A program made the translations under genes and the position numbers. The notes under the pieces are model-generated. The model searched no databases and was not told the DNA's origin. It saw nothing but the letters and a program-made list of their open reading frames with translations. Positions 1-64,000 of a DNA stretch of 64,000 nucleotides are shown in pieces (the stretch's first letter is position 1; the number at the start of each line of letters is the position of its first letter). Source of the DNA: Synechococcus sp. PCC 7335 (lineage in GTDB: Bacteria; Cyanobacteriota; Cyanobacteriia; Phormidesmidales; Phormidesmidaceae); NCBI RefSeq assembly GCF_000155595.1, contig NZ_DS989904.1:3567612-3631611 (forward strand), in the 5' to 3' direction.

Positions 1-67
1 TGGCGTCTAGCTACAAAACGTTAGAATACTGCTATTAGTGTTTTGTTGCTATCAGAGCCCTACTACT

Positions 68-826
68 ATGGTTTCCCAACCGCTTGACACACTTCCTAGC
101 ACTGAAGATCTCCCCTGTTCGGATGATACGCCTGTGGATAATGAAGATCAAAATCTACTGCCTAATCTGCTGCTGCTATCGCTTGCAAGCTTGTGGTCGA
201 CGCGGATGGATTGGTTTTTTGCGGTAGATATGGCGGTGTATCACACGACTGGCATTAGTCCTAAGGTACCCGTTGTACCTGATGCCTTTTTAAGTCTGGG
301 GGTTGAGCGCAAGAAAAACGGAAAGTCTCGTAAAAGCTATGCCGTTTGGGAAGAGAATGGAACGGTGCCGACTTTTGTCTTAGAGATGGTTTCTCATCGC
401 TACGACGATGAATACGACGAGAAGATGGCCCTCTATGCTCAGCTCGGTGTGCTGTATTACGTGCTGTACAACCCTGAGTATTGGCAACGACATCAGCATC
501 AGCCCTTTGAAGTTTACAGACTGGAGGAAGACGGCTATCGGCTGAAAATTGGTGAGCCGTACTGGATGCCTGAGATTGGTATCGGTATTGGTAGAGGTCG
601 GCAAGTAGTTGGTGGCATCGAGCAGGAGGTGCTGCTGTGGCACGACGCCCAAGGGAAGGCGTATCCGCTATCAGAGCAGATAATTGCGGATATGCAGATT
701 GACATTAGTGCAGAAAGGCAAAAAGCAGAAACAGAAAGGCAAAGAGCGGAGGCGGAAAGGCAAAGAGCAGATCGGCTGGCCGCGTACTTGAGATCGCAAG
801 GAATCGATCCTGACACAATTACGTAA
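68..826 (+). CDS. Uma2-family (DUF820) PD-(D/E)XK nuclease-like protein
   Basis: Resembles the Uma2/DUF820 proteins that cyanobacteria carry in many copies; they have a restriction-endonuclease-like fold but no firmly established role. Family-like segments are PDAFLSLGVE early on, then VLEMVSHRYDDEYDEKMALYAQLGVLYYVLYNP in the middle (given here as a region, about residues 105-140), matching the strand-helix-strand core with an acidic and a lysine position. The C-terminus is a heptad-like run of E-R-Q-(K/R)-A-E repeats followed by RLAAYLRSQGIDPD, a coiled-coil tail common in this family. The open frame begins 30 bases earlier at a GTG, but the ATG at 68 gives the more usual N-terminus. Its target is unknown. 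Confidence 0.8.
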   Translation: MVSQPLDTLPSTEDLPCSDDTPVDNEDQNLLPNLLLLSLASLWSTRMDWFFAVDMAVYHTTGISPKVPVVPDAFLSLGVERKKNGKSRKSYAVWEENGTVPTFVLEMVSHRYDDEYDEKMALYAQLGVLYYVLYNPEYWQRHQHQPFEVYRLEEDGYRLKIGEPYWMPEIGIGIGRGRQVVGGIEQEVLLWHDAQGKAYPLSEQIIADMQIDISAERQKAETERQRAEAERQRADRLAAYLRSQGIDPDTIT

Positions 827-1080
827 GACTGCTACTGCTCACGTCTGCTGGGAAAGTGAAAACAAGCTTAACTAGGCTCTGTTGTGCAGTTCTATCTTGC
901 AAGATAGGCGAGTGAGGAAGAAAAATCAGAGGCGTTAGTAGAAGTCCAAGAAATCGCAGCAATGGGGCACGCCTACGGACGAACCGATGAAGCAGGCAGC
1001 AAAGCGATCGCTCAATGCACTATTTCTCTTCTCTTTGGCCTATAAGTCTTATCTCAAAATATATCTTCCGAGCCGTATCC

Positions 1081-1761
1081 CTAAGGCACAACTGTCACTA
1101 CCGTTCCCACTTCGACCATCTCATATAGCTGACGAACATCTTCGTTGTACATGCGAACGCAGCCATGAGAGGCAGCGGTTCCTACGGATTCTCGATTAGG
1201 CGTGCCGTGAAAGCCGATCGAGTTGGTACCGTCTGTCCAAAAGGCAATCCAGCGATCGCCTAAGGGATTGTAAGGCCCAGGCGGGACTACCTCAGAGGTG
1301 ATTGGATTGGTCCAGCCAGGATCAGTAACTTGGTGGAACACTTCAAACTTTCCGGTCGGTGTCTCCCATCCAGCGCGACCGATAGCGACTGGATAACTGA
1401 TTTTCACAGTATCTCCTTGATAAACATATACTCTCTTTTATCCCAAGCGAAGTAACAAACTAATTGTCTCTTTTTCTGTTGCTTCATTACTCTCAGCAGT
1501 TGCTGGCGGTACGCTTTCTCCGGATACTGACGTAGGTACCGACTGACGAGAAGGAATGGTCTGTAATAGCTCATCTAGTGCCAATTGCTTCGATAAGTCT
1601 TGTACAAGACTATCTGGCGTCTGCTTCGTGAATGTTTGTACAACCTTCGCTTCGGCAAAGGCAGCTTCCAACATCACTAAAAAAGAAAACGTTCCGCATA
1701 CTAGCGTTCCAACAGTGAGTGCCCAAGGCCTATTCGAAGAGTTTTCTTGCCTGATATACAT
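1081..1761 (-). pseudogene. L,D-transpeptidase (YkuD domain) interrupted by an in-frame TAA
   Basis: Two open segments lie in the same frame, separated only by a TAA at 1438-1440. The upstream part (from ATG at 1761) has a signal-peptide-like N-terminus (hydrophobic stretch ending AAFAEA) and ends ISLLLRLG. After the stop the frame continues KRVYVYQGDTVKISYPVAIGR and then a complete YkuD catalytic domain with GFHGTPN and the active-site SHGCVRM motif. YkuD enzymes cross-link peptidoglycan in the periplasm. A single base change (GAA or GAG to TAA) would explain the break. The catalytic half could be re-initiated at GTG 1407, which has AAGGAG five bases upstream, but that product would lack an export signal. 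Sequencing error is the main alternative. Confidence 0.8.
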
Positions 1762-2267
1762 GAGTTTTAGTGAAGCTAGCTTTAAAGAACTATGTAGGCT
1801 GTAATGAGTAATGATCCTGCATTTAGACACCATTATAATCGATAGTATTATTTGTATTAATCTACCGTTAGCATCTTTCACTCTCTCCCCGTACTTTTTT
1901 CACTAACCCGTACTTTTTTCACTAAAAGGGTTTCACAATAGCAATCAATAGTAATTTGTTCTAAGTCACGTATGCTTTTATACGGTGTCACTCTAATACT
2001 ATACTTTAATAGTAGGTGATTCGAACATACCTTCTCTATCGAATGACTTCATAAAAGGAAGGAAATATCTATCTTATGGGGTATAAAAAGCTTTGATTGG
2101 CTCGTTTTCCTCTGGCTTTCTTAGAGGCAGACACCGCTTTAGGTAGAGGCTTAAGGTAAGTATCTTATGTAAACGTTGTCCTAGCTTGGCTCACCCGTAA
2201 TTTTATCTTGTGAGCACAGTAGATCCATTTGTCGTTCACAAACCTTCTACAAGAAGATAGAAATAGT
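1762..2267. other. Intergenic stretch between the L,D-transpeptidase and the acidic repeat protein
   Basis: About 500 bases between divergent genes. It contains a perfect 19-base tandem repeat (described separately) and AT-rich sequence suitable for promoters in both directions. The frame upstream of the transpeptidase ATG stays open to 1881, but that extension (residues starting MKDANGRL) looks unlike a signal sequence, so it is treated as non-coding here. No RNA gene was recognised. Confidence 0.5.
1888..1925. repeat. Perfect 19-bp direct repeat, two adjacent copies
   Basis: The 19-base unit CCCGTACTTTTTTCACTAA occurs at 1888-1906 and again at 1907-1925 with no spacer. It lies in the upstream region shared by the transpeptidase and the acidic protein. 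It may be a simple slippage duplication or a doubled regulator site. Confidence 0.85.
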
Positions 2268-2678
2268 ATGCAGACGTTGTTCAATAAAACACTCGCAGTT
2301 TCTGCTTCCCTTCTCTCTATTGCAGGGTTGGTTCTGTTGGTTCCTCAATCAGTCAGTGCCCAGGAAATGTCTGATGATACAGACGTTACCGAATCCGTTG
2401 AGATGGATGCAGTTGAAGTTGATGATAGTGAAGCTGTCGAAACTGAAGAAGTAGAAGTCACCGAAACTGAGGTGATGGATACTGAAGTAGAAGTCACCGA
2501 AACTGAGATGATGGATACTGAAGTAGAATCAGTCGGCCAGTCAACCGAAGAGGACATTGATATGGAAACAGAGGCAGTCGATGTTGATATGGAAACGACT
2601 GTTGATAGTGAAACCACTGTTCAAGAGGAAGTAGTCGAAACAACAGACTTTTCAAGCAGTCCTCGTGCTTTGTGGTAA
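2268..2678 (+). CDS. Small secreted acidic repeat protein
   Basis: Not recognised as a known family. From the ATG at 2268 (AGAAG-type ribosome site just upstream) the protein opens with a clear signal peptide (MQTLFNKTLAVSASLLSIAG followed by a hydrophobic core and SVSAQ). The mature part of roughly 105 residues is dominated by Glu, Asp, Val, Thr and Met, with units such as EVEVTETEVMDT repeated, and almost no basic residues. The extreme acidity suggests a periplasmic or extracellular ion-binding or disordered role, but that is inference. The open frame extends 13 codons further upstream; the internal ATG is preferred because it places the signal peptide at the N-terminus. A strong terminator follows. 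Confidence 0.65.
   Translation: MQTLFNKTLAVSASLLSIAGLVLLVPQSVSAQEMSDDTDVTESVEMDAVEVDDSEAVETEEVEVTETEVMDTEVEVTETEMMDTEVESVGQSTEEDIDMETEAVDVDMETTVDSETTVQEEVVETTDFSSSPRALW
2445..2528 (+). repeat. 36-bp in-frame tandem repeat in the acidic protein gene
   Basis: The 36-base unit beginning ACTGAAGTAGAAGTCACCGA appears nearly perfectly twice (one full copy at 2481-2516), flanked by a slightly diverged copy before and a partial copy after. It adds 12 residues per copy in frame, so copy number could vary between strains without breaking the gene. Confidence 0.8.
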
Positions 2679-2727
2679 TTAAGTTAACTGGTAGGACAAG
2701 TGAAAAACTATAGTTACTAGTGTAGAT

Positions 2728-2762
2728 AAGGGTATAACGGATTGTCTGTTATACCCTTTCTT
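2728..2762 (+). terminator. Rho-independent terminator after the acidic protein
   Basis: An 11-bp stem (AAGGGTATAAC at 2728-2738 with GTTATACCCTT at 2748-2758), extendable by three further pairs, closes a tiny loop and is followed by a T-rich run. It lies 50 bases past the stop codon and between convergent genes. Confidence 0.85.
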
Positions 2763-2844
2763 TCTGAACAAATGTTCCTCTTTATCCAATCACTTGAGAC
2801 TTTCAGACTATCTTTTGTCCTGATGAATTCGGTAGGGACAATAG

Positions 2845-3978
2845 CTACTCTGCATCAATAGTTTCACCTTCCGCAATCCAGCCTCGCAGCGCAGCATGCC
2901 GCGCTGCTTCAGTCGTTTCTGAAAACAGTAAGAAGTCGACCCCTGATTGGCGAATCTCTTGTGCAACTTTGTCTATTTCCTGATGGCGAGCCCGATCATT
3001 AGGGATAGCATCTCGAATGTATACAGCTAAAATTCTTCCTGGATAATCTTTGACAAGCTGTGCGTATATTTCCGTATCCTTTTGTCCGCTATCTCCAAAT
3101 AGAATAAAGGGTAGGTTAGAAAAGCGTGCTAGAAGCGGTTCGATTTGCTCTCGCTTATGTTCTTCGTGGGTGAAAGATGTCAAGTTAGCAGGCGATAGTT
3201 CGATATCTCTTAGTAAGATTGGCCCCTTTGGAATATCATTAGCACCCATGAACTTGTCGAACAAGTCATACATATTCCAAGGGCTGCTAGATACGTAAAA
3301 GATTGGGTTTCCCGAAAAACTATTATCGGTATTGTTCCCTTTCTGAAGCGCCCGGTATAAAGAAGCTACACCTGAAAACGGCCGACGACTCTGAGCATTT
3401 CCTAAGTAGGCGATTCGAACCATCTTTAAAGGATCGTCAGCAGCTGTATACACTACCGTATCGTCAATGTCGCTGATCACACCAAACTGTGCACTGGGCG
3501 TAACTAGAATCACTTCGCCTTCTGTCATGACGACTTTTTGCTTTCTAGGTGGTGGCTCTAATAGTTCTATATGAACGTTACGCCATAGATCCGCCTCGCT
3601 AAGATGGTCTGCGCTGAATGAAGATTCTAGCGATAGATCTGCCTCAAAAAAACCTTCGCCGTTAGCTTTAACTGTCGTTTGACAATCGCCGATACAGACT
3701 TTGAGTATGGCATGGGGAACCTCATCACTGTCAAACCGCCGGTACATATTAGTGACGTTCTTAGCGATACTGGCATCTGCATCAAGTGGTCGGATACCTT
3801 CTTTCTCTAAGACTCTACCTTTGATGTGTACTCGATTTAGGGTGCCATACCCTTTGTAGGGCATTATACGTAGCGGATCTCGGATACCCAACTTACCTTC
3901 TATGCTCAGTATGGCCTTATCCCACAAGCGATTGGCTTGATTCGTAGCTTTGGAAATAGCTTCTATAAGGTTTGGCAA
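2845..3978 (-). CDS. App1-type phosphatidate phosphatase domain protein (DUF2183)
   Basis: The protein carries the HAD-like signature FGVISDIDDTV (DxDxT, about residues 163-173) with LLRDIEL and ILFGDSGQKDTEIY further on, as in the conserved domain shared with yeast App1, a Mg-dependent phosphatidate phosphatase. The N-terminal ~150 residues include GYGTLNRVHIKGRVLE, typical of bacterial members. At 377 aa it has the usual length of the bacterial family. The substrate in bacteria is not settled, but a lipid phosphate is plausible, and the adjacent divergent gene encodes a phospholipase-D-type enzyme, which would fit phospholipid turnover. No signal peptide is evident, so it is probably cytosolic. 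Confidence 0.8.
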   Translation of the reverse strand: MPNLIEAISKATNQANRLWDKAILSIEGKLGIRDPLRIMPYKGYGTLNRVHIKGRVLEKEGIRPLDADASIAKNVTNMYRRFDSDEVPHAILKVCIGDCQTTVKANGEGFFEADLSLESSFSADHLSEADLWRNVHIELLEPPPRKQKVVMTEGEVILVTPSAQFGVISDIDDTVVYTAADDPLKMVRIAYLGNAQSRRPFSGVASLYRALQKGNNTDNSFSGNPIFYVSSSPWNMYDLFDKFMGANDIPKGPILLRDIELSPANLTSFTHEEHKREQIEPLLARFSNLPFILFGDSGQKDTEIYAQLVKDYPGRILAVYIRDAIPNDRARHQEIDKVAQEIRQSGVDFLLFSETTEAARHAALRGWIAEGETIDAE

Positions 3979-4305
3979 AATATCTTAGCTCCAAGCTTGG
4001 CGTGTTTAAATTTACTCAGTCTTCATCTATGCAAAAGACTATCTGAGGGCACAATATTGAGGGTAGTCTTGACATTTAGGCGAAAACATAGAAATTATGT
4101 ACATAGCTTGCATCTGTACCAAAGGCTACAGTTTTTGTCAAACAGAGCTGAGTAGCTAGCAGCCTTCTATTTACTAGCAGCCTCTCTTAATGTGTGATCA
4201 GTGCTTGTCATATCCTTCCCTTCAAAGAGAAGTTTTTGAAAACGCTGACATAACGTAGTGAACACTAAGTCAGATAGCAACCGAGATTCGTAGGTACTAA
4301 TAAAG

Positions 4306-5685
4306 ATGGGTCTAGTCATCAATATCTTGCTTTGGCTGCTTTTGATAGCGATCGCAGCGGTAGCTACCCTCTTAGTCGGATTATATATTCGTGGCGCTTT
4401 TCGGTGGCGTCCTCTTTTTTACGTTAGGCAAGCGATCGCCCCACAGCATCCTCAATTTCCCCTTATCCTCAAAAGTCTCACAGAATCTCTAGCCACTCAC
4501 GGACAGGTGGTTGATTTTTGGGATACCGCCGCAGAAATTCAGCAAGCAAGAATAGAGGCTATCAGGCGAGCACGTCACAGCATTCAGTTTGAGACATTCA
4601 TGATGACGCCGGGCAAACGCACTAACGATTTTGCCGAGGAGATCGCCCGAAAAGCAATCGAAGGCGTTAGCGTACAGCTCCTAGTCGATACCTTTGGTAC
4701 GCGATCTTTGCCTAGAAGATATTGGCAGCATCTACGTTCAGCGGGCGTCCAGATTGTCTTTTTTAACCCATTCGACTGGCGAGCACCGGCTAATTTCGCT
4801 GGACGCACTCACCGCAAGCTATTAATCATTGACAATGAGCAAGCGCTTATCGGTGGCTCAGGGATTTCTGATCTATGGGACGGTATTGAAAAAAGCGATG
4901 ACACAAAGCCCTGGCTAGATATTGAGATGATGCTAGTAGGGGAAGTAGTAAGCGTTTTATCAGCAACGTTTCAGCTCCATTGGCAGGGCCATAGAATTAA
5001 AAGAGAAGATGAAAAAACAGGGAAGTTAGAACCAGGAGTTACCATCATTAATATGGATCGAATCTGTCCTGTCGTAGATGCAGATCCGTTGCCAAGCACA
5101 AAGAGATTGAGTAATGACAAAAAAGAATCGAGTACGATTCTAGTAACACCTGGGACCAAACCTAACTATCGCGACTCTTCGGTTGAAGTTTTGAAGCAGA
5201 CGCTAGTAGCTTGTGCACAGAAACGAGTGTGGCTATCAAGTCCTTATTTTCTGCCGAATAAAAGTACTCGGCAGATACTGATTACTGCGAAAAAAGCTGG
5301 GGTAGACGTCCGCATTCTGACGACGAGCGATCGCAGTGATAAGAAGCCAGTCTATTACGCCTCGTACGAAGTCTACGGCTCGCTACTAAGGGCAGGCATA
5401 AAGATATTCGAGTATCAGCCTAGTATGCTGCATGCCAAGATGTTGCTTTTGGATAATCACTGGGCAAATACGGGCAGCACAAACATCGACTACCGAAGCT
5501 TTCTACACAATGATGAGCTAGATATTGTCACCGACTCCGCTTTGCTCATAGAAAAGATAGAACAAGCGTTTGAGAAAGGCTTTGCACAAAGTAAACAGAT
5601 TAGCTTACGGCAGTGGCGAAACCGTTCTCTACTAAAGCACAGAGTACTAGGAAATGTAGTCCGTCTTGTGGAATGGCAACTCTAG
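4306..5685 (+). CDS. Phospholipase D / cardiolipin synthase-like protein
   Basis: A 459-residue protein with an N-terminal membrane helix (VINILLWLLLIAIAAVATLL) and two HKD motifs. The first lies in GRTHRKLLIIDNEQALIGGS (about residues 167-186). The second is in MLHAKMLLLDNHWANTGSTN (about residues 380-399). This two-domain layout is that of bacterial cardiolipin synthases, which condense two phosphatidylglycerol molecules or transfer a phosphatidyl group at the membrane. A low-complexity linker of about 60 residues separates the halves. ATG 4306 places the membrane helix at the N-terminus. The exact substrate cannot be told from sequence. Confidence 0.85.
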   Translation: MGLVINILLWLLLIAIAAVATLLVGLYIRGAFRWRPLFYVRQAIAPQHPQFPLILKSLTESLATHGQVVDFWDTAAEIQQARIEAIRRARHSIQFETFMMTPGKRTNDFAEEIARKAIEGVSVQLLVDTFGTRSLPRRYWQHLRSAGVQIVFFNPFDWRAPANFAGRTHRKLLIIDNEQALIGGSGISDLWDGIEKSDDTKPWLDIEMMLVGEVVSVLSATFQLHWQGHRIKREDEKTGKLEPGVTIINMDRICPVVDADPLPSTKRLSNDKKESSTILVTPGTKPNYRDSSVEVLKQTLVACAQKRVWLSSPYFLPNKSTRQILITAKKAGVDVRILTTSDRSDKKPVYYASYEVYGSLLRAGIKIFEYQPSMLHAKMLLLDNHWANTGSTNIDYRSFLHNDELDIVTDSALLIEKIEQAFEKGFAQSKQISLRQWRNRSLLKHRVLGNVVRLVEWQL

Positions 5686-5759
5686 GTACAGACGCTGGAG
5701 GTGAATAGATTGAGCATCCGATGCGATCGCCCAAGAAGGTAGAAAAATAGCGATGCTAT

Positions 5760-5966
5760 CTATTTTCTAAACGGCCCCACCCAAAGGCTTGCTCCGATTA
5801 CCAGCGGAGTCAAAGCAAAAATACCTCCAAAAATGAGTGAGTGACTTTTGACAAAGGGGATAGAAAGCAGCGAACCAATTACCAGCGCACAATAGAGTAG
5901 AGCAGCGAACGGAACAACGCAAATCAGAAAAATCATTAGGCGCTCGTTTGATTCAATAGATGACAT
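5760..5966 (-). CDS. Small two-helix membrane protein
   Basis: A 68-residue frame predicting a short polar N-terminus (MSSIESNERL) and two hydrophobic segments separated by a short loop, ending in a basic GPFRK. It starts with ATG. No family was recognised. It is kept because the hydrophobic pattern is coherent and no other gene occupies the stretch, but a chance frame is possible. Confidence 0.45.
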   Translation of the reverse strand: MSSIESNERLMIFLICVVPFAALLYCALVIGSLLSIPFVKSHSLIFGGIFALTPLVIGASLWVGPFRK

Positions 5967-6247
5967 AGCGAAGTATCAAGAGGGCTCAAAAATTTTGTAC
6001 GGAATTAGAGTAAGTCAGCCTGTAGGATAGAGAACTGTGTGCCTAAGCTTTGCACATTAAGTCATAGGTAGTTTCTGTAAAAGGTATTGAATGTCTGTAG
6101 AGCTGTTTCTAGAGCTTGAATGCCTACTTTCCTCTGTGCTGTCTCCATCTATGCTGCCTCTAGAAGTTTGATTTGAATTTGCTTTCTGACAAGCCTCACA
6201 ACAACTCTAACAAACCTCACAAGAACTCTGACAAATCTCACGAGAAT

Positions 6248-6958
6248 ATGAAAGTAAGACAGCCCCGTCGACCTTATCAAGGTAATCATAGGTCGGTTGT
6301 GACCGCGATGCTGATAGTCCTAGGAGTAGGTTGGACACTGTATATGTGGTCAAAGCCTCCCCAACCATTAGAGTTGTTAGGCTCGACAAACTGGGTCGCT
6401 TCGCCCCTACCTTTAGAAATGGAGGGAGGCGATCCTTATCTACGGGCACTGATGAGAACCATTTCAGCCGGAGAATCGAATACAGGCGATCCCTATCGGT
6501 TGCTATACGGCGGCCAAAGGAGCAAAGATCTGAGTGTGCATCCCGATAAGTGCGTGAGGATTGTAAATGGCCCCAATCAGGGAAACTGTACAACAGCAGC
6601 AGGGCGATATCAGTTTCTGACTACTACTTGGGAGCGCGAGGCTCGAAACTATCACCCAAATCGTCCTGCTTGGTATGAAGTTTGGGAGCAGCCCAGCTTT
6701 GAGCCGACCTATCAGGACGAGGTCGTATACGGTTGGCTATCAGATACAAGCGCTTGGAATATAGACATCTCGGCCCAGCTACGGGCAGGAAACATAGATA
6801 CGGTGCTAAAGGCGCTTTCTGGAACGTGGACAAGTTTGGGCTATGGCATCGAAGATAATAGTATGTCACCGCTATTGCCCCAGATTTATGAAGAGATGCT
6901 GACGGAGGAGCTAGCACTTCAGACCATTCGTTTGCAGAAGGCGAAGCGAGCGGCGTAG
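6248..6958 (+). CDS. Membrane-anchored lambda-endolysin-like (GH104-type) muramidase
   Basis: After a basic N-terminus and one membrane helix (AMLIVLGVGWTLYMWS) comes a domain resembling phage lambda endolysin gpR: ALMRTISAGESNTGDPYRLL with a candidate catalytic Glu, a later HPDK, then TTAAGRYQFLTTTWE, and a C-terminal GTWTSLGYG. gpR is a lytic transglycosylase that cuts peptidoglycan. The topology puts the enzyme outside the cytoplasmic membrane, suggesting cell-wall remodelling. The frame stays open to a TTG at 6173; that extension encodes an imperfect N-S-(N/D)-K-(P/S)-H repeat, so the ATG at 6248 is preferred but not proven. No other phage genes are nearby. Confidence 0.7.
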   Translation: MKVRQPRRPYQGNHRSVVTAMLIVLGVGWTLYMWSKPPQPLELLGSTNWVASPLPLEMEGGDPYLRALMRTISAGESNTGDPYRLLYGGQRSKDLSVHPDKCVRIVNGPNQGNCTTAAGRYQFLTTTWEREARNYHPNRPAWYEVWEQPSFEPTYQDEVVYGWLSDTSAWNIDISAQLRAGNIDTVLKALSGTWTSLGYGIEDNSMSPLLPQIYEEMLTEELALQTIRLQKAKRAA

Positions 6959-7041
6959 CAGGGACTGTATCAACTAGGAACCGTGTATAGCAAAGGGGTC
7001 GTGCATTAGGATGATTCGCCTTACAATCTGCACAAGGTAAG

Positions 7042-7473
7042 ATGAGCCTGCCAGGTGCGATCTTTCAATGGCTATACCCAATGGTTACATATCGAACAGT
7101 GATTCTAGAGGCTCATGATGGCTCAAGATGGCGATCGCTTTCACAGCTTCCTACCTGTGGCGACGCCCGCTTGAACCATTTTTTACTGTGGGAAAATCCA
7201 AGCTGGCCAGCGTCGCAACGCAAAGCGAATAACTTTCCACCTCTTCCAGAAGACTGTAGCGAGCGAGTGAAGTCTCGGCTGAAAGGGCTAGCCTATTATG
7301 TGACCGCCTGCTTGAAATTGGCTGAATTCAAGGCAGGTGTTGAGCAAGTAGCACGTGGGTATAAAGAGCACAGTTTACAAGTAATGACTGAGATGCGCGG
7401 TGCGATCGCCATGGCTCAGGTTTTAACAGACGGTAACATTCCCGTTCGCTTCATCATCTTGCTAGACTACTGA
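7042..7473 (+). CDS. Hypothetical protein, 143 aa
   Basis: Not recognised. The frame starts at ATG 7042 with AAGG eight bases upstream; a second ATG at 7081 is possible. The protein looks soluble and mixed, with LPEDCSERVKSRLKGLAYYVTACLKLAEFKAGVEQ-type helical sequence in its middle (about residues 74-108) and a hydrophobic end. It sits directly upstream of narM on the same strand, about 155 bases away, but shared function is not shown. Confidence 0.5.
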   Translation: MSLPGAIFQWLYPMVTYRTVILEAHDGSRWRSLSQLPTCGDARLNHFLLWENPSWPASQRKANNFPPLPEDCSERVKSRLKGLAYYVTACLKLAEFKAGVEQVARGYKEHSLQVMTEMRGAIAMAQVLTDGNIPVRFIILLDY

Positions 7474-7628
7474 TAGCCAATTGTTTTATATAGCTAAGTC
7501 AAGGTTCTTACTTTGTCAGCCACCTCCACAGTTACCTCTCATGGCTTTTGGAAGCATTCATTATCCTAGCCAACTCAATAGATGCAACAAAAGATATCTC
7601 TCACAACCTATCTCTTTAGATCGAGTCT

Positions 7629-8084
7629 ATGGCATCGCCTTTTTTTGAATTTGAGCAAGATTTTGTTGGGTCGCTGCGATGCATTCCGATGGTTGTACGC
7701 CACCATCTGGATACCTGTGGCGTCAAACTCAAGCTAGAACATTGGAATCATTTTACTCAAGCTGAACGACAGGCACTGGTGGATTGGCCCTGTCAATCCG
7801 AAGACGAAGCTCAGCTCTATAGAGAGAAACTGCAGGCGCTAATTACGGCTCAAACTGGTGTGCCTGCTAAGACACTAGCTGTCCAACCGCAGCCACCGTG
7901 GATGGATCTATCGACCATACCAGAGCAAGTTCGTAACAGATTTGCTCAGCAAGGGATACCATTGACATTAAAGCAGTGGACTGAACTTACTGAGCTACAG
8001 CGATTTGCTCTGATTAAGTTGAGTAGACCTAGCCATGAGAACAAAAACTTTATGCCCGCTGTCAAAGAGTTTGGACTAGTATGA
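7629..8084 (+). CDS. narM: NarM-like nitrate reductase-associated protein
   Basis: The 151-residue product matches the nitrate-reductase-associated family: FFEFEQDFVGSLRCIPM at the start, then HHLDTCGVKLKLEHWNHF and QAERQALVDWPCQSEDEAQLYR. In cyanobacteria NarM is needed for production of active ferredoxin-nitrate reductase (NarB). Length and motif order agree with the family. narB is not in this window, and no convincing NtcA box (GTA-N8-TAC) was seen in the 150 bases upstream. The second half repeats the theme of the first (VRNRFAQQGIPLTLKQW compared with VRHHLDTCGVKLKLEHW), suggesting an internal duplication. Confidence 0.75.
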   Translation: MASPFFEFEQDFVGSLRCIPMVVRHHLDTCGVKLKLEHWNHFTQAERQALVDWPCQSEDEAQLYREKLQALITAQTGVPAKTLAVQPQPPWMDLSTIPEQVRNRFAQQGIPLTLKQWTELTELQRFALIKLSRPSHENKNFMPAVKEFGLV

Positions 8085-8300
8085 GCTCTCACGTTAGGGG
8101 ACGCCGCTAGGTTCTCTTCCTCGGAAACATATCCGCTGGGGACGAACGAGGATATTCATAGACAGCAAAAGTAGGGATTGTGGTGGTTCTACGATTACGT
8201 ACACACAGCTAAGTAACTGATTCTATAGATCGGCACAGATTCTTTCTAAGAAAAATCGCAAAGGGTACCCGAGTGGGTGATGAAAAGAAAGAGATTTACC

Positions 8301-8321
8301 TGATATGAATAGATCATATCA
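8301..8321. promoter_or_regulatory. Operator-like perfect inverted repeat
   Basis: TGATATGA at 8301-8308 and TCATATCA at 8314-8321 are perfect 8-base complements around a 5-base spacer, the geometry of a dimeric regulator site. It is about 330 bases ahead of the dehydrogenase start and 217 past narM. The regulator is unknown. Confidence 0.45.
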
Positions 8322-8474
8322 ATCAGTCCTCAGAGATAACCCCTCTTTACCAAGCGTTTTACATGCTTACGTTATAGGCCTCTTTTTCCTGTAACAATGG
8401 AATTTTCGGTCTTTAATGTTTGATATTTAAAGATTGATGAATTCAAAAGGAATTTCTCTGAAGAGACACGCTGT

Positions 8475-8514
8475 CACTTTGAATTTAAGCAGGTTACTAC
8501 CTAATTCAAGTGAC
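8475..8514. promoter_or_regulatory. Imperfect inverted repeat in the long leader
   Basis: TCACTTTGAATT and AATTCAAGTGA are complementary apart from one bulged base and could form a hairpin in RNA. No T-run follows, so it is not a typical terminator. Confidence 0.3.
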
Positions 8515-8649
8515 TTCTAAAACCAGAACACTTTCGACGTTCAACCGAGACCTCTAGGGTATTCGTTAGATTACTCATAGCCTTTCTTGTCGTGGTCTTG
8601 GGACGTTTGAAACCTCGCTTAAGCAATACTTACAACTTGGGAAATTCTG

Positions 8650-11250
8650 ATGGCCAACTTTAACTTGAGTGGATTTGTCAATGAAGAAGTGATTACCAGC
8701 GGTCTGACTGCACCGATCGCTCTCACTTTCCTACCTGATAACCGTATGCTCTTGATAGAGAAGAGCGGACAGGTCCTAATCGCCGACCCTAACTCTGGGC
8801 AAAAGTCTCTCTATTTAAACATCTCTAACATTGTCAATTCAGGTCAAGAGCGTGGTTTGCTAGAGATAGCCATTCCTCCAGACTTTGAGCCCGGCTCGGC
8901 AAGCGGTAGGAATCTGATCTATCTCTTCTACACGCGCTCCAGTAATACCAACCGCGCCGTGATTGCTAGCTTCGAGCATAACGAGCTTTCGGGTGGGCTC
9001 TCTAGTAGAGCGAATGCTAACAGTGAGACTATCCTCTGGACCGACACAGATGGTTATGTCTCCTGCTGCCACTACGGCGGCGGGCTAGATTTTGGCCCCG
9101 ATGGAAAGATTTGGCTAACTAGCTCAGATAAGTTCAATACCTCTAACGGTGGAGAAGGTGGCCCCGACGACGACTGGCCACTCAACCTAGAGAACACCAG
9201 CGGTAAGATCATACGCATCAGTCGCGATGGCTCTATCCCAGATGGCACAGATGGCTGGCCCGCTAACCCTTATATCAACGGTACGATTGCTGGCCCCTAC
9301 CCTGCCTTAGCAGCAGACGGGCAGCCATATGAGCCACATCCTTCTATCTGGGCCTATGGTCTACGTAACCCCTTTCGGGCCTCTTGGGACGAGGAATATG
9401 GCAAGTTCTATATTGGTGAAGTTGGCGGTAACCGAAATCGGTCAACGGACGATGTCCATGTAGCTTCTCTCGAGCAGCCTGGTGCCTTCTATGGTTGGAA
9501 CTTCTACGAAGGAGTCAACAGCGCTCTGCTTTACAATCCAGCCAAGTCGCCATTTAATCCAGCTGAGTTTCCACAGCCAGATACTGACCTAGCCGATCCC
9601 AGTAACGGCGACTACTACTCGGCGCCAATCTTTGACATTCCGCATTCGTCTTTGACAGGTGGCTTTGTCTACCGAGGCGATATGTTTCCAGAAGATTTCA
9701 AGGGTGTCTACTTCTATGGCAACTTTGAAGACGGATACATAAAGTTTCTAGATCTGAACGCCACGGGCGACCAGGTTGAAGGCGTATATGACTTCAAACC
9801 CAGCGGTGACATTCCTGGGGACACTCCGAATATCGTCTTCCTTGAAGAAGGGATTGACGGAGCACTGTACTACATCAACTATGCAGCCAACGGCGGCCAA
9901 GTGCAGCGTATTACCTTTGGCGGCCTCAGTGCCCCCTCCATTCAGTCATTTAGCATTACTGACGACCAAGGGGCTCCCGATGATCAAGCTGGCCCAGCGG
10001 CACCACTGAATATCACCTACGCGGCAACTGTGGCCGATAGCGACACTCCGCTTGGTGATTTGACCTACAGCATCAACTTTGGGGACGGTACGCCAGCCGC
10101 GACCGGATCTCCTAACCCTGCTACGGGTGAGATTTCAGTCAATCATCAATACACAGCCGAAGGCACCTACAACGCCACACTTAGCGTCAGTGATGGCACC
10201 CTCTCCACCCTAGCTGAGCCAATTACCGTTACTGTCGGTAGCGCTAACAGTGCGCCTGAGTTTCAATCTGCTAGCTCGGATATCGCATTTGGTGACCCCG
10301 GTGACCAGGTGACTTTCACAGCTACTGTGGCTGATGCAGATGACCCAGCTAATACGCTCACCTACACGCTCGACTTCGGTGATGGCACACCGAACAGTAC
10401 GGGTAGCCCTAATAACAATGGCGAAATCGAGGTCACACATACCTACACGAGTGAGGGCACCTACAATGCCTTCTTCACTATCTCAGATGGCAAAGCTGCT
10501 CCTGTATCCTCCAATACTATCGTCATCCAAATCGGTATCTCCAGCCAGCTACCAGTGACCAACGGTTTAGTATTCCAGGTAGAAGCCTTCACTAAAATCG
10601 GTATTGATGGCACGAGGGTCACCGAGTGGATTGATCAATCTGGCTTTAATAACAGCCTGCAAGCAGCAGGTAATCCGCAGCTAATCGAGAGTGCGACACC
10701 GTCTGGTCAGCCTGCCGTTGCGCTAGATGGTGATGGAGACTATCTCTTTAGAGAACAGACACCTGCAACAGATCTGCAAGGGCTTTCTAGCGGTAATGCT
10801 CCGCGGACGATGTTCTTCGTAGTGGATTATGAGAATGTCACTAATCGTGAATATGCTGGCCTTGTCTATGGCAAAGCTGCTGATAACCAAGCTTTTGGTC
10901 TGACCTTGAACGGGAATAAAGATAATTTCACGATCCAAGGCTGGGGAAGAACAAACGATCGGGCTACTGACATTAATGGTGTCGTCGATCCTAATAGTGG
11001 TCAGCAACGCGGCTTTGTCTCTCATGCAGTCGTGTTTGATGGGACGACCTTCAGACACTATGTCAACGGCGTAGAGATTGCCTCTGGTAATAAGACTTAC
11101 AACACAGTCGTTGAAAAGCTACTGATTGGTCAAAATCTCGACGGCGGTGAGACGCCGATGAGTGTTGCCGGTGCATTCATCTACAATCGCGCATTGAATA
11201 CAAATGAATTCGACGCGGTCGAAAACTACATTCAGCAGACCTTTCTATAG
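8650..11250 (+). CDS. PQQ-type sugar dehydrogenase with two PKD domains and a LamG-like domain (copy 1)
   Basis: 866 residues. Residues ~10-425 form a glucose/sorbosone-dehydrogenase-type six-bladed propeller: APIALTFLPDNRMLLIEKSG, the candidate catalytic His in CCHYGGGLDFGPDGKIW, then YGLRNPFRASWDEEYGKFYI and GGFVYRGDMFPEDF. Two PKD domains follow (~430-630, each ending in TYNA.LSVSDG-like motifs), then a LamG/concanavalin-like domain (~640-866). The family oxidises sugars or aldoses using PQQ; PQQ genes are not in the window. Adhesive domains imply an extracellular protein, yet there is no N-terminal signal peptide at ATG 8650. Two adjacent cysteines precede the candidate catalytic His. A close paralogue lies 1 kb downstream. 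Confidence 0.85.
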   Translation: MANFNLSGFVNEEVITSGLTAPIALTFLPDNRMLLIEKSGQVLIADPNSGQKSLYLNISNIVNSGQERGLLEIAIPPDFEPGSASGRNLIYLFYTRSSNTNRAVIASFEHNELSGGLSSRANANSETILWTDTDGYVSCCHYGGGLDFGPDGKIWLTSSDKFNTSNGGEGGPDDDWPLNLENTSGKIIRISRDGSIPDGTDGWPANPYINGTIAGPYPALAADGQPYEPHPSIWAYGLRNPFRASWDEEYGKFYIGEVGGNRNRSTDDVHVASLEQPGAFYGWNFYEGVNSALLYNPAKSPFNPAEFPQPDTDLADPSNGDYYSAPIFDIPHSSLTGGFVYRGDMFPEDFKGVYFYGNFEDGYIKFLDLNATGDQVEGVYDFKPSGDIPGDTPNIVFLEEGIDGALYYINYAANGGQVQRITFGGLSAPSIQSFSITDDQGAPDDQAGPAAPLNITYAATVADSDTPLGDLTYSINFGDGTPAATGSPNPATGEISVNHQYTAEGTYNATLSVSDGTLSTLAEPITVTVGSANSAPEFQSASSDIAFGDPGDQVTFTATVADADDPANTLTYTLDFGDGTPNSTGSPNNNGEIEVTHTYTSEGTYNAFFTISDGKAAPVSSNTIVIQIGISSQLPVTNGLVFQVEAFTKIGIDGTRVTEWIDQSGFNNSLQAAGNPQLIESATPSGQPAVALDGDGDYLFREQTPATDLQGLSSGNAPRTMFFVVDYENVTNREYAGLVYGKAADNQAFGLTLNGNKDNFTIQGWGRTNDRATDINGVVDPNSGQQRGFVSHAVVFDGTTFRHYVNGVEIASGNKTYNTVVEKLLIGQNLDGGETPMSVAGAFIYNRALNTNEFDAVENYIQQTFL

Positions 11251-12297
11251 CCTTAGCTAATTAGCGTACCGTCTCAATCGCCTACCCTCAGAGAGCTTCC
11301 AGAAATTGGAAGCTCTTTTTAATGTGTCAATCACTTGGACTTAAGGCAAAATGAGAATTTGTCAGCGCCCATTACATTCTATAGCAAAGTTAAAGATGCG
11401 CTCTTACTATGCTCGTTAGGTTAGCCGTTGCTTTATGTTTGTTTTAACAGACATGACTGTCCTATCCAACCTGACGGATGCTACGAAAGCAAAATAAGAC
11501 TCATTCGCCTGAACGACTTTGAGGCTCAAAACGCCGTAAGTACTAAAACCTTGTAAGAGTTTTTGGCTATCAAGCAACAAGTTTATGTTGTCTCGGCCAC
11601 TCTTTTTCAAGGATCATTTTTTCAAGGCTCATCGAAGAGCGACAACACCTATTCCGCTCTCCACAACGTTAAACGAATGTATCTTACACAACATTCTAAA
11701 GATGAGTTTCGCAGCCTGAAGTAATTGAGATAGCTATTTCCTAGCATAGTTGTCTGCTGAATAAATTTTCAAGCAGAACTTTTGAAAAAAGCATAACAAG
11801 ATTGCAGAAATCGCATTCATCCTCTGTTTTGCATAGTTTGACAGAGGTTGCATAAAAGTTGTTATTGGGGATAATATATTTTTGGATTCTGATTTGTTTT
11901 TTGTGGTGTAGGGTAGTTCGTACAAGAAAGACAATTCGCTTCAGCCCTGTACCTTACCGTAGATTACTAGTAAAGAAATCGTTAAGGTGGTAGGCGATAG
12001 CGAGAGAGAAAGCGCTATTTAATACGAATGGGCTACATCAGTTCGCTAGTAGAAGTTATCTCTCCTTTTGTTTGTCATGACCATTTAAATTAATGGAAGA
12101 TTTTCAGGAATAGCATTCTACAAATGTGAATCTCTCGCTGAGAGAGCTATTAAGACCTTCACGAATAGAGCAGAGCTGTCTTATACATCAGCCTACAACA
12201 TCAAGAGTACTTGTAGGAGTACTTACACCTCGTGGGTGGTTAGTCTTTCAGATGCTTGAAATCTTATTTGAGTAATATCTACACATTACGGTTCCTG
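11251..12297. other. Intergenic stretch between the two dehydrogenase paralogues
   Basis: About 1 kb. A terminator lies at its left end. Short open frames on the minus strand near 11416-11610 and 11734-11934 have no recognisable domain or ribosome site and are not called. A short hairpin (TCTCT/AGAGA, 12131-12145) and AT-rich sequence near 11780-11900 suggest promoter or leader sequence for the second paralogue. The long gap differs in sequence from the gap ahead of copy 1, so the promoters were probably not duplicated together. Confidence 0.45.
11292..11321 (+). terminator. Rho-independent terminator after dehydrogenase copy 1
   Basis: AGAGCTTCC (11292-11300) pairs perfectly with GGAAGCTCT (11308-11316) around a 7-base loop and runs into TTTTT. 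It lies 40 bases after the stop codon. Confidence 0.9.
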
Positions 12298-14880
12298 ATG
12301 GTTGATTTTAATTTGGATGGGTTTGTTAACGAACAAGTGATAACTGGCGGACTGGCTGCGCCCATCGCCCTTGGCTTTCTGCCCGACAACCGTATGCTAC
12401 TGCTAGAAAAAGGTGGGCAAATCTTCATTGCCGATCCTAACTCTGGGCAAAAGTCTCTCTATCTAGACATCTCCAACATCGTCAATTCTGGAAATGAGCG
12501 CGGTCTGCTAGAGATAGCTATTCCTCCAGACTTTGACCCCGATCCAGCTAGTGGTAATAATGAAATCTATCTTTTCTACACGCGCTCAGGTAACACCAAC
12601 CGAGCGGTGATTGCTAGCTTTGAGCATAACGAGCTCTCTGGCGAACTCTCTAGTCAGGCCGATGCCAACAGTGAGACCATCCTTTGGACCGATGTGGATG
12701 GGTATGTCTCTTGCTGTCACTACGGCGGCGGTCTGGACTTTGGACCAGATGGGAAGCTCTGGCTGACTAGCTCAGACAAGTTCAACACTTCTAACGGTGG
12801 CGAAGGCGGCCCGGATGATGACTGGCCGCTTGACCTAGAAAGCACCAGCGGTAAGATCATCCGCGTCAACCGCGATGGCTCTATTCCAGACGGTACAGAC
12901 GGCTGGCCGGCTAACCCTTACGTTGATGGCACGATTGATGGACCTTACCCTAGTCTGGCCGCGGACGGACAGCCATATGATCCAAACAAGTATATCTGGG
13001 CTTATGGACTACGCAATCCGTTCCGAGCTGATTGGGACGAAGAGTACGGCAAATTCTACATCGGTGAGGTCGGCGGCAATCGAAATCGATCAACAGACGA
13101 TATCCACGTCGCTTCACTCGACCAGGCCGGCGCTTTCTATGGTTGGAACTTCTATGAAGGTGTCAACAACGCCGTTCTATACAACCCGGATAAGTCGCCG
13201 TTCAACCCGGTTGAGTTTCCACAACCCGATACTGACCTAGCAGACCCGAGCACTGGCGACTACTTTTCTGCGCCAATCTACGACTTTCCGCATGCGTCTT
13301 TGACTGGTGGCTTCGTCTACCGAGGCGATATGTTCCCCGAAGAGTTCGATGGGGTCTACTTCTTCGGCAACTTCAAAGACAACTACATTAAGTTCCTCGA
13401 TTTGAATGCTACGGGCGATCAGGTTGAAGATATCTATGACTTTAAACCTAGTGAAGGTATTCCTGGCGAAACCCCAAACATAGTCTTCCTAGAAGAAGGG
13501 ATTGACGGGGCACTGTACTACATCAACTACGAGGCTGACGGCGGGCAGGTACAGCGCATTACTTTTGGCAACGACAATATGGCACCCTTCGTTATCTCTT
13601 CTAGCGTAACTGACGATCAAGGTGATCCAAACGACCTTACTGGTACAACCCTGCCGCTCGATATTGTCTTTGCTGCAACCGTCAACGACAATGACACACC
13701 ACTTAGCAGCTTGACCTACAGCATTAACTTTGGCGATGGTACGGTCGTCGACGGTTCGCCTGACCCGACTACCGGTGAGATCTCAGTCGATCATCGGTAC
13801 ACAGCCGAAGGTACTTACAATGCTACGCTGCGCGTCGAAGATGGAACTAGCTCAGCACTAAGTCAGCCCATAACTATCACAGCTGGCAGCTTCAATAGCG
13901 CGCCTACCTTCGAGTCTGTTAGTTCAGACATCGCGTTCGCTGAGCCTAATGACCAGGTAACCTTCACAGCCGTCGTCGCTGATGCGGATGACGCAGTGGA
14001 TACACTGACCTATACGCTCGACTTTGGCGACGGCTCGCAGACTTCTGGTAGCCCCGACGACAAGGGTGGAATTGAGATTACACATACTTACACAAGTGAG
14101 GGAACCTACAATGCTTCTTTCACTATCTCGGATGGCAAAGCTGATCCAGTCACCTCTACTACCCTTCCTATCCAGGTAGGGACCTCTAACCAGCTACCGG
14201 TTACGGACGGTTTAGTGTTCCAGGTAGAAGCCTTTACCAAAATTGGTTTAGATGGCACAACCGTGACTGGATGGATTGACCAGTCTAGCTTTGCCAACGA
14301 CTTGTCTGCAGCAGGCGATCCACAGCTAGTCGAAAACGCAACGCCCTCTGGTCAGTCTGCCGTTACGTTTGATGGCAAAGGTGATTATCTCTTTCGTGAA
14401 GGAGCATTGAAAGGGTTTGCAGGTGGGAGCGATCCTCGAACAATGTTCTTTGTCGTAGACTACGAAAACGTTACCAACGGAGAATACGCTGGACTTACCT
14501 ACGGCAAAGCCGATGAGAACCAAGCTTTTGGTCTGACGCTAGACGGTAATAACGATAACCTTACAGTTCAAGGCTGGGGAAGAACAAACGACCAGCGTAC
14601 TGACATCGACGGTGTCATCAATCCTGATAGCAAGCAGCGCGGCTTTGTCTCTCATGCCGTAGTATACGATGGCACCGTGTTCGAACACTATTTAAACGGA
14701 GCGGAGATTGACTCTGGTAACAAGACTTACAACACAGTCGTTGAAAGGCTGCTGATTGGCCAAAACCTAGACGGTGGTGAAACGCCCATGAGCGTTGCTG
14801 GTGCATTTATCTACAATCGCGCATTGAATCCAAATGAATTTGATGCGGTCGAAAACTACGTCCAGCAGACCTTTCTATAG
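12298..14880 (+). CDS. PQQ-type sugar dehydrogenase with two PKD domains and a LamG-like domain (copy 2)
   Basis: Same domain order and near-identical sequence over long stretches to the 8650 gene, including the CCHYGGGLDFGPDGK site, the YGLRNPFRADWDEEYG strand and an almost identical C-terminus (AGAFIYNRALNPNEFDAVENY). ATG 12298 (MVDFNLDGFVNE) aligns with the start of copy 1; the frame is open 14 codons further to a TTG at 12256, which is less likely. Differences cluster in the PKD domains and in the loop before the LamG region (copy 2 is shorter there), suggesting shared chemistry and diverging surface domains. It also lacks a classical signal peptide. A separate terminator follows, so the paralogues are probably separate transcription units. 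Confidence 0.85.
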   Translation: MVDFNLDGFVNEQVITGGLAAPIALGFLPDNRMLLLEKGGQIFIADPNSGQKSLYLDISNIVNSGNERGLLEIAIPPDFDPDPASGNNEIYLFYTRSGNTNRAVIASFEHNELSGELSSQADANSETILWTDVDGYVSCCHYGGGLDFGPDGKLWLTSSDKFNTSNGGEGGPDDDWPLDLESTSGKIIRVNRDGSIPDGTDGWPANPYVDGTIDGPYPSLAADGQPYDPNKYIWAYGLRNPFRADWDEEYGKFYIGEVGGNRNRSTDDIHVASLDQAGAFYGWNFYEGVNNAVLYNPDKSPFNPVEFPQPDTDLADPSTGDYFSAPIYDFPHASLTGGFVYRGDMFPEEFDGVYFFGNFKDNYIKFLDLNATGDQVEDIYDFKPSEGIPGETPNIVFLEEGIDGALYYINYEADGGQVQRITFGNDNMAPFVISSSVTDDQGDPNDLTGTTLPLDIVFAATVNDNDTPLSSLTYSINFGDGTVVDGSPDPTTGEISVDHRYTAEGTYNATLRVEDGTSSALSQPITITAGSFNSAPTFESVSSDIAFAEPNDQVTFTAVVADADDAVDTLTYTLDFGDGSQTSGSPDDKGGIEITHTYTSEGTYNASFTISDGKADPVTSTTLPIQVGTSNQLPVTDGLVFQVEAFTKIGLDGTTVTGWIDQSSFANDLSAAGDPQLVENATPSGQSAVTFDGKGDYLFREGALKGFAGGSDPRTMFFVVDYENVTNGEYAGLTYGKADENQAFGLTLDGNNDNLTVQGWGRTNDQRTDIDGVINPDSKQRGFVSHAVVYDGTVFEHYLNGAEIDSGNKTYNTVVERLLIGQNLDGGETPMSVAGAFIYNRALNPNEFDAVENYVQQTFL

Positions 14881-14938
14881 CCCTCTCCGGTAGGCTTAGT
14901 CGAGCCACCTCAGCCGGCAGCTTTGATCACTTTGCTTC

Positions 14939-14970
14939 AGAGGGGTTCCAAATTAGTGGAAACCCTCTTT
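14939..14970 (+). terminator. Rho-independent terminator after dehydrogenase copy 2
   Basis: AGAGGG and TTCCA pair with TGGAA and CCCTCT with a single G-A mismatch in the stem, followed by a short T run. It lies about 60 bases past the stop. Confidence 0.8.
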
Positions 14971-15095
14971 ATTGCCAAATTGTTTCGGTATAGATAGGTC
15001 GTTGACTAGCGAAGAATGGTAGCTCGGAAGATTATAATCATCATCGGGCACGCACTTTCCCCCGGTATACTGCTCTAAACTATCTTGATGCTTTC

Positions 15096-15695
15096 ATGAA
15101 CGGATCAAGCCCACCGCCGCCACGTTCATCTAACTCTAAATCACCTAGAGCTAGATCATCTAGAGCTAAACCGTCTAGAGCAACCAGGCGTAGACGAGCT
15201 GGTCAATCGCTGACGCCATGGGCACAGATCATACTGCTGTGCTTGCTCTACATAACAGTCGGTTTAGTCTTGTTAACACCAGAACCACCCCCTTGGGTTT
15301 GGCTAGCAACTGCGATCGCCATTCCATCACTGGCTATGGGGCTAACGCCTTCCTTTGACTTTTCAAAAAGCTCAGGGCGAAAGCATCGAGTTGGTGTGCT
15401 CTCTTATCTAGGCGGACTATTGCTAGTCGTTGCGCTCTCAGTTGCTTTCAACTATATCGGCAGCGATCAAAACTTAGATGAGGTCAGTTTGAGATGGGCC
15501 CTGATAGGATTAGGGCTACTGACATCCTTATCGGTAGTACTCACAGCGGTGATCGCAACCGTCATGGCTCAGCTAGGAGCGAGCTTGGTAGTGGGAGCTC
15601 AATACTGGCGAAGCGTCACAATAGTGCTCGTGACCAGCTTGGTAGGACTCTGCATAGGAGGCTTGATCGGGCTGTCGTTAGTCGTATCGCTCTAG
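15096..15695 (+). CDS. Hypothetical multi-helix membrane protein with Ser/Arg-rich N-terminus
   Basis: No family recognised. The first ~45 residues are Ser-, Arg-, Lys- and Pro-rich with a repeated S-(R/K)-A-(R/K) pattern that reflects a short DNA repeat (CTAGAGCTA-like units at about 15147-15180). Four to five hydrophobic segments follow, for example IILLCLLYITVGLVLL and GLGLLTSLSVVLTAVIATVM. ATG 15096. The gene ends about 60 bases before the Hsp70-like gene and on the same strand, so the two may be cotranscribed. Confidence 0.6.
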   Translation: MNGSSPPPPRSSNSKSPRARSSRAKPSRATRRRRAGQSLTPWAQIILLCLLYITVGLVLLTPEPPPWVWLATAIAIPSLAMGLTPSFDFSKSSGRKHRVGVLSYLGGLLLVVALSVAFNYIGSDQNLDEVSLRWALIGLGLLTSLSVVLTAVIATVMAQLGASLVVGAQYWRSVTIVLVTSLVGLCIGGLIGLSLVVSL

Positions 15696-15753
15696 AAAGT
15701 GCTTTGGTAGAGAATGCAGTGTTAGCAAGTCTTTTGTTGAGTGTTTTTTGATC

Positions 15754-17367
15754 ATGTACGCCATTGATTTTGGGACGACTAATACCGTCATCGCTCGCTG
15801 GAATGCAGAAAACCAGTCGCCTGAAACGATGGTGCTGCCAGGTCTATCAATACAGCAGCAAGGCAATCCGCCGCTGGTACCTAGCCTGCTATATATAGCG
15901 CAAGCGGCGATGGCACTAGAGGAAGTAAAACTAATTGCAGGAAAAGCAGTGCGCGATCGCGGCCTAGACCTATCTAGCGACCCTCGTTTTTTCCGCAATT
16001 TCAAACGCGGTATCGGCACACCCGTTCAAGGCTTTATTCCCGAAATAGACGGATACATCCTTTCTTTTGAAACAATAGGTAGCTGGTTTTTGCGCAGCGT
16101 CATCGAATCGCTAAGGCAACAAGATCCCAGTTTTGATTCAGTCATATTTACGGTTCCTGTAGACAGCTTTGAGTCTTACCGAAACTGGCTAGGTAGCGTG
16201 TGTCAGTCACTAGAGATCGATCAAGTTAGATTAATTGACGAGCCTACCGCGGCTGCGCTGGGTTATCAGATCAGCCCTGCGCAGCGAACGCTGCTTGTCA
16301 TCGATTTTGGCGGTGGCACGCTAGATCTTTCACTCATTCAGCCGACCTTCTCAAATGAAAAGCCTACAGGCTTTTTCCTAAAGTGGGGGAATCAATCGCG
16401 ATCGCCTCAGCCCGCAAACCAGACAGCTCCTAAAACAGTCCGCGTACTTGCAAAGGCTGGGGAAAACTTGGGCGGTGCGGATATTGATCGGTGGCTAGCA
16501 GAACACTTTGCAAATACCCAATCGCTGCCGCTGACTCCGTTGACACTGCGACTAGTTGAGAAGCTGAAGATCGCGCTCTCTTCTAGTCAGACAGCTGAGG
16601 AAGCTTACTTTGATGAGGAAACCTTAGAAAGTTACGAACTGTCGCTAACATGTGATCGCCTAGAAGATATTCTGAGTAAAAAAGGCTTTTTCGAACGGCT
16701 AGATACTCGGTTAGATCAGGTTTTCCAGCAGGCTCAAAGACAAAATCTAAGCGCAGATGATGTCGATGCCGTGCTGCTAGTAGGCGGGAGTGCTCAAATT
16801 CCAGCGGTTCAATCTTGGGCCGCAGGGCACTTTGGAGTAGAGAAAATCAAAGGCGACCGTCCGTTCGAGGCGGTTGCTCAAGGTGCTCTCAGGCTGCAAA
16901 CGATTGAACTTGAGGACTTCTTACATCACAGTTATGGCATTCGCTACTGGGACCGCCGTCAGAATACTCATAGCTGGCACCCGATTATTCAGCGTGGTCA
17001 GCCCTACCCTACAACTGAGCCAATCGAGTTTTTCTTAGGGGCCTCTAGTGAAAAGCAGCCCAGTATCGAACTCATTCTAGGTGAGCTGGGTGACTCGGCT
17101 CCTCTGCGTACAGAGGTGTATTTTGAGGGCAATCAGCTCGTTACTCGCCAAACGACCGTAGAGGGGAAAACCCCTGAAGTACAAGCGCTGAACGATACTG
17201 GGAGCGGGCGGAAAATTGCAGAGCTAACACCACCTGGTTTTCCAGGAAGCGATCGCATCAGAGTGTTGTTCAATGTTGATACCGAACGGTTTTTGCGAAT
17301 GACCGTAGAAGACTTGCTGACCAGCGAAACCCTGTTAGACGATCAAGTCGTCGTTCAGCTCAGCTAA
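15754..17367 (+). CDS. Hsp70 (DnaK)-family protein
   Basis: About 537 residues with the actin/Hsp70 ATPase signatures in order: AIDFGTTNTVIARWN at the start (phosphate 1), DEPTAAALGY, then VIDFGGGTLDLSL (phosphate 2), and AVLLVGGSAQIPAVQ (adenosine motif). After the ATPase domain comes a short beta-rich segment with no helical lid, so it is shorter than DnaK (~635 aa) and resembles the divergent Hsp70-like proteins of cyanobacteria. ATG 15754 is preferred over a TTG two codons earlier. No GrpE or DnaJ gene is adjacent; an HTH protein with a GrpE-like tail lies at 48.0 kb. Confidence 0.85.
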   Translation: MYAIDFGTTNTVIARWNAENQSPETMVLPGLSIQQQGNPPLVPSLLYIAQAAMALEEVKLIAGKAVRDRGLDLSSDPRFFRNFKRGIGTPVQGFIPEIDGYILSFETIGSWFLRSVIESLRQQDPSFDSVIFTVPVDSFESYRNWLGSVCQSLEIDQVRLIDEPTAAALGYQISPAQRTLLVIDFGGGTLDLSLIQPTFSNEKPTGFFLKWGNQSRSPQPANQTAPKTVRVLAKAGENLGGADIDRWLAEHFANTQSLPLTPLTLRLVEKLKIALSSSQTAEEAYFDEETLESYELSLTCDRLEDILSKKGFFERLDTRLDQVFQQAQRQNLSADDVDAVLLVGGSAQIPAVQSWAAGHFGVEKIKGDRPFEAVAQGALRLQTIELEDFLHHSYGIRYWDRRQNTHSWHPIIQRGQPYPTTEPIEFFLGASSEKQPSIELILGELGDSAPLRTEVYFEGNQLVTRQTTVEGKTPEVQALNDTGSGRKIAELTPPGFPGSDRIRVLFNVDTERFLRMTVEDLLTSETLLDDQVVVQLS

Positions 17368-17495
17368 CTATCGTCGCCGGGCGAAAATCCTCTTTACACC
17401 AAGATTGCTTGATCTCTGGGTGCCCTTTATTCGCAAAGGCGGGATACCATATTCGACAACCACCGTCAAAAAAGTTCGAGGGAGAGTCCGTTTCT

Positions 17496-19541
17496 GTGAG
17501 CCTAACCTATACCTCTGGCATTAATTCGAATGCTAACCCTGACGCCGAATCGAACCCTAGTCGCCAAGTTGATGAGCAAGTTAATGAGCCAGTTGATAAG
17601 CAAATTGGCGAAGCGCATCAAGCAGCATCCACAGCTCGGTGGACTATTGAAGATAGTGAAGAGCTCTATCGAATCAGAGGATGGGGCGAGCCATACTTTT
17701 CAATCAACGCCAGAGGCAACATTACCGTATCTCCAAGGGGCGATCGTGGTGGCTCTTTGGATCTTAAGCAGCTGATTGAAGGACTGAAGCAAAGAGACTT
17801 TCAACTCCCTGTGCTGATCCGGTTTTCAGAGATCTTAGAAGATCGGCTAGAGCGAATCAACGCTTGCTTTGCCAAAGCGATCGCCCGTTACAGCTATGAG
17901 GGGGTTTATCAGGGCGTTTTCCCGGTTAAATGCAATCAACAGCGGCATATTGTTGAAGATCTCGTTCGTTTTGGCAAGGCGTTTCAGTTTGGCCTAGAAG
18001 CTGGAACCAAACCCGAGCTGATGATTGCGCTGGCCAGCTTAAATACGCCGGGGGCACTGATTATCTGTAATGGCTATAAAGACGAATCCTACATTGAAAC
18101 GGCTATGCTCGGCCAGCGGCTGGGGCAAAAGCCAATCATTGTATTAGAGCAGGTAGAAGAGGTGGCAGTGGCGATCGCTACTGCAAAGCGCCTTGGCATT
18201 CAGCCTAATCTAGGCGTACGCGCCAAACTTGCCGCCAAAGGATCAGGGCGTTGGGGCACGAGCGCAGGTGATCGTGCCAAATTTGGCTTAACCATACCTG
18301 AAATTATCACCGTGGTTGAAAAGCTAAAAGCAGCCGACATGCTAGATAGCTTGCAGCTTTTACACTTTCATATTGGCTCTCAGGTAAATGCGATTAGCGT
18401 CATCAAAGACGCGATGCGTGAAGCCTGTCAAATCTATGTAGAGCTTGTTAGCTTAGGTGCTCCCATGGGCTATCTCGATGTGGGTGGCGGTTTGGGCGTA
18501 GACTACGACGGCTCTAAAACCAGTTCTCAGGGCTCGAAGAATTACAGTATCCAGAACTATGCAAACGACGTGGTGGCTCATGTGAAGGATGCTTGTGTCG
18601 CTAGAGAACTGCCGATGCCGACCCTGGTAAGTGAAAGTGGACGGGCGATCGCCTCACATCAGTCCGTGCTCATATTCGATGTTCTAGGCACCAGCGAGGC
18701 CATTCCCGAAGACCCCGCTCCTTATCAAGACGGTGAACATAACCTCATTCGCGAACTTTGGGATGTGTACACCACCGTCAATGCTGACAACTATCAAGAA
18801 GCGTTCAATGATGCGGTTCAATTCAAAAAAGAAGCCGCTAGTTTGTTCAATCTCAACTATCTGCATCTAGCCGAACGTGCCCGCGTTGAAAGACTGTACT
18901 GGGGCTGTTGTAAAAAAGTGGCTGCGCTGCTCTACCAACAAGATTATGTTCCAGAAGAGCTAGAACATCTTGAGAAAAGCATGGCCTCTATCTACTATCT
19001 AAATCTCTCTCTTTTCAAAGCCGCCCTAGATTCATGGGCTATCGGTCAGCTCTTTCCTATCTTACCGATTCACCGGCTCAACGAAGAACCGACAAAACAC
19101 GCCACTCTAGCCGATCTCACCTGCGACAGCGATGGCAAGATCGATCGCTTCATCAGCCAAAAAGGAATCAAAGAAATTCTAGAACTTCACCCAGTCAGGA
19201 CCGATGAACCCTACTATCTCGGGATGTTCCTAGTCGGCGCATACCAAGAAACCCTAGGCAACCTTCATAACCTGTTTGGCAATATCAACACTGTTCACAT
19301 CCATCTAGCCTCAAAGGCTAAGACTCAGCAGGGCTACACCATCGAGCATGTCGTACGCGGCAGCACCACTAACGAAGTTCTTCGACAGGTGCAATATAAC
19401 CCTAAAGACATGATCGAACAGATTCGCCGTCGCTCTGAACAGGCGCTCAGTCAAGGTCAAATTACTATAGAAGAAGCTCGCAAACTAATGGACAACTACA
19501 AAGCAGGAATGGAACGCTATACCTATCTCAGTGAATCTTGA
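17496..19541 (+). CDS. speA: Biosynthetic arginine decarboxylase (agmatine-forming)
   Basis: PLP enzyme of the alanine-racemase-fold arginine decarboxylase family, converting arginine to agmatine for polyamine synthesis. Visible motifs are RWTIEDSEELYRIRGWGEPYF, the PLP lysine in GVFPVKCNQQRHIVE, LLHFHIGSQVNAIS, YLDVGGGLGVDYDG and the substrate-side DEPYYLGMFLVGAYQE. The frame is open to a TTG at 17409, but the GTG at 17496 has a good ribosome site (GAGGGAGAG, about nine bases away) and gives an N-terminus like other cyanobacterial SpeA proteins. At about 681 residues it has the expected size. It stands alone, 128 bases after the Hsp70-like gene. Confidence 0.92.
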   Translation: MSLTYTSGINSNANPDAESNPSRQVDEQVNEPVDKQIGEAHQAASTARWTIEDSEELYRIRGWGEPYFSINARGNITVSPRGDRGGSLDLKQLIEGLKQRDFQLPVLIRFSEILEDRLERINACFAKAIARYSYEGVYQGVFPVKCNQQRHIVEDLVRFGKAFQFGLEAGTKPELMIALASLNTPGALIICNGYKDESYIETAMLGQRLGQKPIIVLEQVEEVAVAIATAKRLGIQPNLGVRAKLAAKGSGRWGTSAGDRAKFGLTIPEIITVVEKLKAADMLDSLQLLHFHIGSQVNAISVIKDAMREACQIYVELVSLGAPMGYLDVGGGLGVDYDGSKTSSQGSKNYSIQNYANDVVAHVKDACVARELPMPTLVSESGRAIASHQSVLIFDVLGTSEAIPEDPAPYQDGEHNLIRELWDVYTTVNADNYQEAFNDAVQFKKEAASLFNLNYLHLAERARVERLYWGCCKKVAALLYQQDYVPEELEHLEKSMASIYYLNLSLFKAALDSWAIGQLFPILPIHRLNEEPTKHATLADLTCDSDGKIDRFISQKGIKEILELHPVRTDEPYYLGMFLVGAYQETLGNLHNLFGNINTVHIHLASKAKTQQGYTIEHVVRGSTTNEVLRQVQYNPKDMIEQIRRRSEQALSQGQITIEEARKLMDNYKAGMERYTYLSES

Positions 19542-19599
19542 AGACTCACTAAGTATCAAATCTGGATAGTATCAAATGTAGATAAATTCGTGATAGCCC

Positions 19600-20604
19600 T
19601 TAAGGAGCTGAGGCTACGTCTTCAGAAGCTTGTGACCTCATCTCTAGCTTAGAAGTAGTGTCTCTTTTGTTACCAAAGCTAGCAACCATCACCCCTATGA
19701 TAACGACTACTAGGGTTATAGTCTGAATGGTAGAAGGACGTTCCCCGTTGAGGAGAAAGGCATAGGTAACTCCAAATACGGGAGAAAGTACTGTCAACCT
19801 ACCAATCGTTCTAGAATCAAGATTGTTGGTAGAGGCATACCAAAGAAACTGAGCGCAGACAATTACGACTAGCGCATACACTGCCATGAGTACCCATAAG
19901 CTGCCGCTAAAAGCGTCGGCAAAGTGCATAGGTCCGAAAAGCTTCATGGCAATGAAGAAGAAAATAATCGAAGAGATAAAATTGCGAGAAAAGACGACTA
20001 AGCGCAGCGAGGCGGCTCTAGCAATCATGACATGGTTAATCAGTGCAGAGACGGCAAAGACAATTGTAGAAAGTAGAATGAGCGCGTCACCTCGATTGAG
20101 ATCAAAGCCATTGGTCGCAAGTATAATTGCGACTACCCCACCTGCTATCAATGAAAAACCCAGCCACTCTAATCGCTGAATTGACTTGCCGAGCGCGATC
20201 GCCCCAGCTAGAGCAAACAAAACAGGGCCAAGTCGTCCTAACAGAACAGCATTCGTAACAGATGTCTCTCTAAGCCCCAGAAAGATCAAAGCAGAGAGCA
20301 GTGTTGCTAAACAGCCATTGATCAACAAACCAACAATCACTTTTGTCTCTGTACGCTTGAGATCTTCTACAATACTACCAAACCCAAACCAAAACCCAAC
20401 TACGAGGGCCGCGCAGAAGTTACCAATAAAAAGCACATTACAGAATGAGATTGGATGAGCCACACCCCCTAACTCAGCACCGCCTGCAATCAGTAGAGAA
20501 ATCAACGCAGGTCGAGAAGCCGATAGGGCTCTTGAAGCCACTAGCATGAGCTGTAGGCTCGAACGGCTTTTCGGAGGGCTTGGACTAGCTAGTTTTTCGC
20601 TCAT
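19600..20604 (-). CDS. EamA/DMT-family transporter
   Basis: A 334-residue protein with about ten hydrophobic helices in the two-repeat arrangement of the drug/metabolite transporter superfamily, for example GLRETSVTNAVLLGRLGPVLFALAGAI in the first repeat (about residues 108-135) and GRLTVLSPVFGVTYAFLLNGE in the second. These proteins usually export amino acids or other metabolites. The substrate is unknown. ATG 20604. It is divergent from glucokinase and convergent with speA. Confidence 0.8.
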   Translation of the reverse strand: MSEKLASPSPPKSRSSLQLMLVASRALSASRPALISLLIAGGAELGGVAHPISFCNVLFIGNFCAALVVGFWFGFGSIVEDLKRTETKVIVGLLINGCLATLLSALIFLGLRETSVTNAVLLGRLGPVLFALAGAIALGKSIQRLEWLGFSLIAGGVVAIILATNGFDLNRGDALILLSTIVFAVSALINHVMIARAASLRLVVFSRNFISSIIFFFIAMKLFGPMHFADAFSGSLWVLMAVYALVVIVCAQFLWYASTNNLDSRTIGRLTVLSPVFGVTYAFLLNGERPSTIQTITLVVVIIGVMVASFGNKRDTTSKLEMRSQASEDVASAP

Positions 20605-20854
20605 ATTGTTTGGCTAAGTTTGGCTAGAGGCGCAGTAGCAAATGACTCAACTGCAAAGTGTAGCGAACTTTGTAGCAGCGAGGATGAGATAGCGCTGATA
20701 GTCCGCTCAAAAGTTCTACAATCGTAACGTGACTAGAACGGCTATGTAGCCTGCGCTGCAAAGCTGCTACTCAGATCTCTCCTTATTTTCTCAGGGAGAG
20801 TTAATCGAGACTTGATAGCGTCGAATTGAACCTCTTAAACTCTTCTTTAGACCT

Positions 20855-21970
20855 ATGCCAATACTTCTAGCAGGTGACGTTGGTGGTACCAAAACGATTC
20901 TACGCCTCGTAGAATTCTCGCCTCCTATCAAGCTTCAGTCCCAGTCTTTACCCGTTGACGCGCTCTACGAGAAAACCTACGTCAGCGCTAGCTTTTCGGA
21001 TCTGCACCTCATGGTAGAAGAATTCCTTGTAGAAGCTGGCACACAACTAGGAAGTGCTCCCTCTATCAAAGTTGCCTGCTTTGGCATTGCGGGTCCAGTC
21101 GTCGAGCGGCGTTCCGAGCTGACTAATTTAGGATGGTCACTTAATGCAGACCTGTTAGAAACAAAATTAAACATCCCAACCGTTGCGCTACTCAATGACT
21201 TTGAGGCAAATGGCTATGGTGTGCTAGGTCTAGAGCCATCAGAGCTATCGACACTACAGACAGCAGTGCCTCACCCCAAATATCCAATCGCAGTCATCGG
21301 TGCCGGAACCGGATTGGGCGAAGGGTTTCTAATTCCAGAGAACGGCTGCTACGAGGTGTTTCCAGGGGAAGGCGGTCACGCGGATTTCGCCCCTCAAACC
21401 TCAGAGGAGTATGGACTATGCCAATATCTTCAAAAGCGCGATCGCCTATCACATGTATCAATTGAGCGAGTAGTCTCTGGCATTGGAATTGTGTCTATCT
21501 ATCAGTATTTGCGCGACGAAGTGAAGCTAGCACCTGAATCAGAGGAAGTTTCAGCAGCTTTTGATGCTTGGAGGAAAGGCAAAGAGACTCATACTCATCC
21601 CCAGAGCCCAGCTGCAGCTATCTCTAAACATGCGATGCTCTCACAGGATGTCTCCACTAACACAGGTGAAGATAACACAGACAAAAAAGATATTCTCTGT
21701 GAACGAGCGCTAGAAATGTTTGTTCAGCTATACGGCTCGGAAGCAGGGAATCTAGCACTGAAGATTCTACCCTATGGTGGGCTGTATATCACAGGCGGAA
21801 TTGCGGCGAAGATTTTACCGCTAATGAAAAAAGGAGATTTCTTAGAGGCTTTTTTGAACAAAGGACGGGTGAGTACACTATTGAAGAAGGTGCCTATTCA
21901 TGTCGTGCTCAATCCTAAAGTAGGATTAATTGGGGCGGCACTCTACGCAGCCCGCTTAGGATCGATGTAG
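20855..21970 (+). CDS. glk: Glucokinase
   Basis: Bacterial ROK-independent glucokinase (glucose + ATP to glucose-6-phosphate). Motifs: LLAGDVGGTKTILRLVEF (phosphate-binding), LLNDFEANGYG with the catalytic Asp, IGAGTGLGEGFL, FPGEGGHADFAP and LYITGGIAAKIL. At 371 residues it is about 40-50 longer than E. coli Glk because of an inserted polar loop (about residues 230-275, rich in His, Ser, Thr and Asp) before the last helix. ATG 20855 fits the family start exactly. Confidence 0.93.
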   Translation: MPILLAGDVGGTKTILRLVEFSPPIKLQSQSLPVDALYEKTYVSASFSDLHLMVEEFLVEAGTQLGSAPSIKVACFGIAGPVVERRSELTNLGWSLNADLLETKLNIPTVALLNDFEANGYGVLGLEPSELSTLQTAVPHPKYPIAVIGAGTGLGEGFLIPENGCYEVFPGEGGHADFAPQTSEEYGLCQYLQKRDRLSHVSIERVVSGIGIVSIYQYLRDEVKLAPESEEVSAAFDAWRKGKETHTHPQSPAAAISKHAMLSQDVSTNTGEDNTDKKDILCERALEMFVQLYGSEAGNLALKILPYGGLYITGGIAAKILPLMKKGDFLEAFLNKGRVSTLLKKVPIHVVLNPKVGLIGAALYAARLGSM

Positions 21971-22087
21971 GCTTGCTTCTAGAGTCTGGCAAGGAAAGCC
22001 ATTCATCTATTCTTCATTCCTCTATTTTTGTTGATCTGACAGCCAACGCTGGAGGTATCGCTTGTCAACTTACAAAGGGTGCTCTAT

Positions 22088-23299
22088 ATGCTGACACCGC
22101 CGGTGATTCTAGTCGTTTTGTTGGCGATCGCCACCTACGCGCTCATCTCTAGGAAACTTGCGAGTTCCATCCTTTCTCTGCCGATGGTGTTCACAGGATT
22201 TGGCCTATTACTAGGTCAGATCGGCGCACAGATAGTCTCGATGGAAACCGGTCGTCAGGAAGTTCATCTGATCACTGAAATTACCCTGATACTGGTTTTG
22301 TTCGCTGATGCATCACGGGTAAACCTAGCATCGTTAAGAAGTAGCATTGCCATTCCTGAGCGCATGCTATTAATTGGCATGCCGCTATCTATTTTGTTTG
22401 GCACGATTATTGCTAGATGGGTATCCCCCGATCAACCTTGGGCACTTGCCTTTCTACTCTCAGCTATCCTCACGCCGACCGACGCAGCCTTAGGACAAAG
22501 CGTGGTGACCAGCCCAGCCGTACCCAAACGGATTAGTCAGAGCATCAACGTTGAAAGTGGGCTCAATGACGGGATAGCGCTGCCAATTGTGCTGATTGCG
22601 GCAATTATGTCCGCTGCTACTAGCGGAGCCCAAGGTGAAGGAGTACCTGAAAATATTGCTTTGTTTACCTGCTTGCAGCTCATTTTAGGGCCAGTAGCTG
22701 GAATTGTTGTCGGCTATCTTTCAGCAAAGCTACTAGATCTGGCGGTGAGCCGTAAAACAGTGACAATGGCCGAACAAGGACTCTATTTCCTAGCAACTGC
22801 CTTTATCGCTTACTACAGCGCTGAACTAATTGGCGGGAATGGTTTTATTGCGGCTTTTGTAGGCGGACTCACATTTGGCAATACGCTACCCGCACCGCCT
22901 ATGTTCATTAATGAGTTTATGGAGAGTGAAGGCCAACTCCTGACCATGCTGACTTTTTTAGTCTTTGGCTCTCTTCTAGCACCGATTGGGTTGACGCATG
23001 CTAGCTGGCGAACGCTGACACTGGCTATCTCATTTTTGAGCGTCGTTCGAGTGGCTGCTATCTGGCTAGCGCTGATCGGAATGAAGCTTAGTAGCTATGA
23101 GAAACTATTTCTGGGATGGTTTGGTCCTAGAGGACTGGCGTCTATTTTGTTTGTCCTACTGGTGCTAGAAGAATTTCCCATTCCAGGTGAGGATGAACTG
23201 ATTGCCTGTGTTGTTTTAACTGTGCTTTTTAGCATTGTGCTGCACGGCGTTAGCGCTGTACCTTTGTCCAACCTGTTTTCGAGAAAGAGTGCTAGATAG
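22088..23299 (+). CDS. Na+/H+ (cation:proton) antiporter, CPA family
   Basis: About 403 residues with roughly 12 membrane helices. Family-like features are the acidic pattern around LTPTDAALGQSVV and INVESGLNDGIALPIVLIAAI, and the helix FLATAFIAYYSAELIGGNGFIAAFVGG (about residues 235-261), which resemble the ion-binding helices of NhaP/CPA1 exchangers. A cytoplasmic C-terminal domain is absent. ATG 22088 is chosen over a GTG three codons upstream. Likely role: pH and sodium homeostasis. Confidence 0.85.
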   Translation: MLTPPVILVVLLAIATYALISRKLASSILSLPMVFTGFGLLLGQIGAQIVSMETGRQEVHLITEITLILVLFADASRVNLASLRSSIAIPERMLLIGMPLSILFGTIIARWVSPDQPWALAFLLSAILTPTDAALGQSVVTSPAVPKRISQSINVESGLNDGIALPIVLIAAIMSAATSGAQGEGVPENIALFTCLQLILGPVAGIVVGYLSAKLLDLAVSRKTVTMAEQGLYFLATAFIAYYSAELIGGNGFIAAFVGGLTFGNTLPAPPMFINEFMESEGQLLTMLTFLVFGSLLAPIGLTHASWRTLTLAISFLSVVRVAAIWLALIGMKLSSYEKLFLGWFGPRGLASILFVLLVLEEFPIPGEDELIACVVLTVLFSIVLHGVSAVPLSNLFSRKSAR

Positions 23300-23330
23300 G
23301 AATAGCGATGACTCGATAGAAGACTATAGG

Positions 23331-24155
23331 CTATGCACTGATCGCATTTATTTCTGTAGAGAGTACCGCTAATTTGCGAGCTAGGAACTGTCGCTGCCGG
23401 CGTGTTGTCTCGGGTGCCTCGATAATGCGGATAATGCGATCGCGCATTAAGCGGTGCTGCATCATAGTTGTTTCCAAATGAGCACTAAGTCCACAAAGGC
23501 GGCAGTTAATTTGATCTTCTGGCAAGCAAAAGAACACGCCTCCATCCGTGTGCTGAATGGTCTGCTCAAATAAATCAAAGACTTTGGCATTTCCTGTAAT
23601 GTTTTGGGCGTTCTCTAGACGACCATAAACGTGGAGACTCAAAAACGCCTGGTCGCTAGCATTTCCCATCTGATGGATGAGGCTGTGGTTGACTTCTCGA
23701 ACCATACCAGGGGAATAGGGAGCGACTTCCGGCTGACTCAGCCTCCTACCCTCAGAGTACCCTACCGCTAGTCGAATATCCTCTGCCTCCCCAGAATTAG
23801 TCTCTAACCGATAGATCAAATGCTCTGCTGCGCCAAAGCATTGAACAGCTCCCCATTCTGTCGCTCCGTGATCATGAATAGCGCTGAAATCACCTGGAAC
23901 CCAGCTCATCACCATGATCTCGAAGTGGCCACCGTGGAACACTAGCCGACGTCCGTAGCTATCGGCAGCTGGGTGATCAAAATCCGCCCAAGGTAGCAAA
24001 TCTTCTGTGGAAATGTTGGCGTCTAGAACAATTGCTTTAATCTGTGCTGGTGTAAGCAGGGATGCTTCTTGTAGTTGGCGAATCAGCCTTTGTAGCCTCA
24101 TAGGATAGACATCAATCGTAGTAGTCGGTGAAGGCGAGAGAATTGCGATAGTCAT
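23331..24155 (-). CDS. Cysteine-dioxygenase-type cupin protein
   Basis: The core matches the thiol dioxygenase cupin: metal-binding HDH in DFSAIHDHGATEWGAVQC (about residues 97-114), a lower His in FLSLHVYGRLENA, and LVFHGGHFEIMVMSW before it. Cysteine dioxygenase oxidises cysteine to cysteine sulfinate with Fe(II). At about 274 residues it is longer than classical CDO (~200), with an extra C-terminal region carrying a CRLCGL motif. The frame is open upstream to 24317, overlapping the next gene; the ATG at 24155 removes this and leaves a 77-base gap. It follows the ATP-grasp gene on the same strand, probably as an operon. Its substrate may be another thiol. Confidence 0.7.
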   Translation of the reverse strand: MTIAILSPSPTTTIDVYPMRLQRLIRQLQEASLLTPAQIKAIVLDANISTEDLLPWADFDHPAADSYGRRLVFHGGHFEIMVMSWVPGDFSAIHDHGATEWGAVQCFGAAEHLIYRLETNSGEAEDIRLAVGYSEGRRLSQPEVAPYSPGMVREVNHSLIHQMGNASDQAFLSLHVYGRLENAQNITGNAKVFDLFEQTIQHTDGGVFFCLPEDQINCRLCGLSAHLETTMMQHRLMRDRIIRIIEAPETTRRQRQFLARKLAVLSTEINAISA

Positions 24156-24232
24156 AGTTATAGTGATGATTCGGTGGATAGCTGAAGGGAGGAACAAGCA
24201 ATAGATAGAAAAGTAACAGGTGGATAAGTAAC

Positions 24233-25357
24233 CTATGCAAACTGGAGGTTGTCTTGGCAGTTTCGCTGAGGCGCGGCTGTCGTGAGTAAGGGGCGCTGTG
24301 AGAATGCCTTTAACCAATCTGTCAAGCGCTTCATCACAGGCTCACCGGTCAGTAGCTCTAGGCGTGCGAAGCCGCCGATATTACCTGCATTAATTTCGCT
24401 AATTCGCCAGGTACCCTCGTCGTCCATCAAAAAGTCATAGCCTAACGTGTGCAGTCCTAGCGCCTGATAGCGGCCGACGGTATGGCGAATGGCAGCGATT
24501 TCATCTTCTGTAATCTCAGCCAGTGTGCATTCGCCATCTCGGCTGACGTTGTTGACCCAGTGACCGCTCTTTGAGCGGCGTAAGTAGCTGCCATAGATTT
24601 CACCATCTACAACAACAACTCGCTTGTCTCCCTCGTCTGTCCGATGCAAATATCGACAGAACTGGAGCGGCTCTATTTGCCCCTGTTGGAGAAAGCTCAT
24701 GACGTGAGCGAATGTCGGGAATCGATGGGTTCCACTAAGCACGTTATCAACATAAAACACGCCTGCTTGGTACCAGATTTTGAAGACGCCGCGCCCGCCG
24801 CAGCTATTGGACTGCTTGGCAACAATAGTTTTATGCTGCTCGAAGAAGGCGATCGCTTGGTCATACTTATCAGTAGCGATGGCATCTGGAATGTAGCCTT
24901 CAGCCGTCTCTAACAAAAACTCAGCTCTCATCTGCGTCTGCTTACCCGTTGGGCTGTTGACAAACCGAGTGTACTTTTCCCATTCGGTCAAACGGCTTAA
25001 ATAACTGGGCGGAAAAGGCTTGAGCGTACGGCAAAAAACCAGGTCAACATCGGCTAGCGCTATTGGTCTAGCAGGCTCGTTTCCTATCGATAGAAAGTCA
25101 GGGTAGGTCAGCGCGCCAGCAACTGAGATCGCCGGAATATACGGGTGCTCTATGGGTAATGATTCAAAGCTGTCTTTTGAAGGCATTTCACGTCCACCCT
25201 CAGAAAGGACTTCAGAAATTGCCGTGGAAGTCACTCTAGGTGAAGGTAGATGGTAAAAAGACACGCTTTCATCTTGTGAGAGCCTTTGGTAGAAGGTGGG
25301 CACATCCAGCGGTGGACTGCCATAACGAGTAGGATCACATATGCTCAGTAGTTTCAT
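24233..25357 (-). CDS. GshB-like ATP-grasp ligase
   Basis: About 374 residues. ATP-grasp features: TIVAKQSNSCGGRGVFKIWY (nucleotide-binding lysine and glycine-rich loop, about residues 182-201), DEGDKRVVVVDGEIYGSYLRR, and the metal-ligand end GYDFLMDDEGTWRISEINAGNIGG. This order is that of glutathione synthetase GshB, which forms amide bonds from carboxylate, amine and ATP. The N-terminal ~120 residues are not recognisable as GshB. ATG 25357 is preferred to a GTG four codons earlier. Directly upstream of the CDO-like gene and divergent from the FMN-reductase/ATP-grasp fusion. A role in joining an amino acid or peptide is inferred. Confidence 0.7.
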   Translation of the reverse strand: MKLLSICDPTRYGSPPLDVPTFYQRLSQDESVSFYHLPSPRVTSTAISEVLSEGGREMPSKDSFESLPIEHPYIPAISVAGALTYPDFLSIGNEPARPIALADVDLVFCRTLKPFPPSYLSRLTEWEKYTRFVNSPTGKQTQMRAEFLLETAEGYIPDAIATDKYDQAIAFFEQHKTIVAKQSNSCGGRGVFKIWYQAGVFYVDNVLSGTHRFPTFAHVMSFLQQGQIEPLQFCRYLHRTDEGDKRVVVVDGEIYGSYLRRSKSGHWVNNVSRDGECTLAEITEDEIAAIRHTVGRYQALGLHTLGYDFLMDDEGTWRISEINAGNIGGFARLELLTGEPVMKRLTDWLKAFSQRPLLTTAAPQRNCQDNLQFA

Positions 25358-25659
25358 TAGTCGTTTCACAAGCGCTAGCGCAGGGTAGTGTAAGGCTCTA
25401 GATTGCTATCTCTAGCTTCTACAAGACACCACCAACATGAGGATTCTGGTACAAAAGGCTTAGAGAACACCTAAAGAATTCGAAGAACGCCCTAAACTAA
25501 CTCTTTTTATCTGCTGGTCGCTGTGTAATCAGCAAATTCTCATACAACGGTGAGTTGCGCTTGGTAGCGTTGATACGACTTCATCAAGCGCATCATCAAA
25601 CATCTGTTGGATAGCCGCTAAATAGCTAAGTCAATGGTTATAGCTGCGCCGCGAACACA

Positions 25660-27411
25660 ATGACTTACCCAAGCGTTCTTTTTATTAACTGCACCCTAAA
25701 ACAATCTCCCGAAGTGAGCAACACGGATGCTTTGTGGCGATGTGTTGCTCACTTCTATTGTCAGCAGGGTTGTCAGATAAGATCGCTTAGAACCGCAGAT
25801 CTACAGATTCTCTCAGGAACCACCTTAGATGAGGGTACAGGCGATGATTTTCCCCAGGTTTTATCGCAGATTCAGCAAGCAGATATCTTAATTCTCGGAA
25901 CGCCACTGATATGGGGAAATAGAACCTCAGAATGTCAGCGATTGATTGAGCGCCTTTATGGAACGCTTTCAGCTCAGGTAGATGCCGCGACAGGACAACC
26001 CATCTTGTATGGCAAGGTTTTTGGTTTGGTAGCAGTCGGCGATCAAGACAGCTGTGGACAAGGCGGCGCGATCGCTCACACCTGTCAGGATTTTAGTCGG
26101 CTAGGATGCATTCATCCACCCCACAATTGGGTTACTTGGTTTCGACCCATAGACACCGAAGCAGACTTTATTGAAGCTGAGGGAAAGCACGCTGTCTCTG
26201 TAAATAAAGCGGCCAAAGTGCTAGTAGAAAACTCTATTGCCCTTTTAGAAATGCTGCGAAACGAGCCACTATCAACCAACCTGCATGCAGCTACCCAAAC
26301 TGCGAAAAAGCTATCTCAAGCTGCAACAGTTGAGACTGGCACCTTTATTCTACCCAAGACAATCACCACTAAAGATTCGCCAAGCCAAAACGAAATCAGC
26401 TACCGCCATGTGACTAAGCGCATCTGGACAGTTATGCAAGCAGGCGCGCAGCGTGGATTCAAGTTTAAAGTTGTTAGCTTAGAAGATAGAACATTTCTAG
26501 CCGAACGAGCAGGAAAAGGATTTATCTACAAGATATATCCAGGTCACTTTTCCTTTCGCATTCGATATCAAGATTACGATGCTGAACAGCTAAAGTCTCA
26601 CAAACTGTCGCTCCTTGCTCAGCAAGGACTAGCGGTTCCTATCTCCTACGGGACGTTCAAATCGGCGGTAGATATTCCAGATGACTTACCTTCTCCTATC
26701 GTTGCTAAACCAGAGTCTGGATCGCTCAGCCAAAATGTATTTCCTAATCTAAAAACACCTGAACAGCTTCAGCAAGCAGCAGCGACCATTGAAGCCAGTG
26801 GCGATGTGATTAAGCTAGAGTCTCATATTTCAGGTCGTGATTACCGCGTGCTGGTGATCAACCATCAGTATGCAGGCTGCGTAGAAAGACGACCTGCGAA
26901 CGTTGTGGGCGATGGTCGGCGAACAATTCGCGAGCTATTTCACTTACGTAATCAAGAGCCAGGCAGAGGCGATCGCTACGAGACGCATACTACAATTCAC
27001 AAGCTAGTATTTGATCGTACTAGCCGCCAGCGACTAGAGTCAGCTGGCTATTCACTTGAGACAGTGCTCCTAGAAGGTGAAGTGTTCTACTTACAGGAGA
27101 AGATTACGGCTTCTACAGGATCAGACTACATAGACTGCAGTGATCAACTGCATAAAAGCATTGCCGAAGACTGTGTTGCCTTCTCTCATCGGTTCAAGAC
27201 ATTAACGCTAGGTTTTGATGTGATTACAACAGATATCACTCGTCCGCTAACTGAGGTAGGGGGTGCTTTCAACGAATACAACTTCCTACCGTACGTAGAT
27301 CTCCATGAAAACTGCAATATTGGTAAGAAGAGATCCGTTTGCGCTTTGATCTGGGACTATGTGGAAGCCAATGCGGATCGGATCGTAACGGAGCGGTTTG
27401 ATCCTTTCTAG
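25660..27411 (+). CDS. Fusion: NADPH-dependent FMN reductase-like + cyanophycin-synthetase-like ATP-grasp
   Basis: 583 residues in two parts. Residues 1-~190 resemble flavodoxin-fold FMN reductases (SVLFINCTLKQSP, then ADILILGTPLIWGNRTSECQ and a later YGKVFGLVAVGDQD). Residues ~245-583 are an ATP-grasp domain like the ligase half of CphA or GshF: FKFKVVSLEDRTFLAERAG, PIVAKPESGSLSQNVFP, KLESHISGRDYRVLVI followed by ERRPANVVGDGRRTIRELF, and the C-terminal GFDVITTDITRPLTEVGGAFN. ATP-grasp enzymes make amide or ester bonds. The fusion implies a redox step coupled to ligation. It is transcribed alone on the plus strand, convergent with the CDO/decarboxylase pair. The substrate is unknown. Confidence 0.7.
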   Translation: MTYPSVLFINCTLKQSPEVSNTDALWRCVAHFYCQQGCQIRSLRTADLQILSGTTLDEGTGDDFPQVLSQIQQADILILGTPLIWGNRTSECQRLIERLYGTLSAQVDAATGQPILYGKVFGLVAVGDQDSCGQGGAIAHTCQDFSRLGCIHPPHNWVTWFRPIDTEADFIEAEGKHAVSVNKAAKVLVENSIALLEMLRNEPLSTNLHAATQTAKKLSQAATVETGTFILPKTITTKDSPSQNEISYRHVTKRIWTVMQAGAQRGFKFKVVSLEDRTFLAERAGKGFIYKIYPGHFSFRIRYQDYDAEQLKSHKLSLLAQQGLAVPISYGTFKSAVDIPDDLPSPIVAKPESGSLSQNVFPNLKTPEQLQQAAATIEASGDVIKLESHISGRDYRVLVINHQYAGCVERRPANVVGDGRRTIRELFHLRNQEPGRGDRYETHTTIHKLVFDRTSRQRLESAGYSLETVLLEGEVFYLQEKITASTGSDYIDCSDQLHKSIAEDCVAFSHRFKTLTLGFDVITTDITRPLTEVGGAFNEYNFLPYVDLHENCNIGKKRSVCALIWDYVEANADRIVTERFDPF

Positions 27412-27495
27412 GTCTTTTCTAGGTCTACTTATTGCGACTAAACAGCCCACTTACTGGAGTAGAGTGCATTGCGATCACGTCGCGGATTTGCACAT

Positions 27496-28002
27496 TCATA
27501 GTACTATCCCTTTTTGAGCATCTTCAGAATATATGTGAAAGGTCAGCCCGGCTTCTAAACATCTAACGCTATGAATCCAGTTATCATAGCGTCCAGCCTG
27601 ACCGGAAAACCAAGTCGTATCAGCAGGTAAGAATGTTTGTGTATCCTCCAACTGTAGTTTGCTTTGCGAAGTACAAGAGAAGGTATCTATCTCAAAAACG
27701 CCACTGACAACATGATAGAACGAAAAGGCAGGGTGCCCGTGAATGCGCGTTTTGACTTGTTTGTCCCAGCATAAAATCAAAGCCTCAAACCGCTGATCGC
27801 AGCTATTGCAATCTTCTAGGGCTTCTTTGGCAATACAGTTGCGAGTGTAGGTATTTGGACGAAAGGGAAGATGATGCAAGCTTGGAAAGGACCTGCCTTT
27901 CATTTGGCACTGTAGCCAGGAACCAAGACTCATATTGTCTTTTGTTTTATCCCTATAGCATAGGAGCTGATGAAAAAGAAAGTCTAGATCAAGCGTGTCC
28001 AT
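27496..28002 (-). CDS. Cysteine dioxygenase-like cupin, coupled to a PLP decarboxylase
   Basis: About 168 residues, near the CDO length. Motifs: YTRNCIAKEALEDCNSCDQRFEALILCWDKQ (about residues 52-82; given as a region), metal ligands in KTRIHGHPAFSFYHVVSG, and the lower His in LTFHIYSED. Start: ATG 28002 shares its A with the TGA stop of the decarboxylase (TGATG), and AGGAG lies about eight bases upstream, so the two are translationally coupled. CDO makes cysteine sulfinate and a coupled decarboxylase could make hypotaurine. Compared with the CDO at 23331 it is shorter and only distantly similar. Confidence 0.78.
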   Translation of the reverse strand: MDTLDLDFLFHQLLCYRDKTKDNMSLGSWLQCQMKGRSFPSLHHLPFRPNTYTRNCIAKEALEDCNSCDQRFEALILCWDKQVKTRIHGHPAFSFYHVVSGVFEIDTFSCTSQSKLQLEDTQTFLPADTTWFSGQAGRYDNWIHSVRCLEAGLTFHIYSEDAQKGIVL

Positions 28003-29468
28003 CAGCACATCTCCTGCTCTAACCGCCGGGCGATCGCTACTAAAGCCTCGAAAAAACGCTCGATGTCCTCAGAGCGGGTTTGATTGTTGCAAATGACCAA
28101 ACGAAAAACCGTTTTGCCTTCTACTTGAGCGTAGTTCACCATCGCAGTTCCGGTTTCCCACAGCGCCTGTCGCACTTTCAGCGTCAGCTCATCGGCCTGC
28201 TGTTTGTTCTGAGGTAGATACCGAAAGCATAGGTTCACCGACTGTCTCGAAGACACTAGCTCCAGCGAAGGATGCTTATCGATGATAGTTTCTGCTCGCT
28301 GAGCCAGCTCAAAGTAGCTGTCGATTAGCCTTTCCCAGCCGCGATCGCCTAGGTGCCGCCAGGCTAGCCAAAGCTTGAGTGCATCCACACGCCGACCGCA
28401 GTGCATAGTTGCAGGGCCAAAGTCTGTTGGTAGTTCTTCTATGGGCAATTCTGTTGATGATGTTGATGATTCTGTAGGCACTTCCCCAGCAGAGACTTCA
28501 TCGTGGAATAGATAGTCGGTGCCTGCAGTAGAGAAAGTCCTTAACATTTGACCACGCTGCTTGACCAACAGCAAAGAACACATCAGCGTCATCCCCATCA
28601 TTTTGTGTGCGTCCCACACCAGAGAGTCTGCTTGGTTTGCCCCAGCCATTAGCTGTCGATGAGTAGCGCTCAGCGATACGCTAGCACCCCAAGCTCCATC
28701 GATATGAAACCACAGGTTTTCCTGGTGGGCGATCGCGCTAATCTCTTCAAACGGATCGAAGGCACCTCTTACAGTTGTTCCAGCAGTTCCGGCAACAAAG
28801 AAAGGAATAGAGCCTTGTACACGCGCTCTATCTACTAGCTCAGATAATGCCTCCGGCTTCATTCTGCCATCGCTGTCTACAGGAACTTTCCATAGCTGCT
28901 CTGTTCCTAATCCCAATATATGAGCAGCTTTATCAAAAGAATAGTGCGCCTCTCTAGAGACAAAAGCAACTAGTTTGGGGCCGCTGGTCATACCGTCCTG
29001 CTTAACAGTCGGTAGAACATGATGGCGAGCGATCGCCATCGCCATCAAATTTCCGTTACTCCCTCCGGTTGTAAACTGCCCATCGGCACTCTTAAACCCT
29101 AAGATGCCAGACATCTTAGTAACTAGCGCCTGCTCGATTAAAGTAGCAGCCGGCGCCACCTCGTAGGTATACATCGAGGTATTTGTCGCACTCGCAAGCA
29201 TATCACCCATGAAACAGGCTGAGTTGAAACCGCCCCACAGCTGATTAAAATAGCTAGGATGAGCTGTCTTCAGCGCGTTATTCAAATAGCTAGTAATCTC
29301 CGTTCGCAGTTCTTCTACAGGTTTACCCTCATTTGGTAAATCCAAAGAAAGTTGAGATTTCAAAACGTTAGGATCTATTGGTTTAGTAAGCAGACTCGAC
29401 GAATTAGCTGTCGAAAAGAAATTTTCAAGCTGCTGCAACAAGTTGTAGTATTTGGAGGCTTTGAACAT
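28002..29468 (-). CDS. PLP-dependent group II decarboxylase (cysteine sulfinate/glutamate/aspartate type)
   Basis: About 488 residues with the fold-type I decarboxylase pattern: GFKSADGQFTTGGSNGNLMA, FHIDGAWGASVSLS and the PLP lysine in LVWDAHKMMGMTLMCS. Members decarboxylate glutamate, aspartate, cysteine sulfinate or aromatic amino acids; the sequence shows the aliphatic/acidic type more than the aromatic one, but specificity cannot be read with certainty. ATG 29468 is preferred over a TTG three codons upstream. The downstream CDO overlaps its stop codon, arguing for cysteine sulfinate as substrate. An attenuator-like hairpin separates it from the small peptide gene upstream. Confidence 0.78.
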   Translation of the reverse strand: MFKASKYYNLLQQLENFFSTANSSSLLTKPIDPNVLKSQLSLDLPNEGKPVEELRTEITSYLNNALKTAHPSYFNQLWGGFNSACFMGDMLASATNTSMYTYEVAPAATLIEQALVTKMSGILGFKSADGQFTTGGSNGNLMAMAIARHHVLPTVKQDGMTSGPKLVAFVSREAHYSFDKAAHILGLGTEQLWKVPVDSDGRMKPEALSELVDRARVQGSIPFFVAGTAGTTVRGAFDPFEEISAIAHQENLWFHIDGAWGASVSLSATHRQLMAGANQADSLVWDAHKMMGMTLMCSLLLVKQRGQMLRTFSTAGTDYLFHDEVSAGEVPTESSTSSTELPIEELPTDFGPATMHCGRRVDALKLWLAWRHLGDRGWERLIDSYFELAQRAETIIDKHPSLELVSSRQSVNLCFRYLPQNKQQADELTLKVRQALWETGTAMVNYAQVEGKTVFRLVICNNQTRSEDIERFFEALVAIARRLEQEMC

Positions 29469-29603
29469 AATCGACAAGTAGATTAGGGGTCATGCCGACT
29501 ATAGCAATGTACAAGGATGATTCCCTTGAACTACCTTGTAACTACGCAGTGAAATCTAGAGATAGCGGTCCTTGTACGTAGCTTTCTGATAATCATTCGA
29601 GAT

Positions 29604-29642
29604 AAAAACAAAGAGGCCAACGCTAAGAATCGACCCCCTTTG
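29604..29642 (-). terminator. Terminator or attenuator between the small peptide gene and the decarboxylase
   Basis: Read on the minus strand, AAAGGGG pairs with CCTCTTT (one G-T pair) across a loop of about 17 bases and is followed by GTTTTTA. It would let most transcripts end after the peptide gene while some read into the enzymes, as is common for precursor peptides. Confidence 0.55.
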
Positions 29643-29684
29643 AATTAGTAATGCTGTGTCGGAATGAAATTTCCAACCGCTCAT

Positions 29685-29918
29685 CTAGTGATGATGGCCG
29701 TGACCATGACCATGACCAAAACCGAAGAATTTCTTCTTTTTGTACTTAAAGAAGTTTTTCTCACCTGTCTCTTCAGCAGGTTCGGCGTTATCTTCACTCG
29801 CAGCGTGATTACCGCCTGCTACTTGATCTAGTTGCTCCGGTGAGAGCTGCTCAGACGGATCTCGACCTGCCGAAGTCTGCTCTTCGAAGGCTGATTCATT
29901 TTCTTTCTTTATACTCAT
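29685..29918 (-). CDS. Putative RiPP precursor peptide with double-glycine leader and Gly/His tail
   Basis: 77 residues from ATG 29918 (the frame extends 13 codons further, less likely). The N-terminal part is acidic and helical and ends in LSPEQLDQVAGG, a double-glycine leader like those of cyanobacterial bacteriocin-type precursors. The putative core after GG has a Glu/Asp-rich half, a Lys/Phe/Tyr-rich half (FFKYKKKKFFGFG) and ends HGHGHGHHH, a strong metal-binding candidate. It has no cysteine, so it cannot be a lanthipeptide or a thiol substrate of the neighbouring dioxygenases. It is upstream of the decarboxylase/CDO pair on the same strand. No C39 peptidase transporter is in the window. 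Confidence 0.7.
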   Translation of the reverse strand: MSIKKENESAFEEQTSAGRDPSEQLSPEQLDQVAGGNHAASEDNAEPAEETGEKNFFKYKKKKFFGFGHGHGHGHHH

Positions 29919-30375
29919 CGCTAAACCTATTGAGTGCAACAGTTCTAACAAAAACAAGTCTAAGTTGATTTGTTGTTTTCATTGATCCAACAATAGCTGA
30001 CTGTTCAAACCAAAAACTGAACGAACAGTGAGAATTCTACACATGGAAGCTTAAGCCATGAATCTCTAGGGTTCCATCCCTGGCCCTTGTGCGAAATACC
30101 AGCCGCGGTTTGCCCTACGGGTTCATATCATTAATTCTCTCTTTACGTCTCTTTTCTCATATCCATAGCCTATGTTTACATAGCAAGTTACTTACAATAT
30201 TGGCGACAGGCAGGCGCTCATAGTAACCGAACCTGATCAAAAGTTAAGTATGTAAGCTGGCCAATCGATCAGCATTTATCTCGCCTGAAAGTCGGCTGTA
30301 AAGACTCATCCGCTCACAGGTTTGTTGTTAGCCCTAATTTCTCTACCATCGGATAGAAACTTTCTGGGGCATAAC
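29919..30375. other. Intergenic stretch between divergent peptide and response-regulator genes
   Basis: About 455 bases with promoters expected in both directions. A small hairpin (AGGG-TTCCAT-CCCT near 30068-30081) and several short GC-rich palindromic bits (for example around 30105-30125) are present, but no family of RNA or riboswitch was recognised. Confidence 0.4.
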
Positions 30376-31104
30376 ATGTCGTCTGACCGAATCAACTGGC
30401 GATTACTAGTATCAGATTCAGCTCAGTCGTTAGCACATGATTCAGATAATTCAACGCACTCACCGACATTCCTAGTTGTAGACGATCATGATGCGGTCAT
30501 GCAGTGTCTGATCTCGATGTTAAGAGCGTCTTATCCAAAAGCAACGCTCATAGCTGCTCAGGATCAGAAAACGGCGGTCGCAAAAGTCAGACAGCATCGG
30601 ATTGATTTGGCAATTTTGGATTTAGAACTGCCAGAACAGCTTGGCGAAACTGCTCGCTGTAAAACTGGCGTTAGCCTAGTAAGAACAGCAATGAAGACAG
30701 AACATGCTACGAGTATCTTAGTGCTAGGCGAAAGTATCAAGCCTTTGGTCCGCATGAAGGCAGAGATCTATCAGTACAAGGCTGGATTTGCAGCTGCGAG
30801 TAAATCTAAGCCGGTAGGGGATGTCTTAAAGCTAGCAGAACTCGCTTTAAGCGGCTCGATCTACCTACCACAAGATGTGCGATCACGCCCTCAAGTCAAT
30901 GAGAAGTGGGTAGCTGTCCTTCGGCTCAAGTATCAAGAAGGGCTTTCAGATAAGGCGATCGCTCATCAGTTGGGAGTAAGTGCTAGAACTGTTCGTAGCT
31001 ACTGGCTCTGTATTCAAGATGTACTAAATGTACATGATGATCCAGATAAAGACTTGCGCGTTCAGATAGAAAAAGCAGCTAGGCAACAGGGATTAATCGA
31101 CTAG
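30376..31104 (+). CDS. Response regulator-like protein with C-terminal HTH domain
   Basis: About 242 residues. The receiver domain begins TFLVVDDHDAVMQCLISML and has the phosphoacceptor-like DLAILDLELPEQ. The C-terminal domain contains LKYQEGLSDKAIAHQLGVSARTVRSYW (about residues 185-211), a LuxR/NarL-type HTH. The usual conserved receiver lysine is in an unusual context (AAASKSKPVGD), so activation may be atypical. ATG 30376 has GGGG eight bases upstream; the frame runs on to 30322 without a good site. No sensor kinase is adjacent. It is divergent from the RiPP-like peptide gene, so it could regulate that locus, which is inference. Confidence 0.75.
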   Translation: MSSDRINWRLLVSDSAQSLAHDSDNSTHSPTFLVVDDHDAVMQCLISMLRASYPKATLIAAQDQKTAVAKVRQHRIDLAILDLELPEQLGETARCKTGVSLVRTAMKTEHATSILVLGESIKPLVRMKAEIYQYKAGFAAASKSKPVGDVLKLAELALSGSIYLPQDVRSRPQVNEKWVAVLRLKYQEGLSDKAIAHQLGVSARTVRSYWLCIQDVLNVHDDPDKDLRVQIEKAARQQGLID

Positions 31105-31126
31105 CCAAAGCCGATTAGAGTGAAGT

Positions 31127-31170
31127 GAGATAGAACAGGCAACCGGGATGAAACACTGTTCTATCTCTTT
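31127..31170 (+). terminator. Long-stem terminator after the response regulator
   Basis: GAGATAGAACAG pairs perfectly (12 bp) with CTGTTCTATCTC, followed by TTTAAA. It lies between convergent genes and may serve both. Confidence 0.85.
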
Positions 31171-31208
31171 AAATGTATATTCTGTGACTTATTTTATGTT
31201 TTGTAATT

Positions 31209-31844
31209 TTATATTCTTATGGTTTCTACTTCGCTTGACCCCGGCTGATGAAGCTCTTGTCTAGAAGATTCACTACCAGGACCAAAGCCTAAGCCGCCGC
31301 TAGAGTAAGTTGTACCGAAGGTGTCTGCAAGAGTCGCTACTTGACTAATCGCCGAGCGTAAATAGTCTTCCTCAAGCGACCTTAGCGGATGCACGAATAC
31401 AGAGACAAGCGTATCGTCAGAGATCGCATAGCGGGCATCTAGAGAGGTGTGAAAGTTGGCAAGTAGAATGTTTTGGACACTCTGAGGACTCAGCTCGCTC
31501 ACCGCCACAACAGGTGCAATAATTCGCATGCGATCACGGCTGGCATCGGCTAGCACCACGACCGGGCGATCGCCAACTGTAAGTTGCCACTGTCCATTAG
31601 CGCCCTGCACTTCGCTATCGGTTTCTCTTAAAACAGTAGCTAGGCGCTCAAGCGTCATATCTCCAGTCGAGGTAGAAGATGGGGACTGAGCTTGAATCAC
31701 TGAGTGACTCGGCGCAGGCTGAAGCACGGGTAGTTCTGGCTCGGCTCGGAGCGTAGGTGAATAGGCCACAGTTGCAATCACAATAGCAAAGCTGCTAGAG
31801 AATTTTATTCTTCCGATTGACCGCTTTGTCAGCATGTTAGGCAT
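31209..31844 (-). CDS. Secreted YbjN / type III chaperone-like fold protein
   Basis: About 211 residues with a signal-peptide-like N-terminus (KFSSSFAIVIATVAYSPTLRA). The middle, MTLERLATVLRETDSEVQG followed by VVVLADASRDRMRIIAPV, resembles YbjN-like domains. The C-terminal tail is Gly/Ser-rich and disordered. Function unknown; the family often acts as a chaperone or regulator, but an exported version is different. ATG at 31844, with a second ATG three codons in. Confidence 0.55.
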   Translation of the reverse strand: MPNMLTKRSIGRIKFSSSFAIVIATVAYSPTLRAEPELPVLQPAPSHSVIQAQSPSSTSTGDMTLERLATVLRETDSEVQGANGQWQLTVGDRPVVVLADASRDRMRIIAPVVAVSELSPQSVQNILLANFHTSLDARYAISDDTLVSVFVHPLRSLEEDYLRSAISQVATLADTFGTTYSSGGLGFGPGSESSRQELHQPGSSEVETIRI

Positions 31845-32130
31845 AGTTCTTCCACGTTTAGGAACGAGTTATTAGGAGTTTGAGCAGTCGCAGTAAGCAA
31901 AGCTCTGGTGTTTCGCCTCTTCTTTCGCCTCTAAGTATTAGTGCCGTGGCCAGCAAAAAGATGATAAAGCCATAAGCATTGACTTAGAAAGTATCTGTGA
32001 ATAAGAGAAATCTTTAGGATGCTTTATCGTTTTCTCACCGGCCTTTCCGATTATTCTCATCCCTTTTCTGAAAGCAACTCACAGCAATAGCGCTAAAATC
32101 GAATGCATCTTCTAAGGAAAACTGCTATTG

Positions 32131-34260
32131 ATGCTGCGTGTAGAACTGCCTATCAAGAAGCTGTTTCTTCGTCTGGATAGGCGCTCTAGCCCAATAAGAC
32201 GGTTAAAGACTTGCTTGATCATCGTTCTTTTCTTGTTGTTTAGCCAGGGCATGCTGCTACAACCTGGACTTGGTCAATCTACTACTCAGTCGGTCGAGAT
32301 GCCCGCTGCTGACATCGTTGTTGATGGCCGTGTGCTATTTCGCCTAGGCAGTATTCCTGGCTTTACAGCTCAAAGACGCGCTGAGAGCGTTAACAGTGAC
32401 TTACAAATGGCGCTGCAGACCACTCCTTTCGATCGGCGCATCCGCATCAGTGTGGTCGAACGCCATCAGCTAAGTACTATCCGAGTGAACAACGCTCATC
32501 TGCTAACTGTGACTGAGGGCGATTTCAGGATGGGCGTTACCCGCCAAGAACAGGCCAGAGATTGGGCAAACCAATTACGCTCGGCGCTAGCTCAGGCACA
32601 GCAAGAGCGCTCTTCTAGCTATGCTCGCGCGGTCGTCTGGCAAATCGCAGTGGCCTTTATAGGTGGACTTACTCTATATGTCTTGGTACGCAAGCTACGT
32701 AGACGGCTGTGGCGCTGGGCCAAACGTTCAAAGCAAGCAGCTTACAAACAACGGTGGATTCAGTCTGGTTTGGCCTGTTTGCAAGGCGCTATCGTGTTGT
32801 CATTTTTGGTGTATGTGTGCGAATTGCTGCCTATGGCTCGCACCGCTCGGTACAATACGATTCATTTTTTAAAAAATGTCTTCAATAGCAGCCTACTAAC
32901 TACTGGTAACCAGGACTATTCACTGATCGACATCACCAAACTAATCGTGCTCGTAGTGATGTTGTGGATTGCTGTGCGCGGACTGATTGCGATTGTGAAG
33001 GTGCGCTTTTTGCAGACGACAATCGCTGAACGCGGCGTACAAGATGCGATCGCTACAGTCATGCAGTTTGCGCTCATGGGATTAGGGCTGTTTATTCTGC
33101 TGCAGGCATGGGGAATTGATCTTAGCGCTTTGGCTATTTTCGCCAGTGTGCTGGGCGTAGGTTTAGGGTTTGGCCTACAAGATATTGTCAACAATTTCAT
33201 TAGCGGCTGGATTCTATTGATTGAACGTCCCGTGCAGGTAGGCGACTTGATTGACGTGGGCGGTATATTCGGCAGCATAGAAAGAATTGGCATCCGCAGT
33301 ACGGAGTTACAGACGGTAGATGGCTTCTCTATCATCATGCCAAACAACGAGCTAGTGCAAAACAGAGTTGTTAATTGGAGCCACGGACAACCAGTTTCTC
33401 GAATCCACCTACCGCTATCTGTTGCCTATGGCTCGGTGATTGAACATGTTCATAGGGCGACATTAGAAGCGGCCCGTGCTCACTCTGAAGTACTGCGCTA
33501 TCCTCGACCTCAGCTAAGGTTTACAGAGTTTGGAGAGAGTTCACTTAACTTTAGTTTGTTGTTATGGATACGCGATCCAAGAGATCAGTTCGATGTCAAA
33601 AGTGATGTTTATTACCTTTTAGAGGCTAACTTTAGGCGCTACCAAATCAAAGTTCCATTTCCCCAGCGCGATCTTAATCTACGAATCTCTAAGGAAGCTT
33701 CTTTATCTACCCTTCAGCTGCAAGATCTAGCCGATACCGCACAGAGACAATCTTCGGAAAAGCTAGACACGGTAGGCTTAGACACGGCAGGCACTAAGCC
33801 AGCAGGTATAGCTGTACATTTACCAGATCAACTATCAGAGCAAACATCGAAAGAAGATCTGGTCAAACCTTCAATAGAGCAAACATTACAACAAACCAAC
33901 TCAATACCTAAGCCAGGCACTTTCCCAGCCGATATCATAGCAAAAGTTACTAAGTATTCCGCTATCTTGAAGGGCCATAAAGGCGTTGCCACAACAGAAG
34001 TTGATCGGCTAGTTGAACAGATGCTAGGACCTAATGGATTGAACATTAGCGATCGCAGGTTTCGGCTAACGCATTATCGTCAGTGTTTCGTAGGCAGCGA
34101 AGCGGTTACCTGGATTGTCAGAACGCAAAAGGCTACCCGTAAAGAAGCTGTCAGGCTAGGTCAACTGTTAGTCGAGCGAGGTGTTTTTCACCACGTGAAA
34201 GATGAACACAGCTTTAAAGACGAGTACTTGTTCTATCGCTTTTATAAAGACGAAGTATAG
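32131..34260 (+). CDS. Mechanosensitive ion channel (MscS type) with C-terminal DEP domain
   Basis: About 709 residues. A signal sequence (CLIIVLFLLFSQGMLLQPGL) is followed by a periplasmic domain (~45-160), several membrane helices, and the MscS pore segment and beta domain: SVLGVGLGFGLQDIVNNFIS, ERPVQVGDLIDVGGIFGSIE, then TVDGFSIIMPNNELVQNRVV. After the cytoplasmic domain and a linker, residues ~645-705 form a DEP-like domain (FRLTHYRQCFVGSEAVTWIV, then RLGQLLVERGVFHHV). MscS channels release solutes under osmotic downshock. DEP domains bind membranes or partners; the combination suggests controlled or localised gating. ATG 32131 follows AAGGA. Confidence 0.82.
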   Translation: MLRVELPIKKLFLRLDRRSSPIRRLKTCLIIVLFLLFSQGMLLQPGLGQSTTQSVEMPAADIVVDGRVLFRLGSIPGFTAQRRAESVNSDLQMALQTTPFDRRIRISVVERHQLSTIRVNNAHLLTVTEGDFRMGVTRQEQARDWANQLRSALAQAQQERSSSYARAVVWQIAVAFIGGLTLYVLVRKLRRRLWRWAKRSKQAAYKQRWIQSGLACLQGAIVLSFLVYVCELLPMARTARYNTIHFLKNVFNSSLLTTGNQDYSLIDITKLIVLVVMLWIAVRGLIAIVKVRFLQTTIAERGVQDAIATVMQFALMGLGLFILLQAWGIDLSALAIFASVLGVGLGFGLQDIVNNFISGWILLIERPVQVGDLIDVGGIFGSIERIGIRSTELQTVDGFSIIMPNNELVQNRVVNWSHGQPVSRIHLPLSVAYGSVIEHVHRATLEAARAHSEVLRYPRPQLRFTEFGESSLNFSLLLWIRDPRDQFDVKSDVYYLLEANFRRYQIKVPFPQRDLNLRISKEASLSTLQLQDLADTAQRQSSEKLDTVGLDTAGTKPAGIAVHLPDQLSEQTSKEDLVKPSIEQTLQQTNSIPKPGTFPADIIAKVTKYSAILKGHKGVATTEVDRLVEQMLGPNGLNISDRRFRLTHYRQCFVGSEAVTWIVRTQKATRKEAVRLGQLLVERGVFHHVKDEHSFKDEYLFYRFYKDEV

Positions 34261-34370
34261 GTTCGTCAGACGCGTGAGGCCACTGGTCTTAGCGCACCTT
34301 CAACAGACCAACGGTTATACCTTGTTCTTCTCGATAGTTTCTTATCATCGGACCTATCGAAGTCGCCAAC

Positions 34371-35378
34371 TCAACTAGCTGATTGATCGTTCTGGTAGTA
34401 CTCATGCTGAATGAAGGGAACTGGCATCACTTTAGCCTTCGCGCCCGCTATTTCTACATCTAGTCCCTCACCGCCTGCTTTGGTTCGGATATAGCCTAAG
34501 CCAAAGAAACCAGCTTCGGTGTTAGTCAAGCTGGTAAGTTTACCCACTATTTTCCCATCTAATGCAATGTCTGAACCTTCTAGAACAGAGCGGTCAATCG
34601 CTAGACCCCACAGTCTTTTTTTGACGCCTTTGTAAGTGTTAAGACGAGCAATTGTTTCTTGACCAATGTAGCAGCCCTTTTCAAAAGAGACACTGTGCCA
34701 AAGCCCTGCTTCTAAAGGATTGTCATCATCGGTAAGTTCCTTATGAGGCGTTGGACGTCCCTGTTGAATACGCAAACTTTCCCACTCTGCTTGTGTTCCA
34801 ACGGTGATGCCTGTAGATAGAATTGCCTGCTGCGTAGCGTCTGCTTTTTCAATAGGACCCCAGAGCGTATATCCTGGGATTGCTAGCTCAACGTCACAGG
34901 CCATGCGAATATCATCTGGTGTGCTAGATTCTTGCGTACCAGAGTCTCCTGAGCTAGCCTGCTGTAGGTTGTCGTCAGCGATCGCTTGGTGAGTAAAGGC
35001 GCGTTTACCCACTAAGCTAGGTGCACCTAGTGTACGCGCTAACTCATCGCAGCCTTCCCCAACTACGGTAAATAAGAAAGTTTGGCTACTTTCATCTACT
35101 AGCGTCACTTTATCTGAAAAGAAAATATATTTATCCATCCAGTCATACAGCTTTTTTTCCATGCCTGGAGACACTATCACCAGTAGAGAATCCTCAAAAG
35201 CATAGACCGTAGATAGATCGATTGTCCGTCCAGTTGAGGTTACAAACACAGTATGACAGCCTTCATTGGCCGAAAGCTGTTCAATACTGTTTGTAGTTTG
35301 ATTGTGCAAAAATCTCACTCGGTCTGCACCCGTGAGTCGGATCTGGCCCCAATGACTGCGATCAAATAATGTAGCCAT
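34371..35378 (-). CDS. ygfZ: YgfZ/GcvT-like folate-binding protein
   Basis: About 335 residues. The family signature KGCYIGQETIARLNTYKGVK (K-G-C-Y-x-G-Q-E) is present in the middle-to-late part, with RVRFLHNQTTNSIEQL near the start and LGYIRTKAGG near the end. YgfZ proteins bind tetrahydrofolate and help maintain Fe-S enzymes such as the tRNA-modifying MiaB. ATG 35378 gives MATLFDRSHWG; a GTG five codons earlier is less likely. Confidence 0.85.
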   Translation of the reverse strand: MATLFDRSHWGQIRLTGADRVRFLHNQTTNSIEQLSANEGCHTVFVTSTGRTIDLSTVYAFEDSLLVIVSPGMEKKLYDWMDKYIFFSDKVTLVDESSQTFLFTVVGEGCDELARTLGAPSLVGKRAFTHQAIADDNLQQASSGDSGTQESSTPDDIRMACDVELAIPGYTLWGPIEKADATQQAILSTGITVGTQAEWESLRIQQGRPTPHKELTDDDNPLEAGLWHSVSFEKGCYIGQETIARLNTYKGVKKRLWGLAIDRSVLEGSDIALDGKIVGKLTSLTNTEAGFFGLGYIRTKAGGEGLDVEIAGAKAKVMPVPFIQHEYYQNDQSAS

Positions 35379-35483
35379 GGCTATGAAGTTCACCTACTTT
35401 GTTCTAACTCGTTCTACCTGTTTTCCACCTCAGGGTCCATCTATCTAAGTGGTCTTCTAAGTTATTGTGGTCTTCTAGGTTAT

Positions 35484-36956
35484 CTATTGACGAGTTCCTG
35501 TCACGACCATACGCACGCCTCTTTCTGGCGCTAGAGTCACTCCTCTGCGAACAGGTTTCTCAGGGCGCTCGTCTGCCAGCTCAAACTGATAGTTTGCCAC
35601 CATCGTAGCCACAGCAAGTTTCATTTCGTACTGCGCCAGTGCTTCCCCCACACAGCGCCTAGACCCGGCTCCAAAAGGAATGAATTCGTAGGGAGAAAAC
35701 TTTCGCTCTAGAAAACGCTCTGGTCGAAATGCCTTTGGGTCAGGGTAGAGATCTTCTCGCTGGTGAGTCAAAAATATACAGCCTAAGAAAGTGGTTCCTT
35801 TGGGGAAAGAATAGCCCACAATGTTAACTGGCGCTTCCGCTGTCCGCGGGAAGGTAAACATCGCTACCGGAGAGCGTCTCAAGGTCTCTTTGCATACAGC
35901 GCTTAGGTAGGGAAGCTGGGCGATCGCCATCGGATCAGCCTTTGGGCCCAGTCCAGCTAGCTCAGCTAGCAGCTTCTCTTTTACCGCTGGTAGCTGGTGA
36001 ATCCAATACATTGCCCAGGCCATCGCCGTTGCTGTGGTTTCATGCCCAGCGAACAGCAGCGCCATCAGCTCATCTCGAAGCTCTTGCTCGCTCAACGCTT
36101 CGCCATCTTCGGTGCGACTAGCCATCAGCATTGAGAGAATATCACTACGCTTACTATTGGCGCTACCACCGTCTTTTTTAATTTCAGCAGCGCGATCGCG
36201 GATCTCTGCGTAGACCAGGTTATCTATTCTTTGTCGCTTACGCAAAAACTTTCCCCACGGACTCCACGGCCCTAGGTCCTTTTGTAGCCAGGTGAAGAAC
36301 AATAATGCGGCCGATGCTGGCGAACCGACGCTATCGACTGTTTCGCATAGCGTCTCCATGATTTCCTTCGAACGCGGACCGTCTGTAAAGCCAAAAACGA
36401 TCTGAGAGATAACCTGTAATGAGATTTTCTGAGTAAGGGTGCGAATAGATAAAGGTTGATACTTTGGTTGTGCTTCAAGCAATTCTTTGGTGAGATCGCA
36501 GATCAGCTGCCCATATACTGTCAGCCTCTCCCCATGAAAAGCCGGCGTCATCAGCTGTCGTCTAACCTTATGCTGCTCTCCGCTAAGCATAATTACCGAC
36601 TGAGTACCTAGAAAAGGCGAAAGAATTCGATTGAAATCTCCCGGGGCACTAAACGTGGTGCGATCGCGTGTCAAGATATACTGCATCGCCTCTGGGTGCG
36701 AGGTGATCACCGTTGGCCCAGCACCAAAGCCCAGCGTGTCTTCTTCAAAAAAGTCAGGAGTATCTACCTTGGTTCGCTCTAGATAGCTCACCGGGTCTAA
36801 CACCCACTCCAACCGTCGAAATAGCGAAAAGCCACGCGCTGTTCTGAGCTGATTTTCAGTCGAAACTGGCTGGCTATCTGGCCGGCTGGCTGGCTGGTTG
36901 GCTGATTGGCTGATTGACTGTGAAGTGATCGCACCCGACTTAGACAACTTAGGCAT
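35484..36956 (-). CDS. Cytochrome P450 (CYP110-like)
   Basis: 490 residues with all hallmark motifs: oxygen-binding helix AGHETTATAMAW, the ExxR in KETLRRSP, and the heme-cysteine loop FIPFGAGSRRCVGEALAQYE. Overall it resembles the cyanobacterial CYP110 family, whose members oxidise fatty acids or terpenoids in vitro; the native substrate is unknown. The first ~35 residues are Ser/Gln/Asn-rich (SQSISQSANQPASRPDSQP), encoded by a short GGCTGGCTG/TTGGCTGA DNA repeat near 36870-36920, and are not part of the fold. No ferredoxin partner gene is adjacent. Confidence 0.88.
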   Translation of the reverse strand: MPKLSKSGAITSQSISQSANQPASRPDSQPVSTENQLRTARGFSLFRRLEWVLDPVSYLERTKVDTPDFFEEDTLGFGAGPTVITSHPEAMQYILTRDRTTFSAPGDFNRILSPFLGTQSVIMLSGEQHKVRRQLMTPAFHGERLTVYGQLICDLTKELLEAQPKYQPLSIRTLTQKISLQVISQIVFGFTDGPRSKEIMETLCETVDSVGSPASAALLFFTWLQKDLGPWSPWGKFLRKRQRIDNLVYAEIRDRAAEIKKDGGSANSKRSDILSMLMASRTEDGEALSEQELRDELMALLFAGHETTATAMAWAMYWIHQLPAVKEKLLAELAGLGPKADPMAIAQLPYLSAVCKETLRRSPVAMFTFPRTAEAPVNIVGYSFPKGTTFLGCIFLTHQREDLYPDPKAFRPERFLERKFSPYEFIPFGAGSRRCVGEALAQYEMKLAVATMVANYQFELADERPEKPVRRGVTLAPERGVRMVVTGTRQ

Positions 36957-37006
36957 AGGTTCTTGTTCTACTCACTCGTTCTACTCAATGGTTAGCTACT
37001 TCTATG

Positions 37007-37591
37007 CTAATCACAATCTCTATTTTCTTCATCGCCATCTGGCATAGTCGTATGACAGAAAATCGCTCGGCTGCGGTTTACTGCTCGCAAATTAGCGCCC
37101 GTTAGGTCTGCATCTGTAAAGTTAGCAACACCCACCACTGCCGCTGTCATTTCGGTATTGATCAGCTTGGCACCCACAAAATTAGCATCTTCTAAATTGG
37201 CTTGGGTCAGATTTGCTCCGCTCAGGTCTGCACCTTTTAGCACTGCGTCTTTAAGCTGAGCGCCATTCATCTGTGCACCTGCCAAACTGGCATTAGTTAG
37301 ATTAGTACCAATCAGCTCAGAAAGCATGAGGTTGGTCTCACTGAGATCTGCGCCTGTTAGATTCGCACCCGTTAAAGAAGCGACTTTTAGATTGGCATGG
37401 TTGAGCTGAGCGCCAACCAAATCGGCCTCGTTCAAAATGCAGACCGGGCACTCATTATCGTTCATCAGCATGTCAACATCTTCTTGCAAATAGGCCCAGC
37501 TCGGCGCCGCAAATCCTAACAGTCCTATCAAGCCAATAGAGATTGCTACCAACAAAGCTGCCACTTTATTCATCTTCATGCCGTTTTCCAT
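37007..37591 (-). CDS. Secreted pentapeptide-repeat protein
   Basis: About 194 residues. A signal sequence (MNKVAALLVAISIGLIGLLG ending in PSWA) is followed by about 14 A-(D/N)-L-x-x repeats such as ANLKVASLTGANLTGADLSE, which form a right-handed square helix. A CPVC pair (in NDNECPVCILNEADL) precedes the repeats and cysteines recur at the C-terminus, perhaps forming a disulfide. Cyanobacteria have many such periplasmic or lumenal proteins of unknown role. Alternative start codons lie 4 and 6 codons downstream. Confidence 0.85.
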   Translation of the reverse strand: MENGMKMNKVAALLVAISIGLIGLLGFAAPSWAYLQEDVDMLMNDNECPVCILNEADLVGAQLNHANLKVASLTGANLTGADLSETNLMLSELIGTNLTNASLAGAQMNGAQLKDAVLKGADLSGANLTQANLEDANFVGAKLINTEMTAAVVGVANFTDADLTGANLRAVNRSRAIFCHTTMPDGDEENRDCD

Positions 37592-37695
37592 AATCTCATC
37601 CGGGTGGTCGATCTAGTGTTTTGTAGATCTGGCAAAACCTGCCTATACCGGTTTACATTGTCCCACAACCCTTCAGAAATATCTGGACAATCGGT

Positions 37696-38388
37696 GTGTT
37701 CAAATCTAGGTCGCCAGTTTTAGCTATTTATCTCGTTTTAATCGTTATCGCGTTTACCCTTTATTCTAGAGACCCAGTTTGGAGCGACAAGTTGGAGGAG
37801 CTGCGTAACAGCCTATTACTGGCCTGGTTGGTCAGCCTAGTGAACTGGGTATTAGCCGGTGGTCTTGGTCGGTTATTAGGGATTAGGCCTCGTCAAGCTG
37901 TTGGACTCCTAGGTATTGCCTTTGCGCCGCTTTTACATAGAGACATTCACCACTTGCTAGCAAACACACTGCCTTTTGTCGTGCTAGGCGGGTTAGTTCT
38001 ATTGCAAGAAAGGCTTCAGGATGCTAGCAACTTCTATACTGTTACAGTCATTATCCTATTAGCAGGCGGGCTAGGCACCTGGCTATTTGGCCGAGAGGCG
38101 ATCCATCTAGGCGCAAGTGGACTGATCTTTGGCTATATTGGATTCTTATTAGTGGGTAGTTATGTCGTACCGACTCTATGGACAGTTGGCCTAGCTAGTA
38201 TTGTATTTGTGCTGTACGGATCGCAGCTTCGCGCAATGCTACCGGATTCCCGGGCGCTTAGCGTTTCTTGGGAAGGGCATTTGTTTGGTTTCGCCGGTGG
38301 CATCTTGGCGGGCTTACAGCCAGATCTGTTGATTAGCGTTCAGATGCGTGTACAGATGGCCATTGACAATCTATTCGGGCTATATTGA
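37696..38388 (+). CDS. Rhomboid-family intramembrane serine protease
   Basis: About 230 residues, at least six hydrophobic helices. The catalytic serine is in GASGLIFGYIGFLLVG and the catalytic His is in WEGHLFGFAGGILAGL, preceded by HRDIHHLLANTLPFVVLGG-type helix 2 sequence. Rhomboids cut membrane proteins within the lipid bilayer. The start is a GTG at 37696, with no better ATG upstream; the first residues are polar and basic. Confidence 0.85.
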   Translation: MFKSRSPVLAIYLVLIVIAFTLYSRDPVWSDKLEELRNSLLLAWLVSLVNWVLAGGLGRLLGIRPRQAVGLLGIAFAPLLHRDIHHLLANTLPFVVLGGLVLLQERLQDASNFYTVTVIILLAGGLGTWLFGREAIHLGASGLIFGYIGFLLVGSYVVPTLWTVGLASIVFVLYGSQLRAMLPDSRALSVSWEGHLFGFAGGILAGLQPDLLISVQMRVQMAIDNLFGLY

Positions 38389-38482
38389 TCAAAGTTATCA
38401 ACAGAAACTGAAGGCAACATCAGGTGACTCATGCGCTGTGCTGGCCCATATTTACTAGCGTTTATCTGAAGGAAAGTTGCAA

Positions 38483-39181
38483 ATGAACTCCCTACTCCAA
38501 CGACTGACTTCCCAACCACTTCAATCAGGATTAACGCCTGTACGCTCTAAAGCTTCACCTTTTGCCCTGAGCGGACTATTTGCCTTGCTAATCTTAGGCG
38601 TTAGCCCTTTATCTATGAGCGCGAATGCTCAGGTATTTTCATCCCAGCGTTCGACCACAGCTCAGCCCAGCACGCGGCCAACGGCGACAGCGCAAACACC
38701 TAACCAGACTTCGCAGCAGTCCGTACTAGATACCAAGCTGAGGCGTGATGAGACCTTGTATCTCGATAAAAGAGAAGCGCACGACTATGATTTAGTGCTT
38801 AAAAACGTCTCTAGCTTAAATGGACGGCAGCTGCCGATTGGCACGTTAATCCGTGGTCGATTCGAACCTTCAGACGGCGGGCTTGTATACGTAGCCAATG
38901 CCATTGAAATTGACAACCAGATTTTTAGTATTAGCGCCCGTTCCGACTTGTTGACTGAGCGCAAAGACCCTAGGCAAACCTCAACAGGTGCGGTCTTAGG
39001 CGATGCGGCAATTGGCGCAGTTGGCGGCTATGTACTAGGTGAAGTTTTTGGCAGACCCGATATATGGGAGGTCGCTGGAGGAGCTGCAGCGGGCGTTTTA
39101 GTCGGTAGAACAACTGCACCTTCTGTGGTGGTAGTTAAGCCGGATGATGTCATCGCACTGTACGCCGACCGCACTATCTGA
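38483..39181 (+). CDS. Secreted protein with C-terminal glycine-zipper region
   Basis: About 232 residues with a signal sequence at the N-terminus (SPFALSGLFALLILGVSPLS, then SANAQ), a Ser/Thr/Gln-rich linker, a middle domain containing LIRGRFEPSDGGLVYVANAI and a C-terminal Gly/Ala-rich stretch (GAVLGDAAIGAVGGYVLGEV) typical of glycine-zipper membrane association. No family named. ATG 38483 follows GAAGGA; a TTG two codons earlier also exists. Confidence 0.7.
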   Translation: MNSLLQRLTSQPLQSGLTPVRSKASPFALSGLFALLILGVSPLSMSANAQVFSSQRSTTAQPSTRPTATAQTPNQTSQQSVLDTKLRRDETLYLDKREAHDYDLVLKNVSSLNGRQLPIGTLIRGRFEPSDGGLVYVANAIEIDNQIFSISARSDLLTERKDPRQTSTGAVLGDAAIGAVGGYVLGEVFGRPDIWEVAGGAAAGVLVGRTTAPSVVVVKPDDVIALYADRTI

Positions 39182-39209
39182 TTGGTTTAACCTAATCGTT
39201 TTAGTTATT

Positions 39210-39241
39210 GGCAAACAGCAGCAGGCCTACTGCTGTTTGCC
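39210..39241 (+). terminator. Strong hairpin between convergent genes
   Basis: GGCAAACAGCA pairs perfectly with TGCTGTTTGCC (11 bp) with a further AGGCCT palindrome in the centre. There is no clear T-run on the plus strand, so it may act as a weak or bidirectional terminator. Confidence 0.55.
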
Positions 39242-39360
39242 AAGCACTTAGCTCAAACAATTAGCTTTATAGGAATAGCTCTATAGGATAAGGACTGTAG
39301 CGTTTGAATATGCTTATCAGCCAAGTGCAGATTGCCATATTTAGACTGAGTCTTCTAAGC

Positions 39361-39402
39361 AAGAAAAGACCCACCTAATCTTCATCCGAACTCAAGGCGG
39401 GT
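39361..39402 (-). terminator. Terminator after the RsbW-like gene
   Basis: On the minus strand ACCCGCC pairs with GGTGGGT (one G-T pair) and is followed by CTTTTCTT. It lies about 50 bases past the stop of the anti-sigma-type gene. Confidence 0.6.
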
Positions 39403-39455
39403 TTGCACAGATAGTGTCCTGGAGACCAACTCTGATTCTATCTTGACCGATGCTC

Positions 39456-39905
39456 TTAACGGAACCTATTTCTCTTAGTAGCGGCCAGGTCTTTTTCGAG
39501 CTTCAAACAGTTGCGATCGCCACCCGCCTGAAGCTGATACTCTACGTTATCCATAATTTGATTAAGAATTAACCACCCATAGCCACCCTCTTGAAAGTCA
39601 GAAGGCGAAGGTGCTTCGTAATCATTCAACTGGAATCCCTTGCCCTGATCCCATACCTCTAGCAAAAGGTTATTTTTCTCATCTAGCTCGATGCGGATGA
39701 GTACTGGCAGCTCTGGTCGCTCGCTGTGAGCATGGCGAACAATATTAGAATAAACCTCCACCACGACTAAGCGCAGCCGCATTTTTACCTCGGTCCAGTC
39801 CACATCGTTGCGATCAATTCTTAGCCACAAAGACTCAAGCAACCAGTGCTCCACTACCTCCATAAACCGTAGATCGCTAGGGACGGTCAGCTCGGTCTTC
39901 AACAT
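39456..39905 (-). CDS. RsbW/SpoIIAB-type anti-sigma regulatory ATPase
   Basis: 149 residues with GHKL ATPase features: VVEVYSNIVRHAHSERPELPV (N box, about residues 48-68) and LEVWDQGKGFQL (G1 box) followed by GGYGWLILNQIMDNVEYQ. Such proteins bind a sigma factor or phosphorylate an STAS partner in partner-switching. It overlaps the SpoIIE-like gene by 7 bases and has GGAGG upstream, so the two are translationally coupled. Confidence 0.85.
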   Translation of the reverse strand: MLKTELTVPSDLRFMEVVEHWLLESLWLRIDRNDVDWTEVKMRLRLVVVEVYSNIVRHAHSERPELPVLIRIELDEKNNLLLEVWDQGKGFQLNDYEAPSPSDFQEGGYGWLILNQIMDNVEYQLQAGGDRNCLKLEKDLAATKRNRFR

Positions 39906-41701
39906 GATGTCACCTCCAGCGACAAGATAGTTTGATCGTCCTCTTGCTCACCTTCTAGAGGATGAACATACGAAAGTAAGACATCTAGGTCAAGATCAGC
40001 GGGCTGCCGCTGTAGAAACCGCCAGAGTCCTTCTTGAGCTAACATGCGTCTCCCATCGCCTTCTGTCTTAGGCACCGTTGCCTCTGTAATACCATCACTA
40101 GTTAATAGAACGATATCCCCTTCTGAAAGAGTGAGCTCGCCAGCCTCCGCTTTCCAGTTTGGCAAAATTCCCAGCGGCACTCCTCGAACACTTAAGTAGG
40201 TCGGTTCTATCGCGTTGGCTAACTCATCCTTTTCACGCTGCGCAACCAGTCTCTGGTGGGGCCAAACTAGAGGGTATACATGGCCGGCATTAGCGTACAT
40301 TAGCTGACCTGTCTTTGCACTATAGCGAACCAGCGCCATAGTAATAAAGCAATTGCTGCTAATTAGATCATTCGACAGAGTGTAGTTTAAATTTCTCATT
40401 ACACTATCTGGCTCAGGTGATACTTCCTGAGATAGCTCTCGACGCAATACTGAAATTGCACTCGACATAAATAGTGCTGCCGGAACGCCCTTGCCAGAGA
40501 CATCGCCTACAGCTAACCAGATATCTCCTTGAGGATGAACAAATACTTCAAAAAAATCTCCGCCAACTTCTCTAGCGGGTTGGCAGCGCGCCTGAATCTT
40601 CAAACCCGGCGTCTCTGGCCAGCGCTGACTTAAAAGGTTACTTTGAATCTGTCTAGCAACCTCTAGTTCTGCCAGCATTTTCGTCGACTGACGCTGAATC
40701 TGCTGGTATAGCTTAGCATGAGAAATTGCTAGCGTTACCTGGTCAGTGATGTGGGTTAGCAGCTCTGTCGCCTCTTCTAACCACTGAAAGTTCTGCGTTT
40801 CTTTATACAGACAAACGCTTGCTAATAGAGTGTCTTTCTCTATGAAAGGAACAACTATGCAAGTAAAAACCTTTTTCTCTATTTCTAGTTTTTCGGAGAA
40901 AATATCTGTCGCTGTTTTATCACCAATCGTAGATGGAAGTTGTAGATCTTGGCTACAAGCAAGCACCCCCTTAGCAAGCACCCCCTTAGGAAGAGATGCT
41001 GCTAGCTGCTTAGAATCGGCATCGCGATAGTAGATAAACGGAGTCAGACCATCTTGCTTAAAACTGTCTTGCTCAGAACCGTCTTGTTCAAATGGGTTAG
41101 CCTCTGGTAACTCTACTCCCATATGCTCTATCTGCGCAGGTTCTGGGGTGAGTTCTATAGGATAGAGCATCGAGAAGTCCGCTGTAGCCGCCTGGCCTAG
41201 AGCGCTGACAACTGATTGTAAAGTACTACTGTAGTCGAGAGAACTACGCACAGCCGTCATGATTTTATTGCTGAGAGATTCCTGCCTAAGTGCCCTACTA
41301 AGCGCAAGAGTGCGACGTTTAACCAGCTGATAGGTTTGAGCTGCTTGAGTAACTGTTTCCTTTAGGACTTGTGGTTTCCAAGGCTTGGTGATATACTTGA
41401 AAACTTTTCCAGCGTTGATGGCTGAAACTAAGTCTTCTACGTCCGTATAGCCGGTTAGCACAATTCGGATGGTATCGGGAAAGCGCTCTACAGTATGGCT
41501 AAAGAACTCTGTGCCGTTCATCTTCGGCATTCGCTGATCAGAGATAATGACAGCCATCTCACCTTTAGCGTCTAGGATATCAAGCGCTTCAGCCCCGCTA
41601 GCAGCCTTAAAAACCTGAAACTCTCGACGAAACGTTCGATGTAGCAGATCTAGATTGTCTGGCTCGTCATCAACGACAAGCACTTTCAATTTCTCTTGCA
41701 T
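39899..41701 (-). CDS. Response regulator with GAF-like and SpoIIE/PP2C phosphatase domains
   Basis: 600 residues: receiver (VLVVDDEPDNLDLLHRTF, with phosphoacceptor DQRMPKMNG), GAF-like middle (about 150-320), a coiled segment (QQIQRQSTKMLAELEVARQIQ, about 330-350) and a PP2C/SpoIIE domain (ARQIQSNLLSQRWPE, EVGGDFFEVF, WLAVGDVSGKGVPAALFMS, then LLTSDGITEA). Phosphatases of this type reactivate an STAS protein, controlling an alternative sigma factor or a similar switch. Together with the overlapping RsbW-like gene it forms a partner-switching module; no STAS protein is in the window. Confidence 0.88.
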   Translation of the reverse strand: MQEKLKVLVVDDEPDNLDLLHRTFRREFQVFKAASGAEALDILDAKGEMAVIISDQRMPKMNGTEFFSHTVERFPDTIRIVLTGYTDVEDLVSAINAGKVFKYITKPWKPQVLKETVTQAAQTYQLVKRRTLALSRALRQESLSNKIMTAVRSSLDYSSTLQSVVSALGQAATADFSMLYPIELTPEPAQIEHMGVELPEANPFEQDGSEQDSFKQDGLTPFIYYRDADSKQLAASLPKGVLAKGVLACSQDLQLPSTIGDKTATDIFSEKLEIEKKVFTCIVVPFIEKDTLLASVCLYKETQNFQWLEEATELLTHITDQVTLAISHAKLYQQIQRQSTKMLAELEVARQIQSNLLSQRWPETPGLKIQARCQPAREVGGDFFEVFVHPQGDIWLAVGDVSGKGVPAALFMSSAISVLRRELSQEVSPEPDSVMRNLNYTLSNDLISSNCFITMALVRYSAKTGQLMYANAGHVYPLVWPHQRLVAQREKDELANAIEPTYLSVRGVPLGILPNWKAEAGELTLSEGDIVLLTSDGITEATVPKTEGDGRRMLAQEGLWRFLQRQPADLDLDVLLSYVHPLEGEQEDDQTILSLEVTSC

Positions 41702-42311
41702 CCTTAATATCTATCTATGAGTGCCTATTGAAGATGAGCCGAGCATACTGAGGTCGGTACGGCTTCCATGTGTCCTATGTTTTGTTTGACAGCCATAACG
41801 TGCCCGCTCAAGGATGCTTACTAGCGTACGCAATAGATGTTGGGTTCTTCTTGTCTCCTGTAGAAGAAGAGAGATCACAACTATAAAATAGCCGCTTCCC
41901 AAAAAAGTTTAATCGTCTCATAGGCTGCTCAACATGCTATCTGGTGGGACTGCTCACTAGTGTGCCTCTCTACAAGCGTAAAAATTAAGTGCAAAAATTA
42001 TAAATGCAAAATTATGAGTCCGGAAAATGACTATCTTTGATTTAACCGATCGTTTGTAACAGTCGCGAGAGCCAGATAGACGCAGTAGCTAGACTACTGA
42101 TAGCCAACACAAACAACGGACACTCGGTGGCTCTTCGGATAAAATTAAGCGCTCAGATTAAGTAGTCGTCGTTTAACAAATAGGATTCTAGCCGTTTCTA
42201 AGGTTTGTAGTCGTATTGATTACTAATTAGCTCACCTAAGAAAGTAACCGATAAGAAGGCTGGTATGTTGAAGATGTAGACACGTGTTGTGAAAACGATT
42301 TCAATCCACAG
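41702..42311. other. Intergenic stretch
   Basis: About 610 bases. One open frame (41711-41902, minus) has no family or ribosome site and is not called. Between 41985 and 42020 there is an AT-rich block with a repeated TGCAAAA(A)TTA-like word. It probably holds the promoters of the SpoIIE operon and of the Nif3 gene. No RNA gene recognised. Confidence 0.4.
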
Positions 42312-43121
42312 ATGACTATTGGTAATGTGATTAGCGCCTTTGAGCAGTGGGCGAACCCTCTCTGGCAGGAAAAATGGGACAACTGTGGTTGGCAAGTAGA
42401 GCCAGGAATACTGCGAGAGCCGGCTGGAATCCTTGTGTGCTTAACGCCGACGCTAGCAGTGATGCACGAGGCGATCGCGCTAAAAGCTAAAGGATTGCCA
42501 GTCAATCTTATCTTTGCCCATCACCCGCTAATTTTCGGTGGGCTCACGTCAGTGATTGCGGACGATAGTATCGGCGATATGGTCCGACTAGCAATCAAAC
42601 ATAAAATTGGTGTCTACACAGCTCATACCAATTTTGATCAAGTAGCCGGAGGTACCGCTGACGTGCTTGCTCAACAGCTTGAGTTGAGTGCGATCGCGCC
42701 AATAGTTCCCACCGCGCCCGACCAAGATCAGGATAGGGGTTATGGTAGAGTTGGCACCCTACCAGCAGCTCAGACACTCCAACAGCTGCTAGAAAAAATT
42801 CAATCTATACTAGCCCCTCCCCGTTTGCTATATTCTCCTGCTGACTTACAGAAAACTATCCAAAAAGTAGCCGTATTAGGCGGTTCTGGTGCTAGCTATA
42901 TCGATGCGGTTACGAAAACCGGAGCGCAAGCCTACTTAACCTCAGACTGTAAGTTCCATCAGTTTCAAGCAGGTCGAGATCAAGATCTCGTACTCATTGA
43001 TGCTGGCCACTACGCGACAGAAAGACCTGCCTGTAAAAAGCTTGTGAGCTGGTTCAAGCACCAGGATGCTATCTGGGCTCAGCTCAGCGAGCAAGATGAA
43101 GACTTTAGGCAATTTTTCTAA
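42312..43121 (+). CDS. Nif3-like dinuclear metal protein
   Basis: 269 residues with the conserved metal ligands of the Nif3/YbgI/DUF34 family: LIFAHHPLIFGG, VYTAHTNFDQVAGGTADVLA and DAGHYATERPACK. The family makes a hexameric toroid with two metal ions per subunit; annotations as GTP cyclohydrolase 1 type 2 are based on weak evidence. Full length for a short bacterial member. ATG 42312 begins MTIGNVISAFEQWANPLW, a good match to the family start. Confidence 0.88.
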   Translation: MTIGNVISAFEQWANPLWQEKWDNCGWQVEPGILREPAGILVCLTPTLAVMHEAIALKAKGLPVNLIFAHHPLIFGGLTSVIADDSIGDMVRLAIKHKIGVYTAHTNFDQVAGGTADVLAQQLELSAIAPIVPTAPDQDQDRGYGRVGTLPAAQTLQQLLEKIQSILAPPRLLYSPADLQKTIQKVAVLGGSGASYIDAVTKTGAQAYLTSDCKFHQFQAGRDQDLVLIDAGHYATERPACKKLVSWFKHQDAIWAQLSEQDEDFRQFF

Positions 43122-43400
43122 CGCCTTAATTTCATACCTGATTCATTTAGCCCCTGAACAACTTAGCTGAGTCTGCCCAAGATAAGCTGGTTGCTCCTAT
43201 GCACTGACTTGATTAACCTACGTTGGCGGTCGTTCTCAAACTAAGCTTCAAGACTAGGCGTCTGATAGTTCTTTGATAGTTAAATTTCTATCAAGATTAG
43301 ATGGCCATGCAAAGGCATAGATAAGCAAACGGTCAAGTTAGCTGGGCTGAAGTGTCATACGGGTTCGTGCTGATGCAATAGTAAGGGGTGGGCAAGTAAG

Positions 43401-43415
43401 CCTAGAACATCTAGG
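43401..43415 (+). promoter_or_regulatory. Hairpin directly ahead of a start codon
   Basis: CCTAGA-ACA-TCTAGG forms a perfect 6-bp stem ending five bases before the ATG at 43421, where a ribosome site would normally lie. Either translation is modulated there or the real start is the downstream ATG 43520. Confidence 0.4.
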
Positions 43416-43420
43416 TTTGA

Positions 43421-44398
43421 ATGGAACAAGTGATTGAAAATCGGTTAAGAAGTGCATCATTAATCCATAAGGTAAGCAGACAACAACCGTCAGATACAGT
43501 GTTAGGAAAGGGTTGGAGTATGACGCTGTGGACAGCTATAGCAACGACGGCAGCCTTCTTCGGCTTAATGGCTAGTAGTGCGCTTGCTCAACCCACTGGT
43601 CTTAGCAATCCCCTGAGTGCTAGAGGAGCATTAAGCAATGTAGATCCAAGGCTAGACGACGGCAGTTTCTACGACCGGTATGATTTTGCGGGTAGAAGTG
43701 GAGAGTACGTAACTATCTATCTTGAAAGCGAAGACTTTGATCCGTATCTGATTTTATTAGACCCAGCAGGAGAAAGACTCAGCGAGAACGATGATATTAG
43801 CCGTACCAACGATGATTCTAGGCTTGTAGTCCGCCTGCCTAGTACGGGAACCTATACTGTGCTAGCTAATAGCTATGAATCAGGTAGCCTAGGACAATAC
43901 AGCATTAGGATAGATGTCGAAGAGGACCGAGAAAGTTTAGTGAGAACGTTGACAGCAGCAGCTCTACCAGGAAGTTCACAGACCTGCATTAGCGCTGTTT
44001 CGGCTGCTACTGAAGAAATCGAAGCAAGCGGAGCGGTCAGCGCTCTAGTCAGTTCTTTGCAGCTAAGCCGACTATATGAAACGACTCCGAACAGCCGGCC
44101 ATATGGTGTGTATCTATCGCTCAGCGGTGCGTCGACCATGTCATTTTTTCTCTCGCCTCAATTCCTTGAACGGTTATCTAGCGACTTAATTGAGAGCTGC
44201 TCAAGCGTGGGAGCAGTTTTCTTTGGCTCCAGTAGTTTACAAGAAGAGAAAATATTTGGACTGCTGCTCGAGAGTCAATCTACTGGCGCCCAGTCCTGGA
44301 GGGTTGAACCGTTTGTCTGTATCAATGGAGCACAGAGCCCAACCTCCCAGCGGACGAGTCAGCGATTGCGGTGGGGACAGCAAGTCTGTTCGTCATAG
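43421..44398 (+). CDS. Secreted PPC-domain protein
   Basis: After a signal sequence (TAIATTAAFFGLMASSALAQ) comes a pre-peptidase C-terminal (PPC) domain, with DRYDFAGRSGEYVTIYLES, DPYLILLDPAGERLSENDD and TGTYTVLANSYESGSLGQYS. The C-terminal half (~175-325) is unrecognised, with several cysteines and QTCISAVSAATEEIEASGA. PPC domains usually accompany secreted peptidases, but no protease motif is visible here. ATG 43520 has a better ribosome site (AGGAAAGGG about 8 bases upstream) and gives a normal 24-residue signal peptide; the longer frame from 43421 would have a 33-residue extension. Confidence 0.72.
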   Translation: MEQVIENRLRSASLIHKVSRQQPSDTVLGKGWSMTLWTAIATTAAFFGLMASSALAQPTGLSNPLSARGALSNVDPRLDDGSFYDRYDFAGRSGEYVTIYLESEDFDPYLILLDPAGERLSENDDISRTNDDSRLVVRLPSTGTYTVLANSYESGSLGQYSIRIDVEEDRESLVRTLTAAALPGSSQTCISAVSAATEEIEASGAVSALVSSLQLSRLYETTPNSRPYGVYLSLSGASTMSFFLSPQFLERLSSDLIESCSSVGAVFFGSSSLQEEKIFGLLLESQSTGAQSWRVEPFVCINGAQSPTSQRTSQRLRWGQQVCSS

Positions 44399-44509
44399 TG
44401 ATGCTTTGGACCTGTCATTGTTTGATAGATAGCTAGTCCTGCTGTCATAAAATCCTGTTGTCATAGAAGGGGACTTCGCTATGGCACAATTGCCGTAGTC
44501 TTTTGGTTC

Positions 44510-45064
44510 ATGTTGATTGCTGTGGATGCGCCCTCGCCTGCAACAGACGTTCTAGCTCTTCAGCTTGGTAGTATTAAAGCCCAGCTGGATTTAGTGCTGA
44601 TTGCGATTGAGGCGCTAACGGATATTGGATCTGATGCGGTGCTAGCAGCAGCTGAAGATCTACAGCTATCAGAAATACTCACTGATCGAGTGGGGCTGTG
44701 GCGATTGCGCCAGTCAAGTCCACTACGTAAAGGCCAAGGGCGCAAGAAGCTAGATGTTGAGGAGGCCCGAGCACTCGTGCTGGTGGTCTGTCATCTAGCT
44801 AAAGCCCATCACCATCGAGTACGTGAGGCAGTTGCTCGCCTAGAAGCCTTAAGCGCTGCTGGAGAACCGCCTCACCGAGCGGCAATTTTGGGAGATTATT
44901 TAGATAACTTCAGCAATATGTATAGCGATCGCATGGCCGCACCTACGTTAAAAACCGAAGCGCTTACCCAGCTATCCTTGCGACTTTTGATTGATTTATT
45001 GTTTTATAGTGCGCCTGGTGGCGAACGTCAGCTTTGGTTGGCGCTAATCGACCGTTCCCGCTGA
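44510..45064 (+). CDS. DUF3038-family protein
   Basis: 184 residues resembling the cyanobacterial DUF3038 family: LGSIKAQLDLVLIAIEALTD, ILTDRVGLWRLRQSSPLRKG and KKLDVEEARALVLVVCHLAK. Mostly helical and soluble. Function unknown. ATG 44510. It ends 32 bases before shikimate kinase on the same strand. Confidence 0.75.
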   Translation: MLIAVDAPSPATDVLALQLGSIKAQLDLVLIAIEALTDIGSDAVLAAAEDLQLSEILTDRVGLWRLRQSSPLRKGQGRKKLDVEEARALVLVVCHLAKAHHHRVREAVARLEALSAAGEPPHRAAILGDYLDNFSNMYSDRMAAPTLKTEALTQLSLRLLIDLLFYSAPGGERQLWLALIDRSR

Positions 45065-45096
45065 GGTGCCATAATAAAACATGCTTCTTCAAGGTC

Positions 45097-45816
45097 ATGA
45101 TTCACCCGACTTCAGCTACGCAGCCCAACCGACCCTCTAAAACGGGTCAGCCCAAACTCAGTAAGTCTAAAATTAGCAATCTTCGAGTCACCCAACTAAA
45201 AGCCGACCTGAAGAAAACCAATCTATATTTGATTGGCATGATGGGTGCTGGTAAGACCACGATTGGACGAAAGCTCGCAAACCGGCTGGGATATGGATTT
45301 GTAGATACTGATGCGCTGATCGAACAGTCGGCAAATCAAACCGTTAGCGAGCTATTTGCAAGTGCTGGTGAATCTGTGTTTCGGCAGTTAGAAACGCAAG
45401 TTCTCTCCCAAGTTTCGACCTATACAAACTTGGTAGTGGCGACAGGCGGCGGTGTCATCATCGAGCAGATGAACTGGAGCTATCTACACCACGGCATTAT
45501 CATCTGGCTTGATGTGCCTATTCCTATATTGGTGGCTAGGCTCTCCGGTGACAGCTCTCGTCCATTGATCAAGGACTCTCGTCCATTGATCAAGGATACG
45601 AACTTATCTGATAGGCTAGCGGGCCTAATAGCAGAACGCAGAGATCTCTATGCTCAAGCCGATATCCGTATTGGATACGAAGGTAAATCGGTAGGTAGAA
45701 CATGCGATCGCATTCTGAACGCTATTCAAGCCAATATCCGACCCGATCCGAAGCTTGCCGTTGACCAGATCCAGATTAATCAACCCTCCATTAAGCCGGT
45801 CTCCTTCGATACTTGA
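45097..45816 (+). CDS. aroK: Shikimate kinase
   Basis: Phosphorylates shikimate in aromatic amino acid synthesis. After a ~40-residue polar N-terminal extension the kinase starts NLYLIGMMGAGKTTIGRKLA (P-loop), then FVDTDALIEQSANQTVSELF (shikimate-binding Asp) and VVATGGGVIIEQ. The lid region carries a duplicated RPLIKD (SRPLIKDSRPLIKD) from a perfect 21-bp tandem repeat. ATG 45097 has AAGG just upstream; an upstream frame from 45034 would overlap DUF3038. At about 239 residues it is longer than typical AroK (~175) at both ends. Confidence 0.88.
   Translation: MIHPTSATQPNRPSKTGQPKLSKSKISNLRVTQLKADLKKTNLYLIGMMGAGKTTIGRKLANRLGYGFVDTDALIEQSANQTVSELFASAGESVFRQLETQVLSQVSTYTNLVVATGGGVIIEQMNWSYLHHGIIIWLDVPIPILVARLSGDSSRPLIKDSRPLIKDTNLSDRLAGLIAERRDLYAQADIRIGYEGKSVGRTCDRILNAIQANIRPDPKLAVDQIQINQPSIKPVSFDT
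45555..45596 (+). repeat. 21-bp tandem duplication within aroK
   Basis: CTCTCGTCCATTGATCAAGG plus one A is repeated exactly (45555-45575 and 45576-45596), adding seven residues in frame and doubling the conserved RPL(I/L) lid motif. Confidence 0.9.
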
Positions 45817-45877
45817 ACCACCTAGTCCATAGTCTATCGTAGCCTTCTTACTATCATCCTTCTAGGCGCTTACTCCT

Positions 45878-46777
45878 ATGCCCTTCGATCCGAGTACCCA
45901 ACCCCCCGAAAACGAGGCCCTGCGCGTTCGCATCCTTAGCGAAGCACTCCCTTACATTCAGCAATTTCATGGCCGGACTATTGTCGTGAAATATGGCGGC
46001 GCAGCGATGAAAGACAGCAGCCTTAAGGCAAGTGTCATTCGCGATGTCGTTTTTATGGCCAGCGTCGGTATTCGCCCAGTGATTGTGCATGGCGGTGGCC
46101 CTGAAATTAATACTTGGCTCACGAAGTTAAGCATTGAACCTCAGTTCAAAGACGGTCTGCGCGTTACTGATGCGAAGACAATGGACGTGGTGGAGATGGT
46201 TCTAGTTGGCCGGGTCAACAAGGAGCTAGTGTCTTTGATCAACCAGGCAGGCGGGAAAGCGGTCGGGCTGTGCGGTAAGGACGGCAATCTGGTGACAGCC
46301 CGGCCTCAGTCCATGGCCGAAGGGGTTGGCTTTGTCGGGGATGTGAGCCACGTACAGCCTGACCTAGTGCGATCGCTCGTTAAAGCGGACTACATTCCGG
46401 TTATTTCTAGCGTCGCTGCTGATCTATCAGGGCAGGCATACAACATCAATGCCGATACCGTTGCTGGCGAGCTAGCAGCAGCCTTGAGCGCAGAAAAGCT
46501 AATTTTACTTACAGATACGCCGGGCATCATGAAAGACTTTCACGATCCGACTACGTTGTTCAATCAGCTAGATATTCAGCAGGCTAGGAACTTAATCGCC
46601 GATGGCACAGTTGCAGGTGGCATGATTCCTAAGGTGAATTGCTGTGTGCGATCGCTTGCTCAAGGTGTTCGTGCTGCTCACATACTCGATGGTCGAATGC
46701 CGCATTCACTCCTACTCGAAATCTTTTCGGATATGGGCATTGGTACGATGCTAGTCGCCTCTAGCTTTAGTGAGTAG
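45878..46777 (+). CDS. argB: Acetylglutamate kinase
   Basis: Second step of arginine synthesis (N-acetylglutamate phosphorylation), the point of feedback inhibition and of PII signalling in cyanobacteria. Motifs: [34 protein letters not shown], then [18 protein letters not shown] and [20 protein letters not shown]. 299 residues, with an arginine-sensitive-type N-terminal helix ([17 protein letters not shown]). ATG 45878 is followed by a typical N-terminus. It lies 61 bases after aroK in the same direction. Confidence 0.95.
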
Positions 46778-46850
46778 GGCTGTACTATCGCTCTCGACGA
46801 GCTACTTAGGACATTCTCGTCGGCTAAAACCATTACAGAGCAAAGAGCAA

Positions 46851-46921
46851 CTCTTCCCGCAGCGGTAGGAACCGGCGACGTCGTCCGGCGATAGGGAATG
46901 CCTACCAAGAGAAAGGAAGAG
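46851..46921. ncRNA. Possible nested-stem structured element (RNA leader or small RNA)
   Basis: Three nested complementary pairs occur in 71 bases: CTCTTCC (46851) with GGAAGAG (46915), GGTAGG (46864) with CCTACC (46901), and an inner CCGG/CCGG around GACGTC. It is 110 bases upstream of the metallophosphoesterase start. No known family recognised; it could also be chance complementarity. Confidence 0.3.
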
Positions 46922-47032
46922 TGTATGCTTACTTTTCTATGTCTACAAGCACACAGGTACGTACCGGACAGACAAACGTTATAGTAAGGAAACTGCGCTA
47001 TAGAGAACCCCCAGCTTTCTACCTATAAGCTT

Positions 47033-47863
47033 ATGCACAGGCTTCTGTCAGGCGCACTTTCTGTAGATGCGCACACGATTCCTATTCGAGATCTGCCGGC
47101 CAGACTAAGCGGTATCGTGATTGTCCAGCTTTCAGACTTTCATTTTGATGGCCTGCGACTCTCCGATCAGCTACTAGCCAAAACGATTGCCAAAGTAGAA
47201 GATATCGAGCCCGATCTAATTACGCTGACCGGAGACTTCGTTACCCGATCACCTGATCCTATTCACGAATTAGTTCGCCGCATCAAAGCACTGCCCAGTC
47301 AGTACGGCACCATTGCAGTATTAGGCAATCACGATATATCAGTACCCGGTGCCAAAGAAACGGTTACCCAAGTGTTAGAAAGGGGTAATATTTCTGTGCT
47401 GTGGAACGCAATTGCTACGCCTTTTGGCGAAGATTTTCCGGTAGTTGGTTTCGCCGATCTGTGGTCTGGAGAATTCGACACTAGCATTTTGGACCAAATT
47501 CCGCCTACAACGCCTCGCTTGGTTCTCTCTCACAATCCTGACACAGCCGAGCCTCTGTCGAAATATCGCGTAGATCTACAGCTATCCGGCCACACCCATG
47601 GTGGACAGGTATATCTACCAGGACTAGGACCTGGTCCCCAGGTATGGGAACGAATCAGACACTGGGTGCCAAGTATCATTCGCAACCGGGTGCCTTTCCT
47701 AAGCGATCGCTGCTTCCAGGTTGCTCGTAATTGGGAATGGTGCCGAGGACTTCACCAAGTCGAAAACAATTGGCTATACGTCAATCGAGGTCTGGGAACA
47801 TACTTCCCAGGCCGATTTATGTGCAGTCCAGAGCTAACCGTGATTACGCTTGTAACAGCTTAG
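47033..47863 (+). CDS. Calcineurin-like metallophosphoesterase
   Basis: 276 residues with the five metal motifs in order: IVQLSDFHFDGLRLSD, LTGDFVTRSPDP, VLGNHDISVPGA, VLSHNPDTAEPL and LSGHTHGGQVYLPG. The fold covers lipid A (UDP-diacylglucosamine-like) and nucleotide phosphodiesterases. The gene is likely cytosolic with a short N-terminal extension. Substrate unknown. ATG 47033. Confidence 0.85.
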   Translation: MHRLLSGALSVDAHTIPIRDLPARLSGIVIVQLSDFHFDGLRLSDQLLAKTIAKVEDIEPDLITLTGDFVTRSPDPIHELVRRIKALPSQYGTIAVLGNHDISVPGAKETVTQVLERGNISVLWNAIATPFGEDFPVVGFADLWSGEFDTSILDQIPPTTPRLVLSHNPDTAEPLSKYRVDLQLSGHTHGGQVYLPGLGPGPQVWERIRHWVPSIIRNRVPFLSDRCFQVARNWEWCRGLHQVENNWLYVNRGLGTYFPGRFMCSPELTVITLVTA

Positions 47864-47948
47864 ACTAGTAAATCTATTGTCGCGAAGTGAAAGTCGCCAT
47901 CAGCTACTTTCACCTATAGCAATGTGCGGATGCATTCGTGCATTGCGA

Positions 47949-48009
47949 GTCACTTAGCCTGTTGAAACATAAGGGCTATAGCCAATGACTATGCTATAAG
48001 CTAAGTGAC
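47949..48009. terminator. Inverted repeat between convergent genes
   Basis: GTCACTTAGC (47949-47958) and GCTAAGTGAC (48000-48009) are perfect complements flanking a GGCTATAGCC palindrome. The genes on both sides end here, so a bidirectional terminator is likely; it lacks a clear T-run. Confidence 0.45.
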
Positions 48010-48014
48010 CAAAG

Positions 48015-48623
48015 CTATAGTAGCTTGACCTTCGCCCGGTGAAGCAACTTGCCGTGGTGAACAGCGCCAGTATGGGTGACGCGAACGAGATCACCAGGTT
48101 CGGCATGCCCTGCTACAAGCTGATGATAGGTGGGATTGTAAGCAACCTGGCAATCGACCGCAGCAATCGGTTCTACACCCCACTCAGTCATGAGTTGCTC
48201 AACAGGACGTACAAAAGGCAAAATCTTTGCAGCTGAAAGCTCAGGCCGATCCTGGGCACGTTTGGCGATAGTAGGCCACTGAACGAGCCAACTTTCTAGC
48301 GTTTGTAGGGCAGCTATTTGAATCGTGTTAGTTTCGGTAGCTTCAACTGGACCTTCCACCAAGGGTTCCACTGAGTGTTTTGAGTGATGTTTCGACTGAT
48401 TAGGCTCAAAACGAGTGTATAGCTCAGCAAAGCTAATTCCCAAAGCTTCTGAGATCTGAATTATGTTTGCTAGCCGCATTTTTCGAATATGGCCGTTTCT
48501 TAGTTGCTGAATCTGCCAGCGTGAAACCTTGGCCCGCTCAGCTAGCATACGATAGCTATCAATACCTGCGGCCTGCATCAGCGCTCTTAAAACTTGGGGA
48601 ATTTGGGTCGAAGTGGATGGCAT
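48015..48623 (-). CDS. HTH (XRE-type) protein with GrpE-like C-terminal domain
   Basis: About 202 residues. The N-terminus has a lambda-repressor-type HTH: MLAERAKVSRWQIQQLRNG, MRLANIIQISEALGISFAEL. A polar linker (SKHHSKHSVEPLVEGPVEAT) leads to residues ~115-202, which resemble the GrpE beta domain and preceding helix: TEWGVEPIAAVDCQVAYNPT, YHQLVAGHAEPGDLVRVTHT, then LLHRAKVKLL. GrpE exchanges nucleotide on DnaK. This pairing would give a DNA-binding protein able to touch an Hsp70. The GrpE call is by eye. ATG 48623. Confidence 0.6.
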   Translation of the reverse strand: MPSTSTQIPQVLRALMQAAGIDSYRMLAERAKVSRWQIQQLRNGHIRKMRLANIIQISEALGISFAELYTRFEPNQSKHHSKHSVEPLVEGPVEATETNTIQIAALQTLESWLVQWPTIAKRAQDRPELSAAKILPFVRPVEQLMTEWGVEPIAAVDCQVAYNPTYHQLVAGHAEPGDLVRVTHTGAVHHGKLLHRAKVKLL

Positions 48624-48800
48624 TGTAGATCAGGCAGACTGAGGAATAGCGATGACTACGCGATTATTGAATAGCTATACCAATAGAGATTGGGAACTAG
48701 GTCTGATAAAGAACAAAAAAATACAAAATCAAAGGCATTCGGAGTGGTTTTAACCAGTATCGGGTTGAATAATGTATAGGGATCGTAGATTTTGGTTGAT

Positions 48801-50651
48801 ATGAGAATTGCTATGCATCGTTGGGCTCATCGCTTGATAGTTGGACTGAGCGCTGGCACGTTTTGTGGGGTGATGGTCATCGCGGATACGATCATGGCTC
48901 AACCTGTTCCTGCTCAGTCGTTGAGTCAGTCGTCGGTCGAGTCAGCTGACCTCTCGGTTGACAATACGCTGGTCCAAGACCCTGAAATCAAAGTTGGTAT
49001 CGTACAGCGCTTTGGTGAGAACAAAACTGACAAACTAATACTAGCCCCCCTTGCCGGCGACCAGCTAACCGTCAGCTTCAAAACAGGTAGCGAACCTCAG
49101 ACTATCACCACCGAGCGACTTGAGATCGAAACGGCGATGCAGCCTTTACCTACGCCCGTTCTTCAAGAGTGGGTAGTCCTTAGCACCCACCGCAGCTTCG
49201 AGAGTGCCGAGGACAGTGCTAAGCGTTGGCAGGCAGCAGGTATTAACGCTGAAATTGCCCAGCCTGGTGCTTGGCAGGTCTGGGCAAAAAGAGCAGACTA
49301 CAGCTCACCGCTATTGCGTCGACTGTTGATCGAGAATCTGCACGCATCTGGCTATCCCAACGCCTTTATCGATAGCCAAGTCGTCACAGAAGTGCCCAAA
49401 GTAGCTTTTATTGCAGATGGTTTTAGATATGCTCGAGACGAGTTTTCGATTACCAGCGCCAACCGTCGAATTCAGTTAGGGAAAGATGCCGGACAGCTTC
49501 GCGATCTGTTCGCAGGCGATATGAAGCTCCAGCCTAACTCTTATGGGAACTATACGCTAGTCAACCAGGTACCTATAGAGTTGTATCTGCGGGGTGTGGT
49601 TCCTCACGAAATTGGTCCTAGCGCACCGAAAGCCTCAATCGAAGCTCAAGCAGTACTCGCACGAACCTATGCGCTGCGAAATCTTCGTCGGTTTGCCATC
49701 GATGATTATGAGATTTGCGCCGATACGCAGTGTCAGGTGTATTTTGGCTTAGCGCAAACGAGTCCTAGAAGCGATCAGGCGATCGCCGCCACCGCTGGAC
49801 AAGTTTTGACCTACAACAACGAACTTGTCGATGCCCTCTATTCTTCGACTACGGGCGGCGTCACTGCTAGGTTTACTGACGTGTGGAACGGAGAAGATCG
49901 CCCTTACCTTACTCCGGTGATCGACTCCCTTCAGCCAAAGTGGAACTTAGCAGAGCGTCCTTTATCAAACGAAACAAATTTTCGCGCATTCATTTCTCTC
50001 CAAAGTGGCTTTAATGAAGAAGGTTGGGAGGCTTTTCGATGGGTCCGGGAAGCCTCTGTCGAGGTCATTGGAGAGACTTTAAGAAAGTACCTATCGGATA
50101 GACAGCATCCGCTAGCTAACTTCAATAAACTTACCAATCTTACCGTCGTCGAACGTGCGCCTTCTGGGCGAGTCCAAAGGCTGAGCGTAGAAACAGATAT
50201 AGGATCCTTTGATCTAATTAAAGACGAAGCAGTGAAGGCACTTGTTCCTCTCCGGAGTTTGTTGTTTTATGTAGAGCCAATCATGGAGCTGCCTAAAGCT
50301 GAAGCGTCTTCGCAGACCTCTGGCAAGTTGGATGCCCTAGACTCATCTGTTATAGAAGAAAGCACACCTAATCCCGTAGCTGCTGAGCTTGAACAAGCTG
50401 TGAATAATCACACTGACCATAAGCAAACTGGCCGTGAGTTAGTCAGTGAAGAGCAAAATAAACAAGCACCGATTCTAGCTGGTTTTCGCTTCGTTGGTGG
50501 TGGTTTTGGCCATGGCGTCGGCATGAGTCAGACAGGTTCTTACAACCTTGGAGAGAAAGGATATTCTTATCAGCAGATTTTGCAGTTCTACTATCCTGGT
50601 ACTGAGCTACAGCCTATCAATTCATCAATCACGTTCTATAACGCTGAATGA
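48801..50651 (+). CDS. SpoIID/LytB-domain protein with SPOR-like region
   Basis: About 616 residues. A signal-like N-terminus (AHRLIVGLSAGTFCGVMVIA) is followed by a SPOR-like segment (EWVVLSTHRSFESAEDSAKR) and the SpoIID core: NYTLVNQVPIELYLRGVVPH, APKASIEAQAVLARTYALRN, DALYSSTTGGVTARFTDVWN, and C-terminal FVGGGFGHGVGMSQTGSYNL. SpoIID enzymes cleave denuded peptidoglycan during division or sporulation; cyanobacterial forms probably remodel wall. ATG 48801 is preferred over a TTG three codons upstream. Confidence 0.85.
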   Translation: MRIAMHRWAHRLIVGLSAGTFCGVMVIADTIMAQPVPAQSLSQSSVESADLSVDNTLVQDPEIKVGIVQRFGENKTDKLILAPLAGDQLTVSFKTGSEPQTITTERLEIETAMQPLPTPVLQEWVVLSTHRSFESAEDSAKRWQAAGINAEIAQPGAWQVWAKRADYSSPLLRRLLIENLHASGYPNAFIDSQVVTEVPKVAFIADGFRYARDEFSITSANRRIQLGKDAGQLRDLFAGDMKLQPNSYGNYTLVNQVPIELYLRGVVPHEIGPSAPKASIEAQAVLARTYALRNLRRFAIDDYEICADTQCQVYFGLAQTSPRSDQAIAATAGQVLTYNNELVDALYSSTTGGVTARFTDVWNGEDRPYLTPVIDSLQPKWNLAERPLSNETNFRAFISLQSGFNEEGWEAFRWVREASVEVIGETLRKYLSDRQHPLANFNKLTNLTVVERAPSGRVQRLSVETDIGSFDLIKDEAVKALVPLRSLLFYVEPIMELPKAEASSQTSGKLDALDSSVIEESTPNPVAAELEQAVNNHTDHKQTGRELVSEEQNKQAPILAGFRFVGGGFGHGVGMSQTGSYNLGEKGYSYQQILQFYYPGTELQPINSSITFYNAE

Positions 50652-51170
50652 TAGGTAAGAGAGAGCTGCGATTCATGGACATTCATGGATAAGAGAACTA
50701 TTAGACATCCAGTTATCTTGAGAAGATTCTGTTCGTATGAAAGACTTGCAAGCAGAATGTAAGTAGATATACAGAAATCTACCAGATACTTTCCTACTCT
50801 TGGAGTTGAGTAGCAAACTCACCTGCAGGAATTATTACGATGCTATCGGCCTCTCTACAGTTATCACCTTTGGGTTTAGGCTACAGCCCCTCTCGACTAC
50901 ACATCAAAGAGGGACGGCTGCACAAGCATTTGCTTAAGTGGAACGGCGTAGGTTCTCCCTATAGCATGAGCTAGCATCGGGCGTTGCTGATTCAGGGTAT
51001 GAACTGAATTCTAGAAGCTTTGGATATCTCCAGCAGTACAGTTCAAATTCATACTGCTATTCAGCAACGCCTAGCATCGTAGTGATGCGCCATCAACCTT
51101 TTTGAATTTACTAATTGAGCAGATTTACTAATAGAACAATAGATAGATCTTAGTTGCTGGAAATATACCT
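50652..51170. other. Intergenic stretch containing a MITE-like element
   Basis: About 520 bases between the SpoIID-domain gene and the DUF3445 gene, on the same strand. The only structure found is the 92-bp inverted-repeat element at 50980-51071, described separately. The rest shows no coding frame or recognisable RNA. Confidence 0.5.
50980..51071. mobile_element. MITE-like element with perfect 8-bp target duplication
   Basis: A 92-bp stretch bounded by perfect 11-base inverted ends (GGCGTTGCTGA at the left, TCAGCAACGCC at the right), with partial complementarity extending to about 29 bases (GTATGAA is shared). It is flanked on both sides by the 8-base word TAGCATCG (50972-50979 and 51072-51079), a target-site duplication. 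There is no coding capacity, so it would need a transposase elsewhere. The IS family is not assigned. Confidence 0.85.
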
Positions 51171-52097
51171 ATGTATCTTCCATTTGTGGGGACGAAGGGA
51201 CGTCCAGCAATGGGGTTACGGCCACTGAATATAGAAGATTGGATCGAAATCGACAAAGATTTTGTTTCTCAGCTAAGGTATAAGGCGTGGTTGCTAGCCC
51301 ATCGCTATGAAGACGTGTTCGTCTCAAGTGTTGAGTCGCAAGCTGCTCAGCAAGAATGTTTGGATCTACTAACAGAACACCTAGTACAACATTTTCCTGA
51401 TGTTTATCAGATAATGGGTGATAGGCAAGCGAAGGGAGAAGCGATCGCCCCTTCGACGATAACTAACATCAGAACCAAACAAACTTGGCACTTTTCAGAC
51501 TTTTCGCTGGTGCCACTAGACCTAGCCGCTAGGTTAGTACAAGAAGATCTGTGTCTGATGCTACCGACAAAGGCCGGTTATCAGCTGGCGGCAGCTTCAG
51601 TTTGCTTTCCACTGCGCTGGAAACTTAAAGAGAAGCTATCTCAACCTATCAGCCAAATCCATCACCGAGTTCCTGGCTATACCAACAAGCTTGCTCGCCC
51701 TGTCAATCACGTATTCGACAGCTTGCGAAAAGAGTATCCTGGCATCCGATTCAACTGGAGCATTGTCGATTCGCCAGAATTGCACCTTACCCAGGAAAAG
51801 CACGCCACTGAGTTTGATCCATCTATTACGATCGAGAACATTGAGGAAAAGCTATGGCTACGGGTGGAGCGTCAAACGCTGCGTCGACTGCCGATCAGTA
51901 GGGGCGTCTTATTCACTATTCGAACTTATGTTTATCCGCTAACTCAAGTTATCAAAAGCCCTGAAGTTGCTAGGCAGCTAGCCGACGCGGTGCGATTACT
52001 TCATCCTGATATGCAAAAGTACAAAAATCTAATGCCTTTTCGACAAGCACTTTTGGCGTATCTAGATAGTTACGCACTCTCTCGTACTTCTGTGTAG
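51171..52097 (+). CDS. DUF3445 protein (heme-dependent oxidative N-demethylase-like)
   Basis: About 308 residues resembling the DUF3445 family: RPAMGLRPLNIEDWIEIDKD, then LVQEDLCLMLP, ASVCFPLRWKLKEKLSQPIS and IHHRVPGYTNKLARPV followed by RQTLRRLPISRGVLFTIRTY. Characterised members use heme to remove a methyl group oxidatively from small amines such as dimethylamine. The substrate here is unknown. ATG 51171. It leads a run of same-strand metabolic genes. Confidence 0.78.
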   Translation: MYLPFVGTKGRPAMGLRPLNIEDWIEIDKDFVSQLRYKAWLLAHRYEDVFVSSVESQAAQQECLDLLTEHLVQHFPDVYQIMGDRQAKGEAIAPSTITNIRTKQTWHFSDFSLVPLDLAARLVQEDLCLMLPTKAGYQLAAASVCFPLRWKLKEKLSQPISQIHHRVPGYTNKLARPVNHVFDSLRKEYPGIRFNWSIVDSPELHLTQEKHATEFDPSITIENIEEKLWLRVERQTLRRLPISRGVLFTIRTYVYPLTQVIKSPEVARQLADAVRLLHPDMQKYKNLMPFRQALLAYLDSYALSRTSV

Positions 52098-52135
52098 TTA
52101 ATTACGCCTTATCTTCTTCGGTTTAGGAGTTGCCT

Positions 52136-52918
52136 ATGTCATTTGATCTGTCGAATCGAACTGTGTTGATCACAGGAGCTAGCAGCGGTATTGGCGCAGC
52201 CTGTGCCCAGCAGCTAGGCGCTTACGGGGCAAGGTTAATCTTATCTGCACGGCGAAAGGAGAAACTTCAAGCGTTAGCGGACGATCTAGAACAATCCTAC
52301 GAAACCCAAACGTTGCTGCTACCTTTAGATGTGCAAAACGCAGAAGATGTGAGCGTCTCAATCGAGGGACTGCCAAAACCGTGGAAAGAAATTGATGTAC
52401 TCATCAACAATGCCGGTCTAAGTCGAGGCTTAGATCCGCAGCAAAGCGGTGTGCTACAAGACTGGGAGGAAATGATCGATACTAACGTAAAGGGCTTGTT
52501 GTATATGACCCGAGCGGTCGTACCTGGAATGGTAGAGCGACAGGCAGGCCACGTGGTTAATATCGGTTCGATTGCAGCTAGGTATACTTACCCTGGTGGT
52601 AGCGTTTACTGTGCGACTAAATCAGCTGTGAAGGTACTCTCTGAAGGGCTGAAGATAGATTTGCTAGGGACACCGATTCGAGTAACAAACATCGAGCCAG
52701 GTTTAGTCGAAACAGAGTTTAGCAACGTGCGATTTAAAGGTGATACGGATAGGGCCAAAAATGTCTATCGGGGAATGAAGGCCCTAACACCTGACGATAT
52801 CGCTGATTCTATTCTGTTTGCGATTTCGCGCCCGGCGCATGTGAATATAAGCGAGCTATACATTATCCCCACGGATCAATCTTCTGGGACACTGATTGAT
52901 CGACGGGTTGAATCGTAG
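52136..52918 (+). CDS. Short-chain dehydrogenase/reductase
   Basis: About 260 residues of the classical SDR type: TVLITGASSGIGAACAQQLG (NAD(P) loop), DVLINNAGLSRGL, and the catalytic YCATKSAVKVLSE (Y-x-x-x-K) with upstream Ser in NIGSIAARYTYPGG. It resembles YdfG-type NADP-dependent hydroxy-acid/serine dehydrogenases. ATG 52136 follows AGGAG. It lies 38 bases after the DUF3445 gene, which suggests an operon. Confidence 0.88.
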   Translation: MSFDLSNRTVLITGASSGIGAACAQQLGAYGARLILSARRKEKLQALADDLEQSYETQTLLLPLDVQNAEDVSVSIEGLPKPWKEIDVLINNAGLSRGLDPQQSGVLQDWEEMIDTNVKGLLYMTRAVVPGMVERQAGHVVNIGSIAARYTYPGGSVYCATKSAVKVLSEGLKIDLLGTPIRVTNIEPGLVETEFSNVRFKGDTDRAKNVYRGMKALTPDDIADSILFAISRPAHVNISELYIIPTDQSSGTLIDRRVES

Positions 52919-53041
52919 TCGGAGATACATATTGATTGTATTGGAGCCGTTACTGTTGCAAACATCAATTTTGTATAAGCTTCAGAATATACCAAGATTT
53001 TAAGAACATCCTAGTGAGTCTTTATTAGAGACTTTTTCCTA

Positions 53042-54511
53042 ATGGTTACAGATTTTAGTGCAAAACAGACAGCAGAGTCAGAGAAAGTAAATTCGAGAGG
53101 TGACAGCTCAAAGCAAAAAAGCTCAGTGAAAGGAGAACTAGATACAGCGACGCTCGAAAAGATGGATTCAGGCTCGCTTTGGCATGCGCTTTCGCAGCAC
53201 AAACCATTTGCCCAGAAGCCGCCTAAATGTATAAAAAGTGGAGCTGGCTGCTACATCACCGATAACAGGGGCGATGAATATTTCGATGCGGTCTCTGGTG
53301 CATGGTGTGTAAATATTGGCTATGGACGTCAGGAACTAGCAGATGTCGCCTATGAGCAAATGCTGAATTTGTCTTATTCATTGATGACGATGAGCCATGA
53401 GCCAGGAATTCGTCTGGCTCATAAGTTGTTAGAGCTGCTGGGCTACGAAGGAAAAGTGTTCTTTTCGACCAGTGGTTCTGAGGCGAATGAAACAGCCTTT
53501 AAAGTTGCAAGACAGTATCACGCTCAGATCGCGCCCGCTGGATCGGGGCCAAGATATAAATTTATCTCTCGCTATCGGGGGTATCATGGCAACTCTATGG
53601 GAGCGCTGAGCGCTACGGCCCAGGCAGAGCGGAAGCTAAAGTACGAGCCGCTAGTGCCAGGATTTATGCATGTGAACCCTCCTTATTACTATCGGTTTGG
53701 CGATGGTCTCTTAGAAGAAGACTATACGGTTAAACTGTTGCAAGAGCTAGAAATGACAATCCGCTATGAGGGCGAAGAGTCAATTGCGGCAGTGATTGTA
53801 GAGCCGATTATTTCTGGCGGTGGAGTGATTGTGCCACCGGATGGATATCTGCGTGGGGTTAGAGAGATTTGTGATCGCACAGGCATTCTTTTAATCTACG
53901 ATGAAGTGGTGAATGGTTTTGGCCGCACGGGGCGGATGTTTGGCCATCACCACTGGGGCGTAGAGCCTGACATTATTACGTTTGCTAAGGGGCTAACAAG
54001 CGGATATATGCCGCTATCAGCAACTGTTGTCAAACAGCATATCTTTGAAGCTTTTCTAGATGAACCTCAGCCAGGACAAAAGAGCGATCGCCACTTTCGG
54101 CATATCAGCACCTATGGAGGAACACCGGTCTCTACAGCAGTGGGGCTGCGTAATATTGAAATTGTTGAGCGTGAAGGGTTAGCGGAGCGTGCAGCTGAGA
54201 TAGGTCAATATTTGCTGAGCCGACTAAGTGAGCTGTTGGAACATCCAAATGTAGGAGATGTTCGTGGAAAGGGATTGTTATTAGGTATTGAGCTAGTAAC
54301 TGATAAAAAGAGTAAAACACCTTTAGACGATGCCAGTATCGCTGCAGTTGTGAAGAATTGTTTGGATCAGCGGGTAATGATTGGCCGTAACACCAACACA
54401 ATTCCAGGCTTTACGAATGTTCTCATTATCAGTCCGCCGCTGGTGATTACTCACGCAGAGGCCGATATGTTAGTCAATACGATTCGTCAATCCATCTTTT
54501 CACTATCTTAG
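53042..54511 (+). CDS. Class III aminotransferase, taurine-pyruvate-aminotransferase-like
   Basis: 489 residues, PLP lysine in ITFAKGLTSGYMPLSATVV and acidic partner in LLIYDEVVNGFGRTGRMFG. Segments such as YFDAVSGAWCVNIGYGR, VFFSTSGSEANETAFKVARQ, GNSMGALSATAQAERKLKYE and IGRNTNTIPGFTN match taurine-pyruvate aminotransferases better than ornithine or GABA forms as I recall them. Tpa makes sulfoacetaldehyde from taurine. The first ~45 residues are a polar extension. ATG 53042. Other omega-amino acids or beta-alanine are plausible substrates. Confidence 0.8.
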   Translation: MVTDFSAKQTAESEKVNSRGDSSKQKSSVKGELDTATLEKMDSGSLWHALSQHKPFAQKPPKCIKSGAGCYITDNRGDEYFDAVSGAWCVNIGYGRQELADVAYEQMLNLSYSLMTMSHEPGIRLAHKLLELLGYEGKVFFSTSGSEANETAFKVARQYHAQIAPAGSGPRYKFISRYRGYHGNSMGALSATAQAERKLKYEPLVPGFMHVNPPYYYRFGDGLLEEDYTVKLLQELEMTIRYEGEESIAAVIVEPIISGGGVIVPPDGYLRGVREICDRTGILLIYDEVVNGFGRTGRMFGHHHWGVEPDIITFAKGLTSGYMPLSATVVKQHIFEAFLDEPQPGQKSDRHFRHISTYGGTPVSTAVGLRNIEIVEREGLAERAAEIGQYLLSRLSELLEHPNVGDVRGKGLLLGIELVTDKKSKTPLDDASIAAVVKNCLDQRVMIGRNTNTIPGFTNVLIISPPLVITHAEADMLVNTIRQSIFSLS

Positions 54512-54801
54512 ATCTCAGTAACTCTAATGATCCTGTAGAGTGATCGCTACTAGCTAAAGACCTCTGCTGAGGTGGCTGTTCAAACCGATCGCCTATTCAA
54601 GGAAATCCAATTAGTAGGATAGTGACTATAATGCCTCAGCAGGTAGCAGTTTTGAACGTGTGGCGGAGGATTCATAGGTCAGAGCGCTGAACATAGGCCT
54701 AATGAGAGGTATGAGCTGTTTGATTGATTGCACTAGGCCTAAACAACACCTTTTTGCTTTACATTAACTAAGTGGTCAAACGCTGTAAGTGAGACGTCAG
54801 T

Positions 54802-56253
54802 ATGAGCAGACTGCACGATTTGGAAATTCCGCTTACTATCTCAAACTTGCAACAACAGTATAAGCAGGGCATGCTTTCTCCACGAGATGTGGTCGAAGTG
54901 ATTATCGCTGAGTTGAAGGCTCGTGGGGATGATGGCATTTGGATTTATAAGTTACCAGAAGAAAACTTACGTTCGCGCGTCCTTTCTCTGGAGAACAACA
55001 CCGACAAAGCCTTTCCCCTTTGGGGTATTCCCTTCAGTATCAAAGACTGTATCGACGTTGCTGGGCTTCCTACCTCGGCAGGCTGTCCGGGCTTTGTCTA
55101 CACTGCCACCCACACCAATCCCGCTGTCCAAAATCTGTTGGATGCGGGTGCTATTCTCATCGGTAAAACCAATCTCGATCAGTTCGCGACAGGCCTTGTT
55201 GGTATTCGTACTGGCTATACAGCGCCTCACAATGCTTTTTCAAAAGACTACATTCCTGGGGGTTCTAGCTCCGGCTCGGCGTTATCCGTCGCCGTTGGTT
55301 TAGTTTCCTTTTCCCTTGGCACGGATACGGGCGGTTCTGGCCGGGTACCTGCCGGGTTTAACAACATCGTCGGGCTCAAACCCACGAAGGGACTTTTGAG
55401 CACGGCCTATACGGTGGAGGCCTGTAAAACACTGGACTGTATCTCTATCTTTACGTTGACGTCTGAAGATGCTCAGACTGTTTTTGAGACGGCTCTCAGC
55501 TATGACCCTGCTCATTCCTTCTCTCGTCCGATGGATGAACCGCCGCCACGGCTGAGAGAATACAAGCCTAAGCAGCCCTTTCGGTTTGGGGTACCTCGAT
55601 CATCACAGCGAGAGTTTTTTGGGAATGAGGATGTGGATAGGCTCTATGAAGGGGCGATCGCAACACTCACTAAGATGGGCGGCATCTGCCAGGAAATTGA
55701 CTATGCTCCATTTCTAGAAGCGAATGATCTGTTGTTTAACGGACCTTGGGTCGCAGAGCGCTATGCTTCTGTCGGTAGCTTTGTTGAAACTATGCCAGAA
55801 GCTGTTTTCCCAACCACTCGTAAGATTCTCTCGAAGGCAAAGAAAATTACCGCCGTAGAAGCTTTTGAAGGACTGTATGCTGTAGAAGCAATAAAGCGAA
55901 AGAGTCAGCCGCTTTGGGATGAGATTGATTTCTTGGTAGTGCCGACGACGGGAACGATTTATCGAATTGATGAGGTGGAGGCAGAGCCACTAAGGCTGAA
56001 TGCTAATTTAGGATACTATACGAACTTCGTGAACTTGTTGGACTTGTGTGCGTTGGCGTTGCCTCTCCCCTGGGAAAGTGCGCTACCCAACAGACGCCAA
56101 TCTAACAGACTTCCGTCGGGCCTTACTTTAATTGCGCGGCCCTACAGTGAACCGTATCTAGTCGAGCTGGGCAAGGCTTTTCGTTGTGCTAGCAACCATG
56201 ACCAGAATCATCACTTAGGTGCAACCTCTTTTACACTGCCTATCCAAATGTAG
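54802..56253 (+). CDS. Amidase-signature enzyme, allophanate-hydrolase-like (AtzF N-terminal domain only)
   Basis: 483 residues. Ser-cisSer-Lys triad: Lys in GIPFSIKDCIDVAGLP, Ser in IPGGSSSGSALSVAVGL and in LGTDTGGSGRVPAGFNN. The stretch GKTNLDQFATGLVGIRTGY and the SVAVGLVSFSLGTDT order are those of allophanate hydrolase (allophanate to ammonia and CO2). Full AtzF is ~600 aa with a C-terminal domain; this one ends soon after the amidase domain, so a different amide substrate is possible. Nitrile hydratase genes 6 kb away would supply amides. ATG 54802. Confidence 0.78.
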   Translation: MSRLHDLEIPLTISNLQQQYKQGMLSPRDVVEVIIAELKARGDDGIWIYKLPEENLRSRVLSLENNTDKAFPLWGIPFSIKDCIDVAGLPTSAGCPGFVYTATHTNPAVQNLLDAGAILIGKTNLDQFATGLVGIRTGYTAPHNAFSKDYIPGGSSSGSALSVAVGLVSFSLGTDTGGSGRVPAGFNNIVGLKPTKGLLSTAYTVEACKTLDCISIFTLTSEDAQTVFETALSYDPAHSFSRPMDEPPPRLREYKPKQPFRFGVPRSSQREFFGNEDVDRLYEGAIATLTKMGGICQEIDYAPFLEANDLLFNGPWVAERYASVGSFVETMPEAVFPTTRKILSKAKKITAVEAFEGLYAVEAIKRKSQPLWDEIDFLVVPTTGTIYRIDEVEAEPLRLNANLGYYTNFVNLLDLCALALPLPWESALPNRRQSNRLPSGLTLIARPYSEPYLVELGKAFRCASNHDQNHHLGATSFTLPIQM

Positions 56254-56294
56254 GTGATTTTGAAACCTGACCGTAGGGCCAATGGTAATCAGGT

Positions 56295-57188
56295 CTACGA
56301 AGCAGGGTCTGAATCTAATAAGTTTATGATTTTATCTTGTGTGCGATGCTCGAAGTCGCTAGCATCATGGCGTTCATGTAATTGATCTGCCAAAGTACCC
56401 CAGGTTCGGTTGACCATGCGACCGCGCTTTACAGCTGGGCGTTTGGCAATTTCTTTAGCCCAGCGCATAACCTGTGTGTAAGCGCCCACATCAAGAAACT
56501 CCGCGGCATCGTAAGCATTGCTATGAACCAAACCGCCTTACCAGGGCCAGATGGCGATATCGGCGATTGTGTAGTTGTCGCCTGCAACAAACTGATGTGT
56601 CTCTAGCTGACGATTTAGCACGTCGAGCTGACGCTTTGTCTCCATGGTAAAGCGGTCGATGCAGTATTTAATCTTGTTCGGCGCGTAGCTGTAAAAGTGA
56701 CCAAAGCCACCACCTACATATGGTGCTGAACCCATCTGCCAGAATAGCCAAGATAAACACTCGGTGCGAGATGGAAGGGCTGTCGGGATGAAGTGACCAA
56801 ATTTTTCTGCAAGATAGAGCAAGATAGAACCTGATTCAAACACACGAATTGGTGTAGGCGTTGAACGGTCGACGAGTGCCGGAATTTTTGAATTAGGGTT
56901 GACTTTGACGAACCCACTGCTGAACTGATCGCCGTCGCTGATTTTAATTAAGTGAGCGTCATATTCAGCTTCTGTCTCCCCCAGAGCCAACAGCTCTTCA
57001 AACAAGATAGTGACTTTTTGACCATTAGGTGTGCCCATGGAGTACAGCTGGAAAGGATGCTTCCCGATAGGCAATTTCTTATCGTGGGTTGGGCCTGCGA
57101 TGGGTCGATTGATGCTGGCCCAAGTACCGCCACTTTCGGTTTTCCACTGCCACACTTTAGGAGGAGTATAGTTGTCCTGGCTGCTCAT
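56295..57188 (-). pseudogene. YghU-like glutathione S-transferase interrupted by an in-frame TAA
   Basis: ATG 57188 opens MSSQDNYTPPKVWQWKTESG, the start of YghU/disulfide-bond-oxidoreductase-type GSTs. The frame runs through KVTILFEELLALGE and GSAPYVGGGFGHFYSYAP to IADIAIWPW, then TAA at 56538-56540, then continues in the same frame GGLVHSNAYDAAEFLDVGAY and RPAVKRGRMVNRTWG to the family C-terminus. Homologues have Tyr at the stop position (IWPWYG), so one base change (TAT/TAC to TAA) explains it. The protein would lack its last ~80 residues. The upstream frame to 57584 has no GST similarity. Confidence 0.82.
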
Positions 57189-57402
57189 AATCAGTCTTTT
57201 GCTGTATCTACTCTGACATGCTACAGCGAATGTTGATAGGCTTTTGTCATTTTGCTTGCTGTCACCACCAGCGGGTGCTTTCAAGCTCCCACAGCTATCT
57301 TCTGAAGTGTAGCGATGCAAAAATGTGCTCTTGAAGTTATCTGGCGAAGATCTGCTAGCGCAAGACCTGCTAAAGTAACATGCCGTAGAAAAAAGAGACA
57401 CT

Positions 57403-57994
57403 ATGGAAACTCCCCTGTCTGCTGTCAAAACTTCACTTTTGACCGGGGCTACCCTTGTTGCATTTGCGGCTAATTCGCTACTGACTCGTATGGCGCTGGG
57501 CGAAGGAGCGATTGATGCTGCCAGTTTCAGCACTATTCGGCTACTGTCAGGTGCCACTATGCTACTCGCGATTACGGCGCTCACCCACCCAAAAAAACCT
57601 AGCCTAGCGAAGGGAAATTGGACAGCGGCGGTGATGTTGTTTTTGTATGCGATCGCATTCTCTTTCTCTTACCTATAGCTGGCCGCAGGCACTGGCGCAC
57701 TCATCCTATTTGGCACGGTACAAATCACCATGATTTTAGTGGCGCGAAAACAGGGAAAGAAGCCTACTTCCTTTGAATGGGTAGGACTCGCCTTAGCAAT
57801 GGCAGGCTTAGTTTATCTTGTCTCTCCAGGGTTGGAGGCCCCGCCAATCCTTGGAGCTGCTCTGATGGTTGTGGCTGGGATTACCTGGGGATTTTATTCG
57901 TTGCTAGGTCGAGGCTCACAGCAGCCTATTAATGGCATCTGTAATGATTTTAGGTGGCGTTGGCTTGGCTGTGATAAGTAAACGGCGTGGGTAG
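57403..57994 (+). pseudogene. EamA-family transporter with nonsense codon, internal deletion and frameshift
   Basis: ATG 57403 begins SLLTGATLVAFAANSLLTRM, a DMT transporter start. The frame meets TAG at 57676-57678, in a context (FSYL-stop-LAAGTGALILFG) where homologues have a serine or similar residue, then continues in frame through GLALAMAGLVYLVSPGLEAP to GRGSQQP. Next, sequence encoding the usual C-terminus (LMASVMILGGVGLAVISKRR) appears in another frame from 57929 to the TAG at 57992. About 100 middle residues are missing. So three lesions: nonsense, deletion and frameshift. It is divergent from the broken GST. Confidence 0.82.
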
Positions 57995-58265
57995 TTTCCA
58001 TTGTTATCGTCGTGCGTAACGCTATCAATTAATATTTTTTCTAGACTCAAAGAAACTATTGATACTACGTTTCTGTTTTAGAGAGCTTTCTCGTATCTAT
58101 AGCTACAGAGAATTTGAGTCAGCCTTGATTCAATAACATCACCAGCAACCAGTGAAGAGCTAATAAATTCAGAGGTTGTTGCTTTGCATGCTTCGAATCT
58201 TGTTCTAGCCCCTCCAATTGCGACATTTCAATTGCGGGTGCTTACCTTGTGAGGAACTACGCATC

Positions 58266-59336
58266 ATGACGCTCTCTAGAAGACAATTTCACAAGCTGTT
58301 GCTTGGTGCTAGCTTGAGCGCAAGCGTGACTGCTAGCCTAGGAAGCTGTACTTCCAATACAAGTGGTGTACCTACCCCAGAGGCTGATGCCACAACCGGC
58401 GATGTTGCTGCCGAGCCTACTTCGGACCCAATTTCTCTTCGCTTGGCCCAAAACCTTTCCCCAATCTCTGGTGTCGCTATCGTCGCCAAAGAACAGGGCT
58501 TTTTTGATAAACGAGGTCTGGATGTAGAAGTCAGCAACTTTACTTCTGGAAAGCAATGTCTAGAAACCGTGATGGGCGGTGCCGCTGATATCGCAACGAC
58601 TGCTGAAGCACCAACTACTGCAGCAACGATGGCACAGCAGCCTATCGCCTTCTTGGCGCGTATGGAGTATTCCGATCTTAAAACGCTCACCGATGCCAGC
58701 GCGGATGTCTCCACCCTAGCCGATCTCAAAGGAAAGCGGATTGGATTTACGGCTGGTACTGGTGGGGAAGTATACACAATGGCCTTGCTCAAGGAAGCTG
58801 GCGTAAGCCCTGACGATGTGACCCTTATGAACCTACGTCCGCAGGAGATGCTGGCAGCGCTTACTTCTGGCAGTATCGATGCCTACAACACCTGGGAGCC
58901 ACACATTAGCAATGGGCAAAAAACATTGGGCGATAAAGTCACGCAGCTAGATACTGCTGGTATTTATTCAGAGACTTTCAACATTGTAACAACAACCGAT
59001 TATCTTGATGACAATCCTGTTGTTGCTGAGAAGTTTATGCAGGCTTTGATTGATGCAGAAGAGTGGATGAAAGCCAACCGAGAAGATGCGATTACCGTTG
59101 TGGCTGACGCCGTTGATATGAAGCGAGAAGACCTGGCTCCCATTTGGGATGACTACATCTATGAAGTTGTACTCGACCAAAAGGTACTCGATATTTTGGA
59201 TACTCATGCTGCCTGGCGGCTTGAAAGTGGAAATCACCCAGATGGCGTTACCGACATGCCAGATTTTAAGAGCATTATTTACCCAGAACCACTTAAGGCA
59301 GTCGCACCTGAGCGGGTGAAAATCACTGGACTTTAA
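58266..59336 (+). CDS. NitT/TauT-type ABC transporter substrate-binding lipoprotein
   Basis: About 356 residues. The N-terminus MTLSRRQFHKLLLGASLSAS carries a twin-arginine (Tat) motif followed by a lipobox (LGSC), so it is probably exported folded and lipid-anchored. The body has GVAIVAKEQGFFDKRGLDVE, GAADIATTAEAPTTAATMAQ and LADLKGKRIGFTAGTGGEVY, as in SsuA/TauA/ThiY-like proteins. The ligand (sulfonate, nitrile, thiamine precursor or other) is not readable. ATG 58266; an upstream start at 58218 is less likely. Confidence 0.82.
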   Translation: MTLSRRQFHKLLLGASLSASVTASLGSCTSNTSGVPTPEADATTGDVAAEPTSDPISLRLAQNLSPISGVAIVAKEQGFFDKRGLDVEVSNFTSGKQCLETVMGGAADIATTAEAPTTAATMAQQPIAFLARMEYSDLKTLTDASADVSTLADLKGKRIGFTAGTGGEVYTMALLKEAGVSPDDVTLMNLRPQEMLAALTSGSIDAYNTWEPHISNGQKTLGDKVTQLDTAGIYSETFNIVTTTDYLDDNPVVAEKFMQALIDAEEWMKANREDAITVVADAVDMKREDLAPIWDDYIYEVVLDQKVLDILDTHAAWRLESGNHPDGVTDMPDFKSIIYPEPLKAVAPERVKITGL

Positions 59337-59371
59337 TCACTGGACTTGAAATCGTCTGATAGGGTAGAAAC

Positions 59372-60139
59372 ATGGCCGGTATTACCAAGCAACAGGCCGC
59401 TTTAAATCGTTGGGCCTTATCTCTATCGATTCCACTCTTCTTAGGAGGATGGGAGATTGTCTCTCGTTCTGGCATGGTCAATCCGGTATTGTTTCCACCA
59501 CCGACGCTGGTGGCGATCGCACTTGTCGGTTGGGCCAAAGAAGGCACTATGCTAATAGATATTGCCATGAGCCTTTCAAGGGTGGTCGTTGGCTTTATGT
59601 CTGGTGCGATCGCTGGCGTTTTTGTCGGCGTCCTAACCGGGCAATATCAGTTGGTTGCAAACCTCCTCACCCCTGTCTTTCAGCTCCTGCGTCCGATTCC
59701 GCCCATTGCTTTTGTACCTATTGTCATTTTGTGGTTTGGTCTTTCGGAGCTAGGCAAATGGTTTTTGGTATTTTGGGGCGTATTTTTTACGGTGTGGATA
59801 GCAGCTCATTTGGGTGTACAGCGCGTTGATAAAAACCTCATTCGAGCTGCTCAGTGCCTGGGCACACCCGAAAAGCAAATGCTTCCACAGATATTGCTAC
59901 CGGGCTCACTGCCCTATATTTTTGTCGGCCTTAGAACATCTATTAGTATCTCTTTTTATACCCTGGTGGCGGCTGAACTGGCAGGGACTTTCTCGGGTAT
60001 TGCCTACCGGATTGATATCTCTCAGCAGAACTTGCAGGTTGGGAAGAGTTTGGGGGGGCTGATTATTCTCGGGTTGATTTCAGCTATTGCCGATAAGGGC
60101 TTTGATGCGGTTTCAAAAAAGCTCGTCTGGTGGACATAA
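59372..60139 (+). CDS. ABC transporter permease (SsuC/TauC type)
   Basis: 255 residues with five to six helices and the EAA-like loop AAQCLGTPEKQMLPQILLPG (about residues 167-186), then GSLPYIFVGLRTSISISFYT. It completes the transporter with its neighbours: 35 bases after the binding protein, and its stop TAA overlaps the ATG of the ATPase gene. Confidence 0.88.
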   Translation: MAGITKQQAALNRWALSLSIPLFLGGWEIVSRSGMVNPVLFPPPTLVAIALVGWAKEGTMLIDIAMSLSRVVVGFMSGAIAGVFVGVLTGQYQLVANLLTPVFQLLRPIPPIAFVPIVILWFGLSELGKWFLVFWGVFFTVWIAAHLGVQRVDKNLIRAAQCLGTPEKQMLPQILLPGSLPYIFVGLRTSISISFYTLVAAELAGTFSGIAYRIDISQQNLQVGKSLGGLIILGLISAIADKGFDAVSKKLVWWT

Positions 60140-61002
60140 TGAGTTCATCGCACAGTCTTTCGTCATACAATCTTTCATCGCACAGTCTCTCAGCACAGGG
60201 TTCATCGTCGAACTGTCTACTGGGTTATATCTCGATAGAGAAGTTGTCTGTTGTGTTTGGTGAAGGTAAGCATAGCTTTCTAGCCATTGACCAGTTTTCT
60301 TTAGACGTTCCTGCAGGTGAGTTTGTGTGCTTGATCGGACCTTCTGGCTGCGGTAAATCGACTGTGCTAAATACTATTGCTGGCTTTATTACGCCGAGTC
60401 AGGGGACTGTCGCAGTTGATGGGTACGTGATCGAAGAGCCAGGAGGTGATCGCGGTATGGTTTTTCAGCAGCCTTCCCTGTTTCCCTGGAAAACAGTTTT
60501 GGGAAACGTCGCTCACGGGCCACGTATGGCAGGTAAGCCCAAAGTGAACGCCCATAAAATTGCTCAAGATCTTTTACAAATGGTGGGGCTTGCCAAGTTT
60601 GCCAAGCGCTATCCGATGATGCTTTCTGGAGGTATGCAGCAGCGAGTGGCGATCGCCCGAGCGTTAGCGAACTCTCCCAGGGTACTGCTGATGGACGAGC
60701 CCTTTGGCGCTCTAGATGCACAAACCCGATTTATGATGCAAGAGAATTTGTTGACGCTGTGGTCAGAGCTTAAAACTACGGTTGTTTTTGTGACGCATGA
60801 TATTGATGAGGCAATTTTCTTGGGCGATCGCGTGGTTGTTATGAGCGCCAATCCAGGCCAAATCCTAAAAAACATTAAAATTTCACTACCGCGCCCTAGA
60901 ACAAGCGATCTTCTAGTCGATCCAACGTTTTCAGCGCTGAAAAAAGACTGCTTCGACTTGATTCGCCAAGAGAGCCTACAAGCTTTTGAACAACAGCTAT
61001 AG
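60139..61002 (+). CDS. ABC transporter ATP-binding protein (SsuB/TauB type)
   Basis: About 287 residues: Walker A LIGPSGCGKSTVLNTIAGF, signature MLSGGMQQRVAIARALANS, Walker B VLLMDEPFGALDAQTRFMMQ, and the switch His in VVFVTHDIDEAIFLGD. The first ~30 residues are Ser-rich with repeated SSHSLS units and precede the fold. ATG 60139 shares its A with the permease stop (TAATG), so the genes are coupled. Confidence 0.9.
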   Translation: MSSSHSLSSYNLSSHSLSAQGSSSNCLLGYISIEKLSVVFGEGKHSFLAIDQFSLDVPAGEFVCLIGPSGCGKSTVLNTIAGFITPSQGTVAVDGYVIEEPGGDRGMVFQQPSLFPWKTVLGNVAHGPRMAGKPKVNAHKIAQDLLQMVGLAKFAKRYPMMLSGGMQQRVAIARALANSPRVLLMDEPFGALDAQTRFMMQENLLTLWSELKTTVVFVTHDIDEAIFLGDRVVVMSANPGQILKNIKISLPRPRTSDLLVDPTFSALKKDCFDLIRQESLQAFEQQL

Positions 61003-61127
61003 CAAAGGTCGGAGGTTTAGAGCAAACCACTTCTGTGGGGTATCTTGTCGTATGTGTGCTCGTCAAGCTAAAACGCTTGTTAAGTCCTTTTGATAAGAGC
61101 GTTCTATTTTACGGCGAAGGTTTCATA

Positions 61128-61471
61128 ATGAAAATAAACAATAGAAAGTGTAACTGTTATGAAACCTTCAAGTGTGTTTGTCCTACAGGATTACTTTACA
61201 TAGGGTTAGGTGCTTTGGTAATGTCTGCTCAGGTACTAGAAGCCAAAAAGCTAGATGCTCTTGAAGAAGTCCTTAGCATCGAAGAGTATGGTAGCGCTGA
61301 CTCTCTCTCTTTGAGCTTCAGCCTGTATCGATTGAGAACCGGCTGGTAAATGTAGGACTTTCTAGCAATTCTAATCTGGCAAGAGAGATTGAAGTTATCA
61401 ATAAAAAATTTGATAACTCTTTCAGCGCTCGCGGCGTAGAGATTATCGAATTTTCTTTGCCGGTTCAATAG
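61128..61471 (+). pseudogene. Small secreted or membrane protein, frameshifted at a (CT)5 run
   Basis: ATG 61128 follows GAAGG. The frame starts MKINNRKCNCYETFKCVCPT and has a hydrophobic segment (GLLYIGLGALVMSAQVLEA). At CTCTCTCTCT (61301-61310) it shifts: read straight it ends at 61349, but with one CT fewer it continues into ELQPVSIENRLVNVG, NLAREIEVINKKFDNSF and ends VEIIEFSLPVQ at 61471. The continuation looks coherent, so either a recent slip broke the gene or the repeat acts as a phase-variable switch. No family recognised. Confidence 0.55.
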
Positions 61472-61712
61472 ACTAACATTCAACAGCCCTACGAATGAGG
61501 ACTGCTTTTTCACTAGATCTACCATCTTCTGGGGGAGAAGGGCCAGGGATGAGGGCATTCGAATTGGCAGGCTTTGTCAAAAATGAACGCAACATTAAAA
61601 GTTCAAAAGTATTCTCTCTTGTGGTTACAATGCATTCGATATGATGCTATCCAGGCGATTTATTGAACTGGCAGACAAATTGACAGATCTACCTCATGCT
61701 ACGCTCCCAAAA

Positions 61713-62402
61713 TCACGGTTTCGATGTGAGCTGTTCTGGACTTTTGGTAAAGGATACACCAATCATACTGTCGCGATTGATTAGTGAAATTAAGTCTGTC
61801 TCGGACCAACTTTCGGTACCTTGCGGTCTAAGCGGAATAACCAAATAGCGAGTATCTGCCGTACTATCCATCACCCTTACTTCAACAGTCTTTGGAATAA
61901 TTGTGCCAAACTCTTCTTCTAGCACTCCACGAGGATCGACGACAACTCTGTTACGATAGGCAGTGCTTTTATACCAGGAGGGAGGGTGGTAGCCCAAAAT
62001 TGCTCTTGGATAGCAAGAGCAAAGTGTACACACCACGACGTGATGCACTTGTGGCGTATTTTCAACGACTTGAAGTCGTTTAATTTCTACCGTATCGATA
62101 TTCATCTCTTGACAAGCTGCTTTGCCATCTGCTAGCAAACGCTGCTTGAAGTCAGGATCTACCCAGGCACGAGCAACTAAACGCGCTCCCAGCATAGGCG
62201 TTACTGAGTCCTGTCGCTCAATCTCGCGTCTGACTTCAGCAGCAGTGAAAAATCCTTTTTGTTCTAAAAGCTTCTGGATGGTTTGAGTCTTTTGAGCCCA
62301 GTATGCTTCATTGTCATCAATGGGGTCATGGCTGTGGTCATGTGTACCCAGATCCTCTGAGTCGCTAGGTGATGCCTGGTTATGTTCGTGAAGGTTAGTC
62401 AT
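61713..62402 (-). CDS. Nitrile hydratase alpha subunit (cobalt type)
   Basis: 229 residues. The metal site is VVVCTLCSCYPRAILGYHPP, with Thr in C-T-L-C-S-C, the pattern of cobalt enzymes (iron enzymes have Ser). Downstream are WYKSTAYRNRVVVDPRGVL, EVRVMDSTADTRYLVIPLRP and LISLINRDSMIGV, as in the family. Nitrile hydratases add water to nitriles to form amides; thiocyanate hydrolase gamma is a close relative. The usual Trp after YP is Arg here. The N-terminus is His/Asp-rich (HNQASPSDSEDLGTHDHSHD). It lies 55 bases after the beta gene. Confidence 0.85.
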   Translation of the reverse strand: MTNLHEHNQASPSDSEDLGTHDHSHDPIDDNEAYWAQKTQTIQKLLEQKGFFTAAEVRREIERQDSVTPMLGARLVARAWVDPDFKQRLLADGKAACQEMNIDTVEIKRLQVVENTPQVHHVVVCTLCSCYPRAILGYHPPSWYKSTAYRNRVVVDPRGVLEEEFGTIIPKTVEVRVMDSTADTRYLVIPLRPQGTESWSETDLISLINRDSMIGVSFTKSPEQLTSKP

Positions 62403-62457
62403 AACGGATAAAATGTACAGTGTCTAAAAGTAGATGCTCTAGAAAAGTGGTGTTTTA

Positions 62458-63225
62458 CTAGGTTAGTGAAGACAACCAGGACTCGTATATCTCCGCTCTA
62501 ACTTTATCTCTAAGACTTTTTTGGGAACAGCGATCGCCCCACACTTCTGTCATCTCAAACTCTACTAAATAAAGCGGAAGACGAACCACCGTTGATCTCA
62601 AATGAGCAACATCCTCTGGATTAGAAAACATGTCTTGAAAGCTGACTATTTTGCCACGTTTTCCGAGCAGATAGGCAGGTACTCTGATGTGACCTGGTTT
62701 TGGATAAGGCGCAACCTGGACTGAATCACCTGGGCTGTATCTGGGTTTTGGATATGCCTTTTTGTCGATATGGGGTGAGTAGCGGCCTATTGGAAAGTCA
62801 TTGTCTAGCAAGTTACTGCCTGACCATATTTTAGTGTGATCGCTTCTAGTCTCGTCCGGCGCAATCTCATCTGGCGTCTGTTGTAGCTCCTCACGGGTAA
62901 TAAAACCCATCTCACAAAACACTTTCTCAACAGCGAGTACTCGCCTTTCCCCGTACTCAGGCAAGCGACCCTTTAAAAAGTTAGGAAAGAAGACAGGGTT
63001 CTCTGCTGAGGACTGCTGAGCATCGGACAGTCCATCTACTTCTTCGGCAGCGCGACGGATAGCATCTAAGCTAGGTAAATATCCCTTCGAAATCAGTAGG
63101 TGATGTATGCAGACAATTTGCTTCTCAAAAAAGCTAACCTCCTTTTCAGAGTGTGGAATTTCTGAGCTGTCATTAACATGATGAGGGATATGACGATGGT
63201 AGGCTTTTGGCGGAACTTCTTGCAT
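62458..63225 (-). CDS. Nitrile hydratase beta subunit
   Basis: 255 residues. The C-terminal half matches the beta subunit: YSPGDSVQVAPYPKPGHIRV followed by PAYLLGKRGKIVSFQ and LYLVEFEMTEVWGDRC. The N-terminal half is helical (FFEKQIVCIHHLLISKGYLP, RRVLAVEKVFCEMGFITREE), as in beta-subunit helices, but it lacks the usual N-terminal GGM-x-GFG. Beta before alpha is the order of cobalt-type operons. It follows a substrate-binding-protein gene by 70 bases on the same strand. Confidence 0.78.
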   Translation of the reverse strand: MQEVPPKAYHRHIPHHVNDSSEIPHSEKEVSFFEKQIVCIHHLLISKGYLPSLDAIRRAAEEVDGLSDAQQSSAENPVFFPNFLKGRLPEYGERRVLAVEKVFCEMGFITREELQQTPDEIAPDETRSDHTKIWSGSNLLDNDFPIGRYSPHIDKKAYPKPRYSPGDSVQVAPYPKPGHIRVPAYLLGKRGKIVSFQDMFSNPEDVAHLRSTVVRLPLYLVEFEMTEVWGDRCSQKSLRDKVRAEIYESWLSSLT

Positions 63226-63295
63226 AGGCTTCTAAGATCAGCACATACGTTCAAAAAATTAGGTAACTTTCACAGGCTACTCTTTCAGCTGCATC

Positions 63296-64000
63296 CTAAA
63301 TGAGTTCTGACTTATCTAGTACTAGCTCTTTGGCAACCATCTCTTTATCTAGCACCTCTTCATCAACGAAGACATTAATAAATTTTTGATAGGAATCTAA
63401 ATCGGTCTCATCGAGATCGTCAAACCGCTTAAGAAGTGGCTGGGCGACATAAGCCGCTTGCTCAGACTCAAGGGCAGTAAATTCTGAAATAATAGGTCGA
63501 ACGCTGTCAAAATCTTCGTTAGCAATTCTAGTCGCCTCGTCGATCACCTGTACCACTTTTTTGGCTACTTCAGGGCGGTCGGTCAAAAACTTAGAGGTCA
63601 GTACAGCAGCCCCAGAATAGAACGGATCTGAGATAAACATTGAGACAGGATTGGTCATGGCTCGTTTACCTTGATCTGTGGCTTCTGCAATCGACCCAAT
63701 AGGCTCTAGTGAAAGGGTCGCGTCTACAGCGCCAGAAACCACGGAGGGTAGATGCAGTCCAACGGCCATTTGTTCAATCGTGACGTTATTACCGGGCTCT
63801 AGTCCGTTCTGCTTCAGAACATAGGAGAGAATGGTCTCCCACTGAATCCCGGGAATGGTACCTACTTTTTTACCCTCAAGGTCTTTAAACGAGGTAATGG
63901 TTGAATCTGGGATAACGATGAGTCCATCGTTGATTAAGCTACTTTTGATGCCGCCGCCCTGTAAGCCAAATACCTTAAACGTGCCAGGTGTTCTCGCCTC
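63296..64000 (-). CDS. ABC transporter substrate-binding protein (partial, runs off the window)
   Basis: The minus frame is open from 63296 to the window edge, past the ATG at 63769, so the N-terminus lies outside. It reads GTFKVFGLQGGGIKSSLIND, then STITSFKDLEGKKVGTIPG, GNNVTIEQMAVGLHLPSVV and VDATLSLEPIGSIAEATDQG, typical of NitT/TauT-type binding proteins. It heads the nitrile hydratase genes, so it probably supplies their substrate (a nitrile or thiocyanate-like compound). It differs clearly from the binding protein at 58266. Confidence 0.75.
   Translation of the reverse strand, partial: EARTPGTFKVFGLQGGGIKSSLINDGLIVIPDSTITSFKDLEGKKVGTIPGIQWETILSYVLKQNGLEPGNNVTIEQMAVGLHLPSVVSGAVDATLSLEPIGSIAEATDQGKRAMTNPVSMFISDPFYSGAAVLTSKFLTDRPEVAKKVVQVIDEATRIANEDFDSVRPIISEFTALESEQAAYVAQPLLKRFDDLDETDLDSYQKFINVFVDEEVLDKEMVAKELVLDKSELI

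What the first reader, a model, noticed from the sequence alone, without database searches (positions are those of the whole stretch)
23331..29918. Candidate new biosynthetic locus: two thiol dioxygenases, two ATP-grasp ligases, PLP decarboxylase and a precursor-like peptide
Six genes with biosynthetic rather than housekeeping character cluster in 6.6 kb. The combination of cysteine-dioxygenase-type cupins with GshB-like and CphA-like ATP-grasp enzymes and an FMN-reductase fusion is not a pathway I recognise. Possibilities: a taurine/hypotaurine-containing dipeptide, or a peptide-tailoring system.
Basis: inference. Interest (0 to 1): 0.8.

Follow-up and report, generated by a model that had tools for sequence, protein, structure and literature searches.

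The report
Cyanobacterial taurine plus peptide-ligase gene cluster
This stretch of a marine cyanobacterium holds a taurine-making gene pair, already reported for what is probably the same strain, beside ligase, thiol-oxidising and export genes that recur together in other cyanobacteria and probably make an unidentified sulfur-containing small peptide.

Summary
The genes are real. The locus is two linked pieces. (1) CSAD-CDO2 (28002-29468, 27496-28002) overlap by one base and look like a taurine pathway; a paper passage states that the CSAD of PCC 7335 was expressed and purified, so this piece is known. (2) A GshB-like ATP-grasp ligase and a thiol dioxygenase (CDO1) belong to a patchy cyanobacterial module with an EamA exporter, a phosphinothricin/arsinothricin-type GNAT (fused to the ligase in five picocyanobacteria) and two membrane genes; CDO1 lies within 3 kb of the ligase at 19 of 22 loci. 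My searches found no description of it. A flavodoxin-like + cyanophycin-synthetase-like fusion (25660-27411) is rare (8 of 388 genomes); all 8 hold the GshB-like gene, and 8 of 10 carriers hold CSAD. The exporter at 19600-20604 belongs to the set; the precursor-like peptide does not (no match in 17 other genomes). Best reading: a pathway that makes and exports a cysteine-sulfinate- or hypotaurine-containing small peptide or amide. The product is unknown and no chemistry was shown here.

The parts
19600..20604 (-).
   Evidence: Pfam EamA 68 bits; relatives lie beside FMN/ATP-grasp fusion, CSAD or GshB-like/CDO1 in other genomes; 13 of 22 GshB-like loci have it within 3 kb, the window's own is 3.6 kb away
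23331..24155 (-). CDO1: thiol-dioxygenase-type cupin with a conserved C-terminal extension (open frame reaches 24317)
   Evidence: Pfam CDO_I over cut-off; SYGR, HDHG, LIHQMGN and SLHVYG motifs kept across the aligned relatives and aligned to solved CDOs
24233..25357 (-). GshB-like ATP-grasp ligase, upstream of CDO1 on the same strand (open frame reaches 25369)
   Evidence: GSH-S_ATP/RimK; nearest solved structure E. coli GshB, E 8e-9; far under the GshB equivalog cut-off, 62.9 of 272 bits
25660..27411 (+). Fusion of a RosB-like flavodoxin-fold domain (about 1-225) and a cyanophycin-synthetase-like ATP-grasp domain (about 312-570)
   Evidence: ATP-grasp residues K350, E387, D394, R396, D520, E539, N541 invariant in 10 of 10 aligned relatives
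27496..28002 (-). CDO2: second, divergent thiol-dioxygenase-like cupin; its ATG overlaps the CSAD stop codon by one base
   Evidence: under Pfam cut-off; YTRN, IHGHP, IHSV and FHIYS positions line up with CDO1; beside CSAD in L014 and L081
28002..29468 (-). Cysteine sulfinic acid decarboxylase (CSAD)-like PLP decarboxylase
   Evidence: active-site stretch QLW...NTSMY
29685..29918 (-). Short peptide with a GG-type leader (VAGG) and a His/Gly-rich tail; judged NOT part of the system
   Evidence: weak CTB-bacteriocin match; no match in 17 other genomes; no conserved small ORF

Best explanation
The locus is a taurine arm joined to a cyanobacterial small-peptide (amide) arm. Taurine arm: CDO2 oxidises cysteine to cysteine sulfinate and CSAD decarboxylates it to hypotaurine. 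Amide arm: CDO1 makes a sulfinate from cysteine or from a cysteine-containing intermediate; the GshB-like ATP-grasp enzyme forms an amide bond on that sulfur amino acid; in relatives a phosphinothricin/arsinothricin-type GNAT acetylates an amine; the EamA protein exports the product. The flavodoxin/ATP-grasp fusion, found in genomes that hold the amide arm and mostly also CSAD, is proposed to join the arms by coupling hypotaurine or taurine, as the amine, to a carboxylate of the other arm's product. Shown here by sequence: families, motifs, neighbourhoods, co-occurrence. Inferred: every substrate, every reaction of the amide arm, and the product.
For: CSAD/GADL1/GAD are the top solved relatives of the decarboxylase, CSAD first. 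CSAD and CDO2 overlap by one base. GshB-like and CDO1: neighbours within 3 kb at 19 of 22 GshB-like loci (2 of the 3 others end at a contig edge; the third has CDO1 on another contig); CDO1 in 18 of 19 genomes known to hold GshB-like and in 0 of the other 36 searched. GNAT fused to GshB-like in five picocyanobacteria, which share the order c7-c8-EamA-GshB::GNAT-CDO1. Fusion gene: 8 of 388 class genomes, all 8 with GshB-like (Fisher p about 1e-11, not corrected for relatedness); CSAD in 8 of 10 fusion-bearing genomes, adjacent (0.1-3.6 kb) at 5 of 10 loci. CDO1 keeps the thiol-dioxygenase motifs. Ligase residues of the fusion are invariant.
Against: No substrate or product is known; ATP-grasp and GNAT specificity cannot be read from sequence. 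The arms are often on different contigs; two fusion loci with long flanks (L008, L020) have neither CSAD nor GshB-like nor CDO1 beside them. The window's genome lacks the GNAT and c8. CDO2 was found in only 4 of the 10 fusion-bearing genomes. CSAD occurs without the fusion in G057 (77%) and G166 (55%). Fusion and CSAD were not both found in G011 and G244. CSAD of this locus has W where the recalled CSA motif has F.
Confidence: 0.5

Rival explanations
1. Two unrelated pathways that merely lie side by side: a taurine pathway (CSAD-CDO2) used as osmolyte supply, and a separate GshB-like/CDO1 module for another metabolite; the fusion protein belongs to only one of them.
For: GshB-like/CDO1/EamA occur without CSAD or the fusion in many genomes (G020, G204, G232, G238, G261, G267, five picocyanobacteria); CSAD occurs without GshB-like in G057 and G166.
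Against: The fusion was found only in genomes with GshB-like where tested (8 of 8) and mostly with CSAD (8 of 10). In G013 CSAD, EamA, GshB-like and CDO1 sit in one tight row, and in G072 all but CDO2 plus GNAT are within about 7 kb.
Confidence: 0.3
2. The CDO1/GshB-like/GNAT/EamA module is an antimetabolite or toxin-like system: a sulfinate analogue of aspartate or glutamate in a peptide, with the PAT/ArsN1-like GNAT as self-protection.
For: The GNAT's best NCBIfam matches are arsinothricin and phosphinothricin acetyltransferases (112, 105 and 82 bits), enzymes that protect against tetrahedral glutamate analogues; exporter in the set; patchy distribution (18 of 388 with an orthologue after dropping G016 and G019; 5 of 201 Cyanobiaceae).
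Against: All GNAT scores are below the curated cut-offs (170, 210, 300); GNAT is absent in G000, G012, G013 and G018 although three of these hold GshB-like, which is odd for self-protection.
Confidence: 0.15
3. A RiPP: the ATP-grasp enzymes modify the peptide at 29685-29918.
For: The peptide has a GG-type leader motif and lies upstream of CSAD on the same strand; GshB-like has a weak match to an ATP-grasp peptide maturase model (30.5 of 350 bits).
Against: Peptide absent from 17 other genomes, 9 of them with the fusion gene; no conserved small ORF shared between the window and other loci.
Confidence: 0.03

Closest known systems
Taurine biosynthesis by CDO and CSAD, reported for Synechococcus sp. 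PCC 7335 (Agnello et al. 2013; title and reference seen in PMC8153620 and PMC12585060, paper itself not held, contents recalled)
   Same: CSAD-like decarboxylase in one operon with a CDO-like cupin; most probably the same strain
   Different: That work, as I recall it, concerns the CSAD and taurine; the ligases, second CDO, fusion and exporter are additional
Glutathione synthetase GshB
   Same: ATP-grasp fold and nearest solved structure of the 24233-25369 protein
   Different: Scores 62.9 bits against the equivalog cut-off of 272; fused or adjacent to GNAT and CDO1
Cyanophycin synthetase CphA
   Same: ATP-grasp half of the fusion (162 bits)
   Different: Cut-off 877 not reached; N-terminal half is flavodoxin-like and there is no sequence left for a Mur-ligase-like half
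N-acetylglutaminylglutamine synthetase (NCBIfam TIGR03103)
   Same: A ligase family related to the fusion's ATP-grasp half (66 bits), in which, as I recall, GNAT and ATP-grasp functions are joined to make an acetylated dipeptide
   Different: Cut-off 569 not reached; here the GNAT is joined to a GshB-like ligase and a thiol dioxygenase is present
RosB of roseoflavin biosynthesis
   Same: Only solved relative of the fusion's N-domain at E <= 0.01 (2.6e-21, residues 6-219) and top fold match
   Different: Paper passage says RosB relatives under 40% identity lack the specialised C-terminus needed for roseoflavin; here the match stops at RosB residue 223 of 257
Phosphinothricin/arsinothricin N-acetyltransferases
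   Same: Best named relatives of the module's GNAT
   Different: All under the curated cut-offs; no orthologue found in the window's genome at E <= 1e-25

Membership tests
Bacterial taurine pathway (CDO + CSAD) | PLP decarboxylase of the CSAD/GADL1/GAD group | tested here: met
   Top six solved matches at E <= 1e-80 are CSAD, GADL1 and GAD
Bacterial taurine pathway (CDO + CSAD) | Three-residue cysteine-sulfinate selectivity motif F-19aa-S-aa-Y (recalled from Agnello et al. 2013) | tested here: inconclusive
   W instead of F, then S and Y as in CSAD, against S/N/F in GAD
Bacterial taurine pathway (CDO + CSAD) | CDO gene in the same operon | tested here: met
   CDO2 ATG overlaps the CSAD stop by one base; CSAD-CDO2 pair also in L014 and L081. 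Transcript not tested
Bacterial taurine pathway (CDO + CSAD) | Decarboxylation of cysteine sulfinate and taurine in cells | not testable with these tools
   Passage in PMC8153620 says CSAD of PCC 7335 was expressed and purified; identity of the window with that strain rests on 5.97 Mb in 11 scaffolds
Thiol dioxygenase (CDO1) | Pfam CDO_I cut-off and iron-binding/substrate motifs | tested here: met
   29.8 bits, cut-off 23; motifs; activity not tested
Thiol dioxygenase (CDO2) | Pfam CDO_I cut-off | tested here: not met
   13.2 bits, cut-off 23; its relative in L081 18.0 bits; motif positions do align; no CDO among the solved matches at E <= 1
Glutathione synthetase GshB | NCBIfam equivalog cut-off | tested here: not met
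   62.9 of 272 bits
Cyanophycin synthetase | NCBIfam cut-off over the full length | tested here: not met
   162.3 of 877 and 159.2 of 850 bits, 250-260 residues matched
RosB | Specialised C-terminus (52 residues, per PMC11039241) | tested here: not met
   Match ends at RosB residue 223 of 257
RiPP/graspetide | Conserved precursor peptide beside the ligase | tested here: not met

The most novel reading that the evidence does not exclude
An undescribed class of exported cyanobacterial 'sulfinopeptides': CDO1 and a dedicated GshB-like ligase build a cysteine-sulfinate-containing small peptide, N-acetylated in most lineages by a phosphinothricin-type GNAT fused or adjacent to the ligase, and in a rarer group (this strain among them) a flavodoxin/ATP-grasp fusion caps it with hypotaurine or taurine. 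A still bolder variant, about 0.03, is that the RosB-like half acts on FMN itself and the product is a flavin-amino-acid conjugate.
Probability: 0.25. Interest if true: 0.8.

Novelty: new variant of a known kind. Interest (0 to 1): 0.55.

Why it matters
Taurine and sulfinate metabolites are thinly known in cyanobacteria. A compact, patchy module that recurs from filamentous marine forms to picocyanobacteria, with a ligase-acetyltransferase fusion and a thiol dioxygenase, points to a small sulfur-containing peptide that these organisms make and may release. PCC 7335 is a culturable laboratory strain, so the product could be sought directly by comparing mutants.

Tried and rejected
RiPP reading: peptide relatives sought in 18 genomes, only the window's own found; 1,284 small ORFs near the core genes compared, no window ORF shared with another genome. 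RosB function for the fusion: rejected as membership because the match stops before the specialised C-terminus; the structure model was only moderate (mean pLDDT 62.2, pTM 0.43; the ATP-grasp half largely under 50), so the fold search is trusted for the N-domain only.

c8 (membrane protein beside c7, the Rieske/ferric-reductase-like protein): no Pfam match, no useful solved relative. Genome-wide counts: I chose the genomes by hand; some of the 'other' genomes were not in the sample, so their GshB-like status is untested rather than absent, and G012 likewise; the Fisher values treat untested as absent and ignore relatedness. G391's GshB-like was seen in its fetched region, not. Dropped before counting: four loci with a 35-40% GshB-like paralogue (L113-L116), for which CDO1 was not found beside them. 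The Fisher test of fusion against CSAD counted two contig-edge partial matches as present.

Literature: searches gave nothing that describes this module; one returned no paper. Most subscription papers are not held, so this is weak evidence of novelty. PMC2922099 passages describe other cupin/ATP-grasp/Rieske operons with a different (diiron-cupin) oxygenase.

Full report
Where the window comes from. The window lies in a genome of 5,973,558 bases in 11 contigs. Table 1 of PMC4734447 (passages seen) gives Synechococcus sp. PCC 7335 11 scaffolds, 5.97 Mb, 48.2% G+C; the window has 47.4%. I take the strain to be PCC 7335; it was not tested by sequence identity.

The genes. Read: on the minus strand GshB-like (start 25357) is followed after 77 bases by CDO1 (start 24155); CSAD (start 29468) overlaps CDO2 (start 28002) by one base; the flavodoxin/ATP-grasp fusion (25660-27411) is on the plus strand between them. 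An EamA exporter at 19600-20604(-) lies beyond a glucokinase and a Na+/H+ antiporter.

The taurine arm. The decarboxylase's best solved relatives are CSADs (313 and 310 bits), then GADL1 and GADs (294-281 bits). At the position recalled as deciding CSA against glutamate it has W-S-Y, where CSADs have F-S-Y, GADL1 Y-S-Y and GAD S-N-F. It is the only match at E <= 1e-30 in its genome. A passage of PMC8153620 says that a taurine pathway was found in bacteria and that the CSAD of Synechococcus sp. PCC 7335 was expressed and purified. The source paper (Agnello et al. 2013) is not held; what I know of it is recalled. This arm is therefore not new.

The GshB-like/CDO1 module. GshB-like matches at E <= 1e-30 occur in 20 of 388 class genomes; two of them (G016, G019) hold only a 38-40% paralogue. 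I collected 22 loci with an orthologue from 21 genomes, counting G391 and two more picocyanobacteria. CDO1 is within 3 kb at 19 of 22; of the other three, two end at a contig edge and in G065 CDO1 is on another contig. EamA is within 3 kb at 13 of 22 (the window's is 3.6 kb away), GNAT at 13 of 22 (five as fusions), c7 and c8 at 7 of 22 each. Among 55 hand-picked genomes CDO1 occurs in 18, all of them with GshB-like. The GNAT occurs in 13 of 16 GshB-like genomes tested and 0 of 12 others; c8 in 15 of 19 and 2 of 26 others. Within Cyanobiaceae only 5 of 201 genomes have the module; all five carry c7-c8-EamA-GshB::GNAT-CDO1 in that order, with the ligase gene interrupted in G534. The gene is thus accessory and patchy, as expected for a specialised metabolite rather than for housekeeping.

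The fusion protein. Found in 5 of 63 order genomes, 8 of 388 class genomes and at 9 loci of the genome collection (pattern-limited). All 8 of the 388 also have GshB-like. CSAD occurs in 8 of 10 fusion-bearing genomes, two of these as partial genes at contig ends. CSAD is 0.1-3.6 kb away at 5 of 10 fusion loci, EamA 0.2-5.1 kb away at 5 of 10. Against the reading: L008 and L020, with flanks of about 9-10 kb, show neither. Its N-domain is closest to RosB (E 2.6e-21) but lacks the RosB-specific C-terminus; its ATP-grasp half is cyanophycin-synthetase-like with invariant K350, E387, D394, R396, D520, E539 and N541 in 10 of 10 relatives.

CDO2 is rarer still: 4 of 36 genomes, all with the fusion and CSAD. 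In G072 and G128 a CDO1-type gene sits beside the fusion instead.

The peptide. It was found only in the window's genome among 18 searched, and no small ORF near it is shared with other loci. It is not part of the system.

Mechanism and confidence. That GshB-like, CDO1, GNAT and EamA act in one pathway I hold at about 0.85, from adjacency and fusion. That the pathway product is a cysteine-sulfinate- or hypotaurine-containing amide I hold at 0.5. That the fusion joins the two arms I hold at about 0.3. None of the chemistry was shown here.

Noticed in passing
L113, L115, L116 (G016, G013, G018): A 35-40% GshB-like paralogue lies beside a plant-type asparaginase/isoaspartyl peptidase gene (Pfam Asparaginase_2 in L115), suggesting another uncharacterised ligase setting.
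   Followed up: partly
L109:6438-7907, L110:6993-8462, L162:6375-7847: A circularly permuted ATP-grasp type 2 gene abuts CDO1 in three of the five picocyanobacterial operons and may be a further ligase of the pathway.
   Followed up: no
L007:3909-5743, L008:12699-14532, L108:11232-13076: c7 (ferric-reductase-like membrane domain plus Rieske) and c8 (no Pfam match, conserved Cys-rich stretch) recur with the module; an electron-transfer role is possible but untested.
   Followed up: partly
29685-29918 (-): Orphan peptide with a GG-type leader and a His/Gly-rich tail, weakly like CTB-family bacteriocins; unrelated to the cluster by the searches made.
   Followed up: partly
L083 (G015), L163 (G534): The GshB-like gene (both) and CDO1 (G015) are interrupted, consistent with decay of an accessory pathway.
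   Followed up: no
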